Positions 1-55,006 of a stretch of DNA of 55,006 nt are shown here, piece by piece. The DNA is from Candidatus Cloacimonadota bacterium (lineage in GTDB: Bacteria; Cloacimonadota; Cloacimonadia; Cloacimonadales; TCS61): positions 1 to 55,006 of the forward strand of contig JAUVLU010000016.1 of assembly GCA_030600585.1 (NCBI GenBank), written 5' to 3'. The translations under genes were made by a program, and so were the position numbers. The stretch's first letter is position 1, and each line of letters starts with the position of its first letter. The notes beneath the pieces are model-generated. The model worked only from the letters and a program-made list of their open reading frames with translations, had not been told where the DNA came from and made no database searches.

Positions 1-1
1 C

Positions 2-952
2 GGTTGTCCTTTTAATTGCGTTTATTGTGATCAAGCAGCAATAACAAAAAGTGAAATTCCTTCAGTTAAATCTATTTCAGAAAAAGTAAGAATATTTTGT
101 GTTAATAATAAGTTTGCAGAAAAGGAGATTGCTTTTTTTGGCGGAACATTTACTAAACTTTCAAAAGAACTGCAACAAGCGTATTTCGATGCAGTAAATG
201 AACATAAAGATAAGATCGATGGAATAAGAATTTCTACCAGACCCGATTCAATCGACCAGGAAATATTGAATTTTTGTAAGGATAATAATGTTCGAACAAT
301 TGAGCTGGGAATTCAGAGTTTTGACGATTCAGTTCTTCAAGCCGTCAAACGCGGATACACTTCCCAAACTGCCATAGAATCCTGCAATCTGATAAAAGAG
401 AATAACTTTGATCTCTGTATTCAATTAATGCCCGGACTTCCCGAATTTAATTCAAAATCTCTTAATACAACAATTGAAACAACCATCAAACTCAATCCTG
501 ACTTTGTAAGAATATATCCGACAATCGTACTCAAAAATACAGAGCTTGAAAACTGGTATAAAGCAGGAAAATATTCTCCTCTTTCATTAACCGAATCTAT
601 TGAAATAGTATCAAAAATGATACGTAGATTCACTAAGAAAAAAATACCGATAATTAAAGTGGGATTACATTCTGATATTGACAACGAGAATATCATTGCC
701 GGACCATATCATCAATCATTTGGAGAATTGATCAGGGCTGAAATGCTTAAAATTGAGATACTTAAGAATTTTAAGGATAAAACATTGGAGATCTCACCAA
801 GCGATATTTCATTGTTTAAAGGATTCAATTCTAAAATGCTAAAAGAAATTAAAACAAAGAAAAAGTTGAAAGATCTTCCAATAAAAATTAATAAAAGCAT
901 CAAGAAAGATAATTTTATTTTCACAGATGCTCAACCTGATAAAAACTGGTAA
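2..952 (+). CDS. Elp3-like radical SAM protein, 5' end missing
   Basis: The reading frame is open from the window edge, so the start lies upstream; 316 residues are visible. It begins with the radical SAM cluster motif CPFNCVYC (CxxxCxxC, ligating the 4Fe-4S cluster). GGTFT, ISTRPD and GIQSFDD follow, which is the order seen in the Elp3-like radical SAM branch. A GPYHQSFGELIRAE stretch near the C-terminus resembles the segment that follows the radical SAM core in Elp3 relatives. The C-terminal acetyltransferase domain of true Elp3 is absent, so this belongs to the short Elp3-like group of unsettled substrate, possibly tRNA modification. The stop is 2 bases before the next gene, suggesting cotranscription. 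Confidence 0.85.
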   Translation, partial: GCPFNCVYCDQAAITKSEIPSVKSISEKVRIFCVNNKFAEKEIAFFGGTFTKLSKELQQAYFDAVNEHKDKIDGIRISTRPDSIDQEILNFCKDNNVRTIELGIQSFDDSVLQAVKRGYTSQTAIESCNLIKENNFDLCIQLMPGLPEFNSKSLNTTIETTIKLNPDFVRIYPTIVLKNTELENWYKAGKYSPLSLTESIEIVSKMIRRFTKKKIPIIKVGLHSDIDNENIIAGPYHQSFGELIRAEMLKIEILKNFKDKTLEISPSDISLFKGFNSKMLKEIKTKKKLKDLPIKINKSIKKDNFIFTDAQPDKNW

Positions 953-954
953 AC

Positions 955-2946
955 ATGATAATTTTATTAGCTATAATATCAATTATTCTGGTCTCAATTT
1001 TTTATAAGAAAACTATCCCTGCCGTCGATGGTTGGCGAAAAATATTACTGATAAGTTTACGTTCGATTGCGATCATTATTTTATTATTATTACTTCTAAA
1101 CCCAATTCTCTATTTCTTCCAAAGTAAAACACGAAGACCTGCTGTTGTTATTCTAAATGATATTTCCGAAAGTATGCAGCAATTTGGTGAAGAGCAGACA
1201 AAATCGGATATATTCAAACGTTTGAATAAAGATGTGAAAAATATTCTGGAAAAAAAGGAATATAATATTATTAATTTTGATTTTGCTGATGGCATTAATG
1301 GCAACACAAACTCTACGAATCTAAGTAAAACATTTTCTCAGGTTTTTAGAAAGATCGGATCAGATAATATCGAAGCAATTATCCTACTTTCCGATGGCTG
1401 GTTCAATGATGATGAACTTGAGATAATCGAGAATCAGAATATTCCAATTTATACTTTTAACCCTCAATTTCAATCTGATGATATTGATCTTAAAATTTCC
1501 GATATTAATCATAACAAAACAGTTTACAGGAATGAGATCACCCCAATTGAAGTTAATATTACTGCTAAAAATTATAATGGAAAAGCAAAAGTTGAACTCC
1601 TCTCTGAGAATAAATTGATCAAAGAAAAAGAAATCGATCTCAAGGGAAAAGAATTTCTGCAATTTACTTTTAATATATCATTCCCAAATACCGGATTTAC
1701 CCCGATCAGCTTGCAAATATCAACAGATTCAACCGAGATAAACACCGATAATAATTTTTTCAACAGTGCTATTCAGGTTAAACGTGACCGCTCTAAAACT
1801 TTATTGATATCCGATATTTTAAATTGGGATGTAAAATTTATCAGCAGTGCCGTAAATCAGGATCAACACTGGCGAAGCAAATTTTTATTGAAAAAAAATG
1901 GTTTACAGTATGCCGGCAATGATACATCTCTTAAAACTGAAATGAATGAAATCAATGTTCTCACATTGATCAATAATGATAAGCTGAAATTCTCTAATAA
2001 TGAAATAAAAATAATTGATAGATTTGTAAGAAATGGCGGAGGTCTTTTCATTATTGGGAAACCGATCAAGGAATTGGAAGATATTTTGCCAGCCGTTTCA
2101 TCAGACATTGATCAAACTTTTAAATCCACTTTCACACTCACCAAACAAAGCGAGCAATTTAACACATTCTCATCAATTGAGAAGAAAGCTATCAAGAATA
2201 TTCCACCTGTTTCTTATTATTATGTTAGATCAAAAGTGGAAGCAAAAATACTGGCACAATTTGATAATAATGAAAAAAATCCTGCAATATTATTTAAAAA
2301 TATTGGTAATGGAAAAATCTTGAATTTTGCTTTTTTAGACCTTTGGAAATGGCAACTTTGGAATTCCGGAAATAGCTATAATAATTTAATGCATAATGTT
2401 TTTTCTTGGTTGGGACAGACAAGCTCAGAACGTTTTTACGCATCACTCGATAAAAATTCTTATTATCTTGGTGAAGTTATTGAGATCGCTTTACATGCTT
2501 ACGATGAGACTCTTTCTCCAATTACAGAAATTAATGCTGAAATAACAATCACAAATTCTGATAATCAAATTGTTCATCAAGGTTTTATGCTGGCGGAAAA
2601 TGAAAAATATTTTATAAAGATCTCAGATCTGCAATCAGGAAAATACAAATTTAGAATTTCAGATAAAGTATCTCATTCACAAACCGAAGGTGAATTCATG
2701 ATCTCCCAAAACTCTCCCGAAAGCAGAGATAACGGAATAAATTTATCGCTGTTATCGTATATTTCAAATAAAACAAACGGAAGGATCATAGATAAAGCAT
2801 CTGATCTTGAAATTCATAGAGCGGAGAAAGAGATATTCAAGTTACGTTCTGAAATTCCAATTTATAAAAAATGGTATATTATCACTATCTTTTTATTCGC
2901 ATTCTGTTTAGAATTATTCTTAAGAAAAAGATGGGGGCTTTTATAA
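955..2946 (+). CDS. VWA-domain membrane protein with a glutamine-amidotransferase-like middle region
   Basis: 663 residues. Two hydrophobic helices occupy roughly residues 1-17 and 30-55. A von Willebrand factor A domain follows, with an intact MIDAS start DISES at 69-73 and a second acidic loop LLSDGWFND. The middle (about 280-480) looks like the GATase1-like fold of large BatA-type proteins, with FVRNGGGLFIIG and a later GNGKILNFAFLDLWKW stretch. A final helix near residues 641-658 precedes a basic tail (RKRW), so most of the protein is extracytoplasmic. Such proteins often accompany BatA/BatB-like or MoxR systems, but no such partner is in view. It starts 2 bases after the radical SAM gene. 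Domain calls are by motif; the biological role is unknown. Confidence 0.75.
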   Translation: MIILLAIISIILVSIFYKKTIPAVDGWRKILLISLRSIAIIILLLLLLNPILYFFQSKTRRPAVVILNDISESMQQFGEEQTKSDIFKRLNKDVKNILEKKEYNIINFDFADGINGNTNSTNLSKTFSQVFRKIGSDNIEAIILLSDGWFNDDELEIIENQNIPIYTFNPQFQSDDIDLKISDINHNKTVYRNEITPIEVNITAKNYNGKAKVELLSENKLIKEKEIDLKGKEFLQFTFNISFPNTGFTPISLQISTDSTEINTDNNFFNSAIQVKRDRSKTLLISDILNWDVKFISSAVNQDQHWRSKFLLKKNGLQYAGNDTSLKTEMNEINVLTLINNDKLKFSNNEIKIIDRFVRNGGGLFIIGKPIKELEDILPAVSSDIDQTFKSTFTLTKQSEQFNTFSSIEKKAIKNIPPVSYYYVRSKVEAKILAQFDNNEKNPAILFKNIGNGKILNFAFLDLWKWQLWNSGNSYNNLMHNVFSWLGQTSSERFYASLDKNSYYLGEVIEIALHAYDETLSPITEINAEITITNSDNQIVHQGFMLAENEKYFIKISDLQSGKYKFRISDKVSHSQTEGEFMISQNSPESRDNGINLSLLSYISNKTNGRIIDKASDLEIHRAEKEIFKLRSEIPIYKKWYIITIFLFAFCLELFLRKRWGLL

Positions 2947-2950
2947 AAAA

Positions 2951-2982
2951 ACAGCCTGCGAAAATGCAGGCTGCTTACTTTC
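2951..2982. terminator. Bidirectional hairpin terminator between convergent genes
   Basis: Perfect 8-bp stem CAGCCTGC / GCAGGCTG with a 6-base loop. It is preceded by a run of A and followed by a T-rich tract, so it can end transcription from both the VWA gene and the facing barrel gene. Confidence 0.8.
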
Positions 2983-2998
2983 TATTTGATTATCAGTT

Positions 2999-4225
2999 CT
3001 AAAATTTGAACATCATCGCTGAATTCAATCCCAGACCTTTCCCATAACGGAAAAATCCATGATAGAATGTACTTCCAACCATCCATTCAAATTTTTCAAA
3101 TATTAATCCTGTTTTGAACTCATAATATATATTATCATCATATCCCATAACAGTTTGAAATGGTAAGCATTTCCATTGATAGCCGGCACCTAACGAAAAT
3201 CCGTTTTTGTATGAATGCTGATTATTGATGTATTTACCCATCACTTGTAATCCATTTAAGATCATATAGTCCATTCCAACACTAACAGAAGGATTAAATT
3301 TCACATAACGGTCTTTTACTCTTGTTGTATCATCTTCTACAAATGTTTCTTCAATAGCCTCATAATCCTCGTCAAAATAAAACAGATCATTCCTGTAGTA
3401 CTTGTCATACCAACCACCAGCGAGATTTTTATAATTCAACTGCATAAAGATATCATCGATCTGCGCATGAAAGTTTCCATTAAAGATCACAGCTTTTACA
3501 CCAAATCCGATAGATGGTGTTAATCTGCCTACCGATCCTTCATCAGTATATTCAAAATGAGCTTTATAATGATAATAAAGACTGTCGTCCATAGAACCGA
3601 AATTCTGGGAACTCTCATCTATTGAAGCATACATCATTGAATAATCTAAATTGATATTTGCTCCAACATATAGCGTCATATCTCTCAAATATTCCACAAA
3701 AGAATTACTCTCTTTTTTTGGAAATAATTTAGGGATCATTCCCAGGCTAATACCTTTGGGATATGCATAATTCAGTGTTGCTCTCCAGAATGAAAATACA
3801 TTGCTTCCCTCACACGTATTGCTGGTATATTGGATATTTGTATCATTCCCATATATTACCAGATTTGAATACATTTTATCCAGAATTTCCACATTACCGT
3901 AAGTTTTCATGTCAAATTCAAAATTCCAATTTTTGTGCCCGAAATTCAAGAGACATATAGAAGTATTGAAATCTATAATAAAATCATCGGCAGTAAGAAT
4001 GCTTTTCTCATCATCCGTAAGTTGATGCTCTGTTTGGAACATGATCATATCATCCAATCTTAGAAGTGTGTTATCTGCATTCATCTCATAAGTTAAAAAA
4101 GGAAGATGGATTTGGGAATAGCTTCTATCTGCGTTATTGGCAGGATTTTCAGGGAAGAAATCATAATTTCCGAATAACGCAAAATTTAATGTTAATATGA
4201 ATATTGTAATAATTATTTTTTTCAT
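2999..4225 (-). CDS. Outer-membrane beta-barrel protein
   Basis: 408 residues with an N-terminal signal peptide (MKK, hydrophobic core, cleavage probably near ALFG-NYDF). The mature protein is rich in alternating polar/aromatic strands and ends in Phe (MMFKF), the usual C-terminal signature of outer-membrane barrels. Overall shape resembles the DUF5723-like barrels common in FCB bacteria; the exact family is not certain. It lies 11 bases downstream of a lipoprotein gene on the same strand, so the two are probably one operon and may form a surface complex. No enzymatic motif is visible. Confidence 0.7.
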   Translation of the reverse strand: MKKIIITIFILTLNFALFGNYDFFPENPANNADRSYSQIHLPFLTYEMNADNTLLRLDDMIMFQTEHQLTDDEKSILTADDFIIDFNTSICLLNFGHKNWNFEFDMKTYGNVEILDKMYSNLVIYGNDTNIQYTSNTCEGSNVFSFWRATLNYAYPKGISLGMIPKLFPKKESNSFVEYLRDMTLYVGANINLDYSMMYASIDESSQNFGSMDDSLYYHYKAHFEYTDEGSVGRLTPSIGFGVKAVIFNGNFHAQIDDIFMQLNYKNLAGGWYDKYYRNDLFYFDEDYEAIEETFVEDDTTRVKDRYVKFNPSVSVGMDYMILNGLQVMGKYINNQHSYKNGFSLGAGYQWKCLPFQTVMGYDDNIYYEFKTGLIFEKFEWMVGSTFYHGFFRYGKGLGLNSAMMFKF

Positions 4226-4236
4226 GTTATATCTCC

Positions 4237-5865
4237 CTATTCATCTTCATCGTTTATCAAATCATTACTGATATTAATTTCAATTACAAGATTGGCTTGA
4301 ATTTTCAAACCACCCGTCCACGGATTTTCACCATTACTGAATATATGAACTCTGGGAAGAGTATATACCGAATCACTAACGAAATAACTCAGTTCATTCT
4401 GTAATACATCAAGCTCGAATTGCTTGTAATCATCTCCGCTGGTCTCCTCAAAAAGAGGGACTCTAAACATTTGAACATTATTTGTATCCGGTTCTTCAAA
4501 ATTATATATTTCAGCAAGAACTTTTGTGCTGTCATCAGATACAAGAAGATCAAAACCAACTTCCATACCGGTATTATTCCAATACTTAAAGACTATTTTA
4601 CCGGTATTGTATGCATCAGACATTGTTTGATCAAATACCTCTGTATCCTGCGCATCAATATGGAATTCTCCCTCATCAAGAGGAATGATCCAGATTCCAT
4701 CTTCTTCAAAAGTAAGTATCTGAAGATCTGCTATCATTTCAAAATCAATAGAAACAGAATCATCAAAAGAAAGATATGGTATTACTGTTCCATCTCCTAT
4801 AAACGGATCCATCGAATATTCAAATCCATCCGGAATGATCTGCAGCATCTCATTAATGTTGTATTCATTTGAAGTAAACTCAATCTGGGTAATGCCTTCT
4901 TCAACATTCAGATTAATTGGATTTCCTTCAAGATCCTCCAATAAAATTTCTGTTGTATCACGTTTTGCAATAAGCTCAAATGATGCGATCATGGGAATTT
5001 GAGATTCTATTGTAAAAATGATCGAACTGTTGCCATTGAACATGAAACTATCTTCATTAACAATTTCAGGTTGAACAAGATCAATATCCTTGTAGCCTTC
5101 AATAAGTTCTATTTGCTGTGAAGGAACCTGAGCATTTATTACATATTCTGCTTGAATATCTGTAATTTGAATATCAATTTGCACGGTTGCTGAAGTATCG
5201 ATTATAGCAGTACTGTCATCTGTAATATCACCCTCGCCGGTAAGCTGTAATTGTATTTCATTGGGAAAGGGTTCTCCAGTCTGAAGGTCTATCATTTGCG
5301 AGCCAACACCCCCTTCAGGTTCAATATCCTGGAATATTACATTCCCAACTAAAGTTTCACCATCTCCATCCAGAACATCTATTATAAGCGGATTCCCATC
5401 TTCTGCATCTCCCATCCAGAAGACAGTATTATTGGTAATGGTCAATTCAAGAAATCCTTCCATAAATTTGATCTCTTCATATTCATCAAAAGGTTCAAAG
5501 ACCTTTATTGTGTCAAATTGAACAGTAACATCAGGATAATTCGGAATACTGCTGACGGGAAAACCATTTAAAGTAGCAATTTCCGGTGCTATATCTCCAA
5601 GGATAAAACTAGTAGCCTTAACTTCCGTATCCTCGATCTCAATATCACCAAAGTACTGCGATTCCGAAATTATCTCATAAAACTGAAGCGTATCACCATT
5701 TGCAATGAATGAGCCGACTTCTTCAGCAATAGCCTCAGCATCAAATGTGTCATTCAATAAAATCAGACTAATTGGTACAGTCCATGATGGCAAACCAATT
5801 TCATCAGGTATCGAGCAGCCGATCAACAATAGAACTAATAAAATCGGTAAAATTATTTTTTTCAT
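4237..5865 (-). CDS. Secreted lipoprotein, beta-rich, unknown function
   Basis: 542 residues. The N-terminus is a lipoprotein signal: MKK, a hydrophobic stretch, then lipobox LLIGC with the acylated Cys at residue 17. The mature part is strongly acidic, lacks catalytic motifs and has the repetitive Asp/Glu/Thr-rich pattern of beta-sandwich surface proteins. A strong Shine-Dalgarno (GGGGG) precedes the ATG. It is first in an operon with the barrel gene. I do not recognise the family; a structural partner of the barrel is the simplest reading. Confidence 0.65.
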   Translation of the reverse strand: MKKIILPILLVLLLIGCSIPDEIGLPSWTVPISLILLNDTFDAEAIAEEVGSFIANGDTLQFYEIISESQYFGDIEIEDTEVKATSFILGDIAPEIATLNGFPVSSIPNYPDVTVQFDTIKVFEPFDEYEEIKFMEGFLELTITNNTVFWMGDAEDGNPLIIDVLDGDGETLVGNVIFQDIEPEGGVGSQMIDLQTGEPFPNEIQLQLTGEGDITDDSTAIIDTSATVQIDIQITDIQAEYVINAQVPSQQIELIEGYKDIDLVQPEIVNEDSFMFNGNSSIIFTIESQIPMIASFELIAKRDTTEILLEDLEGNPINLNVEEGITQIEFTSNEYNINEMLQIIPDGFEYSMDPFIGDGTVIPYLSFDDSVSIDFEMIADLQILTFEEDGIWIIPLDEGEFHIDAQDTEVFDQTMSDAYNTGKIVFKYWNNTGMEVGFDLLVSDDSTKVLAEIYNFEEPDTNNVQMFRVPLFEETSGDDYKQFELDVLQNELSYFVSDSVYTLPRVHIFSNGENPWTGGLKIQANLVIEINISNDLINDEDE

Positions 5866-6232
5866 ATTTCCCCCTAAATTAAATTTATAAAAAAAATTTA
5901 TAATATACTTTTTCTATTTGGAAATTATATTTATGAAATTTGTATTATTACGTCCAGTAAAAAAAAATATTTCTATTTCATTCGCCATTATCTTACTTGA
6001 CAATATCTATAATTTTTTAAATGGATATATCGTGGAGTTGTCAAAATCATAAAAGCAAATATCCTTGAAATGTATTTCTCTTATTTTTAATTCTTTGAAT
6101 TCAAATAAGTATCTATCTTCTGACTATCATTCAGAATAATCTGATAAATACACTTGACATAAAAAGGCATTATCTTTTTGTAACCACTGGAAGGTGGCAA
6201 CATAATAAAAGTGTATTATTTAGGAGTTGAAA
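5866..6232. other. Divergent intergenic region, probable promoters
   Basis: 367 bases without a gene between the divergent lipoprotein operon and the TrmB-type regulator. Very AT-rich. Two + strand TTGACA boxes occur at 5997-6002 and 6154-6159. Just before the regulator, a short dyad CCAC...GTGG at 6184-6197 could be an operator. No convincing TATAAT box is visible at standard spacing, so these are candidates only. Confidence 0.4.
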
Positions 6233-7060
6233 ATGAGTAAAAATATCCATCTTGAGAATTTACAAAAATTTGGATTAAGTTCTGCCGAATCAGTTGTATA
6301 TCTTAATCTTTTGAAAAAAAATAACTTTACTGCAACCGAAATTGCACAAGTATCAGGTATTTCCCGTTCCAAAATTTATGAGATATTGAATAAATTGATA
6401 CATAAAGGACTTTGTATTGAGATATTGGGAAGTTTGAAAAAGTATTCACCTGTAAATCCTGATATTGCCTTTAATGGTTTTTTGCAAAATTTAGAACAAT
6501 CATATAAAAATGAACTCGAACTAAAAAAGACTTTAGCTTCTGAAATATCCGAAAATCTTCTACCGATATATTTAACTGAAAAGGACAACACAAATCCTCT
6601 GGATTACATTGAGGTTATTCGTGATAATACACGAATAGTAGAAAAGATACGTACTCTAGAACGTAATGCAAAACACGAAATTGTTTCATTCAGTAAGGCT
6701 CCTTATGCCATGAATTTTAGCCATCCTGATAATTTTGGAAGTCTTATTCATTTTAAAAAAGAAGTTTCTTATAAAGGTATTTATGAAATAGCAGATTCAA
6801 ATAAACCGGAATTCCTACAGGTAATAAAACAATATCAGGCAGCTGGAGAAGAAATTCGAATTGCTGAGAAACTCCCTTTGAAGATCCATATTTGTGATGA
6901 AAGTATAGTAATGTTTTCATTGGAAAACAGATTAATTCCTCAGTTTAATTTAACTACCATGGTTATAGAACATAGTGATCTGGCAAAAACATTGAAAGAA
7001 ATTTTCGATATGTATTGGAATAAATCAATGACTTTAGATGAATTCATAGAAAAAAAATAA
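6233..7060 (+). CDS. TrmB-family transcriptional regulator
   Basis: 275 residues. The N-terminal ~75 residues form a TrmB-type winged helix: FGLSSAESVVYLNLL, then ATEIAQVSGISRSKIYEILNKL as the recognition region and a wing ending in KYSPVNP. A charged linker helix and an effector-binding C-terminal domain follow, as in sugar-responsive TrmB regulators of archaea and bacteria. The ATG at 6233 is preferred over an in-frame TTG at 6227, because TAGGAG ends 6 bases before the ATG. It stands alone, 62 bases before a secreted propeller gene, which is its likeliest target. Effector unknown. Confidence 0.85.
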   Translation: MSKNIHLENLQKFGLSSAESVVYLNLLKKNNFTATEIAQVSGISRSKIYEILNKLIHKGLCIEILGSLKKYSPVNPDIAFNGFLQNLEQSYKNELELKKTLASEISENLLPIYLTEKDNTNPLDYIEVIRDNTRIVEKIRTLERNAKHEIVSFSKAPYAMNFSHPDNFGSLIHFKKEVSYKGIYEIADSNKPEFLQVIKQYQAAGEEIRIAEKLPLKIHICDESIVMFSLENRLIPQFNLTTMVIEHSDLAKTLKEIFDMYWNKSMTLDEFIEKK

Positions 7061-7073
7061 AAAAAACGTCTGA

Positions 7074-7103
7074 CTTGTTTCCCTTTGTGGTGGGATAAAC
7101 AAG
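7074..7103. promoter_or_regulatory. Imperfect inverted repeat between regulator and secreted protein gene
   Basis: Arms CTTGTTTCCC and GGGATAAACAAG pair except for a two-base bulge, over an 8-base spacer. There is no T-run after it, so it is not a standard terminator. Its position just downstream of a TrmB gene and 20 bases before the next start suggests an operator, but this is inference. Confidence 0.35.
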
Positions 7104-7122
7104 CAAAGACACGGAGGTTAAA

Positions 7123-10008
7123 ATGAAAAAATGTTTATTCTTTTTATTTCTATTTATTACAACAATGTTATCTGCTGAATGGACAATTGTACAAACTTTC
7201 TCAATTCCCGAAGGAGCATCGGGATTAGCTTTTGACGGCACTTATCTTTATTGCGGTATTTATGGAGCAAATGGAGATAAAGTTTATCAAATTGATCCGG
7301 GTGATGGAACCTATCAACTTCAATTTTCTAATGCCAATATTGGTGACAGCTTTGGAATGACCTACGATGGAACAAACTTGTGGATCACAGATCATGTCTC
7401 TCCCTCGTCTACTCCGGCTACTGCCATTGAATTAGATATTAATTCAGGCACGATCTTATCACAATTTGACCTGCCGGCTCATTATATGTCCGGCATTGCT
7501 TATGATAATGGTGATTTTTGGGTAGCGGCTTATTATGATCCTGATGGGGAAATTTACAAAGTGGATAATACCGGAACTATAATTCAACAATTTGCAGCTC
7601 CGGATGCACAACCATGGGATTTGTGTTTGGAAAATAATAATCTCTGGATGGCTGATTATTGGGGAGATGCCCTTTATAAGATCGATCCTACAAATGGTAC
7701 ACTCTTAGAAACACATCCTTCGGAAAGTTCAGATCCGGCAGGAATAGTCTGGGATGGACAATATTTGTGGTATTGCGATAACGGTACAGGGTATGATGTT
7801 GACTTCCTCTATAAAGTTGATCTGGAAGGTGCTGGTGCTCCTGTTATTCAGTTAGGCTGGGATGAATATGATTTTGGGAATACCACAATAGGTCAACCTG
7901 CATCTGTTGAACTTCCGGTTACCAATTCGGGAACTGCGGAGCTTTCCATAACTTCAATGGATTTTACTCTGGATGACTTTTATACAGACGAATCATTACC
8001 TTTTTCTGTTTTACCGGGTGAAACTGAGAATCTTACAATATTCTTTAATCCTTCTTCATGGGGAACTTACGACTGCACTTTAGAGATCGGTTCAAATGAT
8101 CCTGTAAATCCTACTGAGGAAGTTTCTTTAAACGGTTATGGCGTAGATGACGGTCCTCACATAATTGTTACACCAAGCTCAATTAATTATGGTTCTGTTC
8201 GTGTGAATGCAGTTACAGGAAAATATGTGGAGATAAGCAATCAGGGAAATGAAGACCTGCAGATAAGCGAACTTGAATTTGAGATCACTCAGTATTATGT
8301 TGATGATACGGTTGAACTTCCAATTATTATCCCTTCTGCAGAAACTTATAATTTGCGAATCTGGTTCAGTCCGGATGCTGCAACCAATTTCAATGGCGTT
8401 ATGACAATTCACAGCAACGATCCGGTAACTCCAATATATGATGTTACACTTTCGGGAACCGGTGATGCCTCCGCAATTCCTATAGGAGAAATTCTCTGGC
8501 AGTATCAAATTAATACGGGTTATGATAATTCACCTAAAGCAATCGCACCAATCGAAGATGTTACAGCCGACGATATTGATGATGTTATAGTTTGCTCTGA
8601 AGATAATTTCATACGCTGTTTCAATGGTAATTCATCTGGAACAGCAGATATATTGTGGGAAAATGAGCTTGGCTCAGTTTATACTCAATCAGGATTAACA
8701 ATAATTGATGATATTAATAATGATGATTATAAGGATGTAATCGTCGGAACTGCTTGGGGAGATCGTTCAATCCATGCTCTTTCCGGTCTGACAGGAGAAA
8801 TTATCTGGACTCATGACACACACGAATATGGAGACGGTGGCTGGGTTTACCAGGTTTATGTAAAATATGATTATAATAACGATGGAATTCCCGATGTTCT
8901 TGCTGCCACCGGAAATGACGGAAGTTATCAGGGACCTCAACGTGTTTATTGTCTCGATGGAATTTCAGGAAATTCAATTTGGGAATTCTATACTCCGGGA
9001 CCGAAATTTTCCGTGCTCGGAATCGAAGATGCAACTTATGATGGACAACCGGATGTTATCTGCGGAGCTTCCAATCTTTATGAAACACAGGGAATTATTT
9101 ATGGAATAGATGGAGAAACGGGTAATGAAATGTGGTCTTATGAAGTAACAGGTTCATCAGTTTGGGCTTTGGAACAAACAGGTCATTGTAATTGGAATGG
9201 AGTAAAGGAAATCATTGCCGGAGATTTTTCCGGAAATTATTATTGCATCGATCCTGCTGAGGGTTCTGAAATCTGGAATGGAAATATCGGAGCAGCAATA
9301 ATCCTGCGCTTCATCAAACTCGATGATATCAATAATGACAGTTTTCCTGATTTTTGTATAACTCACAGTGGCTTTCATAATGCACTCGTTATCGATGGTT
9401 TCACCGGGAATCAAATCTGGAGTCAACCCGTTGCTGACCAACCATGGAACGCTGCTCAGATTGCTGATATTAGCGGAGACGGGATCAATGACTTGCTGGT
9501 TGGAACACTTTTCAATAATAATTGGGGATATTTCCTAAATGGGGTCGATGGTTCGGAAATAGGATCTGTCAATATAGGAACTCCTGTCGATGCGATTGCC
9601 TCTATTCCTGATATTACCAATGACGATTCATGGGAAATGGTCTGCGGTGGAAGAGATGGAACTGTGATCTGCATCTCAGGTGGTGAAGCAGTTTCCAATT
9701 CACCAGAAATCTCAATTCCCGATCCTACGCATATAGCTGAATTAATTGGTAACTTCCCAAACCCATTCAATCCGGAAACTTCAATTAATTTCATTTTGAA
9801 AAAAGATTCAAAAGTATCTCTGAAAATATTTAATATCAAAGGTCAATTGATAAAAACTTTGATCGATGAAGAATTATCTGCATCCACTTATAATGTGGTT
9901 TGGAATGGAAAAAATGATAGCGGCAATCATGTTTCATCCGGTATTTATCTTTATAAATTACAGGCTGATACACAATTATCAGTGAGGAAATGTATTCTGC
10001 TAAAATAG
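7123..10008 (+). CDS. Large secreted propeller protein with C-terminal sorting domain
   Basis: 961 residues with a signal peptide ending near MLSA-EWT. Residues ~20-240 form a beta-propeller-like region with repeated WDG/YDG and LWxxDY motifs. Residues ~245-450 contain two Ig-like choice-of-anchor/ASPM-type modules (VTNSGTAELSI; EISNQGNEDLQI). Residues ~455-860 are a second propeller with FG-GAP/PQQ-like repeats (DDINNDDYKDVIVG; DISGDGINDLLVG). The C-terminus is the FlgD-like/type A sorting module (NFPNPFNPE, NIKGQLIKTL, GIYLYKL, KCILLK) linked to type IX secretion in FCB bacteria. Role probably surface binding or adhesion; no catalytic residues are recognised. It follows the TrmB regulator. 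Confidence 0.8.
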   Translation: MKKCLFFLFLFITTMLSAEWTIVQTFSIPEGASGLAFDGTYLYCGIYGANGDKVYQIDPGDGTYQLQFSNANIGDSFGMTYDGTNLWITDHVSPSSTPATAIELDINSGTILSQFDLPAHYMSGIAYDNGDFWVAAYYDPDGEIYKVDNTGTIIQQFAAPDAQPWDLCLENNNLWMADYWGDALYKIDPTNGTLLETHPSESSDPAGIVWDGQYLWYCDNGTGYDVDFLYKVDLEGAGAPVIQLGWDEYDFGNTTIGQPASVELPVTNSGTAELSITSMDFTLDDFYTDESLPFSVLPGETENLTIFFNPSSWGTYDCTLEIGSNDPVNPTEEVSLNGYGVDDGPHIIVTPSSINYGSVRVNAVTGKYVEISNQGNEDLQISELEFEITQYYVDDTVELPIIIPSAETYNLRIWFSPDAATNFNGVMTIHSNDPVTPIYDVTLSGTGDASAIPIGEILWQYQINTGYDNSPKAIAPIEDVTADDIDDVIVCSEDNFIRCFNGNSSGTADILWENELGSVYTQSGLTIIDDINNDDYKDVIVGTAWGDRSIHALSGLTGEIIWTHDTHEYGDGGWVYQVYVKYDYNNDGIPDVLAATGNDGSYQGPQRVYCLDGISGNSIWEFYTPGPKFSVLGIEDATYDGQPDVICGASNLYETQGIIYGIDGETGNEMWSYEVTGSSVWALEQTGHCNWNGVKEIIAGDFSGNYYCIDPAEGSEIWNGNIGAAIILRFIKLDDINNDSFPDFCITHSGFHNALVIDGFTGNQIWSQPVADQPWNAAQIADISGDGINDLLVGTLFNNNWGYFLNGVDGSEIGSVNIGTPVDAIASIPDITNDDSWEMVCGGRDGTVICISGGEAVSNSPEISIPDPTHIAELIGNFPNPFNPETSINFILKKDSKVSLKIFNIKGQLIKTLIDEELSASTYNVVWNGKNDSGNHVSSGIYLYKLQADTQLSVRKCILLK

Positions 10009-10030
10009 TTACCTAATTAAGCTGAATAAT

Positions 10031-10060
10031 AAGAGGTGGTTTTCTTCCCACCTCTTTTTT
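10031..10060 (+). terminator. Rho-independent terminator
   Basis: Stem AAGAGGTGG / CCACCTCTT with an 8-base loop followed by a run of T, 22 bases after the secreted propeller stop codon. Confidence 0.85.
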
Positions 10061-10140
10061 CATTGACATTATATCTATATTATTTTCAATACATTAGTAA
10101 GATAAATAGGGTATTAAATAAATATATTTAAGGAAAATGA

Positions 10141-11199
10141 ATGAATCGGGAAAAACTAATAGACTGGCTTTTTGATAACGGAGATGCGGTAATTAGATAT
10201 CGCACAGCTACAGAACTTGCAAACGATAAAACAGATTATAATATTTCTTCATTAAGAACACAATTAATGAAAACATCAAAGGCTCATTACTGGATGAAAT
10301 GCCTGAAAGACAAACGCAGGTTAAATTATATACATGGAAGTTATGATTACTGTTTTGAAAATGCTATGGGCAAACTTGTATTCATGGGAATAAAGGCAGG
10401 TTTCAACAAACTGGAAGATTCATCAAAATCTTATGTAAAATGGCTAAAGGAAAGCCTAGAGGCTGAATCTGAAGAGCCTATAGAAAATCCTATTGATTTC
10501 TTTTATCAGAATCTTATTGCATCATTTCTATCCGCTTCAGGTTTTAAGGATATTGAACCGGTTGCCACATTTATTCGTGAACGTATTAATATGATCTACG
10601 ATTTTACCAAAGATAACAATTTTTCTATTTTCACTGATAAAGCTAATTATAAAGGGATTTCAAGCGCATTTGAAGATCATTCACTTATTGATCCTAAAAT
10701 TTATACAGATGGAAAATTTAAGCTGCCATGGATACATGACCTTCTTGCATTTTCTGCATTCTATGATGAATTCCCAGAGAAGATTGATCAAATTATTTCC
10801 TATATCTTAAATGAAAAATACCAGCAATTACCAGAAGGCTACGGAATTGTAATGGCAGGTGTAAAGCGTTATACTGTGTTAGGATGGAAAGTATGGCTGC
10901 CCGGATATTTCGGTTCTGATATTAATGACTTTCAAAAACAGAATATAATCGTCAGAATGATCCTGATGAATCCGTTCAAGGTTGCCCGTGAAAGCAAATG
11001 GTATAAAAATTGTTTACAGCATTTAGAACAATTCAAACAGAATGACGGGACATATCTTTTCCCAAAAGAATACCTTATAGAGAAAAATAATTCTTATTTT
11101 ATTACCGGCTCTCATATGGGTCTTGGTGAAAATAGAAAATCAAAAAACGGTCTTGCATTGGAATCTACTTTCTGGATGTTAAAATTAACAAATAATTGA
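10141..11199 (+). CDS. Conserved hypothetical protein, probable alpha/alpha-toroid
   Basis: 352 residues, soluble, no signal peptide. The start LIDWLFDNGDAVIRYRTATEL resembles the opening of prenyltransferase/squalene-oxidase-repeat (alpha/alpha-toroid) proteins, which often begin with WLL..GDP.VRYRT. The rest is helix-rich with evenly spaced aromatic residues and ends in a STFWMLKL segment, fitting a helical toroid. The DxDD motif of squalene-hopene cyclases is not seen, so cyclase activity is unlikely. A TTGACA box lies at 10063-10068. Function unknown. Confidence 0.6.
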   Translation: MNREKLIDWLFDNGDAVIRYRTATELANDKTDYNISSLRTQLMKTSKAHYWMKCLKDKRRLNYIHGSYDYCFENAMGKLVFMGIKAGFNKLEDSSKSYVKWLKESLEAESEEPIENPIDFFYQNLIASFLSASGFKDIEPVATFIRERINMIYDFTKDNNFSIFTDKANYKGISSAFEDHSLIDPKIYTDGKFKLPWIHDLLAFSAFYDEFPEKIDQIISYILNEKYQQLPEGYGIVMAGVKRYTVLGWKVWLPGYFGSDINDFQKQNIIVRMILMNPFKVARESKWYKNCLQHLEQFKQNDGTYLFPKEYLIEKNNSYFITGSHMGLGENRKSKNGLALESTFWMLKLTNN

Positions 11200-11363
11200 A
11201 AAAAATCTGAAAAACTACTTCTTTCTTATCCTGATTATCAGGTTGAGCGAAGAGGATTGAGTTTGGAATCTGTTGTAAAATTTAATATATTTAACAAAAA
11301 CAAATAGAAGGATGCTTTATTATTTCAAAATATCAGGAAGTTGATCGGGAAGAGGGGGAGGAA

Positions 11364-11996
11364 ATGAAAACAAAATATCAATTTAAGCCAAAGTATGGAA
11401 TTGTAATTTACATTTGTTATTTTTTCTCTTTGCTTATGTTGACTGTCGGGGTTTTTGTTTTAATAGTAATTGGAAATTTTCCCATTAAGGAAACTATCAC
11501 ATTCGCAGTGATGCTTATTTTATTGTTATTGATCCCATTAATACAATTAAAAAAAATTGAATTCCATGATAAAATATATATTTTCTACTATTGGGGTAGA
11601 ATTGTTACAAGAGAATATTCTAAATTAATAGATATTGGAAAAACGTCTATCAAATTCAATAAACTTAACATTCCAATAATAAACATGAACAACTCTGAAG
11701 AGCTGATGGGCATATTCGATCATCTGATAAATTGTGGAATTATTGATCGTAATCAGCTAAAAAATACATTGAAGGTTAGAGAAAAATATGCATTTAAAAG
11801 TTCTATATTTGCTATCATGATAACAAATCTGATTATGATATTTGGCAATAAAGATATTATGAGAATCTTTAATATAGATACAATAAAAAATATTGAAATG
11901 TTTTATGCATATGAGTTCATAATTTTGTTTCTATTTTGGTATTTTCTCATTTATTTATTTATGAGCAATTTGAAAAAGAAAACAAATCTTGCTTAA
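11364..11996 (+). CDS. Small membrane protein, unknown function
   Basis: 210 residues. Four hydrophobic segments lie near residues 12-33, 43-60, 147-162 and 183-200. They enclose a cytosolic loop of about 85 residues (EFHDKIYIFYYWGRIVTREYSKLIDIG) that looks like a small bacterial PH-type beta module. A GAGGGGGAGG-type Shine-Dalgarno stretch precedes the ATG. No clear family is recognised and neighbours give no hint; codon use and AT content match the surroundings. Confidence 0.55.
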   Translation: MKTKYQFKPKYGIVIYICYFFSLLMLTVGVFVLIVIGNFPIKETITFAVMLILLLLIPLIQLKKIEFHDKIYIFYYWGRIVTREYSKLIDIGKTSIKFNKLNIPIINMNNSEELMGIFDHLINCGIIDRNQLKNTLKVREKYAFKSSIFAIMITNLIMIFGNKDIMRIFNIDTIKNIEMFYAYEFIILFLFWYFLIYLFMSNLKKKTNLA

Positions 11997-12112
11997 TAAC
12001 TTGATAAAAAAAACCTTGTTTTAATAGATTATATTTGGAAATATACGTAATTATAAAATTCAAATTCACAATAAAGTGCAAGAATAAGCTTTTTATTCAT
12101 TCTTAATGAAAT

Positions 12113-12220
12113 CTAAAAAAAACTATCCCAAACCACAATCTCATCTAAAGATTTCAAATTCCTTTTTCCCTTTTCAATTGCCGGATAACCTACTGGTAAA
12201 AGACCGACAATTTTATATCG
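12113..12220 (-). pseudogene. Remnant of a nitroreductase-family gene (C-terminal end only)
   Basis: The minus strand encodes 35 residues ending at a TAG at 12113-12115. They include VGLLPVGYPA, then KSLDEIVVWDSFF, the characteristic C-terminus of flavin-dependent nitroreductases. Nothing upstream continues the frame into the rest of the domain; the sequence changes abruptly into a structured repeat at about 12229. The bulk of the gene has therefore been lost or displaced. Seen directly in translation; family assignment rests on the GYP and W(D)SF motifs. Confidence 0.65.
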
Positions 12221-12228
12221 CAAAGTGT

Positions 12229-12318
12229 GAAACTTGAGTTAAGCTGGCTTTATCCAGTCTTGACTTAAGTTATTAATAACCTAACTTAACACAAGATTTC
12301 CAACTTGTGTCAAGTTTC
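12229..12318. repeat. Structured multi-hairpin repeat, copy A
   Basis: Starts AAACTTGA and ends TCAAGTTT, a perfect terminal inverted repeat. Inside lie three further hairpins: CTGG...CCAG, CTTGACTTAAGTTA with TAACTTAACACAAG (two mismatches), and ACACAAG/CTTGTGT. A related element with the same order of arms lies at 40263-40361. The two share segments such as the ACTTAA/TTAAGT cores and AAGTTT ends. It abuts both the nitroreductase and GIY-YIG remnants, so it may mark a recombination junction. Confidence 0.6.
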
Positions 12319-12322
12319 AAAA

Positions 12323-12353
12323 GCTCTGGACATAAAACATAAACAGTAAACAT
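12323..12353 (-). pseudogene. 5' remnant of a second GIY-YIG endonuclease gene
   Basis: The sequence around 12332-12353 repeats the first 22 bases of the intact GIY-YIG gene starting at 12712 (it encodes MFTVYVL). It has the same upstream Shine-Dalgarno and hairpin. After about ten codons the similarity stops at the structured repeat, so this gene copy is truncated. Confidence 0.6.
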
Positions 12354-12464
12354 TTTCCCTCACAAAAAAAAAGCCTTCACTTTCGTTAAAGGCTTTCTAT
12401 TATGGCTTCCGGCAGTTGCCGGAGATTTGAACCCCCATCCGGCAACTGCCGGATAACAGTCACC
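12332..12464. repeat. Direct repeat, left copy, flanking the GIY-YIG gene
   Basis: About 133 bp, matching 12691-12822 with three mismatches and one single-base indel. It contains a GIY-YIG start region, a terminator-like hairpin (AAGCCTT...AAGGCTT) and a tRNA-like segment at 12403-12464 holding two copies of the palindrome CCGGCARYTGCCGG. Confidence 0.8.
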
Positions 12465-12712
12465 TATAATGATTTTATTAATTTTCTTATAAAATCTCTG
12501 CCTTTATGTGATTTTAATTCTACTTCTCTTTTCATTACTGCTCTTTTTTCAGAGTATTCCTCTTTATGTATTAATTTCCAGGGACGATAATTGATTGTCC
12601 ATCCCTTCTTTGCTAATTTGTTATGAGATAATAATCGTTGTTCTAAATCTGAAGTATATCCAATATACAGCTTATCATATCTCTCTGAATATAAAACATA
12701 AACAGTAAACAT
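12464..12712 (-). CDS. Small GIY-YIG endonuclease-domain protein
   Basis: 82 residues forming a complete minimal GIY-YIG domain: VYVLYS (GIY strand), YIGYTSDLEQRLLSHN (YIG plus the Arg/His helix), then WKLIHKEEYSEKRAVMKREVELK. Single-domain proteins of this type are cut-and-repair or selfish nucleases of unclear role. GAGGG lies just before the ATG. The start is only ~18 bases after a terminator-like hairpin. The TAG stop overlaps the edge of a tRNA-like repeat. The gene lies between two ~133-bp direct repeats and next to tRNA-Asn, in an arrangement mirrored at 30.5 kb. A mobile cassette is a reasonable inference. Confidence 0.85.
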   Translation of the reverse strand: MFTVYVLYSERYDKLYIGYTSDLEQRLLSHNKLAKKGWTINYRPWKLIHKEEYSEKRAVMKREVELKSHKGRDFIRKLIKSL

Positions 12713-12822
12713 TTTCCCTCACAAAAAAAAGCCTTCACTTTCGTTAAAGGCTTTCTATTATGGCTTCCGGCAGCTGCCGGAGATTTGAACCACCGTCCGG
12801 CAACTGCCGGATAACAGTCACC
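12691..12822. repeat. Direct repeat, right copy, flanking the GIY-YIG gene
   Basis: Right partner of the repeat at 12332-12464. It includes the real GIY-YIG start codon, a hairpin at 12730-12754 and a tRNA-like segment from 12761. Confidence 0.8.
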
Positions 12823-12828
12823 CGCTCA
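12761..12828 (-). pseudogene. tRNA-Asn-like fragment invaded by palindromes
   Basis: Read on the minus strand, this segment keeps pieces of the adjacent tRNA-Asn: GAGCGGGTG, CTGTTA, the T-loop GGTTCAAATC and a terminal GCCA. The anticodon-stem and acceptor-stem positions are occupied by the 16-bp palindrome TCCGGCARYTGCCGGA. It cannot fold as a normal tRNA. A second, nearly identical fragment lies at 12403-12464. It looks like a decayed or engineered-by-recombination copy of the tRNA 3' half. Confidence 0.6.
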
Positions 12829-12830
12829 TT

Positions 12831-12862
12831 CAAAAAAAAGGCTTCCAAAAATGGAAGCCTTT
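12831..12862 (-). terminator. Terminator downstream of tRNA-Asn
   Basis: Stem GGCTTCC/GGAAGCC with a 6-base loop; on the minus strand it is followed by a run of T. It sits 5 bases after the tRNA-Asn 3' end. Confidence 0.8.
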
Positions 12863-12866
12863 ATTA

Positions 12867-12941
12867 TGGCTCCTGAAGAGGGATTTGAACCCCCGACCTA
12901 GTGGTTAACAGCCACCCGCTCTACCGCTGAGCTATTCAGGA
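12867..12941 (-). tRNA. tRNA-Asn (anticodon GTT)
   Basis: 75 bases including an encoded CCA. The 7-bp acceptor stem TCCTGAA/TTCAGGA is perfect. The D-arm is GCTC...GAGC, the anticodon loop CTGTTAA is closed by GGTGG/CCACT, and the T-arm GGGGG/CCCTC holds loop TTCAAAT (one G-U pair). All four stems are sound, so this is the functional copy beside two degenerate relatives. Confidence 0.95.
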
Positions 12942-13015
12942 TCAATATCAACAACGAATGACTTTTTAAATCTGCCCCTTTTTGTGTCAATATTATTTTC
13001 TCGGAAAACTGGACA

Positions 13016-13110
13016 GTAAACCCTAAAAGTATCTAGTTAATTAATTTGAAAATATTTAATAGAAAAGTATTTAAAAAAAGTAAAAACGGGTGGATACTTT
13101 TACTGTTTAC
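13016..13110. repeat. Imperfect 18-bp inverted repeat upstream of ABC operon
   Basis: GTAAACCCTAAAAGTATC at 13016-13033 and the reverse complement of GTAAACAGTAAAAGTATC at 13093-13110 differ at three central positions. The arms are separated by ~60 bases of AT-rich sequence. It may be a regulatory structure or a relic of a small inserted element; neither is proven. The rest of 12942-13202 shows only a TTGACA box at 13136-13141. Confidence 0.4.
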
Positions 13111-13202
13111 CGGTCACATTACTTTCAAAACGACCTTGACAGAATATTCTTATTCTTTTTTTTACATATTTTAAATTTATTATAAATGGAGGAGTTTTTG
13201 AA

Positions 13203-14138
13203 ATGATTCGTTTACAAAATCTAACGAAAGATTACGGCTCGTTATGTGCAGTTGGTCATGTAAATTTTGAAATCAATGAAGGTGAAATTCTCGGGTTTTT
13301 GGGTCCAAACGGAGCTGGGAAAACAACAACACTACGAATGATAACATGTTTCCTCTCACCCACTTCCGGCAATATTGAAGTAGAAAATATGAACATCTAC
13401 AATGAACAATTAGAAATAAAAAAACTTATCGGTTATCTCCCTGAACATAACCCGCTTTATATCGATATGACGGTTTACGATTATCTCAAATTCATTGCAG
13501 ACATCAGAGGAATTTCAAATTTCAAATCACGAATGAAAGAAATCATTGAACAATGCGGATTAAATGGCATTGTTCATAAACCCATAAACACTTTATCTAA
13601 AGGTTACAAACAGCGTGTTGGTTTTGCGCAGGCAATTCTTCACGATCCCAAAATACTCATTTTAGATGAACCGACCAGCGGATTAGACCCGAACCAGATC
13701 GTTGAGATCCGCGAACTCATCAAAGAATTGGGCAAGGAAAAAACCCTGATCATTTCAAGTCATATCTTGCAGGAAGTGCAGGCAGTTTGCAGCCGAATTA
13801 TAATCATAAACGAAGGTAAAATAGTGGCAGACGGTTCAACCGAAGAATTGCAATCTGCTTTCCAAAATAAAACAAAACTTATACTTGAACTTATAGCACC
13901 GGAAAATGAAATTTCAGAAATTTCCAATAATATTAAAGAGATCACGATCCTTTCCATTTCCCCACTTAATGAAATAACATTTAATATTGAAATCGAGTTT
14001 GATTCTGCCAACGATAAAAGAGCAGAAATATATAATTTTATAAGATCAAAAGATTGGATATTATTAGAAATGCATCGTGAAAGCATCAGTCTGGAAGCGG
14101 TATTCCGCAACCTTACTATCGAAGGAGGAGAAAGATGA
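13203..14138 (+). CDS. ABC transporter ATP-binding protein, GldA-like
   Basis: 311 residues. Walker A is GPNGAGKTT at 34-42, the ABC signature is LSKGYKQRVG, Walker B is ILILDEPTSGLDP, and the H-loop is in ISSHIL. The SKGYKQ signature is typical of the GldA/NosF-type ABC-2 ATPases. It is followed, with 4-bp overlap, by the permease and then a GldG-like protein, the arrangement of the GldA-GldF-GldG exporter linked in Bacteroidota to gliding. Related operons occur widely in non-gliding FCB bacteria, so a gliding role is not implied. Likely role: ATP-driven export or remodelling at the inner membrane. Confidence 0.85.
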   Translation: MIRLQNLTKDYGSLCAVGHVNFEINEGEILGFLGPNGAGKTTTLRMITCFLSPTSGNIEVENMNIYNEQLEIKKLIGYLPEHNPLYIDMTVYDYLKFIADIRGISNFKSRMKEIIEQCGLNGIVHKPINTLSKGYKQRVGFAQAILHDPKILILDEPTSGLDPNQIVEIRELIKELGKEKTLIISSHILQEVQAVCSRIIIINEGKIVADGSTEELQSAFQNKTKLILELIAPENEISEISNNIKEITILSISPLNEITFNIEIEFDSANDKRAEIYNFIRSKDWILLEMHRESISLEAVFRNLTIEGGER

Positions 14139-14848
14139 ATCTATCAATTACGATCACAAAAAAAGAGATAAAAAGTTATTTCAATTCACCTGCTGCCTAC
14201 ATAGTTCTGGTAATTTTTCTTCTACTAAGCGGTTGGTTTTTTGCCAGTCCCTTATTCATAAATAATCAGGCAAACCTGCGAACATTATTCGGAATAATTC
14301 CTCTTTTGTATCTGTTTTTTGTTCCTGCTATCACGATGAGTCTTCTCTCACGCGAGAAAAATACCGGCACAATGGAACTTCTGGCAACTCTCCCAATTAA
14401 GGACAGCGAGATAATAATGGGAAAATTCTGGGCTTCGGTCTCCCTCATCGGTGTTGGGTTATTATTTACTTTAGTGCATTTCATCACAATTGTATTGCTT
14501 GGAACGAACATCGATTTTGGTGCTATATTCTGCGGTTATATCGGACTTTTATTTCTTGGAGCAGTTTATAGTGCAATTGGAATTTTTGCATCCAGCATAA
14601 CCAGTAATCAGATAGTTTCGCTTATAATAAGTTTCTTCATAATTTTCTTCTTCTTTATAATTAAATTCTTTCTCTTCTTTGTTCCAGATTTTTTGGTAGG
14701 TATATTCCAATATTTGAGTATTGATTATCATTTTTCAAATATCATTCGGGGAGTTATCGATACCCGGAATATAATCTATTTTGTCAGTTTGATCGTGCTA
14801 TTTCTAAAACTTGCACAAACATCTTTAGAAAATCGGAATTGGAAATAG
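14135..14848 (+). CDS. ABC-2 type permease, GldF-like
   Basis: 237 residues with six hydrophobic segments, beginning SITITKKEIKSYFNSPAAYIVLVIF, the usual start of GldF/ABC-2 permeases. The cytosolic SREKNTGTMELLATLPI motif between helices 2 and 3 is the coupling region of this family. Its ATG overlaps the ATPase stop (ATGA), indicating translational coupling. It forms the membrane channel for the ATPase. Confidence 0.85.
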   Translation: MNLSITITKKEIKSYFNSPAAYIVLVIFLLLSGWFFASPLFINNQANLRTLFGIIPLLYLFFVPAITMSLLSREKNTGTMELLATLPIKDSEIIMGKFWASVSLIGVGLLFTLVHFITIVLLGTNIDFGAIFCGYIGLLFLGAVYSAIGIFASSITSNQIVSLIISFFIIFFFFIIKFFLFFVPDFLVGIFQYLSIDYHFSNIIRGVIDTRNIIYFVSLIVLFLKLAQTSLENRNWK

Positions 14849-14858
14849 GAGGATGATT

Positions 14859-16424
14859 ATGAAAAAGAAAACAACAATTGATCTAATAATCCTCATCGCA
14901 ATTCTCATTTTTGTAAACCTTATTTCAATATCTGTCTTCAAACGTTTTGACCTTTCAAAAGGAAAAATATATTCGCTTTCTAGTTCCAGTAAAACTGCTG
15001 TGAAAGAATTGGATGACAGGCTTATTATCAAAGCTTATTTTTCTAAGAACCTTCCGGGTGAATATGCCGATTCCCGTCGCTTCGTTCAGGATATTCTCTC
15101 TGAATATCAAGCATATTCTCATGGAAATCTTAAATATGAATTTCTTGATCCTGCCGATGAACAGGAGCTAAAAAAAGAAGCTCAGCAAAATGGCATAATG
15201 CCTGTTTCCATGCGTGTTGTTCAGAATGACAAATTAGAGATCCGTGAAGTTTATATGGGACTTGTCTTCCATTATCAAGATAAAACTGAGTCTTTACCCA
15301 TGATAAAAAATACCCAAGGGCTGGAATATGATGTTACCGGTAAGATCAAGAAGATAACTGCAACCGGACTCAAGAAGATCGCCATTTTTGATCTTGAGAA
15401 AGATATATCTCAGCAAACAGGTGAGAATGATAAGTTTGCAACTATCCGCAAATTCCTATCCGAAAGTTATGAAGTATCAAAAACCGATCTTACCAAACCT
15501 GTAGAAAATAATATAGATGCTCTGATAATTGCTGGAATTGAAGATTCCCTTGAAATGTCTCAGCTTGTTAACTTAGATCAATACCTGATGCAGGATGGAA
15601 ATATCATTCTCTTCCAGGACAGGATCACTACCGATATTCAACAAATGTCCGCAAAACCAATAACTTCCAACCTTTTCCGGCTTCTCAATACTTTTGGAAT
15701 TACAATTAAGCCAAATCTGGTTACGGATGCGCAATGTGGTCAAGTTACAATTCAGCAGCAGCGTGGAATATTCCGCACACAAATTCCCATAAAGTATCCA
15801 TTTTTTCCAATTATTAATAATGTAAATAAAGAAAATATTATGGTAAAGAACCTCGATTATATGCAGTTAATTTTTGCATCTGAGATCGATGTTACAAACA
15901 TTGGCGAAGACATTTCTTTCGAGCCGCTGCTTTATACTTCGGAAAACAGCGGAGAGATTACAATGCCGCAACTCAATATTTCGTATCAGCCATTCTTAAA
16001 TATTGACCTGAAAAAAATGCTGATCGATGAACCTAAAATTGTTGCCGGAATTTATAGCGGGACATTCGTAAGTAATTTCATGGATCACACAAAAGAAGAG
16101 AATGCAGTTGGAAGCACAGATTCCGGTAAAATTCTGCTTGTATCGGATTCCGACTTTATAAAAGAAGGTGCCGGAGCCGGTGTGCCGGGAAATAGAGATT
16201 TTGTATTGAATGCAGTTGATTATATGGTTTCCGAAGGAACGCTCATTGAAATAAGATCCCGAGAAACGCAATTCACTCCATTGAAGGAAGTTGATTCCAA
16301 AACCAGAAAATTTATTAAATGGTTCAATATTCTCTTCCCATCTTTATTACTGATCTTACTGGGAATTCTGCATTACAGAAAAGAATTGAAACGAAGAAAA
16401 CATATTGGAGAACTTTATGAATAA
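14859..16424 (+). CDS. GldG-like ABC accessory protein
   Basis: 521 residues. It has an N-terminal transmembrane helix (about 10-30), then the extracytoplasmic GldG/ABC-auxiliary domain starting FDLSKGKIYSLSSSS, then a C-terminal helix and the basic tail HYRKELKRRKH. The start at 14859 is preferred over an in-frame ATG at 14853, because AGGAGG ends directly before the earlier ATG and 6 bases before the later one. Known relatives pair with GldA/GldF. It follows the permease by 10 bases. Confidence 0.8.
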   Translation: MKKKTTIDLIILIAILIFVNLISISVFKRFDLSKGKIYSLSSSSKTAVKELDDRLIIKAYFSKNLPGEYADSRRFVQDILSEYQAYSHGNLKYEFLDPADEQELKKEAQQNGIMPVSMRVVQNDKLEIREVYMGLVFHYQDKTESLPMIKNTQGLEYDVTGKIKKITATGLKKIAIFDLEKDISQQTGENDKFATIRKFLSESYEVSKTDLTKPVENNIDALIIAGIEDSLEMSQLVNLDQYLMQDGNIILFQDRITTDIQQMSAKPITSNLFRLLNTFGITIKPNLVTDAQCGQVTIQQQRGIFRTQIPIKYPFFPIINNVNKENIMVKNLDYMQLIFASEIDVTNIGEDISFEPLLYTSENSGEITMPQLNISYQPFLNIDLKKMLIDEPKIVAGIYSGTFVSNFMDHTKEENAVGSTDSGKILLVSDSDFIKEGAGAGVPGNRDFVLNAVDYMVSEGTLIEIRSRETQFTPLKEVDSKTRKFIKWFNILFPSLLLILLGILHYRKELKRRKHIGELYE

Positions 16425-17334
16425 GAAACAAAAAATATACATCGGAATTCTAATTGTTTTAGTAATTGTGTTCCTCATTACTAAAATGAGCAACAATGTA
16501 GAAAAACGTATCCGGTTTTTTCAGGCTGATTCTGCAAAAATTAAGACAATTGAAATTTCAAATATCAAAGACACATTAAGATTATCAAAGAGTAATGGTG
16601 ATTGGATGCTGGTTTACCCAATGGAATATCCAGCCGACGAATACCAGATAAAAAATATATTCGTAAAAGTATTAAAAGTAGAAACGTCTAATCTGCCAAT
16701 TTCGGAAAATGAAAGTTCATTCGATACATATAAAGTAACAAACAGTCAGGGTACCTGGATAAAATTCTTTGATGAGAATAATAACTTGCTTGATGAAGCA
16801 ATTATCGGGAAAAGTTCGTCTTCCGGTTCAACTCCGGCACGAAGACCCGACAAAACTAAGATCTACAAATTAGAAGATAATATCAATCGTATCATAACAA
16901 CAAACACCGATAATTGGAGAGAAAAAATTATTTTGGAAATCGATGAAAATAATATCTCAAAAATATCTGTTATCTGCGATATAAACGCATACGAGCTGGT
17001 TCCTGCTGATTCTATCTGGTATTATACCGATGAGAAAAGTAATCTAAGAGTAAGCCTCGATAATAAAACGCTTCGTGCAATTCTTTCTGCACTTTCTAAA
17101 CTTTCAGTTACAGGTTTTGTTGATAACAAATATGAAGTTTATAAAGAAAAACTCATTTCTCCTGATCTGGAGATTGGAATTGAATTGTTTGATGGTTCGA
17201 CACATTATTTGCGAATTGCCATAGATAAAGATCCTAAATATGTCCTGCAATTTGATAATAAAACCGATTATTTATATTCAGTTTATAATAATTGGGTTGA
17301 AAAATTTACAAAAGATGCAATGGATTTTAAATAA
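16417..17334 (+). CDS. DUF4340-type membrane-anchored protein
   Basis: 305 residues. One N-terminal helix (IYIGILIVLVIVFLI) is followed by a beta-rich repeat domain (KIKTIEISNIKDTLRLSKSNG... and WYYTDEKSN). This is the usual form of DUF4340 proteins found directly after GldG-like genes. The ATG at 16417 has GGAG 6 bases upstream and overlaps the GldG-like stop by 8 bases, so the four genes form one operon. Its function is unknown; it probably works with the exporter at the periplasmic face. Confidence 0.75.
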   Translation: MNKKQKIYIGILIVLVIVFLITKMSNNVEKRIRFFQADSAKIKTIEISNIKDTLRLSKSNGDWMLVYPMEYPADEYQIKNIFVKVLKVETSNLPISENESSFDTYKVTNSQGTWIKFFDENNNLLDEAIIGKSSSSGSTPARRPDKTKIYKLEDNINRIITTNTDNWREKIILEIDENNISKISVICDINAYELVPADSIWYYTDEKSNLRVSLDNKTLRAILSALSKLSVTGFVDNKYEVYKEKLISPDLEIGIELFDGSTHYLRIAIDKDPKYVLQFDNKTDYLYSVYNNWVEKFTKDAMDFK

Positions 17335-17371
17335 ATTTTTGCAAGTATTCAAATAAGTATAAATCAAATTT

Positions 17372-17400
17372 AGCTCGTTCAATATGAACGAGCTTTTATT
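17372..17400 (+). terminator. Terminator of the ABC operon
   Basis: Perfect 9-bp stem AGCTCGTTC/GAACGAGCT with a 5-base loop, followed by TTTATTT. Confidence 0.85.
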
Positions 17401-17479
17401 TGGGAAACTAAGACTAATAAATTAACTCATAACCTAATTGAGAATTCAAAATCATTAAGTTCAAGTCATTAAAAATAAT

Positions 17480-17508
17480 TTGACATCATGTATCCAAAAT
17501 CTTAAATT
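17480..17508 (+). promoter_or_regulatory. Candidate promoter of the catabolic cluster
   Basis: TTGACA at 17480-17485, 17 bases, then TAAATT at 17503-17508 (4 of 6 matches to TATAAT). It lies 59 bases before the first gene of the cluster and just after the previous operon's terminator. No binding site for a regulator is obvious. Confidence 0.45.
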
Positions 17509-17566
17509 TGATTTTTTCCTTTAAGAAAATTATTGGAAAGAAGAGAATAAGTTTTTTTGGGGTTCT

Positions 17567-18394
17567 ATGAATATTTTAAATTTTGGAGATTGTATAAAAA
17601 ACGGTAATTACAAACTGCACTCCAACTTTAAAAGCGTTCATAATTATACAAATGATAAAGAAATTGTTTCTCTTGTTTCTACTGAAATCGGCAGGGGACC
17701 CAATAATATTGTTTTGAATAATTTCCCTCAGCAGACGGAACAAACTCTAACCATCGCCAAATCCACACTTTCCATCGGGAATACAGCCATTCATATTGCT
17801 CCGGCAGAACCACAAATTAAACCGGATTTATATATAAACAACATATCCGATTTGTTATCCCGAATTGAAATATTGTCAGATAATATCTCAGATAAAATGC
17901 TTCCAAAAAGTCTGGGATTCTTATTATTCCCCGATAATGAAATATTCTTCAAAACCACTTTTGAGAAAGCATTTCTTGCTCACGTAAAACAAACAATTCA
18001 AAATATTTCTTTAGAAAATCTTCCAGAAATTGCCAAAAAGATGAAAGGTGTTGGATTCGGTCTAACTCCCAGCGGAGACGATTTTAATTGCGGAATTTTG
18101 TATGCGCTGAATTATCTTAATGAAATTGATAACAGAGATTTTTCTGAAGTAATTGAAAATTGCTACTTTGAATCTATCGGTAATAATTTGATCTCAAACA
18201 CCTTCCTGAAATTCGCCTATTTAAACCACTATTATGAAAATTTTTATGAACTATTAAAAACATTAAAAGAAAATAATGAAATATCACATTATGCAGAAAA
18301 GATAATCAATTCCGGTCACACATCCGGTTCTGATATGTTAACGGGATTTATTCTGACAATTAAAGGAGTTCTGAATGATAAAAAGTTTAATTAA
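17567..18394 (+). CDS. allH: DUF2877 protein, oxamate carbamoyltransferase AllH-like subunit
   Basis: 275 residues. It contains the family hallmark GVGFGLTPSGDDFNCG and a C-terminal HTSGSDMLTGF, both typical of DUF2877 (AllH/YlbF). In E. coli, AllF, AllG and AllH form the oxamate carbamoyltransferase complex converting oxalurate and phosphate to oxamate and carbamoyl phosphate. All three homologues are consecutive here, so a carbamoyl-transfer complex is well supported. Which ureido acid it uses is not. GGGG lies 4 bases before the ATG. The 3' end overlaps the fdrA-like gene by 20 bases. It is the first gene of the cluster. Confidence 0.75.
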   Translation: MNILNFGDCIKNGNYKLHSNFKSVHNYTNDKEIVSLVSTEIGRGPNNIVLNNFPQQTEQTLTIAKSTLSIGNTAIHIAPAEPQIKPDLYINNISDLLSRIEILSDNISDKMLPKSLGFLLFPDNEIFFKTTFEKAFLAHVKQTIQNISLENLPEIAKKMKGVGFGLTPSGDDFNCGILYALNYLNEIDNRDFSEVIENCYFESIGNNLISNTFLKFAYLNHYYENFYELLKTLKENNEISHYAEKIINSGHTSGSDMLTGFILTIKGVLNDKKFN

Positions 18395-19925
18395 AAAAGG
18401 TGAGTATTTTGATTCCGTGAGTCTGATGATCGTGGGAAAAAATGTCGCTCAAATGGATGATGTTATAGATGCAACTGTTGTGATGGCAACTCGGGAAAAT
18501 AAATCGATTCTCAAAACTGCCGGACTCTATCTAAACGAATTTGAAAAATACGATGATACGGATCTATTGATCGTGATTAAATCTGATAATGAAGATAAAT
18601 TTGATGAGATATTTGAAAATGTGGACATCTTATTAAAAGAGATCCGAAATAAGAAAGATGATCACGGAACTTTCACTCCCAAAAGTCTGGATGGTGCGCT
18701 TCAAATTCAACCGGATTCAAATCTTGCACTCATCTCTTTAGCTGGAAGATATGCCGGAAATGAAGCGATGAAAGCTTTGAAAAAAGGTTTGAACGTAATG
18801 CTCTTTTCCGATAATGTTCCGCTGGAAACAGAGATAGAATTAAAGAAATATGCGCTTGCGAATGATCTGCTGGTGATGGGACCAGACTGTGGAACAGCAA
18901 TTATCAACGGTGTTCCTTTAGCATTTTCTAATGCTGTAAATAAAGGGAATATTGGCATTATTGCAGCTTCCGGAACTGGTTTACAAGAAGTCAGTTCCAT
19001 TATTTCGGAAGAAGGTTTTGGTATTTCTCAAGCAATTGGAACCGGCGGACGTGATATAAAAGAAGAGGTTGGCGGAATGATGTTCATATCTTCTTTGGAA
19101 GCTCTGAGAGATGACGAAAATACCAAAGTGATAGTTCTCGTTTCCAAGCCTCCTCATCCTACAGTTCTTAAAAAAATAAATGCTAAACTCAAAGAAATCT
19201 CTAAACCGGTTGTCAGTATTTTCCTCGGTGCAGATAAATATTTAATTGAAGAAAGCGGTGCATTTGCAGCCGAAACATTAGAAGAAGCTGCTCTCTTGGC
19301 TTGTGCAATTTCAGGAAATTTTGAAACTTCTAAAGTAAGCAAATTCCTTGAAGAAAGAAGATCAGATTATAAGGTGATCGTTGATAATGAAGTGAAGAAA
19401 ATATCTTCGGACAGAAAATATATCCGCGGATTGTTCAGCGGTGGAACTCTTTGTGATGAAGCTCAGATCATTCTAAAAAAGGATATTGAAAATATTTTCA
19501 GCAATAGATCCGGCGATGAAAAATATGCATTAAAAGATTCCTGGCTGAGCAAAGAACATACATTGGTCGATCTCGGTGAAGATGAATTTACAGTTGGCCG
19601 TCTGCATCCAATGATGGATTTTGATCTGAGAAATAAGCGAATTATTCAGGAAGCAAAAGATAAAGAAACCGCCATAATTTTATTTGATCTTGTGCTGGGA
19701 TATGGTGCCAACGCCGATCCCATTAACGAAATTCTTCCAATAATAAAAGAGGCAAAAAGAATTGCTAAAGGCATCTCCTTCATCTGCTCTGTAACCGGAA
19801 CCGAGCAAGATCCTCAAAACAAAAGTAAGGTAATTGAGATATTAGAAAAAAATGATATTCTCGTTATGCCTTCAAATGCTGCTGCTGCAGAAATTGTTAA
19901 CTTGATAATAAGAGAGATTAAATGA
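18375..19925 (+). CDS. fdrA: FdrA-like protein, carbamoyltransferase AllF-like subunit
   Basis: 516 residues with the layout of FdrA/AllF: two succinyl-CoA-synthetase-like Rossmann portions. The first carries SGTGLQEVSSIISEEGFG and GTGGRDIKEEVGG; the second starts RGLFSGGTLCDEAQ and includes VLGYGANADP. E. coli FdrA is about 555 residues. The start at 18375 has AAGGAG 6 bases upstream, inside the preceding gene, so translation is coupled. It probably carries the active site for phosphorolytic carbamoyl transfer together with the AllG/AllH-like partners. Confidence 0.85.
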   Translation: MIKSLIKKGEYFDSVSLMIVGKNVAQMDDVIDATVVMATRENKSILKTAGLYLNEFEKYDDTDLLIVIKSDNEDKFDEIFENVDILLKEIRNKKDDHGTFTPKSLDGALQIQPDSNLALISLAGRYAGNEAMKALKKGLNVMLFSDNVPLETEIELKKYALANDLLVMGPDCGTAIINGVPLAFSNAVNKGNIGIIAASGTGLQEVSSIISEEGFGISQAIGTGGRDIKEEVGGMMFISSLEALRDDENTKVIVLVSKPPHPTVLKKINAKLKEISKPVVSIFLGADKYLIEESGAFAAETLEEAALLACAISGNFETSKVSKFLEERRSDYKVIVDNEVKKISSDRKYIRGLFSGGTLCDEAQIILKKDIENIFSNRSGDEKYALKDSWLSKEHTLVDLGEDEFTVGRLHPMMDFDLRNKRIIQEAKDKETAIILFDLVLGYGANADPINEILPIIKEAKRIAKGISFICSVTGTEQDPQNKSKVIEILEKNDILVMPSNAAAAEIVNLIIREIK

Positions 19926-20119
19926 ATTTCATCGAATTGAATATTTTTTGTCATCCTGATCCCGAAAGCTTTCGGGACACGTTGTTCTTTGGAAGGATCT
20001 CTGCATATAATGAGACTTGTCCGCTGTGGTGGATTCTTCGTGAGAAATTTCTTCCAAGATTTCCTCAGAAAGACAGAATTTTTTCATTATTGGAAGATCA
20101 CAAAAAATTAAATAAATAG
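19922..20119 (+). repeat. Intergenic repeat element carrying a 65-codon ORF
   Basis: The insert between the fdrA-like and DUF1116 genes opens with an ATGA overlap and reads 65 codons, but its composition is that of a common intergenic repeat, not a protein. It holds TCATCCTGATCCCGAAAGC, the 18-bp palindrome centred on CCCGAAAGCTTTCGGG (19961-19976), GGATCTCTGC, GATTCTTCG and CCTCAGAAAGACAG. Similar TCATCCTGA/GATTCTTCG/CTCAGAATGACA elements are scattered in many bacterial genomes. I treat the ORF as incidental. It separates two subunit genes without obviously breaking the operon. Confidence 0.65.
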
Positions 20120-20129
20120 AGGAGGAAAT

Positions 20130-21539
20130 ATGGGATTTAAGAAGTTATTCGGTAAGAAGGTGGAAGTTGTTAATATCGGTCTGGATACTTTTAAAGATGA
20201 TCTTGGAAAACAGGGAGAAAAAGTTACCAATGTAGAATGGACTCCGCCTGCTAACCTTGATAAAAATATCTTGAGGATATTACAAGAAAACAAAGCAATA
20301 ATTGAGACTGCCAACGAAAAAGCATTGGAGATAATTTTAAATGGAAAACCATTTCTCGTTGGTCTCGATATAGCCGGAAATGTAATTCCCGGAATGAAGG
20401 AAAATCTTCTTCTTCATTCAGGTCCTCCGCTAACCTGGGATAGAATGTGCGGTCCGATGAAAGGTGCGATGATCGGTGCAATGATCTATGAAGGAAAAGC
20501 TAAAGATTTTGCCGAAGCGGAAAAGTTGGGAGCTTCCGGTCAGTTTGAGTTTTCACCTTGTCATGAGCATAATACGGTTGGTCCGATGGCTGGAGTTGTT
20601 TCTGCCTCGATGCCGGTTTTTGTTCTTAAGAATGAAGAATACGGCAATTTTGCTTACTGCACACTTAATGAAGGTTTAGGAAAAGTTCTTCGTTACGGAG
20701 CTTATGATCAGCAGACTATTGAAAAACTGAAATGGATGGAAAAGGAACTTTATCCAACTCTGAAGAACGCTGTAGAATTCATCGGGAAAATTGACTTGAA
20801 AAACATAATCGCACAAGCATTGCATATGGGAGATGAAGTTCACAATCGTAACCGAGCCGGAACATCTCTTTTTTACAGAACAATAGCTCCGGCAATTGTG
20901 CAGACTTGCAAAAAACCTGAAGTTACAGCAAAAGTCCTCGATTTCATTAATGGGAACGATCACTTCTTCCTGAATCTTTCCATGCCGGCTGCTAAGGTAA
21001 CTCTGGATGCTGCCAGAAACATAAAAAATAGCAGTATCGTAGTGGCGATGACCAGAAATGGAACCGATTTTGGTTTGCAGCTCGCCGGGACAGGAAATTC
21101 ATGGTTTGTTGGAAAGGCACTTGTTCCCGATGCTCTCTATTTCCCCGGATTTACAAAAGATGATGCCAACCCCGATATTGGAGATAGTTCCATTACAGAA
21201 ACAGCAGGTCTGGGGGGATTTGCCATCGCAGCATCTCCTGCTATCGTACAGTTTGTGGGCGGTTCAGCCTCCGATGCTATAAATTATACAATGACAATGT
21301 ATGAGATCACATTCGGTGAAAATAATATATATCAGATCCCGTATTTGAATTTCCGTGGAACACCAACCGGAATCGATGTAACAAAGGTTGCGGAAAAGGG
21401 AATTCTTCCATTCATCGATACAGGAGTTGCACATAAAGATCCGGGTATCGGACAAGTTGGAGCAGGTGTATTAAGTGCACCGATGGAACCGTTTATAAAA
21501 GCAGCAACCGGTTTAGCAAAGCAATTAAGTATAAAGTAG
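20130..21539 (+). CDS. allG: DUF1116 protein, oxamate carbamoyltransferase AllG-like subunit
   Basis: 469 residues, full length for DUF1116 (YlbE/YahG/AllG). Recognisable blocks are TNVEWTPPANLD near the start, AGNVIPGMKENLLLHSGPP, CGPMKGAMIGAMIYEG, FSPCHEHNTVGPMAGV and VARNGTDFG-like VAMTRNGTDFG. GAGGAGG precedes the ATG. With the AllH- and FdrA-like genes it completes the three-part carbamoyltransferase. No carbamate kinase, the enzyme that would turn carbamoyl phosphate into ATP, is present in this window. Confidence 0.85.
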   Translation: MGFKKLFGKKVEVVNIGLDTFKDDLGKQGEKVTNVEWTPPANLDKNILRILQENKAIIETANEKALEIILNGKPFLVGLDIAGNVIPGMKENLLLHSGPPLTWDRMCGPMKGAMIGAMIYEGKAKDFAEAEKLGASGQFEFSPCHEHNTVGPMAGVVSASMPVFVLKNEEYGNFAYCTLNEGLGKVLRYGAYDQQTIEKLKWMEKELYPTLKNAVEFIGKIDLKNIIAQALHMGDEVHNRNRAGTSLFYRTIAPAIVQTCKKPEVTAKVLDFINGNDHFFLNLSMPAAKVTLDAARNIKNSSIVVAMTRNGTDFGLQLAGTGNSWFVGKALVPDALYFPGFTKDDANPDIGDSSITETAGLGGFAIAASPAIVQFVGGSASDAINYTMTMYEITFGENNIYQIPYLNFRGTPTGIDVTKVAEKGILPFIDTGVAHKDPGIGQVGAGVLSAPMEPFIKAATGLAKQLSIK

Positions 21540-21576
21540 TGTAACATAAATTATGAAAGATTATGAAAAGTTGGAA

Positions 21577-21917
21577 AACCTTCGGAACGGTTTTATACCT
21601 TCCGAATGGTTGAAAAATCAGCAAACCTTCATCCGACATGATCTCGATGACTTAACACAAAATCTTCCGGCTTCATATATTACGCCGTGACAGGTCGGCT
21701 TGTGCCAAGTCTTAGAAAAAGTAATTCGAGATTCCAATCTCGAAATTGTAAAATATCTCAACATTGGAATGTTGAGTTACAAGAAAAAACAGATATAAAA
21801 TTAGCTGACTTTCCGAAGCTTCTCACAAAGGGATACTTACATTTAAGATTCGGAAAGTTTTAGCTTATTCGTAACCTTCCGAATCTTAATAAGAAAGGGC
21901 GAAAGAAAGCTTCGGAA
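21577..21917. repeat. Array of nested palindromes inside the catabolic operon
   Basis: The 399-base gap between the AllG-like and cyclase genes holds several clean dyads. 21577-21611 has AACCTTCGGAA against TTCCGAATGGTT. 21725-21744 has TTCGAGATT/AATCTCGAA. 21757-21776 has CTCAACATT/AATGTTGAG. A nested pair has outer arms TTCCGAAGCT at 21811 and AGCTTCGGAA at 21908, and inner arms AAGATTCGGAA at 21845 and TTCCGAATCTT at 21877. Several share a TTCCGAA core, suggesting repeat-derived sequence; processing or attenuation roles are possible. No gene is seen here. Confidence 0.6.
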
Positions 21918-21938
21918 GGTAAATAAAAGGAGATTATT

Positions 21939-22751
21939 ATGAAACCACAAGAATTTTTAGAGTTTATGGACAGTGTAAAAGTTTATGACCTTACACAAAG
22001 ATTGAGTATTCACACACCACCATGGCCAAGTTATATGCCGCTGCAAATTCAGTATTTTAAAAGATTAGCAGGTGCTCATATGGGACAGGGTGCAAATGGA
22101 CAGATCATAAAAAGCAGTAATCATGTTGGAACTCATATCGATGGTCAAATTCACTTCTTTGCGAGTGGAAAAACTATCGGAGAAGTGCCGATCAATGATT
22201 GGATCGGGCAAGGCGTGGTTGTAGATATTTCTGATGAAGTCTCAGATTATTCACTTTATACACCCGAAATGCTGATGAGCAAAGTGGAAATTAAAAAAGG
22301 CGATATACTCATCATCAATACCGGCTATCACAAATATAGCTGGGATCAACCTGAGTCTGATGAAGTCCGCTATTTCGTGAAACATCCCGGACCAAGCCCG
22401 GAATTTCATCAATGGGCATTGGATATGAAGATCAAATGGATTGGTGTGGATTGCGGCAGTGCAGATCATCCGATGAATACGATCATTCGTGACTGGCATC
22501 CAAGACCTTTCAAAGAAGCTGAGAAGAAATTGGTTGAGAATTATGGCAAAACCTGGGATGAAATGTTCCCATTAGAAGAATTTTATCAGGTCATGCATTT
22601 AAATCTTTTCCCAAAAGGATTACTTCACGCAGAAAATTTGGGCGGCGAGATCAACAAAGTTAATAACAAACGTGTTTGGATAGGATTGTTCCCTCTGCGC
22701 GGAATTGAATTGGAATCTTCCATGTGCCGAATAATCGCCATGGAAGCGTGA
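21939..22751 (+). CDS. Cyclase-family metal-dependent hydrolase
   Basis: 270 residues. It contains the metal-binding block SNHVGTHIDGQIHFF, matching the HxGTHxDxPxH motif of the cyclase/kynurenine-formamidase/isatin-hydrolase family. Further on are GDILIINTGYHKY and WIGVDCGSADHPM. Known members open cyclic or acyl amides. The usual Pro between the Asp and the last His is Gln-Ile here (DGQIH), a small deviation. AAGGAG precedes the ATG. In this cluster it could open the oxidised heterocycle made by the Mo-hydroxylase next door. Substrate is inferred from context only. Confidence 0.8.
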   Translation: MKPQEFLEFMDSVKVYDLTQRLSIHTPPWPSYMPLQIQYFKRLAGAHMGQGANGQIIKSSNHVGTHIDGQIHFFASGKTIGEVPINDWIGQGVVVDISDEVSDYSLYTPEMLMSKVEIKKGDILIINTGYHKYSWDQPESDEVRYFVKHPGPSPEFHQWALDMKIKWIGVDCGSADHPMNTIIRDWHPRPFKEAEKKLVENYGKTWDEMFPLEEFYQVMHLNLFPKGLLHAENLGGEINKVNNKRVWIGLFPLRGIELESSMCRIIAMEA

Positions 22752-22837
22752 TGAAAATATAGAATATCTCTGCATAAATTTCTGTAGAGGTTCTCTTGTT
22801 TTAAAAGAATATTTGCACAAAATAAAAAGGAGTTATT

Positions 22838-23701
22838 ATGGCTATATTAAACGACTTTGAATACCATAAGCCAAAAGATATTAACGAAACCTTTATCCTG
22901 CTTTCAGAATACAAGAATAAGGCGACAATTTTGGCTGGAGGAACCGATCTGATAGTTCACCTGAAAGAAGGAATAACAAAACCGGAAGTGGTTATCGATA
23001 TTAAAGGAATTACCGAACTAAATAAAATTGATATTTCTGAAGATACCATTTTTATTGGAGCCGGCATTACTTTCACAGAAATTATTGAATCACTTGAGCT
23101 TAAAGAAAAGTTACCAATTTTATGGGAATCAAGTATAAAGGTTGCTTCGGTAGGAATAAGAAATCGGGCAACATTAGTTGGCAATATCTGTTCAGCAGTT
23201 CCCAGCCTTGATTCTGCGCCGGCACTGCTTGTGTATGATGCAGAAGTAGTTGTTCAGAATAAAACCGGTAAAAGAACTATTTCTATTCATGACTGGTTTA
23301 TCGGACCTAAAAAAACAATTTTAAATCCTGATGAGCTTGTATTGGGAATTAATATTCCAATTGTAAAACACGCAGGAGTTTATGAAAAATTGGGACGTTA
23401 TAAAGGTGAGGATCTGGCTCAAGCTGGAATTGGCATTTTTGTTGATGAAACAAAGAATTACAGATTTGCCTATTGTGCAGTAGGTCCCGTTCCAAAGCGA
23501 ATGAAAAAACTGGAAGATTTTCTGCAAGGCAGAGAAATTTCGGATAAATTACTCGAAGAAGCTTCCCAGCTTATTCCTGATGAAATATCTCCAATTTCAG
23601 ATATCCGCTCCTCGGCTGAATATAGAATTCATATGATGAAGATCATGTTCAAGCGCGGTTTACAGAAATCCGTTGCGATCTTGAAAGGTGGTAAATCATG
23701 A
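22838..23701 (+). CDS. Mo-hydroxylase FAD-binding subunit (XdhB/CoxM-like)
   Basis: 287 residues. It has the FAD-binding loop ATILAGGTDLIVHLKEG, the second FAD contact NRATLVGNICSAVPSLDSAPALL, and a C-terminal CO-dehydrogenase-flavoprotein-type domain. Length is normal for the separate FAD subunit of xanthine-dehydrogenase-family enzymes. AAAGGAG precedes the ATG. The next gene starts on an ATGA overlap, so the three subunits are translated together. It accepts electrons from the 2Fe-2S subunit. Confidence 0.88.
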   Translation: MAILNDFEYHKPKDINETFILLSEYKNKATILAGGTDLIVHLKEGITKPEVVIDIKGITELNKIDISEDTIFIGAGITFTEIIESLELKEKLPILWESSIKVASVGIRNRATLVGNICSAVPSLDSAPALLVYDAEVVVQNKTGKRTISIHDWFIGPKKTILNPDELVLGINIPIVKHAGVYEKLGRYKGEDLAQAGIGIFVDETKNYRFAYCAVGPVPKRMKKLEDFLQGREISDKLLEEASQLIPDEISPISDIRSSAEYRIHMMKIMFKRGLQKSVAILKGGKS

Positions 23702-24165
23702 AAAAGATAACATTAACATTAAATGGCGAATTGCGAAGTGTTTATGTGGAACCGGAAGAAATTTTGCTTGATGTTCTGCGCGAAAAACTTGGCGTGAAAA
23801 GTCCAAAATGCGGTTGTGACCGTGGAGATTGCGGAGCATGTGCAGTACTTTTAAATGGTAAAAGTGTAAGAAGCTGTTTGGTTCTGGCAATTGAAACCGA
23901 TGGGCAGAAAATTGTTACAGTTGAGGGAATTTCCAAAGACGGTCTTACCAAAGTTCAAAACACCATGCTCGATAAAAATGCTTTCCAATGCGGCTTTTGT
24001 GCACCGGGCATGATAATATCGACCACAGAATTATTAGAAAAAAATCCTCATCCGAATTTAGAAGAGATCAAAGAAGCTCTTTCGGGGAATTTATGCCGGT
24101 GTACCGGCTATCTGCCGATTCTGGAATCAGTACAGGAAGCAACTGAGGAGGTTGACCATGAATGA
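23698..24165 (+). CDS. Mo-hydroxylase 2Fe-2S subunit (XdhC/CoxS-like)
   Basis: 155 residues with both iron-sulfur clusters of the family. The plant-ferredoxin-type cluster is CGCDRGDCGACAVLLNG...SC. The second all-helical cluster is CGFCAPGM with CRCTGY. All eight Cys are present. It carries electrons from the molybdenum site to FAD. The start overlaps the FAD-subunit stop (ATGA), and its own stop overlaps the large-subunit start by 8 bases. Confidence 0.92.
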   Translation: MKKITLTLNGELRSVYVEPEEILLDVLREKLGVKSPKCGCDRGDCGACAVLLNGKSVRSCLVLAIETDGQKIVTVEGISKDGLTKVQNTMLDKNAFQCGFCAPGMIISTTELLEKNPHPNLEEIKEALSGNLCRCTGYLPILESVQEATEEVDHE

Positions 24166-26503
24166 TCTAAAATATGTTGGAAAACCATCAGTTCGAATCG
24201 ACGGTAAAGAAAAAATATCGGGAGTAACCCGTTATACAGATGATCTGGAATTCGGGCCAAATCTTCATTTTGCTGCAATTGTAGAAAGCACAGAAGCTCA
24301 TGCAAAAATATTAAGTATCGATACAACCGAAGCTGAAAACTTTCCCGGTGTGGTCAGCATTTTTACAGGAAAAGATTTCCCATATAAATTCGGTTTATAC
24401 ATGAAGGATAGATACATTTTTGCTATGGATACAGTTCATTACGTGGGACAGCAAATTGCAGCAGTAGTTGCAAGAGATATTAAGACAGCCCAGAGAGCAG
24501 CAAAACTTGTAAAAGTAGAATACGGGCCATTACCGGCAATCTTCGATCAAATGGAAGCATTTAAAGAAGATGCACTTCTTATTCATCCCGATCTTGGCGA
24601 ATATCCACATGTTCCATGGTTTTTTCCACAAGCAAAAACCAATATTGCTCACTGGCGTAAAACCAGGCGTGGTGATGTGACAAAAGGATTTGAAGAAGCA
24701 GATTATATTCTGGAAGACACTTATACTGTTCCCCGCTATGCGCATTGCCCGTTGGAAACTCATGTTGCATTTGGATTATGTGATCTTTCCGGCAGGCTGA
24801 CTATATGGGCTTCATCTCAATCACCTCATACACAGAGAAACTTATTCGCCGAATCTCTTGCACCACTCGGATTTACCCATAAGGATATTCGGGTGATTGC
24901 ACCACCAATTGGAGGTGGATTTGGTGGGAAAGCAGGTGTTTCAATGGAAATTCTGGCAGCAGCAATTGCCACCAAAGTAAGAGGGAATCCTGTAAAAGTA
25001 ATCTGGTCTCGCGAGCAAGAATTCTATAACACTTCCCAAAGATTGGGTGTAATTGCTAAGTTGAAGATCGGTGTGAAAAATGATGGGACATTCACGGCAA
25101 TCGATCACAGACTTTACTGGGATACAGGCGCTTCTGCAGAATACGGAGCAAATGTTGTTAATGCAGTTGGACTTTCTGCGATCGGTCCTTACCGTTTCCA
25201 TAATATTTCGATCGATTCAGTTTGTCTTTATACCAATCTTCCACCTTGCGGAGCTTATCGTGGATTTGGTTATTCCGAGTTTATGTTCGGTTTGGAATCA
25301 CACATAAATCGAATAGCCGATCATCTAAATATTGATGCTGTAAAGATAAGAAAGATAAATGCAATAAAGGAAAACGATACTTTAGCTTATGGAGTTCCTA
25401 TGAATCCAAACGGGCTTCTGGAGTGTATTGATAAAGTTGCAAAAGAGATAGAATGGGGAAAAGAGGTAAAATCTGATGATCCGAATACAAAAATTGGGAA
25501 AGGTTTCTCTCTTATTTGGAAAGCTCCCGCCATGCCGCCCAATGCTTCGTCCGCAGCATTCCTGAAATTCAGTGAAGACGGCAGCATAAATATTCTGGTT
25601 TCCGGAATGGATATGGGACAGGGCTATCTCACTGTAATGGCTCAAATTGCCGCTGAAATTCTAACAGTTCCAATTACTAAAATTCGTACTGAAAATCCCG
25701 ATACTGATAGAAATCCTTACGAATGGCAGACAGTAGCATCTCACGTAACTTGGTCTTGTGGAAACGCAGTTCGGAAAGCTGCAATCGATGCCCGAAACCA
25801 AATATTTGATGTAGTTTCCAGAACTCTCTATCTGCCAAAAGATATGCTGTATCTCGAAGATGAGAAAGTAAGATGTAAAACAAAGCCAAGTTTTGAACTG
25901 CCGTTAAAAGATTTTGTGATCAACGGAATAATGGCGGAAGACAGCACTTTCAAAGGTGGTCCAATCATGGGACATGGAATTTTCATGCCGGAATTTACTT
26001 CTGCCAACAGCGATCCAGAAACAAGTCAGGGTGGTCATCCAAACGTTCACTACACAGTTGGTGCTGCTGCTGTCACATTGGAAGTAGATAAAGATACCGG
26101 TGAAATGCATGTGAAAAAAGTTGTGGAAGCTATCGATGTGGGAAAAGCTATCAACCCGTCTCTGGTAAATGGACAGATCACAGGCGGTCTGTTGCAAGGA
26201 CTTTCTACAGTGCTATATGAAGATATGCGATTTGATGATAAAGGGAAAATGCTTAATCCGAATTTTACAGATTATAAAATTCCTACAGCAAAAGATGTGC
26301 CCGATGAGATCGTACCGATAATTGTCGAAGTTCCTCAACCCGATGGTCCTTTCGGTGCTCGTGGAGTTGGTGAACACACAATGATCCCGGCTGCTCCCAT
26401 GATTGCAAATGCTGTGAATGATGCTCTTGGGATCAGGATCAAATCTATGCCTATCACAAAAGAAAAAGTTGCATTGGCAAACTTGAAGAAAGAGGAGAAA
26501 TAA
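24158..26503 (+). CDS. Mo-hydroxylase catalytic subunit (xanthine dehydrogenase family)
   Basis: 781 residues. It shows GGGFGGK (molybdopterin contact), PPCGAYRGFGYSE (substrate Arg region), a Gln-rich SGMDMGQGYLT block, and the C-terminal GARGVGEHTM with the catalytic Glu. So an active hydroxylase is expected. ATG 24158 is chosen over TTG 24152 because GAGGAGG sits 6 bases upstream of it. Family members oxidise C-H next to ring nitrogen in purines, pyrimidines, nicotinate or CO. The residues visible do not fix the substrate, but neighbours point to a nucleobase. Molybdenum-cofactor maturation genes are not in this window. Confidence 0.88.
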   Translation: MNDLKYVGKPSVRIDGKEKISGVTRYTDDLEFGPNLHFAAIVESTEAHAKILSIDTTEAENFPGVVSIFTGKDFPYKFGLYMKDRYIFAMDTVHYVGQQIAAVVARDIKTAQRAAKLVKVEYGPLPAIFDQMEAFKEDALLIHPDLGEYPHVPWFFPQAKTNIAHWRKTRRGDVTKGFEEADYILEDTYTVPRYAHCPLETHVAFGLCDLSGRLTIWASSQSPHTQRNLFAESLAPLGFTHKDIRVIAPPIGGGFGGKAGVSMEILAAAIATKVRGNPVKVIWSREQEFYNTSQRLGVIAKLKIGVKNDGTFTAIDHRLYWDTGASAEYGANVVNAVGLSAIGPYRFHNISIDSVCLYTNLPPCGAYRGFGYSEFMFGLESHINRIADHLNIDAVKIRKINAIKENDTLAYGVPMNPNGLLECIDKVAKEIEWGKEVKSDDPNTKIGKGFSLIWKAPAMPPNASSAAFLKFSEDGSINILVSGMDMGQGYLTVMAQIAAEILTVPITKIRTENPDTDRNPYEWQTVASHVTWSCGNAVRKAAIDARNQIFDVVSRTLYLPKDMLYLEDEKVRCKTKPSFELPLKDFVINGIMAEDSTFKGGPIMGHGIFMPEFTSANSDPETSQGGHPNVHYTVGAAAVTLEVDKDTGEMHVKKVVEAIDVGKAINPSLVNGQITGGLLQGLSTVLYEDMRFDDKGKMLNPNFTDYKIPTAKDVPDEIVPIIVEVPQPDGPFGARGVGEHTMIPAAPMIANAVNDALGIRIKSMPITKEKVALANLKKEEK

Positions 26504-27694
26504 ATGCCTAAACCATTAGAAGGAATTAAAGTTCTTGATCTTACCCGTGTTCTTGCAGGTCCTTTTTGTACAATGGTATTAAGTGATCTGGGAGCTGAAG
26601 TTGTTAAGGTGGAAATACCAAAATTTGGTGATGATGCCAGGCATTTCGGTCCTTTTAAAAACAAACAAAGCCTGTATTTTCTGAGTTTGAATAGAGCAAA
26701 GAAAAGCATAACTTTGAATCTTAAAACATTAGAAGGAAAGACAATCCTGAAAGATCTGATCAAAGATTTTGATGTTCTGGTAGAAAACTATCGACCTGGC
26801 ACTATGGAGAAATTGGATTTGGGATATGATGTACTTAAGGAAATCAATCCTAAACTTATCTATGCTGCCTCTTCCGGTTTTGGTCATTTCGGACCTGATT
26901 CCAAAAAACCGGCTTATGACCTTCTTGCTCAGGCAAGAGGTGGAATAATGAGCATTACCGGCTGGCCTGATACTCCTCCTACAAGAGTCGGTATGTCCAC
27001 CGGTGACATAACAGCTTCGTTATTCACGGCAATCGGGATAAGTTCCGCTCTTTATCAAAGAGAAAAAACAGGGCAAGGGCAAAAAATAGATGTAGCCATG
27101 CTGGATTGTCAGGTTGCAATATTGGAAAATGCTCTGGCTCGTTATCAGACGGAAGGCATATCGCCCACACCGCTCGGTAACCGTCATCCCACGGTAAGTC
27201 CATTCCAGGCATTCATGGCTAAAGATGACTACTTTGTACTTCCTATTGGGAATGATAATCTCTGGGTTAAATTCTGTAATGCTGTTGGTAAAAATGAATG
27301 GGGCACAGATAGAAAATTTGTTACAAATGCAGTTAGAAATGAAAATCTGGAAATTCTAACCCCTTTGCTTGAAGAACTATTTTTAACTAAAAATGCTTCC
27401 GAGTGGATTGAACTAATCGAGGAATACGGCGTTCCTTGCGGTCCAATAAATACAATAGAAAAAGTAATGAATGACGAGCAAATACATGCCAGGAATATGA
27501 TCGTGGAAGTGAATGATGACCGAGCCGGTTCTATCAAAATTGCCGGCAACCCTATCAAGATGACATCGATTCCAGAAGAGAAAAAACGCGGATATGTACC
27601 AAAACTTGGTGAGAATACAAAAGAAGTGCTTGGAAAGTATCTGGGTTTCGATGAGAAAAAGATAAAACAATTGAAAGAAGATGGTGTGATCTAA
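26504..27694 (+). CDS. Class III (CaiB/BaiF) acyl-CoA transferase
   Basis: 396 residues, standard length. It has the N-terminal KVLDLTRVLAGPFCTMVLSDLGAEV block, ENYRPGTMEKLDLGYDVL, and the catalytic Asp at about residue 201 in VAMLDCQ, matching Asp169 of formyl-CoA:oxalate transferase. It begins directly after the Mo-hydroxylase stop codon. It moves CoA between carboxylic acids. In this cluster a dicarboxylate such as malonate or oxalate, released from the ring-opened base, is a logical acceptor (inference). Confidence 0.85.
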   Translation: MPKPLEGIKVLDLTRVLAGPFCTMVLSDLGAEVVKVEIPKFGDDARHFGPFKNKQSLYFLSLNRAKKSITLNLKTLEGKTILKDLIKDFDVLVENYRPGTMEKLDLGYDVLKEINPKLIYAASSGFGHFGPDSKKPAYDLLAQARGGIMSITGWPDTPPTRVGMSTGDITASLFTAIGISSALYQREKTGQGQKIDVAMLDCQVAILENALARYQTEGISPTPLGNRHPTVSPFQAFMAKDDYFVLPIGNDNLWVKFCNAVGKNEWGTDRKFVTNAVRNENLEILTPLLEELFLTKNASEWIELIEEYGVPCGPINTIEKVMNDEQIHARNMIVEVNDDRAGSIKIAGNPIKMTSIPEEKKRGYVPKLGENTKEVLGKYLGFDEKKIKQLKEDGVI

Positions 27695-28981
27695 ATGAAG
27701 TTTATTTCGGAATGTTCTTTGTCCAAAATAATTTCTCAAATACAAAACAAAGAACTTTCTCCTGAAAAATTGATCGATGAACTATGTGATAAACTGGAAA
27801 AATGGGATTCTATGATAAAAGCATTTCTGCCGGAAACTAACCGACGGGAACGTTTACAGCAAGATTTAAAGAAGCTTTATCACAAGTTTCCTGAACCGCA
27901 AGATCGACCTATTCTGTTTGGAATTCCTGTTGGAGTCAAAGACATTTTTCATGTCGATGGTTTTGAGACAAAAGCAGGTTCAAGGCTGCCGTCAGAAATT
28001 CTTCAAAGTAAAGAAGCTGAAGTTGTTTCCAGACTAAAACAAGCAGGTGCCTTGATTATGGGAAAAACCGTAACCACCGAATTTGCTTATTTCTATCCCG
28101 GAGCAACCTGCAATCCGCATAATTTTGATCATACACCGGGCGGATCGAGCAGTGGCTCAGCAGCAGCAATTGCAGCCGGATTCTGCCCCTTAACGTTAGG
28201 AACTCAAACTATCGGTTCAATCTCTCGCCCTGCTGCTTTTTGTGGAATAACAGGTTTCAAACCAAGTTTCGGCAGGATTTCTACGTATGGAGTTATTCCA
28301 TTTTCACACTCTGTTGATCATATCGGTTTTTTTACTCAAGATATGGAAGGAAGCGAAATCATCGCTTCAATTCTTTGCGATAATTGGAATAATGATCTTC
28401 CCAAAATTGAGGAAAAACCTGTGTTAGGAATTCCTGAAGGTAAATATCTTTCTCAAGCATCATCGGAAATTCTCTCTGCCTTTTTTGAAACTGTTGAGAA
28501 GTTGAAGCAAAAAGGTTTTACCATTAAATCAGTTCCTGCTTTTAATAATATCGATAAGATCAATGATAAATATAAGTTGATGAATGCAGCAGAATTTTCA
28601 GAAGTTCATAAAAACTGGTTTAAAAAATATAAAAGCGATTATCACCAAGCTTCTATCGATCTAATTGAAAAAGGGAAAAGTGTTCCAAAAGAAGTTTTGA
28701 ATAATGCAATAAAAGGCAGAATACAGCTTCGAGAAGAGTTGGAACAATTGCAGAAGGAAAATAGGATTGATCTCTGGATTTCTCCTTCCGCTGTTACAAC
28801 TGCTCCCTGCGGCTTAGATTCTACCGGAGATTCGGCAATGAATTTGCCTTGGACTTATGCAGGTGTTCCAACAATATCTATCCTATTTGGACTATCCGGT
28901 GAGCTGCCTTATGGTATTCAATTTGCTGCCAATTATTATCAAGATGAAACTTTATTTAAATTAATAAAGAGAGTTGTATGA
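27695..28981 (+). CDS. Amidase-signature family hydrolase
   Basis: 428 residues. The Ser-cisSer-Lys triad is visible: Lys82 in GIPVGVKD, Ser151-153 in GGSSSGSAAA, and the nucleophile Ser175 in TIGSISRPA. The last is a variant of the usual TGGSIR, with Ile for Gly and Ser for Arg. The family includes malonamidase E2, allophanate hydrolase and GatA. No other Gat subunit is present, so a catabolic amide hydrolase is more likely than GatA. It follows the CoA-transferase with no gap. Malonamate or oxamate are candidate substrates from context. Confidence 0.82.
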   Translation: MKFISECSLSKIISQIQNKELSPEKLIDELCDKLEKWDSMIKAFLPETNRRERLQQDLKKLYHKFPEPQDRPILFGIPVGVKDIFHVDGFETKAGSRLPSEILQSKEAEVVSRLKQAGALIMGKTVTTEFAYFYPGATCNPHNFDHTPGGSSSGSAAAIAAGFCPLTLGTQTIGSISRPAAFCGITGFKPSFGRISTYGVIPFSHSVDHIGFFTQDMEGSEIIASILCDNWNNDLPKIEEKPVLGIPEGKYLSQASSEILSAFFETVEKLKQKGFTIKSVPAFNNIDKINDKYKLMNAAEFSEVHKNWFKKYKSDYHQASIDLIEKGKSVPKEVLNNAIKGRIQLREELEQLQKENRIDLWISPSAVTTAPCGLDSTGDSAMNLPWTYAGVPTISILFGLSGELPYGIQFAANYYQDETLFKLIKRVV

Positions 28982-29106
28982 ACGAAAATTTAATATCGAA
29001 AGCCAAATCTTTCGCTGGAAAATTGAGAGGGAATAAGTTCCAAAAATGTTTTTTTGCTTGCCAAAGGATTATGCTTAATCTCTTTTTGCGAGAGTTGATG
29101 TGTTAA
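28978..29106 (+). CDS. Possible 42-residue ORF coupled to the amidase stop
   Basis: An ATG overlaps the amidase TGA (ATGA) and opens 42 codons, starting MNENLISKAKSFAGKL and ending at TAA 29104. It is basic with three Cys. No family is recognised. It could be a real small protein, the truncated start of a lost gene, or chance. The rest of the gap to the permease has no other feature. Confidence 0.25.
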   Translation: MNENLISKAKSFAGKLRGNKFQKCFFACQRIMLNLFLRELMC

Positions 29107-29177
29107 TTTAGTAATTTTGGTACTAATGGATAATTATTCATTAGATTGATGTGCAAAAAAAAATGTAAGGAGTTTCT

Positions 29178-30419
29178 ATGAAAGATCTTAACGGCAAAAA
29201 TTTTGTTCTTGGTTTTCAACACATGTTCGTAATGTTTGGTGCTACTGTTCTAGTCCCATTAATTACAGGGTTGGATGTGGGAGTAACACTTTTCGCAGCA
29301 GGTATTGGTACGCTTCTATTCCATGTCCTCACAAAATTTCAGGTACCTGTATTCTTAGGTTCATCTTTTGCTTTTATACCTGGTATAATCGCTGTTGCAA
29401 CAGCTGAAGGTGGTTCATTACCGGAAGCATTAGGTGGAATTGTAATCGCTGGTCTATTATATGTTGTTGTGGCTATTATTTTTAAATTTATTAATGTGCG
29501 AATATTACATAAGATCCTGCCGCCATTTGTTACGGGTCCGATAATTATTCTTATCGGTTTGATCCTTGCACCGGTTGCTATCAATAATGCTAACGGAACT
29601 TATGCAGCTGGTATTGTAGAAAAAATAGGTGTAAATGGTTGCTGGCTTGTTGCATTATTTACATTTGCAGTTGCAGTTTTCGTTAGAGTCTTCTTTGAGA
29701 AAAAAGGAGCAAAATTATTATCTATGCTTCCGGTTCTTATTGCCCTCATTGCCGGATACATATTTGCAATTATCCTTGGAATAGTAGATTTTACAGCTGT
29801 AAAAGAAGCTGCCTGGTTTGGTCTGCCTAAATTCTCTTTACCTATATTTTCTACACGCTCAATGTCAATAATTGTGCCGATAGCAATTGTTACTATTGTA
29901 GAACACTTTGGCGATGTTCTCGCTATCGGAAATGTTGTTGGAAAAGACTTTATTAAAGAACCCGGTATCCATAGAACATTATTGGGTGACGGACTTGCCA
30001 CATCTCTTTCCGCTATGATCGGTGGTCCTGCCAATACAACATACAGCGAAAATACCGGTGCTGTTGCTCTTACAGGAGTTTTCAATCCTGTTGTTATGAG
30101 GATTGCTGCTGTGTGCGCTATTGTACTCTCTTTTGTACCTAAATTCACCTCGATAATTGGTACTATCCCTGGTCCTGTTATTGGTGGAATTTCTATACTT
30201 CTATTCGGTATGATCTCATCTATCGGTATTAAAAATATGGTTGATAATAAAGTAGATTTCACTAATGCAAAGATCCTTATGATCACTGCTGCTATGCTTG
30301 TTCTGGGATTAGGTGGAGCTGAATTTGCTATTGGAAACTTCCATTTAGTTGGTTTAGGTCTTGCCGCTGTAGTCGGTATTCTTCTTAATCTTATTTTAAA
30401 TTTCAAAGAGATTAAATAG
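29178..30419 (+). CDS. NCS2-family nucleobase permease, probably uracil type
   Basis: 413 residues with 12-14 hydrophobic segments. The start GFQHMFVMFGATVLVPLITGL is the TM1 Gln-His region of the NAT/NCS2 family. TM10 carries NTTYSENTGAVALTG. UraA/PyrP-type uracil permeases carry NTTYGENIG at this place, while xanthine/urate permeases usually have SQNxG, so uracil is favoured. It closes the catabolic cluster and is followed by a terminator. Nucleobase:cation symport across the inner membrane is the known family function; specificity here is inferred. Confidence 0.85.
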   Translation: MKDLNGKNFVLGFQHMFVMFGATVLVPLITGLDVGVTLFAAGIGTLLFHVLTKFQVPVFLGSSFAFIPGIIAVATAEGGSLPEALGGIVIAGLLYVVVAIIFKFINVRILHKILPPFVTGPIIILIGLILAPVAINNANGTYAAGIVEKIGVNGCWLVALFTFAVAVFVRVFFEKKGAKLLSMLPVLIALIAGYIFAIILGIVDFTAVKEAAWFGLPKFSLPIFSTRSMSIIVPIAIVTIVEHFGDVLAIGNVVGKDFIKEPGIHRTLLGDGLATSLSAMIGGPANTTYSENTGAVALTGVFNPVVMRIAAVCAIVLSFVPKFTSIIGTIPGPVIGGISILLFGMISSIGIKNMVDNKVDFTNAKILMITAAMLVLGLGGAEFAIGNFHLVGLGLAAVVGILLNLILNFKEIK

Positions 30420-30456
30420 AAATAAGCCGAATAAAATTACTAATTTGTAAAATCAC

Positions 30457-30494
30457 AAAAGCCATTTCTGCAAAAGCGGAAATGGCTTTTTTCT
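30457..30494. terminator. Terminator after the permease
   Basis: Stem GCCATTTC/GAAATGGC (extended by an inner GC/GC) with A-run before and T-run after. It can therefore act on both the permease and the minus-strand GIY-YIG/tRNA unit. Confidence 0.85.
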
Positions 30495-30499
30495 TAATA

Positions 30500-30572
30500 T
30501 GGTGGGCCCAAGAGGAATCGAATGAGCCTATGGCTCACAAGCTTTACCAGCCTCCGGCTGGCTCTGACCGTC
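30500..30572 (-). pseudogene. Duplicated tRNA-Met 3' end interrupted by two hairpins
   Basis: 30500-30522 is an exact copy of the 3' end of the tRNA at 30892-30914, including CCA. 30562-30572 matches its next 11 bases (30916-30926). Between them, where the tRNA has a single base, lies a 39-base insert made of two perfect dyads, TGAGCCTATGGCTCA and CCAGCCTCCGGCTGG. The C-terminal codons and stop of the GIY-YIG gene run through this insert. A second Asn-type example at 12.4-12.8 kb has the same logic. Confidence 0.75.
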
Positions 30573-30797
30573 TTCAAACTTATCAAGCCAAGCTCTACCA
30601 ACTCCACTTTTGAGATATTTTTCATATTGTCTGGCAATGTTATAATCTGGAAATTCCTTTGTGTAAATTAGTTTGAACTCACCAATAACCTGGCTTCCTT
30701 TTGATGATTTCCGTTTATGTTCTGCTAACCTTCGTTCAAGATCATTTGTTATACCAACATATCTCTTTGTGCCCTTCAAAACATAAACAGTTATCAA
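30528..30797 (-). CDS. Small GIY-YIG endonuclease-domain protein
   Basis: 89 residues from a TTG start. TVYVLKGTKRYVGITNDLERRLAEHKRK holds the GIY and YIG (here YVG) strands and the catalytic Arg helix. EKYLKSGVGRAWLDKF is a later helix typical of YhbQ-like single-domain members. TTG 30797 is preferred because AAGGAG ends 6 bases before it; an ATG at 30803 touches the Shine-Dalgarno. The last ~14 codons are the tRNA-like, hairpin-invaded repeat, so the C-terminal tail is probably not part of the fold. The gene lies between tRNA-Met and a duplicated tRNA 3' end. Confidence 0.82.
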   Translation of the reverse strand: MITVYVLKGTKRYVGITNDLERRLAEHKRKSSKGSQVIGEFKLIYTKEFPDYNIARQYEKYLKSGVGRAWLDKFEDGQSQPEAGKACEP

Positions 30798-30810
30798 AAT
30801 CATCTCCTTG

Positions 30811-30844
30811 AAATAAAAATGCCATCCTGCTACCGCAAGATGGC
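30811..30844 (-). terminator. Terminator between tRNA-Met and the GIY-YIG gene
   Basis: Minus-strand stem GCCATCTTGC/GCAGGATGGC (one mismatch) with loop GGTA, then ATTTTTATTT. The GIY-YIG start follows within 15 bases, the same order as at the tRNA-Asn locus. Confidence 0.75.
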
Positions 30845-30891
30845 TTATATGGTTTACCAAGGCGTAGTCCCAATTAATTTGGGACGAAGAC

Positions 30892-30967
30892 TGGTGGGCC
30901 CAAGAGGAATCGAACCTCTGACCGTCCGGTTATGAGCCGGAAGCTCTACCAACTGAGCTATAGGCCC
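30892..30967 (-). tRNA. tRNA with CAT anticodon (elongator Met or Ile2)
   Basis: 76 bases with encoded CCA. The acceptor GGGCCTA/TGGGCCC has one G-U pair. The D-arm is GCTC...GAGC, the anticodon loop CTCATAA is closed by TCCGG/CCGGA, and the T-arm AGAGG/CCTCT holds loop TTCGATT. The paired first base (G1-C72) rules out initiator tRNA. Elongator Met and lysidine-modified Ile2 share this anticodon in the gene; I cannot separate them by eye. Confidence 0.93.
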
Positions 30968-31037
30968 CACTTATTATTTTTAAGACTGTAAAAACAAATT
31001 TACCCAATTTTATGTCAAGAATTTCTTAGAGTGCAAA

Positions 31038-32780
31038 TTATTTCACATTAAAGTTCTCTATGAACTTTTCCAGAACATGACTTCTGGTCGGATGGCGTAA
31101 TTTACGCAGGGCTTTATCTTCGATCTGACGAATTCTTTCACGTGTTACACTAAAGATATTTCCAACCTCTTCCAGAGTTCTGTGATATCCGTCATCAATT
31201 CCAAAACGTAGTCTGATAACTCTTTCCTCGCGTGAAGTAAGCGTTCTCAGAACATCATCAACCTGCTTTTTAAGAAGGGTTCGTTCAGCCATTCTCTCCG
31301 GAGAGATCGTAGATTTATCTTCAATGAAATCACCCAACAAACTATCCTCATCTTCATGACCAATTGGATTGTCCAATGAAACAGGTTCTTTGGTTATTGC
31401 CAGAATACTTTTTATTTTTTCAATCGGAAGGTCAAGTTCTGCTGCAATTTCTTCTGGATGTGGTTCCCTTCCAAGTTTCTGCAGTAATTTCCTGCTTGCT
31501 CTTTTAACTTTGTTGATAGATTCGATCATGTGAACCGGGATTCTGATAGTTCTAGCCTGATCAGCGATTGCCCGCGTTATTGCCTGTCTTATCCACCATG
31601 TGGCATAAGTACTGAACTTGAAACCCTTACGATAATCATATTTTTCAACCGCACGCATAAGTCCGGTATTACCTTCCTGAATTAGATCAAGAAAATCCAA
31701 ACCACGATTATTATAACGCTTGGCAATACTGACAACCAGACGAACATTGGCTTCGATCATATCGTTCTTGGATCTTTCTTTCATCTTTTCACCACGTTCG
31801 ATCTCATCCAGAAGATCAACCATTTCTTCAGCAGTCATACGTGTTTCAAGTTCCACACGGCGTATCTTTCTTCTGGCATTTTTTATCTTGCGTAATGTTT
31901 CTACAAATACATCAGGTTCTACTTTGGTTTCTTCAAAAACAAGTTTATAATCTTCTTCAGATTTATTGGCTTTTCTACCGTAAGTACAAATTTCGTCTAA
32001 AGAATACTTTCTGATCTTAGAAAGATGAGTAATACTTTTTTGACTGTCTTTGATCCTGTCAACAAGGCTGCGAATACGATAAACCATTCTTTTTAGGAGT
32101 TTTTCATTGTATTTTAAATTACTGAAAATTTTGATAAGTTGAATTCTCTGTTTATCGATCACCTCCTGATCTATAAGGTTATCATCTTCATCAATATCAC
32201 TGCAATCTATCATCTCACCGATTTTTTCAAAAATTGCTTTAGTTTCCCTGATAACTTGTTCAAATTCATTTACCATGTTGGCTTCTTGAGATTTATCCAT
32301 CCATGTCCCATATTCAATTTTAAATATTTGATCGATTTTAACCCTTTTCTCACGATAACGATGTATAAAATTTTCCATCTCACGAAGAGTACTGCCGCTT
32401 TTAAAAATATTCTTATTAATATGCTGCTGTCCGCTCTCGATCTTCTTAGCGATCCTTACTTCTCCCTCTCTATCCAGAAGAGGAACACGCCCCATTTCTC
32501 CAAGATACATTCTTACCGGATCATCATAGTATTTCCGGTTGCGAAACTTTTTTGTTGCTCTTGTTTTCTTTAAGGAAATTTTCTTTTTTGTAACTTTCTT
32601 CTGAGTTTCATCAATAAGTTCGATCCCATTTTCTACAAGATCAGAAATAATCTGCTCGATCTTATCCAGGAAGATTGGATTATTTGGCAGAACTGCATTG
32701 ATCTGCTTGAAAGTAAGAAGATCATTATTTTTTCTACCGATTTGAATCAGTTTCTTAATACACTCATTATAACTAAGCAT
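31038..32780 (-). CDS. rpoD: Primary sigma factor RpoD
   Basis: 580 residues. It has a short region 1.1-like start, region 1.2 ([22 protein letters not shown], about 85-107), and a long non-conserved insert. Regions 2.1-2.4 contain [28 protein letters not shown] and [13 protein letters not shown]. Region 3 is followed by region 4 (about 505-570), with [20 protein letters not shown] as the -35-binding helix-turn-helix. It directs housekeeping transcription. It is last in the rpsU-yqeY-cvpA-mutS2-dnaG-rpoD operon, 9 bases after dnaG. Confidence 0.97.
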
Positions 32781-32789
32781 TTAGTCTCC

Positions 32790-34499
32790 TTAGTACAAAG
32801 TTTTTCTAACAACTTTTTTATTTATTTTTAATAATTCTTTTTTTGTTTCATTTTTCTTTGCATGAAGTTCCATATTTGCCGGATCATTAAGTATCTTCGC
32901 ATTTATTATTCTCAGGTCTATATGAAATTTTCTGGTTTTAAGCGTAATGATAGTATCATCAATAGCTTGTGTGGGAGGATCCAACATAGAAAGTTCTATG
33001 ATCAAATTTCTAATATCTTCATCTTCTATCTTGCTTATTAAAGCAGGAATATTATCCATATCTTCTATATGCTCCGACATTATTTTATAAATTTCCCTAT
33101 ACTTTTCAGTTAAAAAGTAACTCGAATCTATCTCTTGCGCAACTTTTTTATATAATGATTGATTATTAATAATAAGTAATATTATATCTCGTTCTTCTGT
33201 AAATTGTTCAATCTTTGGGACTTCTGCTTCTCCGGTCTCTTTTTTAAATGATCTTCTTTTTTTTCTTATCTTGGAAGATACGGCATGTTTGGATAATTCA
33301 AATGTTTCTGCAATATCCTGAACTAAGAGTTCTCTGGCAACTTCATCTTCTATTTCATTAAGAATATCAAACAGAACAGAAAGTTTACCTTTTTTATCAA
33401 CACCGATAACTTCATCATCTTTCAGGAACTCAGCAAGTGGTTTTGCATTATCGATCAACTCTTGCATTTTCTCTGCACCATTATTCCTGATATAACTGTC
33501 AGGGTCTTCTGTCTTTGGCAATCCAATAATTTTTACATTACACCCTTTATCCAATATCTTTCCCGCTGCGCGAACAGCAGCTTTCCTGCCTGAACCATCT
33601 CCGTCGTACAACATATAAATATTTTCTGTGAATCTGCTTAAAATTCTAATTTGAGAATCGGTTAGTGATGTACCGAGAGAAGCTACACAATTTTTATAAC
33701 CATTTTCATAAAGTCTTAAAAAGTCGGTATATCCTTCACATATCAATGCAAAGTCTTTTTTGGATATTGTATATTTGGTATCGAAAAGTCCATAGAGTTC
33801 ATTTCCCTTTGTGTAAATATCTGTTGTCGGTGAATTAACATATTTTCCACCCGTCTGACTTTCGTGTAGTTTTCTTCCGCCAAATGCAACTACTTTACCG
33901 GCAGATGAATGGATCGGGAACATTATTCTTTCACGAAACAGATCATTATTCTTGGAAGTAAATAAACCTGTAGTTGCAAGAATTTTTTCATTTATATCAT
34001 TCTTAAGTAGATAATTACGTAATCCACCATAAGAATTCAGCGCAAATCCTAATTTGAATTTTTTTATCGTTTCGTTTTTAATATCTCTTTCTGCGAGATA
34101 TTCCAATGCACCGCTTCCATGCTCTATTAAATTTTTATGGAAGTATCCCGTTGTAAGTTCATAGATCTTGTAGATCAGCTCACGCTTAGAATCTTTACCC
34201 TTGCTCTGTATTGTTTGTGTTATTGTAATACCGGCACGATCAGCAAGTTTTTTCAAAGTTTCGGGAAATGATATTTTTTCGAATTCCTGCACAAAAGTAA
34301 TTACATTTCCGCCTTTTCCACAACCGAAGCATTTAAAGATCTGTTTTTTGGGACTTACTACAAAAGATGCAGTTTTTTCGTCATGGAACGGACATCGAGC
34401 TTTGAAGTTACTGCCTGTTTTCTTAAGAGAAATATAACTGCCAATAACATCAACAATGTCATTTCTTTCAATAATTTCATCGATAAGATACTGATCCAT
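32790..34499 (-). CDS. dnaG: DNA primase DnaG
   Basis: 569 residues. The N-terminal zinc ribbon has ligands Cys36, His39, Cys57, Cys60 (CPFHDEKTASF, FKCFGCGKGG). The primase core contains a TOPRIM fold with Glu in ALICEGYTDF and the metal pair in MLYDGDGSGRKAA. The helical C-terminal part should bind the replicative helicase. It makes RNA primers at the fork. Standard neighbour of rpoD; upstream mutS2 ends 10 bases before its start. Confidence 0.97.
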   Translation of the reverse strand: MDQYLIDEIIERNDIVDVIGSYISLKKTGSNFKARCPFHDEKTASFVVSPKKQIFKCFGCGKGGNVITFVQEFEKISFPETLKKLADRAGITITQTIQSKGKDSKRELIYKIYELTTGYFHKNLIEHGSGALEYLAERDIKNETIKKFKLGFALNSYGGLRNYLLKNDINEKILATTGLFTSKNNDLFRERIMFPIHSSAGKVVAFGGRKLHESQTGGKYVNSPTTDIYTKGNELYGLFDTKYTISKKDFALICEGYTDFLRLYENGYKNCVASLGTSLTDSQIRILSRFTENIYMLYDGDGSGRKAAVRAAGKILDKGCNVKIIGLPKTEDPDSYIRNNGAEKMQELIDNAKPLAEFLKDDEVIGVDKKGKLSVLFDILNEIEDEVARELLVQDIAETFELSKHAVSSKIRKKRRSFKKETGEAEVPKIEQFTEERDIILLIINNQSLYKKVAQEIDSSYFLTEKYREIYKIMSEHIEDMDNIPALISKIEDEDIRNLIIELSMLDPPTQAIDDTIITLKTRKFHIDLRIINAKILNDPANMELHAKKNETKKELLKINKKVVRKTLY

Positions 34500-34509
34500 T
34501 ATTTCTCTC

Positions 34510-36855
34510 CTATTCCCTGATCTTAATTACAGTTACACCACTTCCACCAGCTTCCGGCGGAGGTGAATAAAATTCTTCTGTATTCTTATTTGTCCGAAGA
34601 TAATTTCTTACTTTTGTGCGCAGTGCTCCTGTTCCTTTTCCGTGCACAATTCGTATCATGGGAAGTCCGCTTACAACGGCGTTATCAATGAAAGTTTCAA
34701 TTTCCGGTAATGCTTCTTCGAATCGATATCCAAGGATCTTCAGTTCCATTTTCGCATCTTTTTCAGGAACGCTGATATGTTTCTTTGCATTTGATCTTTT
34801 TGTTTTTTCTCCCGTAATAATATAGAGCCGATCGGTAGTTGTATTGAAAAATAACCCGTCCAGATCAACCTTTATATTCTTTCCTGAAATCTCGATTATT
34901 TCACCTTCCATCTCCATCTCTTTAACCCAGATTTTCATTCCGATCTTTGGATTTCTTACAGGTTTATGTGAAATTTCGGAGAGCTTTTCCTCTTCCTTGC
35001 TCAGATCACGATTAAGCTGCGTTACTTTTTTCAATGATCTTTCAAGTTTATCTTTTTTCTCTTTCTTATTGAATTGCTTTATATCTTTAATTTCCATGTT
35101 CAGTTCTTTCTGCATGGAAGTAAGGAATTCACGGGCGTCCCGCAAAGATTTTTTCTTGATCTCTTTTTTATCTTTTTCCAGTGTTTCTATCTGAGTTTGA
35201 CGTTCAGAGATCTTCTGATTTAATAATGCAGTTTTCAATTCAAATTGATATAACTGACGTGAAAGAGATTTTTTCTCTTCCGACATTTTCTTTATTAATT
35301 CGGTTAGTTCCACATTTTGATTACCGGTTAGTTTTTTTGCCCTTTCAATAAGATCTTTTTTCAAACCGAGTCTGGATGCAACTTCAATAGCAAAACTATT
35401 TCCGGGTAAACCAAGTTTGAATTTATAGGTTGGTACGTGTCTATCAGGATCAAATTGCATTGCTGCATTTATGCAGTTTTCATGCTTTTCTGCAAAAACC
35501 TTTAGTGATGTATAATGTGTGCTGATAACACCTACCGCATCTTTTTTTGCCAGTTCTTCCAAAATAGCCTGAGCCAAAGCAGAACCCTGTTCAGGATCTG
35601 TTGCAGCACCAATTTCATCGATAAGTACAAGTATTTTGGAATCAGTATTTTCTGTCATTTCTTTGATATTTTTAATATGAGAAGAAAATGTACTTAAAGC
35701 ATTTTCAAGCGACTGACTATCTCCAATATCAGCGAAAACAGAATCGAATGAGCCAATAATGCTGGAAGAATCTGCCGAAATCGGTAAACCGGATTTTGCC
35801 ATTAATGTAAGCAATCCCACAGTTTTTAAGGTAACAGTTTTCCCGCCGGTATTCGGACCCGAAACCAACAACAGATTATAATCATATCCAAGTTCCAGAT
35901 CAAATGGGATCACATCTTCAAATTTATCAAAAGTAAGTATAAGAAGTGGGTGTCTGGCATTTTTTAATTTAATTTGTGAATTCTTTGACAGTACCGGTTT
36001 CTCTGCTTTAAGTCTATTTGCGAACCGGGCAGAAGCAAAGAAGAAATCCAGCTCCTGAAGATATTTTATTTCTTTCAATAATTCACTTTTATGCTCCATG
36101 ATCATTGAAGTATATTCTTTGAATATTCGAAAGATCTCCTGCTTTTCTTCGCTGGATACAAGTTCGAGTTCATTATTCAATCCAACGATCTCTTGAGGTT
36201 CCATATAAATTGAAGATTTGCTTGAAGACCGCCCGTGCACGATCCCCGAAACAAATGGCGATGCTCCATCTTTGATTGGAATTACATATCTGCCATCACG
36301 TTGAGTAACAATACTATCGTGCATTAATTTGCTTGCAGAAAGTGATTCGACCTTTTTATTAAGTGTGGAAACCAAGTTTTTTCTTACTTTTTTCTTTTTT
36401 CTTCGAATCGATGCAAGAGCAGATGAGGCATTATCCTTAACATCACCGTCATTTTCGAATATCTGGTTAAACCGGATCTCGATATCTTCAAGTAGAATTA
36501 TTCTATTAATGAATTTCAAATATTCAGGATGGTCTTTCAATTCTTCAGTGCTTTTTGATATCTGATTTGCAGTTGCAACATTAAAAAATATTTGTTGGAA
36601 CTCCTCAAAGTTATAGGTTTGATGCTTTTGTTTTGAGATGAGGTCTTCTATATTGGAAATATTTTCAAAATTATGCGAGATACTTTTTCTTAATAAAATT
36701 TGTATTTCCGAGGTAAGCTCAAGTTTATGGGTAATGTCTGCGATCCTACTCATTGGCTGCAAATCTAAAGCCATTTCACTTCCAAGTTTGGAATGACATT
36801 CCTGCGCAAGGAAATCTTTGATCTTATTATATTCGAGCTGATTATGTGAATTCAT
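34510..36855 (-). CDS. mutS2: MutS2-family ATPase/endonuclease
   Basis: 781 residues, full length. It lacks the MutS mismatch-recognition domain. It has the core clamp, P-loop GPNTGGKTV at 333-341, Walker B ILVLIDEIGAATDPEQGSAL, a long coiled coil (about 530-630), and a C-terminal Smr nuclease domain with HGKGTG. Known MutS2 proteins act on recombination intermediates or collided ribosomes. It follows cvpA directly in the operon. Confidence 0.95.
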   Translation of the reverse strand: MNSHNQLEYNKIKDFLAQECHSKLGSEMALDLQPMSRIADITHKLELTSEIQILLRKSISHNFENISNIEDLISKQKHQTYNFEEFQQIFFNVATANQISKSTEELKDHPEYLKFINRIILLEDIEIRFNQIFENDGDVKDNASSALASIRRKKKKVRKNLVSTLNKKVESLSASKLMHDSIVTQRDGRYVIPIKDGASPFVSGIVHGRSSSKSSIYMEPQEIVGLNNELELVSSEEKQEIFRIFKEYTSMIMEHKSELLKEIKYLQELDFFFASARFANRLKAEKPVLSKNSQIKLKNARHPLLILTFDKFEDVIPFDLELGYDYNLLLVSGPNTGGKTVTLKTVGLLTLMAKSGLPISADSSSIIGSFDSVFADIGDSQSLENALSTFSSHIKNIKEMTENTDSKILVLIDEIGAATDPEQGSALAQAILEELAKKDAVGVISTHYTSLKVFAEKHENCINAAMQFDPDRHVPTYKFKLGLPGNSFAIEVASRLGLKKDLIERAKKLTGNQNVELTELIKKMSEEKKSLSRQLYQFELKTALLNQKISERQTQIETLEKDKKEIKKKSLRDAREFLTSMQKELNMEIKDIKQFNKKEKKDKLERSLKKVTQLNRDLSKEEEKLSEISHKPVRNPKIGMKIWVKEMEMEGEIIEISGKNIKVDLDGLFFNTTTDRLYIITGEKTKRSNAKKHISVPEKDAKMELKILGYRFEEALPEIETFIDNAVVSGLPMIRIVHGKGTGALRTKVRNYLRTNKNTEEFYSPPPEAGGSGVTVIKIRE

Positions 36856-37416
36856 CTATTCGGCTATCTTGTCCTTGATCTGCTTCTCAAGTTCTTCTGT
36901 TTTGTCATTAATATCCTTTTCTATACTATGCACTTTCTCTTTTATTCCAGGATATTTCAACTCAATTTTATCGGTAATGTTACGGATATTCATTGCTATT
37001 TTAGAAGAAGAAGTATAATCACGGATCTGTTCTTCAAAAGGCAACAGGTTTAACAGCAGTAGAATAATTGCAATTATCAATGCTCCATTAAATACACCAA
37101 AGAATGCTCCCAACAATCTATCCAACCACTTCAAATGAAGAAATTCGATAATCATATCTAAGATTTTAATAGTCAGTTTGGCGATTAATATTATTGTCAG
37201 AGTAATTAGAATATAGGAAAGTACTATCGCTGCTATCTCACTGAAGCCCAACTTTGCTATAAGCATACCTTTAATAATATGCCCGGATTTGGCAATTAAT
37301 AAGACAATTACACATAAGCTAAAAAGGCTAATAATACTTCTAATAAAACCTTTCTTAAGCCCGTGAATTAACAGAACCATAAGAAAGATACCGAGAATAA
37401 TATCTAAAATATTCAT
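36856..37416 (-). CDS. cvpA: CvpA-family membrane protein
   Basis: 186 residues with four hydrophobic helices, starting MNILDIILGIFLMVLLIHGLKKGF, the usual CvpA opening, and a charged C-terminal tail. The ATG at 37416 is chosen over an upstream ATT-type start because AAAGGA lies 6 bases before it. Relatives are needed for colicin V export in E. coli or for envelope stress; the role here is unknown. It sits immediately before mutS2. Confidence 0.85.
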   Translation of the reverse strand: MNILDIILGIFLMVLLIHGLKKGFIRSIISLFSLCVIVLLIAKSGHIIKGMLIAKLGFSEIAAIVLSYILITLTIILIAKLTIKILDMIIEFLHLKWLDRLLGAFFGVFNGALIIAIILLLLNLLPFEEQIRDYTSSSKIAMNIRNITDKIELKYPGIKEKVHSIEKDINDKTEELEKQIKDKIAE

Positions 37417-37453
37417 TTTCCATCCTTTGTTTAATATCAAACAGTTTTCAGAG

Positions 37454-37479
37454 AAAAAGGGGAGATAAGAAATCTCCCC
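37454..37479 (-). terminator. Hairpin between yqeY and cvpA
   Basis: Stem GGGGAGAT/ATCTCCCC with a 5-base loop, followed on the minus strand by five T. Inside an operon this is likely a partial terminator that lowers expression of the distal genes relative to rpsU. Confidence 0.7.
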
Positions 37480-37509
37480 ACAAACAATTTGAATTTTATT
37501 GATTACAAA

Positions 37510-37950
37510 TCAGCTTTGCAATTCTCTTCTAACAATTGCGCTTAAGCTTTTTCCATCTACATTACTGCCGAGTTTCTCTTTGAGATATTTCATTACATTT
37601 CCCATATCCCGCATAGATTCGGCATTAAGATGAACAATAGCTTCACTGACTTCTTTTTCTAATTCAACTTCAGAGAGTTCTTCCGGTAAATAATTTTTAA
37701 TGATCTCTATCTCTCTATTCTCGATCTCTGCAAGTTCAGGGCGTCCACCTTGTAAATAAAGTTCAGCCGCTTGCTGACGCTGCTTTACCTGAACTTTAAA
37801 TACAGAAATAATCTCTTCGTCAGAAAGCTCTTTCTTTTGTTCCAACTTCTTGTATTGAGCTGCAGATTTCAAAGCACGAAGAACTTTAAGCATATCTTTG
37901 TCCTTCTCTTGCATTGCTTTTTTTAGATCAATATTAATTCGTGTGAGCAT
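37510..37950 (-). CDS. yqeY: GatB/YqeY domain protein
   Basis: 146 residues matching YqeY: DLKKAMQEKDKDMLKVLRALKSA at the start, RQQAAELYLQGGRPELAEIENREIEIIKNYLPEELS in the middle, and GNVMKYLKEKLGSNVDGKSLSAIVRREL at the end. The family resembles the tRNA-binding tail domain of GatB and is commonly encoded beside rpsU. Precise function unknown. It follows rpsU by 4 bases. Confidence 0.93.
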   Translation of the reverse strand: MLTRINIDLKKAMQEKDKDMLKVLRALKSAAQYKKLEQKKELSDEEIISVFKVQVKQRQQAAELYLQGGRPELAEIENREIEIIKNYLPEELSEVELEKEVSEAIVHLNAESMRDMGNVMKYLKEKLGSNVDGKSLSAIVRRELQS

Positions 37951-37954
37951 ATCT

Positions 37955-38158
37955 TTATGAAAAACGTCTCTGTTTTCTAAGACGCTTCATAGCCTTTCTT
38001 ATTTGATCGTTCTTCTCTTTTTTGCGAACTACACTTGGCTTTTCATAATATTTATTCTTCTTAACATCAGATAAAAGACCAGCTCTCTCGCAAGACTTTT
38101 TGAATCTTCTTAGGAGTACCTGAAAAGACTCACCACTTTTAGCAACAACTTTTGGCAA
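37955..38158 (-). CDS. rpsU: Ribosomal protein bS21
   Basis: 67 residues from a TTG start (PKVVAKSGESFQVLLRRFKKSCERAG), then a basic tail typical of S21. An in-frame GTG at 38167 lies inside the Shine-Dalgarno. The sequence AAGGGGGTGAT matches the anti-SD almost fully and leaves 7 bases to the TTG, which also gives the normal S21 N-terminus. It heads the macromolecular-synthesis operon. Confidence 0.92.
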   Translation of the reverse strand: MPKVVAKSGESFQVLLRRFKKSCERAGLLSDVKKNKYYEKPSVVRKKEKNDQIRKAMKRLRKQRRFS

Positions 38159-38191
38159 AGAAATCACCCCCTTTTTATTTATGTGAAATTC

Positions 38192-38220
38192 AAAATTCTG
38201 AGTATCACCTATCCTGTCAA
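38192..38220 (-). promoter_or_regulatory. Candidate promoter of the rpsU-dnaG-rpoD operon
   Basis: Minus-strand TTGACA at 38220-38215, 17 bases, then AATTTT. The -35 box is perfect, the -10 weak. It lies about 35-60 bases before the rpsU start. Confidence 0.4.
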
Positions 38221-38417
38221 GCCTAAATATATTGATATTAATAATTTATATATACAGTTTCAGGATAGCCCGTACTGCCTGTTATTCAAGGCTTTTAAGA
38301 AGCACTTTTTAATGATTTAATTTATTGATTTCCAAAAAAAAGCTTGAATAAATATCACAGTTTTTAGTTATTGCACAAACTAAAAAAAATATATGAAATA
38401 TATTTGGAGGAAGTATA

Positions 38418-40193
38418 ATGTTACAAGAACTTAGAAGACACGGGTCGTGGATAGTAATTGTGATTGCTGCTGTGTTTATTCTCTCAATGGCAATTGGCGG
38501 TATTAGCAGTATTTTCATTAAAAAACCATTTGTAGGGATTATCGCAGGTGAGAAGATCTATCCGAATGATTTTAGCGAATATTTACAAAATGCATATGCA
38601 AATTATGCACAGCAAAATCCTGATAAGGAAATCGATGAACAAACTGCAAAACAACTTAATGACCAAACTTGGAATCAGCTTGTTCAACAAGTTCTATTTG
38701 ATAAAGCTATAAAAAAACGTCATCTTAAAATTACTGAAGATAATGTTATTGAAGAATTGAAAAATCCGCCGGAAGATGTTACAGCCATTCCTCAATTCCA
38801 AACTGATGGTAAATTTGATTATGCAAAATATGAAACTCTCCTTATGGAAAATCCTGAATTTGCTAACTGGCTGGAAAGTCGTATTAGAGGAACTCTCCCA
38901 TATCAAAAACTTTATGATGATGTGAAATCTGAAGTTACGGTTACAATTGAAGAAGTTGAGCAACGATACATCGACGACAACAATCTTGCTGATGCGGATG
39001 TAATATTCTTTAATGCGAATAAGATCGAAGAAGTTGAAGTAACTGACGAAGATCTACAACAATATTACGAAGATAATAAAGAAGATTACAAAAAAGATCC
39101 TGCCAGAAAACTTAAATATGTATTCGTAAATCTTATGCCAAGTGAAGCTGATAAACAAATTGTGAAAACAAAAGCTGATTCGATCTATAACCTTGCAGTA
39201 AACGATGGAAATTTTGCCGAACTTGCCAAAAAATATTCCGAAGGACCTTCCGCACCAAAAGGTGGAGATCTGGGTTATTTTACTAAAGGAAGAATGGTTC
39301 CTGCTTTTGAAGAAGCAGCACTCAAACTAAAAAAGGGTGAAATCAGTAAACCTGTTGAAACCAGATTTGGCTGGCATATAATTAAACTTTATGATAAGAG
39401 AATAGAAGACGGTAAAAAAGAGATGAGGGCAAGCCATATTCTTCTTAAAGTAGAAGCTTCTGACGCTACAAAAGAGAACCTGGAAGTTCTGGCATACGAC
39501 CTTTATGAAAAAGCAAAAATATCAGGTTTGGAAAAAGCTGCTGAAGAACTTGCTTATGAGATCAAAGAAACCAAAGATATATATGAATCTTCAGATTATA
39601 TCGGCGGTATCGGCAAGAATAAAGAACTTCATGAATTTGCTTTTAACAACAAAGTAGGAAAACTCCACGATCCGGTCATGAAAGAAGATGGGAACTATCT
39701 TCTCTGCGAAATCTCGTTTAGCATTGGTGAGCATTATCAAGAATTTGAAGATATTAAACTTACTATAGAAAGCAAAGTAAAAAAAGAGAAGAAAAAAGAA
39801 ATTGCCTACACAAATGCAATTGATTTTGCTAAAAAATATGATACGACAGAATATATGAAAAATGCTGAAGTAGAAGGATATGAAATTATTGAAGCATTGA
39901 ATGTAAAAATTGATAACACCTTTAAAATAATTGGAAAAGATGAAGTTCTAAATGAAGCTATCCTCGCCAAAACAGCAGGAGAATACACTGATGTGATCAA
40001 GGGCGACAAAGCTTCCTATATTGCTCTAATAATAGTTCGTACTCAGCCGGATATGGATAAATTTGAAAAAGATCAAGATAAATTAATGGAAGAAGCTCAA
40101 ACTAAAGCTGAAGATAATCACTTGAATGAATGGTTTGAAAATTTGAATGAAGATGCTGAAATTATTGATAATAGAAGTGAATTCTATAATTAG
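38418..40193 (+). CDS. ppiD: Membrane-anchored PpiD/SurA-like peptidyl-prolyl isomerase
   Basis: 591 residues. One N-terminal helix (IVIVIAAVFILSMAIGG) follows a short cytosolic segment MLQELRRHGSW. A SurA-N-like chaperone region comes next. Then a parvulin domain (about 225-330: LAKKYSEGPSAPKGGDLGYFTKGRMVPAFEEAAL, FGWHIIKLYD) is followed by a second, degenerate parvulin-like repeat starting MRASHILLKVE. This is the PpiD layout: a periplasmic folding helper at the Sec exit. GGAGGAAG precedes the ATG. It is monocistronic, with its own terminator. Confidence 0.9.
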   Translation: MLQELRRHGSWIVIVIAAVFILSMAIGGISSIFIKKPFVGIIAGEKIYPNDFSEYLQNAYANYAQQNPDKEIDEQTAKQLNDQTWNQLVQQVLFDKAIKKRHLKITEDNVIEELKNPPEDVTAIPQFQTDGKFDYAKYETLLMENPEFANWLESRIRGTLPYQKLYDDVKSEVTVTIEEVEQRYIDDNNLADADVIFFNANKIEEVEVTDEDLQQYYEDNKEDYKKDPARKLKYVFVNLMPSEADKQIVKTKADSIYNLAVNDGNFAELAKKYSEGPSAPKGGDLGYFTKGRMVPAFEEAALKLKKGEISKPVETRFGWHIIKLYDKRIEDGKKEMRASHILLKVEASDATKENLEVLAYDLYEKAKISGLEKAAEELAYEIKETKDIYESSDYIGGIGKNKELHEFAFNNKVGKLHDPVMKEDGNYLLCEISFSIGEHYQEFEDIKLTIESKVKKEKKKEIAYTNAIDFAKKYDTTEYMKNAEVEGYEIIEALNVKIDNTFKIIGKDEVLNEAILAKTAGEYTDVIKGDKASYIALIIVRTQPDMDKFEKDQDKLMEEAQTKAEDNHLNEWFENLNEDAEIIDNRSEFYN

Positions 40194-40220
40194 AATTTTC
40201 TAAAATTATTAAAAGATATT

Positions 40221-40251
40221 AAAAGCGGGTTTTACTACCCGCTTTTTTTTT
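40221..40251 (+). terminator. Terminator of the ppiD-like gene
   Basis: Stem AAAAGCGGGT/ACCCGCTTTT with a short loop (TTTACT region) and a run of eight or more T. Confidence 0.85.
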
Positions 40252-40262
40252 CAACAGGGAGA

Positions 40263-40361
40263 AAGCTTGAATTTAAGTTCGCCTTATCTGACTTGATTTA
40301 AGTTTTCTAATCCGAAGATAACGATCAACTTAACTCAAGACTATCATCTTAAGTCAAGTTT
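40263..40361. repeat. Structured multi-hairpin repeat, copy B
   Basis: Same architecture as the element at 12229-12318. The outer arms are CTTGAATTTAAG near the left end and CTTAAGTCAAG at the right end (one indel). The inner arms are CTTGATTTAAGTT and AACTTAACTCAAG (one mismatch). It sits between a terminator and the convergent cytidine deaminase gene. Confidence 0.6.
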
Positions 40362-40367
40362 CCTTTT

Positions 40368-40748
40368 TTATTTATCCAATTTAAAACTGTGCGGTAATAA
40401 TTCCGTTATGCTTGTTTCAAACTCATCAGTTAAGGAAACTATCGTGATCTTAAGGTTGGATGAAAATTCTGAGATAACCTGACGACAGGCACCACAGGGA
40501 TAAAATAATTCTTCGGTATTAGAAAAGATCACAAGCTCCGCAAAATTTGTTTCACCTCCGGAAACAGCCTTGAAGATTGCTGTTCTCTCTGCACAATTTG
40601 TTAAGCCGTAAGATGAATTTTCAATGTTGCAGCCTGTAAATATTTTCCCTGATTTTGTGAGTAATGCTGCGCCAACTTGAAATCCGGAATACGGAACATA
40701 GGCATTTTTTGAAACTTTCTTCGCAGCTTCTATTAATTTCTGTTTCAT
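40368..40748 (-). CDS. cdd: Cytidine deaminase
   Basis: 126 residues, the compact homotetrameric type. The zinc site is NCAERTAIF (Cys and catalytic Glu) and PCGACRQ. The substrate-binding NIENSSYG segment is intact. It deaminates (deoxy)cytidine to (deoxy)uridine for salvage. It is monocistronic; upstream is a divergent gap to the TrpF-like gene. Confidence 0.96.
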   Translation of the reverse strand: MKQKLIEAAKKVSKNAYVPYSGFQVGAALLTKSGKIFTGCNIENSSYGLTNCAERTAIFKAVSGGETNFAELVIFSNTEELFYPCGACRQVISEFSSNLKITIVSLTDEFETSITELLPHSFKLDK

Positions 40749-40898
40749 AGTTTTCTCCTTGTTCTACTATCAAAACCAATTATTCAGTGCAGTATTGTAA
40801 AGAGATTTTTATAAAAAGGAAATAAAATAATAACAAATATTTTGACATTTAAACCCAATATTTAATTAAACCTTAATATTCTGTAGAGAGAAAAAATT

Positions 40899-41564
40899 AT
40901 GAAAAGTATATTTAAACCCAGAATTAAAATATGTTGTATCGGCAACATAACAGAAGCAAAAATTGCCATAAAGATGGGTGCATCAGCAATAGGTCTTGTA
41001 TCGGAAATGCCGAGTGGACCGGGTGTGATATCAATGGATAATATCAAGCTGATTGCTGCAGTTGTTCCTCCACCAATTGCTACATTTTTATTAACTTCTA
41101 AACAAGATGTAAATGAAATAATTAAACAACACAATTATTGCCGTACAAATACAATCCAGATCTGTGATGATTTAATGATCGGTACACACAGAGATTTGAA
41201 AGAAGCTTTACCAGGGATAGCAATTGTTCAGGTCATTCATGTAAGAGATAAAGAAAGCATTGGGGAAGCATTGGCAATTCAAAATGATGTGGATGCAATT
41301 CTTTTAGATTCGGGAAATCAATCTCAACAGGTAAAAGAATTGGGTGGAACTGGAAAAACTCACAACTGGGAAGTAAGCTGTAAAATTAGAGAAAAACTGA
41401 ATATTCCAATTTTTCTTGCAGGCGGGATAAAGCCAAATAACATAGCTCAGGCAATAGATCAAGTTCATCCTTTCGGGATAGATCTTTGCAGTGGTGTGAG
41501 AACTAATGGTAAACTTGATGAGATAAAATTACAGCAATTATTCAATAATATAAAACGAGGTTAA
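40899..41564 (+). CDS. TrpF-like (phosphoribosylanthranilate isomerase family) protein
   Basis: 221 residues with a TIM-barrel pattern of the TrpF family: [14 protein letters not shown] at strand 1, LLDSGNQ holding the likely acid Asp, [21 protein letters not shown] and [16 protein letters not shown]. The usual KICG motif is KICC and the usual GGTG..FDW is GGTGKTHNW, so the active site is modified near both ends. No other tryptophan genes are nearby; it is followed 2 bases later by endonuclease IV. It may be a TrpF paralogue with another substrate. TTGACA lies at 40842. Confidence 0.75.
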
Positions 41565-41566
41565 AT

Positions 41567-42421
41567 ATGAAATACATCGGAGCACATGTAAGTTCTGCCG
41601 GTGGTGTGGAAAACGCACCACTGAATGCTAAAGCGATCGGGGCAAAAGCATTTGCCCTTTTTACAAAAAATCAGAGACAGTGGTTTTCTAAACCGCTTAC
41701 AGAAGATAACATTAAGCTATTCAGAGAAAATTGCCGGAAAGAGAGATTTCTTTCTGAACACATTTTACCTCACGATAGTTATCTCATAAATCTTGGACAT
41801 CCCGAAAGTGAAAAACTTATCAAATCACAAAAAGCATTTTTAGATGAACTAAAACGTTGTGAACAACTCGGGCTTAAATATTTGAATTTCCATCCCGGAA
41901 CTCATCTTGGACAATATTCAGTAGATGAGTGTTTAAAAACCATTTCAGATTCCATTAATCGGGCACTTTCCGAAACTGATTATGTTACCGCCGTTATCGA
42001 AAATACTGCCGGGCAGGGCAATAATGTCGGATACAAATTTGAACACTTAGCTCAGATAATTGATAATGTCAAAGATAAATTCAGGATTGGTGTTTGCATC
42101 GATACCTGTCATGCTTATACATCCGGTTATGATCTGCGAAATGAAGAAGCTTTTTATAACACTTTTCAGCAATTTGAAAAACTAATAGGATTCCAATATT
42201 TAAAAGGAATGCATATTAATGACAGCAAGAAAGAATTGGGAACTCGGGTTGACAGACATGAAAATATCGGAAAAGGATTTATTGGATTGGACGCATTTAG
42301 GATCTTGATGAATGATAGCAGATTCGATGATATTCCCTTAATTTTAGAAACTCCAAATTCTGAGATATGGGCAGATGAAATTATGCTGCTGTATAGTTTG
42401 GAAAAAGTTTCGTCACTCTGA
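41567..42421 (+). CDS. nfo: Endonuclease IV
   Basis: 284 residues, full length. Family motifs in order: [80 protein letters not shown] and LILETPN. All Zn ligands expected from E. coli Nfo are present. It cleaves abasic sites in base-excision repair. It starts 2 bases after the TrpF-like gene, probably cotranscribed. Confidence 0.95.
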
Positions 42422-42479
42422 GGAGTCTTCTTGCTGATCTTGTAACGAAGAGTCGAGGGAAAATTAAGTAATATATTTT

Positions 42480-42692
42480 GTTAGAGTTATTCTTCCTATG
42501 GAGAACAACGCCTGCCCCGCTGAATAGCTTGGGGTGAGAGATTCCAGCCAAAGGCTGGTAAACGTCCAGTCTCCTCCAACTAAAGTTGGATACGCCCCGG
42601 CGGACAGAATGACGATATTATTATTGGTTTTATGCTTTTAGTCAGTGTAAGTCTGCCTGCCTTGCCGAAGTTTTACGAAGGCAGGTGGAAAT
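42480..42692. repeat. Palindrome-rich intergenic segment
   Basis: The first part of the 510-base gap after nfo. It holds CCAGCCAAAGGCTGG (42544-42558), TCCAACTAAAGTTGGA (42575-42590) and a longer dyad CTGCCTT...AAGGCAG around 42655-42685. The CCAGCC/GGCTGG type is also inserted in the tRNA-like repeat at 30.5 kb. No gene is seen. Between 42781 and 42931 there is one more weak dyad and nothing else. Confidence 0.55.
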
Positions 42693-42779
42693 CTATTCAA
42701 ATATAGCTTCTACGAATTCATTCACATCGAAATCACGCAGATCGTTGTAGGTCTCTCCCACTCCGATAAGTTTAACTGG
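42693..42779 (-). pseudogene. Duplicated 3' end of ftsY
   Basis: Twenty-eight codons plus a stop encode exactly the last 28 residues of the intact FtsY at 45348-46379, from PVKLIGVGE to EAIFE. The two copies differ at 6 of 87 bases and every change is synonymous (Val GTT/GTG, Leu CTG/TTA, Phe TTC/TTT, Glu GAA/GAG, stop TAG/TAA). Similarity stops abruptly at 42780. Same orientation as ftsY, 2.66 kb apart, bracketing a secreted propeller gene. Confidence 0.9.
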
Positions 42780-42931
42780 GGATCTTATAGATTTCCAATT
42801 CCCGATTTATCATTAGAAATATAATACGTTTTTTTTTAGTGTTTTTTGCCATCTCGCCCGTTCTCCGTAGCAAAGCTACTTCAAAGGCTGAAAGCCTGTC
42901 GAGATTTATACGCTTATGGTGTAGATCTCGG

Positions 42932-45187
42932 TTATTTCAACAACAAACATTTCTTACCGGCAATCGCTTTGCCATCAATTTTTAATTGATACATATAGAT
43001 CCCTGAAGATACAGGTTTATTGTTTTCATCTGTTCCATCCCACACCACAGAATGCTGACCTGCTGAAAGCTGATTGGCTGAATTGCTGACAAGCTGTTTC
43101 ACCTTCTGCCCTTTAATATTAAAGATTTCTAAACTCACAAAATCGGAATTTTGTGTTACTGAAAAAGAAATTGTTGTTGATGGATTGAACGGATTGGGAT
43201 AATTTTCTATTTTTGTGCAATGAGTAACGGTGACTTCATGAGTAGAAACTAAATCAATAATATCAGCTCTAAAGATAGAGTGATTTGTACACATAAGAAT
43301 TTCATTTGTTTCTGGTATTATAGAAATTGAAGTGGGTACTGTATCTTCAGGAAGATCAACAAGCTCTACAAAATTCCAAGTCATCCCATAATCTTCGGAA
43401 ACCATCAAATTTTCATCTTGAGTTCCCCCATTATCTATTGGAATGATTAAAGCGATCAACACATTTTCCGAAGATGGATCAATCGATAAATCGATAAAAT
43501 AATAATTCTCTTGCAATTCTTCCGTACATATTGTCCAATCTATAAAATCACTCGTTCGGTAGATATTGGTAAAATATGGCTCAGTGGTTTCTTGTGAAAT
43601 TACATAAAAATATTCTAAACTATCATATTGAAAATTATAAAGAGTAGATGAAGGGAATTGGTAAACATTCTCCCAAGTGAGCCCATAATCATGACTTGCT
43701 AAGATACCTTGTCCACGACTACAAGCATAGTGAGTATTATCATGTTCTATTACATTTACAAAGGCAATATCTGATAATGAGTTCGTATAATCCATTGACA
43801 ATACTTTTTCCCAGCTAATCCCTTGATCACTGGATTGATATAAATATGTACTTGCAGGTTGCCAATTCTCATGAACATAACCGGATATCAAAATTACATC
43901 TGAGGATAGGATGAAAATATTTTCCATAAGCAATCTGTCTTCCTCGGCAATACCATCGCAGGAGAAAAGCCAATTTTCTCCCGAATCATAAGATAAATAA
44001 ACACCTTCCCTAGTTCTTGTAGTAACCCAGAATTCTTGATCGTAGGATGATTGAGCAATATCGAGAAAAACACAAGCAGAATCCTTACGGGTCCAACTAT
44101 AACCATAATCATCTGAAAAATATGCATAGTCGTTTTCTGCAATGATCCTGTTATTGAAATTTTGATTAATTTTTGTTTTTGAAATGTGTAGATCAAATAT
44201 ATTGTCCGGGACTAAATTGTTCCAGGAATTATCCTCCTCAATAATGAATAATCCATTGCACTTACTTGAGAAGAAGAGTGAGTTATCATAATGTATAATC
44301 CTAAAACCTGTATTGTACAAAGAAAAGCCATTACCTACCTGTTGCCAGGTTTGATTACCTTCTAATAATTTATAAACTCCACCATTAATTTGCGAGCTAA
44401 TACCTCGACTTGCAGTTATAATTATTTCTTCATTCCAATATTCTACATCGCTAATTATATCGAATTGGTAATTATAATTTAAATTCTGCCAACTCTCACC
44501 TGCATCATAGGTTATAAATATATTATTATCAGGTTCAATTTCAGTCGCACCTGCCAAAATAAAAGTAGAATCATTTACAATCGTACTGCATAAAGGCCAA
44601 AATAAAAAATCAGTATACAAAGTATTGGGACATTGAACCCAGTTTATTCCAAAATCATAGCTTATATTGATTACATCCGAGCTAGGTATTATCAGTAATT
44701 CTGAATCTTGGGATGGTTCTATACGCAAACCTGGAAAAACGTGCCCTTCCTGCCAGGAATCTCCTCCATCTTCACTTCGATACCATGAATTCCAACCGTT
44801 TTTTAGACACAGGATTTCTGAATTAATTCTACTAATAGCGATATCTTGCATATACAAAATATTAAATACCCCATTATCTGCATAAGACCAGGTTTCTCCT
44901 CCATCATAGGAGCGCAATAGTCTGTTTTCCCTGCAAAGATATATTTTATTATCAAAAGCATCAATAGAGACTATTTTCTTATCCTGTTCAGGAGTATCAA
45001 TAGCTGTCCATTCGTTGGTATCTACATTAATTTTATATAGATTTCCCGCATCGGAAACAGTATAGACAGTACCAATGGTACTGTCTATACTAAAGATTTC
45101 TGTACTTGATATTCCATTTGGTCCTGTCTGTACAAAACAAAACAGTATAAATGGAGTATTAAAAAGTATGAATATTAGTTTTTTCAT
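42932..45187 (-). CDS. Secreted Asp-box (BNR) propeller protein with sorting domain
   Basis: 751 residues. The signal peptide is MKKLIFILFNTPFILFCFVQT. The body is a sortilin/BNR-type propeller with many Asp-box repeats (SYDGGETW, SEDGGDSW, TYDAGESW, SYDSGENW, SEDYGMTW). The C-terminus is the sorting module NYPNPFNPST, NIKGQKVKQL, GIYMYQL, KKCLLLK. ATG 45187 is chosen over TTG 45199; TGGAG lies 6 bases before it. It looks like a surface or released binding protein; catalytic residues of sialidases are not recognised. It sits between ftsY and a duplicated ftsY end, suggesting insertion into an older gene order. Confidence 0.82.
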   Translation of the reverse strand: MKKLIFILFNTPFILFCFVQTGPNGISSTEIFSIDSTIGTVYTVSDAGNLYKINVDTNEWTAIDTPEQDKKIVSIDAFDNKIYLCRENRLLRSYDGGETWSYADNGVFNILYMQDIAISRINSEILCLKNGWNSWYRSEDGGDSWQEGHVFPGLRIEPSQDSELLIIPSSDVINISYDFGINWVQCPNTLYTDFLFWPLCSTIVNDSTFILAGATEIEPDNNIFITYDAGESWQNLNYNYQFDIISDVEYWNEEIIITASRGISSQINGGVYKLLEGNQTWQQVGNGFSLYNTGFRIIHYDNSLFFSSKCNGLFIIEEDNSWNNLVPDNIFDLHISKTKINQNFNNRIIAENDYAYFSDDYGYSWTRKDSACVFLDIAQSSYDQEFWVTTRTREGVYLSYDSGENWLFSCDGIAEEDRLLMENIFILSSDVILISGYVHENWQPASTYLYQSSDQGISWEKVLSMDYTNSLSDIAFVNVIEHDNTHYACSRGQGILASHDYGLTWENVYQFPSSTLYNFQYDSLEYFYVISQETTEPYFTNIYRTSDFIDWTICTEELQENYYFIDLSIDPSSENVLIALIIPIDNGGTQDENLMVSEDYGMTWNFVELVDLPEDTVPTSISIIPETNEILMCTNHSIFRADIIDLVSTHEVTVTHCTKIENYPNPFNPSTTISFSVTQNSDFVSLEIFNIKGQKVKQLVSNSANQLSAGQHSVVWDGTDENNKPVSSGIYMYQLKIDGKAIAGKKCLLLK

Positions 45188-45231
45188 TTTTGGCTCCAAT
45201 AATTAAATAAATTCAAATTGATCAATACAAT

Positions 45232-45260
45232 CTCGTTCCCAAGACAAACTTATGAACGAG
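45232..45260. repeat. CTCGTTC/GAACGAG hairpin
   Basis: Seven-base arms around a 15-base loop between ftsY and the propeller gene. It resembles CTCGTTCCCAA-type intergenic hairpins. The ftsY 3' side also has AAACCTT/AAGGTTT at about 45326-45342, a likely ftsY terminator on the minus strand. Confidence 0.45.
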
Positions 45261-45347
45261 TAAAAAAACCTTGAAAGTGCTAACTTCAAAGAATTCTTGA
45301 AAGAAGCCATACCAGAGACAGATAAACCTTTTCAAGGTTTTTGTTAT

Positions 45348-46379
45348 TTACTCAAATATAGCTTCTACAAATTCATTCACATCGAAATCACGTAAATCGT
45401 TGTAGGTCTCTCCCACTCCGATAAGTTTCACTGGAATATCAAGTTGATGTTTTATGCCGATTATGATCCCGCCTTTTGCTGTTCCATCTAATTTTGTAAG
45501 AACCAACCCCGACAGTTCAGTAGCCTTATTGAATAATTCCGCCTGTGTAATGGCATTCTGTCCGGTAGTTGCATCCACAACGAGCAATGTTTCATGCGGA
45601 GCATCGGGTAATATTTTTTTAATAGTTCTTCTTATCTTGGAAAGCTCGTTCATCAAATTGACTTTTGTGTGCTGTCTGCCGGCAGTATCGATAAGCACAA
45701 CATCATAATTCTTATTTACCGCTTTCATCATTCCGTCATACACAACAGAAGATGGATCACTTCCTTCCTGCTGTCTCATAATATCGGCACCTGTTCTATC
45801 TGCCCAGATAGCTAACTGATCTATCGCAGCAGCCCGGAATGTATCTCCTGCAATCATGAGTACGCTCTTCCCATTATTGGTAAAACGTTTTGCCAGTTTT
45901 GCGATAGTTGTGGTTTTACCTACTCCATTTACGCCGGTAAAAAGGACAACAAACGGTTTTACATTTTTATATTGCAGATGATCCGTCTCTCTGCCGTAAT
46001 CTTTTAAGAGTAATTCACGGATTATCTCTTCGAGATGTTTTTGAATATCATCTGCTGCTGTTATCTGCTGAAGTCTGATCTCTTCTTTTAAACTATCGAT
46101 TATATCACAGCTTGCTTGCACTCCAATATCAGCCTGAAGCAGCATCTCTTCCAGATCATTCATAAGTTCATCATCAACTTTACCACGCAGATGAATGATC
46201 TCTGCCAGCTTCCCGAGTAAACCATTTTTTGTTTTTGCGAGTTTAGCTTTTAAACTTTCCGGTTTTACATCGATCTGAATGTTTGCAGTTTTCTTCTTAT
46301 TTATTACAACTACGATGATTATTGCACAAATTATAATAAATAACACTGAAGCAATATAAATGATTAGATTTGTATCCAT
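45348..46379 (-). CDS. ftsY: Signal recognition particle receptor FtsY
   Basis: 343 residues. Residues 5-27 form a transmembrane helix in place of the acidic A domain of E. coli FtsY. The SRP54-N four-helix region follows (LRGKVDDELMNDLEEMLLQADIG), then the GTPase domain with G1 GVNGVGKTT (149-157), DTAGRQHTK (G3) and TKLDGTAKGG (G4/closing loop). It docks ribosome-SRP complexes at the membrane. Its last 28 codons are duplicated at 42693-42779. Confidence 0.96.
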   Translation of the reverse strand: MDTNLIIYIASVLFIIICAIIIVVVINKKKTANIQIDVKPESLKAKLAKTKNGLLGKLAEIIHLRGKVDDELMNDLEEMLLQADIGVQASCDIIDSLKEEIRLQQITAADDIQKHLEEIIRELLLKDYGRETDHLQYKNVKPFVVLFTGVNGVGKTTTIAKLAKRFTNNGKSVLMIAGDTFRAAAIDQLAIWADRTGADIMRQQEGSDPSSVVYDGMMKAVNKNYDVVLIDTAGRQHTKVNLMNELSKIRRTIKKILPDAPHETLLVVDATTGQNAITQAELFNKATELSGLVLTKLDGTAKGGIIIGIKHQLDIPVKLIGVGETYNDLRDFDVNEFVEAIFE

Positions 46380-46412
46380 AATTAAAACCCCTAATTAATT
46401 GAAACCCTGTAA

Positions 46413-46442
46413 TAAAAAAGGCAGACACCTAAAATGCCTGCC
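46413..46442 (-). terminator. Terminator after rpsT
   Basis: Minus-strand stem GGCAG/CTGCC with internal GCA...TGT pairing, followed by a run of six or more T. It lies between rpsT and ftsY. Confidence 0.6.
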
Positions 46443-46535
46443 GGTTTTATATTTGTGTCATGTCATGAATGTGTTAACGTATTTGATTTTTTATTTGATC
46501 AAATACATATATCCAAACTTAACTGACATTAGTGG

Positions 46536-46811
46536 TTACTTTTTTTCTTTTTGTTCTGCATTTTGAGCATTGAAAAACGTAGTTATCCGGGCTTTTCTTC
46601 TCGAAGCGGTTCTTTTATGAATTACGTGATTCTTAGCAGCTTTATCCAATCTGGAATATACTTCTTGTAAGAGCTGTTCCTTCTCTTCAATAGAAATATC
46701 ACTCTTCATTTTCTTGGCAAGGGTATTAATCGTCATTTTTACATAATGATTACGAGCTGAACGTTTCTTCTCTTGTCTAAGCCTTTTTTCGCATGATACA
46801 TGATTCGGCAT
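46536..46811 (-). CDS. rpsT: Ribosomal protein bS20
   Basis: 91 residues, highly basic, opening MPNHVSCEKRLRQEKKRSARN and containing VIHKRTASRRKARI, both typical of S20, which binds 16S rRNA. GGAGG-like sequence precedes the ATG. It is a single gene with its own terminator. Confidence 0.95.
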   Translation of the reverse strand: MPNHVSCEKRLRQEKKRSARNHYVKMTINTLAKKMKSDISIEEKEQLLQEVYSRLDKAAKNHVIHKRTASRRKARITTFFNAQNAEQKEKK

Positions 46812-46902
46812 TTATTCCTCCATCTTTATAATTTTCGGAGTCAGAAAAAGTTAGCGGTATTTTCTGTCAAAATATTTATTATAATTTTTTACCAGGAATC
46901 CC

Positions 46903-48012
46903 TTATTGCATTTGATCATATTTCATTTTGAAATCTTTAATACCATCGAAAACAGAATCAATAAGTTTTTCCTGATACGAACTATTTATCAATTTTTTCT
47001 CTTCCTCTTTATTAGAAAGGAAACCGAATTCGATAAGCACAGCCGGCATGAATGCGCCACGCAGCACATAAAAGTTTGCCTGCTTAACACCGCGATCATA
47101 ACCTTCTGTATCATTTACAAGCGCAATTTGAAGATTTGCCCCCAGATTATAACTCTCTTCCAAATGCTCGCTCTGAGCCATATCAGCTAATATAAAGGCA
47201 AGATCATCATATTTTTTCACAGCTTCCTTACCGCCTTCATATTCGTACACAACCCGATTTTCCATTGCTTCCACTGCTCTGGCTTCATCTGTTTTGGCAG
47301 TAGAAAGATAATAAACTTCAATTCCATTAATTTTGGAATTGCGGTGTGCATTGCAATGAAGTGAGATAAATAGATCCGCATTGTTTTCATTGGCAAATTT
47401 CGTCCGCTGCTGAAGAGATACGAATTCATCTTTATCGCGAGATAGAAGAACAATTACATCTAATTGCTGCTCTAATTTTTTCTTTAATTTTAAGGCAATA
47501 TCCAACACAACTTCTTTTTCAAAATGTTTTTTGGAATACCCTATAGCGCCCGGGTCTTTCCCGCCATGTCCGGGATCAAGTACGATCCTTTTAATAGAAT
47601 TATCTATCGGAGCTTTTGCTATCAGTTTATTCGTTTTCCAAGACATCCTGCTGCTGAAAATCTGCGGCAGAATATCTGTAAGAAATATAACAGGTAAAAA
47701 ATATTTTCCATCCTGCTGAATAATCTCATGTGTCATATTAAAATAATCTGATCCGTACTGCAAAAATGAGGAATCCATTAAAAAGATCAATTGCTCACCG
47801 TAAATATTCACATTTAATCTTTGATCCAAAAGATCATCGGAAATATTGGCTTTAAAAGTTTTATTCAATTCATAAACATTAAAATATTCGATGCCGGCAA
47901 TATCGATAGTTTTGATGACTTCCGGAGTTAGAGAGGATTTATATTCCACCGTGATATCCGCACCGGCAAAACTAATAATAACCAATAAAATAAATACAAA
48001 TGACTTTTTCAA
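46903..48012 (-). CDS. N-acetylmuramoyl-L-alanine amidase (Amidase_3, AmiC-like)
   Basis: 369 residues. Signal peptide (MKKSFVFILLVIISFAGA). An N-terminal ~120-residue beta domain (copper-amine-oxidase-N/AMIN-like) is followed by a zinc amidase domain: IVLDPGHGGKDPGAIG (first His), KEVVLDIALKLKKKL (Glu), LFISLHCNAHRN (second His) and VLIEFGFLSNKEEE with the catalytic Glu. It cuts the amide between MurNAc and the peptide stem in the periplasm, usually for cell separation. It lies 14 bases downstream of the MFS gene. Confidence 0.92.
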   Translation of the reverse strand: MKKSFVFILLVIISFAGADITVEYKSSLTPEVIKTIDIAGIEYFNVYELNKTFKANISDDLLDQRLNVNIYGEQLIFLMDSSFLQYGSDYFNMTHEIIQQDGKYFLPVIFLTDILPQIFSSRMSWKTNKLIAKAPIDNSIKRIVLDPGHGGKDPGAIGYSKKHFEKEVVLDIALKLKKKLEQQLDVIVLLSRDKDEFVSLQQRTKFANENNADLFISLHCNAHRNSKINGIEVYYLSTAKTDEARAVEAMENRVVYEYEGGKEAVKKYDDLAFILADMAQSEHLEESYNLGANLQIALVNDTEGYDRGVKQANFYVLRGAFMPAVLIEFGFLSNKEEEKKLINSSYQEKLIDSVFDGIKDFKMKYDQMQ

Positions 48013-48026
48013 TGATCCTCCTCGTA

Positions 48027-49319
48027 TTATCCTCTGAGATCAATTCTGCGGAAATATTTTAATATCCTATCGAAATGCGGTGGATATTTTAAACCGGATT
48101 TACATATCCGCAAATATTCAAGATAGCTTAAAATGGACGCTGTCCAGAACATAACAATAGAAATAATAAATACAACTTTTACTCCAAAATATTTTAAAAC
48201 AAAATATCCAATAAACGGAACGATCAGCGCTCTCAATCCGGTTAGCGTAACGTGAACACTCTGATACATCGAAACATCGTCATCCCCGGCAAAACAGATG
48301 GAACTGATACTCCATGAAATAATAATAGCCGACATGCCGATTCCAAAAATGAGATAGGCAAAATATACAACATAATATTCTATTCCTGACCCAATCAGAA
48401 AACTGGAGATCAATAGAAATACAGGATAGCATCCTAAAGTAAAGAAGGCAAGGAACGTGAAGAATGACGGGTTTTTCTTATCATGGATCCTGCCGGCAAT
48501 TGGAGCCAAAAGTAGAATTCCAAGTTGAGAGATTACTCCCTTTGCCATAAAAGTCTGCGAATAATCCATTTTAAGATACTCTACCAAGAATTTGGGAATA
48601 GCGGGAAGTATGATCATGAAGCCAATTCCGTAAATGAAGAAGTTCCTTTGGAAGATAGCGAATTCCCTGTTCTTCCTCAAAATATCCACAGTTCTCTTTA
48701 TCGGTGTTACGAATATCTGCTTAAGTTGCAATTTAGCTGCATCGTATTTTTTGTTCTCTATTTTTATCATTGCCATCAGCAAGGAACTTATACAACCCAT
48801 TAACCCTGCAACGGAGAATATATAACGGAACCAATCTTCATTTATATCCATCAATTTTCCGGCAGAAAAGCTGAATATAATTGCAACCAGCGTAACCAGA
48901 CTTACTGTATATCCAAATAAAACACCCCTGTTTTCTGTAGATATATTGTTCTGGTATATCGAGTTTTGCGCCGGACTTAAGAGCGAGTTGAAAGAAAATA
49001 CAAAGATCATGATGATCAAATAGGAATAATAGCTGTGAGTCCATAACATAAATATCAGAACGAGTCTGCCGATAAATGCGGTAAAAACAAAAAATTTGGA
49101 AATGCTTTTGGAATGCTCAAGCGCTTTTCCCCACCAGATCGAGAACAAATTCGACAAAGGCCACAACATCACCAATATCGTGATCTGCCAGTCTAAAGCA
49201 AGCAACGCCTTTTTAGCAACGACATCTTGGATGTTGAACGTACCGAAAACAAAGCCGTTGAAAAAAGATGCCAGCATCAAAAGTAAGAATGTTCTCTTCT
49301 CAATGTGTCCTAATTTCAT
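48027..49319 (-). CDS. Major facilitator superfamily transporter
   Basis: 430 residues with about 12 hydrophobic segments in two halves separated by a basic loop (LKQIFVTPIKRTVDILRKNRE). The A-motif-like stretch PLSNLFSIWWGKALEHSKS follows TM2 and GRIHDKKNPS sits in the second half, as in MFS. Substrate unknown. First gene of a two-gene unit with the amidase, so a cell-wall related cargo is possible but unproven. Confidence 0.8.
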   Translation of the reverse strand: MKLGHIEKRTFLLLMLASFFNGFVFGTFNIQDVVAKKALLALDWQITILVMLWPLSNLFSIWWGKALEHSKSISKFFVFTAFIGRLVLIFMLWTHSYYSYLIIMIFVFSFNSLLSPAQNSIYQNNISTENRGVLFGYTVSLVTLVAIIFSFSAGKLMDINEDWFRYIFSVAGLMGCISSLLMAMIKIENKKYDAAKLQLKQIFVTPIKRTVDILRKNREFAIFQRNFFIYGIGFMIILPAIPKFLVEYLKMDYSQTFMAKGVISQLGILLLAPIAGRIHDKKNPSFFTFLAFFTLGCYPVFLLISSFLIGSGIEYYVVYFAYLIFGIGMSAIIISWSISSICFAGDDDVSMYQSVHVTLTGLRALIVPFIGYFVLKYFGVKVVFIISIVMFWTASILSYLEYLRICKSGLKYPPHFDRILKYFRRIDLRG

Positions 49320-49671
49320 TTCTAATTCCCAATATAATAATCGTTTGCAAATTCTTTAAGCTAACCTTTTTTGTCCACTTTTTAAATATTTTCTAATTGA
49401 CATATAAGTAGAGTTTTATCAAATTCGGTTTTGATTTTAATAATTAACTTGAAACATTAGAATTTTGGAGAGAAAATTTGAGGTTTATACAAAAGATTTT
49501 AGGACATAAAAATTTAAATGATAGTCAAAATAAAGAGAAAAATGAAAGTTAATCTAAATGGAATATACGCGACATTTGTCGTATATAACACCAAATCAGG
49601 GGGTGTTCGCGACAAAATTGACGGGGACACACACATTACACACAAAATAAAAAGAATAAGGGAGTAATAAA
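49320..49671. other. Boundary between core and accessory regions
   Basis: 352 bases without a gene. TTGACA lies at 49398-49403 (+ strand). From 49560 there are short dyads, CGACATTTGTCG and AACACC...GGGGTGTT, followed by TTGACGGGGACACACAC (49618-49634). This GGGGACACACA-type sequence resembles motifs near REP-associated transposase elements in other genomes; no transposase is present here. Strand bias and gene content change at this point. Confidence 0.45.
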
Positions 49672-50286
49672 TTGATGGAAATGATTACTAATAATTATGA
49701 GTGGATTTTTAGTGGAATTGGTGTTGCTATTATAGGATTAATAATTAAGCTTCTTGTTGGAAAACGAAAGTCTAATGAAAAAAACAAAACATCTAACAAA
49801 ATTTCAAATAACAACACACAAACAACAACTATTAATGTTAATCCAAATGAAAACCTAATGTCAGGGAATAGTGAATTTAATCTTCAGGATTTAAAAAATA
49901 AAACTCATATTCTATTTATAGATGATGATGAGCGTTTTAAGGTTGTTGATATTCTAAAAAAGAATGATTGGTTACATACTTCAAGTGTAACTGACATTAA
50001 AAATTTAGATAGTGGACTTGTCCAATCTACGCACATATTTTTTATTGATATACTTGGAGTAGGGAAAGAATTAGAATTCCGCGATGAGGGTTTGGGGCTT
50101 GTTGAATCAATTAAAGATAAATATCCAGAAAAAAAAGTAGTAATCTATTCTGCTCAATCAGAAGGTGAAAGGTTTCATAAAGCATTTAGAATTGCTGATG
50201 ATTTTCTTTCAAAAGATGCAGAACCTTATGAATTTCAATCACTAACTGAATCACTTTCTGCGAATTATTGGAAAATAAAAAAATGA
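49672..50286 (+). CDS. Membrane-tethered response-regulator receiver protein
   Basis: 204 residues. One N-terminal helix (about 11-30) is followed by a Asn/Lys/Thr-rich linker (31-65) and a CheY-like receiver: acidic triad Asp84-86 (LFIDDDERF), phosphoacceptor Asp126 (FFIDILG), Ser160 (VIYSAQ) and Lys181 (FLSKDAEP). No DNA-binding or other output domain is fused. TTG 49672 (7 bases after GGAG) and ATG 49675 are both possible starts. It overlaps the histidine-kinase-like gene by 4 bases. A membrane-anchored stand-alone receiver is unusual. Confidence 0.75.
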   Translation: MMEMITNNYEWIFSGIGVAIIGLIIKLLVGKRKSNEKNKTSNKISNNNTQTTTINVNPNENLMSGNSEFNLQDLKNKTHILFIDDDERFKVVDILKKNDWLHTSSVTDIKNLDSGLVQSTHIFFIDILGVGKELEFRDEGLGLVESIKDKYPEKKVVIYSAQSEGERFHKAFRIADDFLSKDAEPYEFQSLTESLSANYWKIKK

Positions 50287-51359
50287 TTTATAGAATAATA
50301 TCTAAGTCTAACATAATAATTACAGATAACTCAAAAAAAATCTGTTATAAATGCATACAAAATTCACTGAGTTCAAATAGAACTTTTAAATTAAAATGTC
50401 CAGATTCCAAACGATTATGTAGAAATGGTCATTATTCCTTTGAAGATTCGTTAATATTTCTTTGTTCAGATTCAAAAAAGGATGTAAATAGTAAGAGGAT
50501 TTTAAAATCTAAAGCTTTTGCTTTTTTTTCTGTCTTGATGAATCTCAAAGAAATTAAACAAGATGAGAATGAAAAAGCTAATGATAAAACACGTCGTTTA
50601 TTGCATAATCTCACCGAAATAAACGCACTAAACGTACAAGAAATCTTTAATTTTATTCCTCAAAATATCTTATCTGAAAATATGAATGATCAGTTTGAAA
50701 TAATCGAAAATAAAATAAAATGTAATTCCTTTCAAGCATCAAAATTGTTTCTCAGACTCACAAAAAATAATCTTGCAATGAAAATAGAATTTAGAGTTTT
50801 TAAGATCTTACAAGATGATTATTCAAAGAGACTTAATTTTCGTTTACATCAATTGAATAAAGTTATTTTAAATGTTATGCATCCATTTTTCACGGATTTT
50901 ACGGATGAAGATGTTCATATCAATGTTGAAAGTAACACAATAAAAGCATATTTAGATTACGAAACTTTTAGTGTTGCAGTCTTTCTTATTGCAGAAAATG
51001 CAAAAAAGTATGTTGCTCCACATACAACAATTGATGTAGAATTCAAAGTAGTTGAATCAGATGCTCACATTGTTTTTGATATGATCAGTACGAAAATATT
51101 AGATAATGAGAAAGATAAATTATGTGATGATGGCTTCTGTGGTGAATTTCCATTAAAATATGGATTATCTGGCAATGGTATTGGTATGTACAGGATGCGG
51201 AAACTATTAGCATTTAATTCTGCATATATTTGTATTATAAACAATGTAGTAGCTAATAAATCAATAACTGAAAATGGTTTTGAATATGAAAATAATCAGT
51301 TTAAAATTATCTTAAAGGATTATAAGAAGAAAAACAAAAAACATATTCTTCGAAATTAA
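50283..51359 (+). CDS. Histidine-kinase-like protein with Cys-rich N-terminus
   Basis: 358 residues. Residues ~20-65 contain six Cys (CYKC, C..., C) and a His, perhaps a zinc or redox site. An H-box-like helix TRRLLHNLTEINALNVQEI carries the candidate phospho-His. The ATPase lobe has an N-box LIAENAKKY and a G-box NGIGMYRMRKLLA. No transmembrane helix is visible, so it is cytosolic and may be recruited by the membrane-bound receiver. ATG 50283 overlaps the receiver stop (ATGA); a TTG at 50268 is less likely. Confidence 0.72.
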   Translation: MIYRIISKSNIIITDNSKKICYKCIQNSLSSNRTFKLKCPDSKRLCRNGHYSFEDSLIFLCSDSKKDVNSKRILKSKAFAFFSVLMNLKEIKQDENEKANDKTRRLLHNLTEINALNVQEIFNFIPQNILSENMNDQFEIIENKIKCNSFQASKLFLRLTKNNLAMKIEFRVFKILQDDYSKRLNFRLHQLNKVILNVMHPFFTDFTDEDVHINVESNTIKAYLDYETFSVAVFLIAENAKKYVAPHTTIDVEFKVVESDAHIVFDMISTKILDNEKDKLCDDGFCGEFPLKYGLSGNGIGMYRMRKLLAFNSAYICIINNVVANKSITENGFEYENNQFKIILKDYKKKNKKHILRN

Positions 51360-51750
51360 TTGTAAAATATTGTGTGTAACATAAGCACCTGCGGTAGGGC
51401 TGGTTGGTTTGCTTTCAGCTTGAATCTTACGATTCAAACTTTGACTGGTTTGCCTTGGGCGGATTTTTCCGTATCCGCAGCGTGCTCCAAACATTAAACA
51501 ACATTCCGCTTCGCTCCATGTTGTTTAATGCCGGCGTGCCACTAAAAAGAGATGAGCAACCGCATCGAACCGGAACGTCGGTTAACATCGCGTCCACGGG
51601 GATGTGCAAATCAGCAACCCTTGACTTTGATTTGCTCATCTCTTATCAGATTAGCTTGAACTTAGAATTATGAGCAAGCTCAAATTCCAAACTCAATCCA
51701 ATCTGACGTGGCACGCCGGCATTACAGGCAATAAAAAAGAGGAGTGAATA
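51360..51750. repeat. Nested inverted repeats upstream of LVIVD protein gene
   Basis: 391 bases with no credible gene (an 89-codon ORF here is repeat-derived). It contains CATTAAACAACAT/ATGTTGTTTAATG around CCGCTTCGCTCC (51492-51530) and a perfect 16-bp inverted pair, AATGCCGGCGTGCCAC at 51527 with its complement at 51708-51723. Inside lies AGAGATGAGCAA (51548) with TTGCTCATCTCT (51632). The 57 bases 51492-51548 recur at 54025-54081 with one mismatch. Confidence 0.75.
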
Positions 51751-53952
51751 ATGAAGTTTAGAAATTTAGTTTTCCTAATGATAATAATGCTCATATCATC
51801 TCAAAGTTATGCTGTTTTTCATAAGATTTCAGAATTATCATTGTATTATTTTACATCTTGGATAGAAATTGATAACAATTTAGCAATTATAGGAACCGAT
51901 GAACAACCCACAAACAATGTTGTATTCTTTGTAGATATCACAAATCCTGAGGATCCTTTTATTCTTGAAGAATTGTACAATTTTCATCAAGTCAATAATA
52001 TTGCTATTAAAGATTCAGTAGCATATATTAGTGATAATGATGGATTAAAATTAATCAATTATAATGATTTAACCAACATTACGATAAATACTTATTTTTC
52101 CAACGATGAAGTCTATTACGTAAATATTTATGAAGATCAAGCAGTTTTTGTTCATTCTAATGGATTCGAAATAATTGATGTTTTCAATGCAACTTCTCCT
52201 GTACAAATAGTATCTAACCCAACAGATTATTATATAGAACGTGCTGAGATCATTGAGGATTTCTTGTATTTGATGGTTGAAAATGGGATAAAAATTTTTG
52301 ATATTAACCAAATCAATGATCCTGTTTTAATAGGTGAATATATAGATAATTTTTATAATTTAGACTCTTTTTCAGTACATAATGAAAAAATCTACATCGC
52401 TGATTGGACAGGTATAACTGCAATCAATATTAGCGATCCAACGAATCCAAGTTTGATTTCTATGAATCCCAATTTTTTGCTACCTCAAAATATATCTATT
52501 CATGATGGTATTCTTTATCTATGTGATTTTTTGTATGGATTCTCAATGTTTGATATTCAGAACATAAATGATCCAATATTAATTAATACATATTCCACCC
52601 CCAGAGAAGCAATTCATTATGCTACTCAAGATGATATTCTATATCTAATAGATTGGAGTTATGGATTACAGGTCGTTAATATGGATGAAAGTGCCAATCC
52701 TTACGAAGTCAATCGCTATTTTGATGAGTTCTCTTATGTTGAAGGATTAGAATTTACTGATGATTATATTTATTATGCTGATATGAGGGATGGTCTTGGT
52801 ATTTATGAAAGAGTTAATCCCGAAGAACCATTATATCTTACAGGTAACGAAATGGGAACAAGTATAATTTATGATAATAATATAGTATATTTATCATATC
52901 GTACAGGTTCAAATTTTTCTGTAGGAATAAAGATTTACGATGTAAGTATTCCTGAATCTCCAGAATTACTAAATACTATTATTACTGATAATTATCAAAC
53001 TAAAAAAATTGGAAATTACCTGATTTTTAGAAATGGTATTTATTCGATTAAAATCTTAGATATTTCCAATCCAAACAATCCTACATATATTACTTCACTA
53101 ATTAATGATCATCAAATAGTTAGTTATCAAATAAAGGATGATCTACTTTTTGCTAACATTCATGATTCATATAATAATGTTAATGGAATTGAGATTTATG
53201 ACATTAGCGATATTAGCAATCCGGAATCAATTAGTTTCGTAGATATTGAATATGATTTTTTTGAATTAAAAGCTTTTCAAGATGTTCTTTATGCTGGTTA
53301 TTATAATTTGAGTTGGTATGGTTCAAGCAGTGGTTATTTCATCATTGATGTTTCTGATCCTTATAATCCATCTGTAATAAATGAATTTTATGTACACTCT
53401 CTGGGAAATGATCGAGGTGTTGGATTTGGTTCAATTACCTGCAATTTGACGGGGAATAACTTGGTTGTAGCAGATAATCGGAGTAATAGAATTTTAACCT
53501 ATGATGCTTCCGATATAACGAATCCAATTCTTCAAGATGAATTCAGATGGAATTTACAAACATCATCAATCAAATTTGATGGTGAAAACCTAATTCTGAA
53601 TAATTGGGTGAATGGAATCACGGAATTAGATTGGAACCAATTTTTATCAGTTAATGAGGATGTTATTATTGCAAAAGAAATATTACTTACTAATTATCCC
53701 AATCCATTTAATCCAACCACAACAATTTCATTCTCAATTCCTGTAGAGAGTGAAGTTGAACTTTCTGTTTACAATATTAAAGGTCAGAAAGTGAAAACTG
53801 TTTCTAAGAACATTTTTAAAACAGGTTATCATTCTGTAATCTGGAATGGTGATGATGAATCAGGAAAAGCTGTTAGTTCTGGCGTCTATCTGTACAAGTT
53901 AAGTGTGACCGGGGAAAGTGAAATTATCAAAAAATGTATGCTATTGAAATGA
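51751..53952 (+). CDS. Secreted LVIVD-repeat protein with sorting domain
   Basis: 733 residues. Signal peptide MKFRNLVFLMIIMLISSQSYA. At least ten LVIVD-type propeller repeats follow, each ending in a DIxxxxxP segment (DITNPEDP, DISDPTNP-like INISDPTNP, DISNPNNP, DISDISNPES, DVSDPYNP). The C-terminus has the sorting module NYPNPFNPTT, NIKGQKVKTV, GVYLYKL, KKCMLLK. Likely a surface or secreted adhesion-type protein. AGAGGAG precedes the ATG. Flanking palindromic repeats on both sides suggest it moved as a cassette. Confidence 0.82.
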   Translation: MKFRNLVFLMIIMLISSQSYAVFHKISELSLYYFTSWIEIDNNLAIIGTDEQPTNNVVFFVDITNPEDPFILEELYNFHQVNNIAIKDSVAYISDNDGLKLINYNDLTNITINTYFSNDEVYYVNIYEDQAVFVHSNGFEIIDVFNATSPVQIVSNPTDYYIERAEIIEDFLYLMVENGIKIFDINQINDPVLIGEYIDNFYNLDSFSVHNEKIYIADWTGITAINISDPTNPSLISMNPNFLLPQNISIHDGILYLCDFLYGFSMFDIQNINDPILINTYSTPREAIHYATQDDILYLIDWSYGLQVVNMDESANPYEVNRYFDEFSYVEGLEFTDDYIYYADMRDGLGIYERVNPEEPLYLTGNEMGTSIIYDNNIVYLSYRTGSNFSVGIKIYDVSIPESPELLNTIITDNYQTKKIGNYLIFRNGIYSIKILDISNPNNPTYITSLINDHQIVSYQIKDDLLFANIHDSYNNVNGIEIYDISDISNPESISFVDIEYDFFELKAFQDVLYAGYYNLSWYGSSSGYFIIDVSDPYNPSVINEFYVHSLGNDRGVGFGSITCNLTGNNLVVADNRSNRILTYDASDITNPILQDEFRWNLQTSSIKFDGENLILNNWVNGITELDWNQFLSVNEDVIIAKEILLTNYPNPFNPTTTISFSIPVESEVELSVYNIKGQKVKTVSKNIFKTGYHSVIWNGDDESGKAVSSGVYLYKLSVTGESEIIKKCMLLK

Positions 53953-53954
53953 GA

Positions 53955-54081
53955 TTTTTGCCTGTAACAAACAGCTCCACAGCCAATCAAGAAGAAAAGC
54001 AAGAAGAGCGTGGCAGCTGCCATCCATTAAACAACATTCCGCTTCGCTCCATGTTGTTTAATGGCGGCGTGCCACTAAAAA
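53955..54081 (+). repeat. attC-like palindromic repeat after the LVIVD gene
   Basis: It begins GCCTGTAACAAACAGC 8 bases after the stop, has GGCAGCTGCC, then the 13-bp stem CATTAAACAACAT/ATGTTGTTTAATG with a CCGCTTCGCTCC loop, and ends GGCGTGCCACTAAAAA. Its last 57 bases match 51492-51548 with one mismatch. General shape and position (directly after one gene, same orientation) resemble integron attC sites, but the GTTRRRY core is not present at the 3' end. Confidence 0.6.
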
Positions 54082-54097
54082 ATATGGAGAAGAAATA

Positions 54098-55006
54098 TTG
54101 ATTAAATTAACAGAAAAACAAATTGAGGAAATTGCCGATTTTCTTGATTGTGGATTGATATGTTTATACAATAAAAAAACAAAAGAATTAATAACGATTA
54201 CTGAATTTGACGATTATCCTAATTCTGACGAAGTAAACTGGGATGATCTTATTGAATTTGAAAATTTGAATTCAGATGATTCTTTTCAATTGATGGTTAA
54301 TTTTGTTGAGCAATTAGATAATAGCTTATTAAAAGAAAAACTTATTTATGTTCTAAATGGATCAAAGCCATTTAAAAATTTCAAATTACAAATTGATAAT
54401 TCAGAAGAATATCGACAAAAATGGTTTGATTATAAAAATAAAAAATATATTAATTATGTAAAATCACAGATAGAAACAATAAATGATAATGAGAACTCTG
54501 AGTTACATATTGAAGACGATATTGATTTCGAAGACTGTGAAGACGAAATATATTTCTACGATCGAGAAGATTGGTCGGGGTTATTAAACCTACAAAAAAC
54601 AAGAGCTGAAAAAAATCCAACTGATTTACATCGGCAAGAAGGTTATGCAATTGCTCTTAACTTGAATCAAAAATATGATGAAACACTAAAATTATTAAAA
54701 CCGTTAAATCGTAAGTATCATAGTTTTGGCATTAATGAAATAATGGAAGCATTATTGGGTTTGAACAAAACAGAAAAAGATTTTAATTGGGTAAAGAGAC
54801 CAAGGATTTTGAAACTTGATGAAAAGACTCTTAAATTATGCGTAAAATACCTAAAAGGTAAAAGAAAACCGAGATCAGTTTTAAATATCTGTAATTATTT
54901 AGATTTGAATTCCGATTTTTCATATTTCGATGAAAAAGCTTTAGCAAATTATTTATCTAAATATACAAACATATTTGATTTAATAGAAGATTCTTCAGAA
55001 TTATTT
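54098..55006 (+). CDS. UPF0158-family protein with C-terminal extension, 3' end missing
   Basis: 303 codons from a TTG start, open to the window edge; GGAGA lies 7 bases upstream. Residues ~1-125 match UPF0158: LTEKQIEEIADFLDCG, NFVEQLDNSLLKEKLIYVLNGSKPFKNFK and RQKWFDYKNKKYINYVKSQI. An acidic linker (EDDIDFEDCEDE) and a helical region of at least 130 residues (HRQEGYAIALNLNQKYDETLKLLKPL) follow. UPF0158 function is unknown. It begins 16 bases after the palindromic repeat, like a gene at the head of a cassette. Confidence 0.7.
   Translation, partial: MIKLTEKQIEEIADFLDCGLICLYNKKTKELITITEFDDYPNSDEVNWDDLIEFENLNSDDSFQLMVNFVEQLDNSLLKEKLIYVLNGSKPFKNFKLQIDNSEEYRQKWFDYKNKKYINYVKSQIETINDNENSELHIEDDIDFEDCEDEIYFYDREDWSGLLNLQKTRAEKNPTDLHRQEGYAIALNLNQKYDETLKLLKPLNRKYHSFGINEIMEALLGLNKTEKDFNWVKRPRILKLDEKTLKLCVKYLKGKRKPRSVLNICNYLDLNSDFSYFDEKALANYLSKYTNIFDLIEDSSELF

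Follow-up and report, generated by a model that had tools for sequence, protein, structure and literature searches.

Small GIY-YIG nuclease genes dedicated to individual tRNA genes in Cloacimonadota and related bacteria: a probable family of homing-type elements

Free-standing GIY-YIG enzymes linked to tRNA genes are already known in phages. SegB of phages T4 and T6 is a free-standing GIY-YIG homing endonuclease encoded in the tRNA region (PMC13096335; PMC2988022); it cleaves inside tRNA genes at the motif RAWTSGAAC, which is the T-loop sequence in reverse complement, and causes the nuclease and the tRNA to be amplified together in tandem (PMC13096335). Free-standing GIY-YIG enzymes are reported to be inefficient at cleaving their donor alleles (PMC13096335). 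A different type of tRNA disruption, by a recombinase element, has been described for the tRNA-Thr gene of Caldiarchaeum (PMC3293823). In the open-licence literature on GIY-YIG and tRNA genes in Bacteroidetes, Cloacimonadota and bacterial genomes, SegB was the sole close match, and a chromosomal, tRNA-dedicated GIY-YIG family with palindrome-replaced tRNA copies was not found there.

The 55,006-bp stretch of a Cloacimonadota genome that was analyzed here (the window) carries on its minus strand a compact unit bordered by an intact tRNA-Met gene on the left and by a broken copy of the same gene on the right:

30892..30967, minus strand: intact tRNA-Met(CAT) gene whose CCA is encoded, forming the left border of the unit (ARAGORN; Rfam RF00005, 72.7 bits)
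30861..30891, minus strand: palindromic module GTCTTCGTCCCAAATTAATTGGGACTACGCC, immediately 3' of the CCA (sequence)
30816..30844, minus strand: terminator-like hairpin GCCATCTTGCGGTAGCAGGATGGC, then a T run (sequence)
30804..30809, minus strand: Shine-Dalgarno-like AAGGAG (sequence)
30528..30803, minus strand: GIY-YIG nuclease ORF, 91 aa from ATG, with an alternative start TTG at 30797 (PF01541)
30606-30776, minus strand: GIY-YIG domain of this ORF (PF01541)
30500..30618, minus strand: broken tRNA-Met copy, alignable to tRNA positions ~7-76 and overlapping the 3' end of the ORF
30562..30572, minus strand: GACGGTCAGAG, 11 nt identical to the tRNA, preceding the insert
30523..30561, minus strand: 39-nt insert CCAGCCGGAGGCTGG + TAAAGCTTGT + GAGCCATAGGCTCA with two palindromes, splitting the T loop between G and TTCGATTC
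30547-30561, minus strand: palindrome CCAGCC-GGA-GGCTGG of the insert
30523-30537, minus strand: palindrome TGAGCC-ATA-GGCTCA of the insert
30500..30522, minus strand: 23 nt identical to tRNA-Met positions 54-76, forming the right border of the unit
30457..30499, minus strand: native flank and terminator, found directly 3' of the tRNA-Met CCA in the empty-site relative G006 (alignment)

As the first-pass annotation had claimed, the exact copy of the tRNA 3' end and the tRNA itself enclose the GIY-YIG gene, the CCA of the copy lying 392 bp after that of tRNA-Met, and the match to the tRNA resumes for 11 bases beyond the two-hairpin insert in the T arm. The broken copy proved to be more extensive than first noted, with most of the tRNA being alignable and with a 14-nt exact match to the D arm at 30590-30603, within the 3' end of the ORF. 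Because the 11 tRNA bases and the D-arm match both lie inside the 3' end of the ORF, the ORF terminates within the broken tRNA copy, so that the proposal that the C-terminus and stop codon of the nuclease are encoded by an invaded tRNA copy also stands; the stop codon falls inside hairpin 2 and, in relatives, likewise in the hairpin region. A module like GTCTTCGTCCCAAATTAATTGGGACTACGCC is found 3' of tRNA-Met in genomes G015 and G021 as well, and other Met units possess a hairpin and a T run at the position equivalent to GCCATCTTGCGGTAGCAGGATGGC. The ORF is outside any host ORF and is not within an intron or an intein; an Rfam scan of locus L018 retrieved tRNA only, with no intron or other known RNA family, and a group I intron in the tRNA gene was rejected on these grounds. 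Elsewhere in the window (17567-30419), the ORF translations, judged by eye, resemble a purine/hydantoin breakdown operon with FdrA-like and DUF1116-like proteins, a cyclase, molybdenum hydroxylase subunits, a CoA transferase, an amidase and a permease.

The extent of the insert can be read off from genome G006, in which the left flank is 91% identical and the tRNA-Met CCA is followed directly by the terminator and the permease gene that follow the copy in the window. This continuity of the flank defines an insert of exactly 392 bp, between the two CCA ends. Hence, occupied and empty alleles exist at the same site: the rpoD/tRNA-Met site is occupied in G000, G005, G010, G013, G019 and G021 and unoccupied in many other genomes, including the clean empty site in this ~90%-identical relative. 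When occupancy was mapped on the rpoD tree, which is short and poorly resolved, five changes were required, no fewer than with shuffled labels. The annotation had held that the same insert at the same site across distant species would speak against mobility. This was not seen: with a hand-made consensus of the Met-type proteins as the query, the Met-type gene was matched in only 10 of 125 genomes of the phylum, and the weakest of the matches belonged to another family, at tRNA-Ser. Of the newly read Met-type loci, two lie behind a called tRNA-Met and one ends in a tRNA-Met copy, its tRNA being uncalled. Such a scattered distribution is not that of a near-ubiquitous, vertically inherited housekeeping gene. 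The synonymous divergence of the Met nuclease is similar to that of rpoD, or saturated, which makes vertical inheritance with many losses compatible with the data. In addition, the copies carry the host's own tRNA allele (TTCGACTCC in G013, GTCACTCCC in G022), pointing to local duplication or concerted change. Tandem units occur, namely two identical 395-bp units in G021 and three units at the tRNA-Asn locus L295 of Melioribacteraceae.

Two further loci have a different layout: L175 (G010:C236) and L161 (G006:C62) show full-length but hairpin-broken tRNA-Met and tRNA-Asp before the GIY-YIG gene, with no intact tRNA copy within the stretch examined; the broken tRNA of G010 stands at the native place after rpoD.

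The window contains a sister unit, also on the minus strand:

12867..12941, minus strand: tRNA-Asn(GTT) (ARAGORN)
12761..12832, minus strand: broken tRNA-Asn copy 1, 5' of the ORF, with two TCCGGCA..TGCCGGA palindromes
12464..12712, minus strand: GIY-YIG ORF of the Asn unit (PF01541, 56.1 bits)
12403..12464, minus strand: broken tRNA-Asn copy 2, 3' of the ORF, with the same TCCGGCA..TGCCGGA palindromes

The start of a further GIY-YIG copy is seen 3' of copy 2. The architecture that the annotation had ascribed to both loci is shared as far as the recurrent unit is concerned, but not in the placement of the hairpins, which in the Asn unit replace the anticodon arm and an acceptor/T-stem strand rather than the T arm alone. 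The Met and Asn nucleases fall into separate protein clades and therefore represent separate lineages.

The suggestion, derived from these two cases, of a recurrent system rather than an accident is borne out by the genome as a whole. It contains 13 GIY-YIG matches including UvrC, leaving 12 small loci, and 42 tRNA/tmRNA genes (ARAGORN). Six of the 12 small loci are within 200 bp of a tRNA or tmRNA gene (chance P ~2e-10), making up six units, at Asn, Met, Asp, Ala, Ser(CGA) and tmRNA. A genome-wide check for duplicated tRNA ends, as the annotation had advised, revealed exact copies of at least 13 nt outside tRNA genes for only four of the 42 genes, Ser, Asp, Asn and Met, all of them beside a GIY-YIG ORF; partial copies are thus present at 4 of the 6 GIY-YIG-adjoining genes versus 0 of the 36 others (Fisher P=1.3e-4), and a chance origin of the tRNA copies is excluded. 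Two other observations were made in the same genome. The end of L010 and the start of L013 (G000 C16/C15) overlap by ~127 bp and jointly show two tandem GIY-YIG genes behind tmRNA; the assembly breaks at this repeat. At L014 (G000:C82:8400-9600), a GIY-YIG ORF separates an intact NAD-dependent epimerase-like gene from a duplicate of its 5' start, an arrangement with the same logic as in the tRNA-Ser units; a decayed second unit adjoins it.

In a sample of 66 small GIY-YIG loci from 40 related genomes, 29 were within 700 bp of a tRNA or tmRNA gene, on the same strand in every case (tmRNA 6, Met 6, Asn 5, Asp 7, Ser 3, Ala 1, Val 1). In the Ser units, the nuclease is always upstream of the tRNA gene and the broken copies represent the 5' half of the tRNA; in the other units, the nuclease is downstream and the copies represent the 3' half. 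The protein tree consists of clades dedicated to Met, Asn, Asp, Ser and tmRNA/Ala/Val, along with two further clades (19 rows) that have no tRNA within 700 bp, and the clade labels require six changes on this tree, the minimum for seven labels. Several members without a called tRNA are at a contig end or have a displaced partial tRNA before the ORF. The tmRNA/Ala/Val units lack a hairpin-broken tRNA copy. At six loci (L069, L079, L010, L015, L150 and L164), short palindromic modules (TTCTTCGCT... and GTCTTCG...GAAGAC) start exactly after the CCA of tRNA-Met, Ala, Val or tmRNA; they belong mainly to the tmRNA/Ala/Val clade, where they stand in place of the hairpin-broken copy. Relatives of the Ser-type clade were found inside a tyrosine-recombinase-like gene and an S23-type four-helix gene (L157, G025:C220; L145, G013:C21), with inverted repeats at their ends (CCCCGTTGGATT..AATCCTACGGGG and TGCCCCGTGTAATA..TATTACACAGGGCA); these are tiny GIY-YIG elements that interrupt protein genes.

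The phenomenon extends across the FCB group. A GTDB scan with the Asp-type protein as the query yielded 80 loci, in Cloacimonadota, Ignavibacteria, Marinimicrobia, Calditrichota and Bacteroidota, cultured strains included; single MAGs labelled Woesearchaeota and Deltaproteobacteria also match and may be binning errors. A same-strand tRNA is present within 600 bp upstream at 54 of the 80 loci, and in 44 of these 54 an exact tRNA copy of at least 13 nt follows the ORF, as compared to 0 of 54 control stretches (median copy length 17 versus 6). At 54 of the 80 loci, the 170 bp 3' of the match contain a CCCGA..TCGGG palindrome, versus none in 246 kb of control flank. The copies that reach the tRNA 3' end are mostly either 16-18 nt long, corresponding to a break in the T loop, or 26-34 nt long, corresponding to a break at the anticodon arm. 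Among phage and plasmid records, only four phage records and one from a plasmid collection matched, all weakly, along with one related viral contig; a phage or plasmid origin was rejected in view of this near absence.

The direct repeat of a tRNA 3' end, the choice of tRNA and tmRNA genes as targets, and break points in the anticodon and T loops would all be expected if the unit were left over from a tyrosine-integrase element whose attachment site was the tRNA 3' end. We nevertheless regard such an origin as extremely improbable, given that the 392-bp insert holds no integrase or other gene besides the GIY-YIG ORF and that complete nuclease-only units exist in dozens of genomes. Partial 3' ends of tRNA or tmRNA precede the GIY-YIG gene at L148 (G001:C153), L143 (G006:C269) and L170 (G023:C108) and look like attachment sites of later islands in the same tRNA genes; the possible islands at the first two loci appear to be secondary insertions that displaced the tRNA, which again argues against this origin.

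The ORF of the Met unit matches the Pfam GIY-YIG family PF01541 with 46.8 bits (cut-off 22.6), and the catalytic-type residues (Y, Y-x-G, R, H, E) are invariant in the alignment; it is, thus, a nuclease domain of a homing-endonuclease family with an intact catalytic motif. With a dN/dS of ~0.1, the Met nuclease is under purifying selection. The proteins are only 80-91 aa long and have no counterpart of the extra DNA-binding region of SegB-type enzymes; in the comparison with SegB by profiles and length, the match to TIGR01453 was weak, below the cut-off, and that to PHROG 681 partial. By profile similarity, the closest solved structures are UPF0213 proteins and SLX1. This kinship, along with the purifying selection, would fit a domesticated structure-specific nuclease of the Slx1/UPF0213 type residing in a safe spot behind tRNA genes, with the tRNA copies as by-products of recombination. 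Such a domesticated enzyme seems quite unlikely, considering the patchy occupancy, the strict pairing of clade and tRNA, the palindrome-bearing copies across phyla and the related ORFs inside other genes.

The palindromes deserve separate consideration inasmuch as their type and position go with the protein clade and not with the tRNA. Specifically, TCCCGA..TCGGGA accompanies the Asp clade whether the tRNA is Asp, Ala, Gly, Arg, Met or another one. The palindromes of the Asn clade, at tRNA-Asn and tRNA-fMet, are placed one base past the anticodon and read TCCGGCA..TGCCGGA in Cloacimonadota but TCCGCC..GGCGGA in Bacteroidota. In the Met clade, the hairpin beside the 23-nt copy is TGAGCC/GGCTCA, TACGCC/GGCGTA or TGCGC/GCGCA depending on the genome, its pairing being retained despite the change of sequence (G010, G145, G149). 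As in REP/RAYT systems, the palindromes are repeated genome-wide (52 and 32 copies, controls 1 and 0); palindromes of these kinds are also found within other repeats. Their number correlates with that of small GIY-YIG ORFs, tallied by hand (rho 0.74; 0.51-0.68 within the family), a correlation that is confounded by kinship and not significant outside the family. At L181 (G016:C529), tRNA-Met is followed by a copy of itself that carries the Asn-clade palindrome TCCGGCAGTTGCCGGA but by no GIY-YIG gene, possibly a solo remnant. Fold-back repair of local sequence was rejected, by eye, as the source of the hairpins because the stems are not copied from the adjoining tRNA sequence, and it is further disfavored by the recurrence of the stems across tRNAs and phyla.

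These features bring up the main rival to a homing-type element, namely, that the nuclease recognizes palindromes and belongs to a hairpin-handling mobile system, related to its palindromes as RAYT is to REP, with the hairpin-bearing tRNA copy as the mobile end or substrate instead of a destroyed target. The tracking of clade by palindrome, the hairpin pairing that survives sequence change and the correlation in number all favor this possibility. We still consider it unlikely: apart from the effect of common ancestry on that correlation, TCCGGCA palindromes are frequent in genomes without an observed Asn-clade gene, such as G019, the tmRNA/Ala/Val units have no hairpin-broken copy, and the protein is related to Slx1/UPF0213 rather than to HUH enzymes. 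High palindrome counts where the clade is not seen also led us to reject the idea that, across genomes, the palindrome strictly marks a single nuclease clade. Equally doubtful is the specific version in which each GIY-YIG clade and its own palindrome would form a cognate pair, the nuclease placing hairpins and hairpin-bearing tRNA copies in the manner of RAYT.

The hairpins replace the anticodon arm or the T arm, where tRNA-cutting nucleases attack, and the Met insert folds into conserved hairpins, so the target could conceivably be the tRNA molecule, with the enzyme acting as a tRNA-cleaving toxin or regulator and the broken copy functioning as an RNA (decoy or antitoxin). Most copies, however, lack the 5' half, which precludes a tRNA fold, the duplications and empty sites point to DNA, and no GIY-YIG enzyme is known to cut tRNA. 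An RNA target is thus highly unlikely.

The unit is probably a minimal selfish element, that is, a free-standing homing-type GIY-YIG endonuclease dedicated to one tRNA gene, and we favor a chromosomal family of such elements that appear to be specialized on tRNA genes. Recurrence near tRNA genes, clade dedication, the empty site, scattered occupancy, tandem units, purifying selection and the host's own tRNA allele in the copies all count in favor of this reading, and the precedent of SegB leads us in the same direction: the insert in the window splits exactly the T-loop motif whose reverse complement is recognized by that enzyme. We infer the cutting, the cut site, homing, transfer and protection by the palindrome as follows. 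The nuclease would cut the target tRNA gene of an element-free allele in the anticodon arm or the T loop, and repair would copy in the nuclease gene along with the duplicate tRNA end, so that one functional tRNA would always be kept. The extra copy, with a palindrome now in the arm where the cut site had been, would no longer be cuttable. This copy may serve as the right homology arm of the cassette; with tRNA sequence at both borders, the tRNA gene itself could provide the homology, independently of flanks that vary between species. Tandem arrays could arise from repeated breaks and recombination between tRNA copies. Several features count against homing: it is the broken copy that is interrupted, while in the element-bearing allele the intact tRNA remains adjacent to the nuclease gene with no visible protection, although a site wholly inside the tRNA should be cut, and the proteins are small and without a SegB-type DNA-binding region. 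The rpoD-like synonymous divergence of the Met nuclease also counts against it, as do the similar palindromes found genome-wide outside the tRNA copies, which may have been inserted independently of the nuclease units.

Should the homing-type reading be correct, selfish nucleases have settled at many different tRNA genes and at tmRNA throughout a bacterial supergroup with cultured genera among its members (Flavobacterium, Pontibacter, Aquimarina and Mucilaginibacter), each lineage being tied to one or a few genes, and tRNA homing of the SegB type would extend from phages to chromosomes. Natural cut sites, resistant copies with palindrome-replaced arms and comparisons of empty and occupied alleles would be available. 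With these, one could study the persistence of a selfish nuclease next to an essential gene, the multiplication of tRNA-gene fragments and the origin of the short palindromic repeats in these genomes. If, instead, the nucleases handle palindromes, the FCB group would harbor a class of mobile elements in which a GIY-YIG enzyme moves palindromes and tRNA genes are the home.

Each of the known systems shares some traits with these units. Like Slx1 and UPF0213 (reviewed in PMC1564403), the proteins consist of a small single GIY-YIG domain, but the units are site-dedicated, patchy, multi-copy and flanked by tRNA duplications, and other small GIY-YIG clades in the same genomes are not near tRNAs. 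With tyrosine-integrase elements they share the tRNA and tmRNA targets, the 3'-end duplication that preserves the tRNA and the break points in the anticodon and T loops; unlike those elements, they comprise a GIY-YIG ORF alone, without an integrase, in ~0.4 kb. The short genome-wide palindromes, linked in number to a small nuclease family, recall REP/RAYT, from which the units differ by the GIY-YIG protein and by the fixed positions of the palindromes inside tRNA copies. The tRNA-Thr locus of Caldiarchaeum is similar in that a mobile gene separates a full tRNA from a tRNA fragment; it differs in being archaeal and in involving a 1.8-kb recombinase element, intron gain and a single tRNA. The closest parallel is SegB, likewise a free-standing GIY-YIG gene beside tRNA genes, with statistically enriched tRNA proximity and tandem units in common. 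In contrast to SegB, the units are chromosomal, reside in bacteria of the FCB group, each nuclease clade being dedicated to a single tRNA gene or a few of them, carry a tRNA-end copy in which a palindrome replaces an arm, and include a tmRNA-linked clade; the proteins are much smaller, the 91-aa Met nuclease showing, by profile comparison, no homology that includes the C-terminal DNA-binding region of the SegB family proper.
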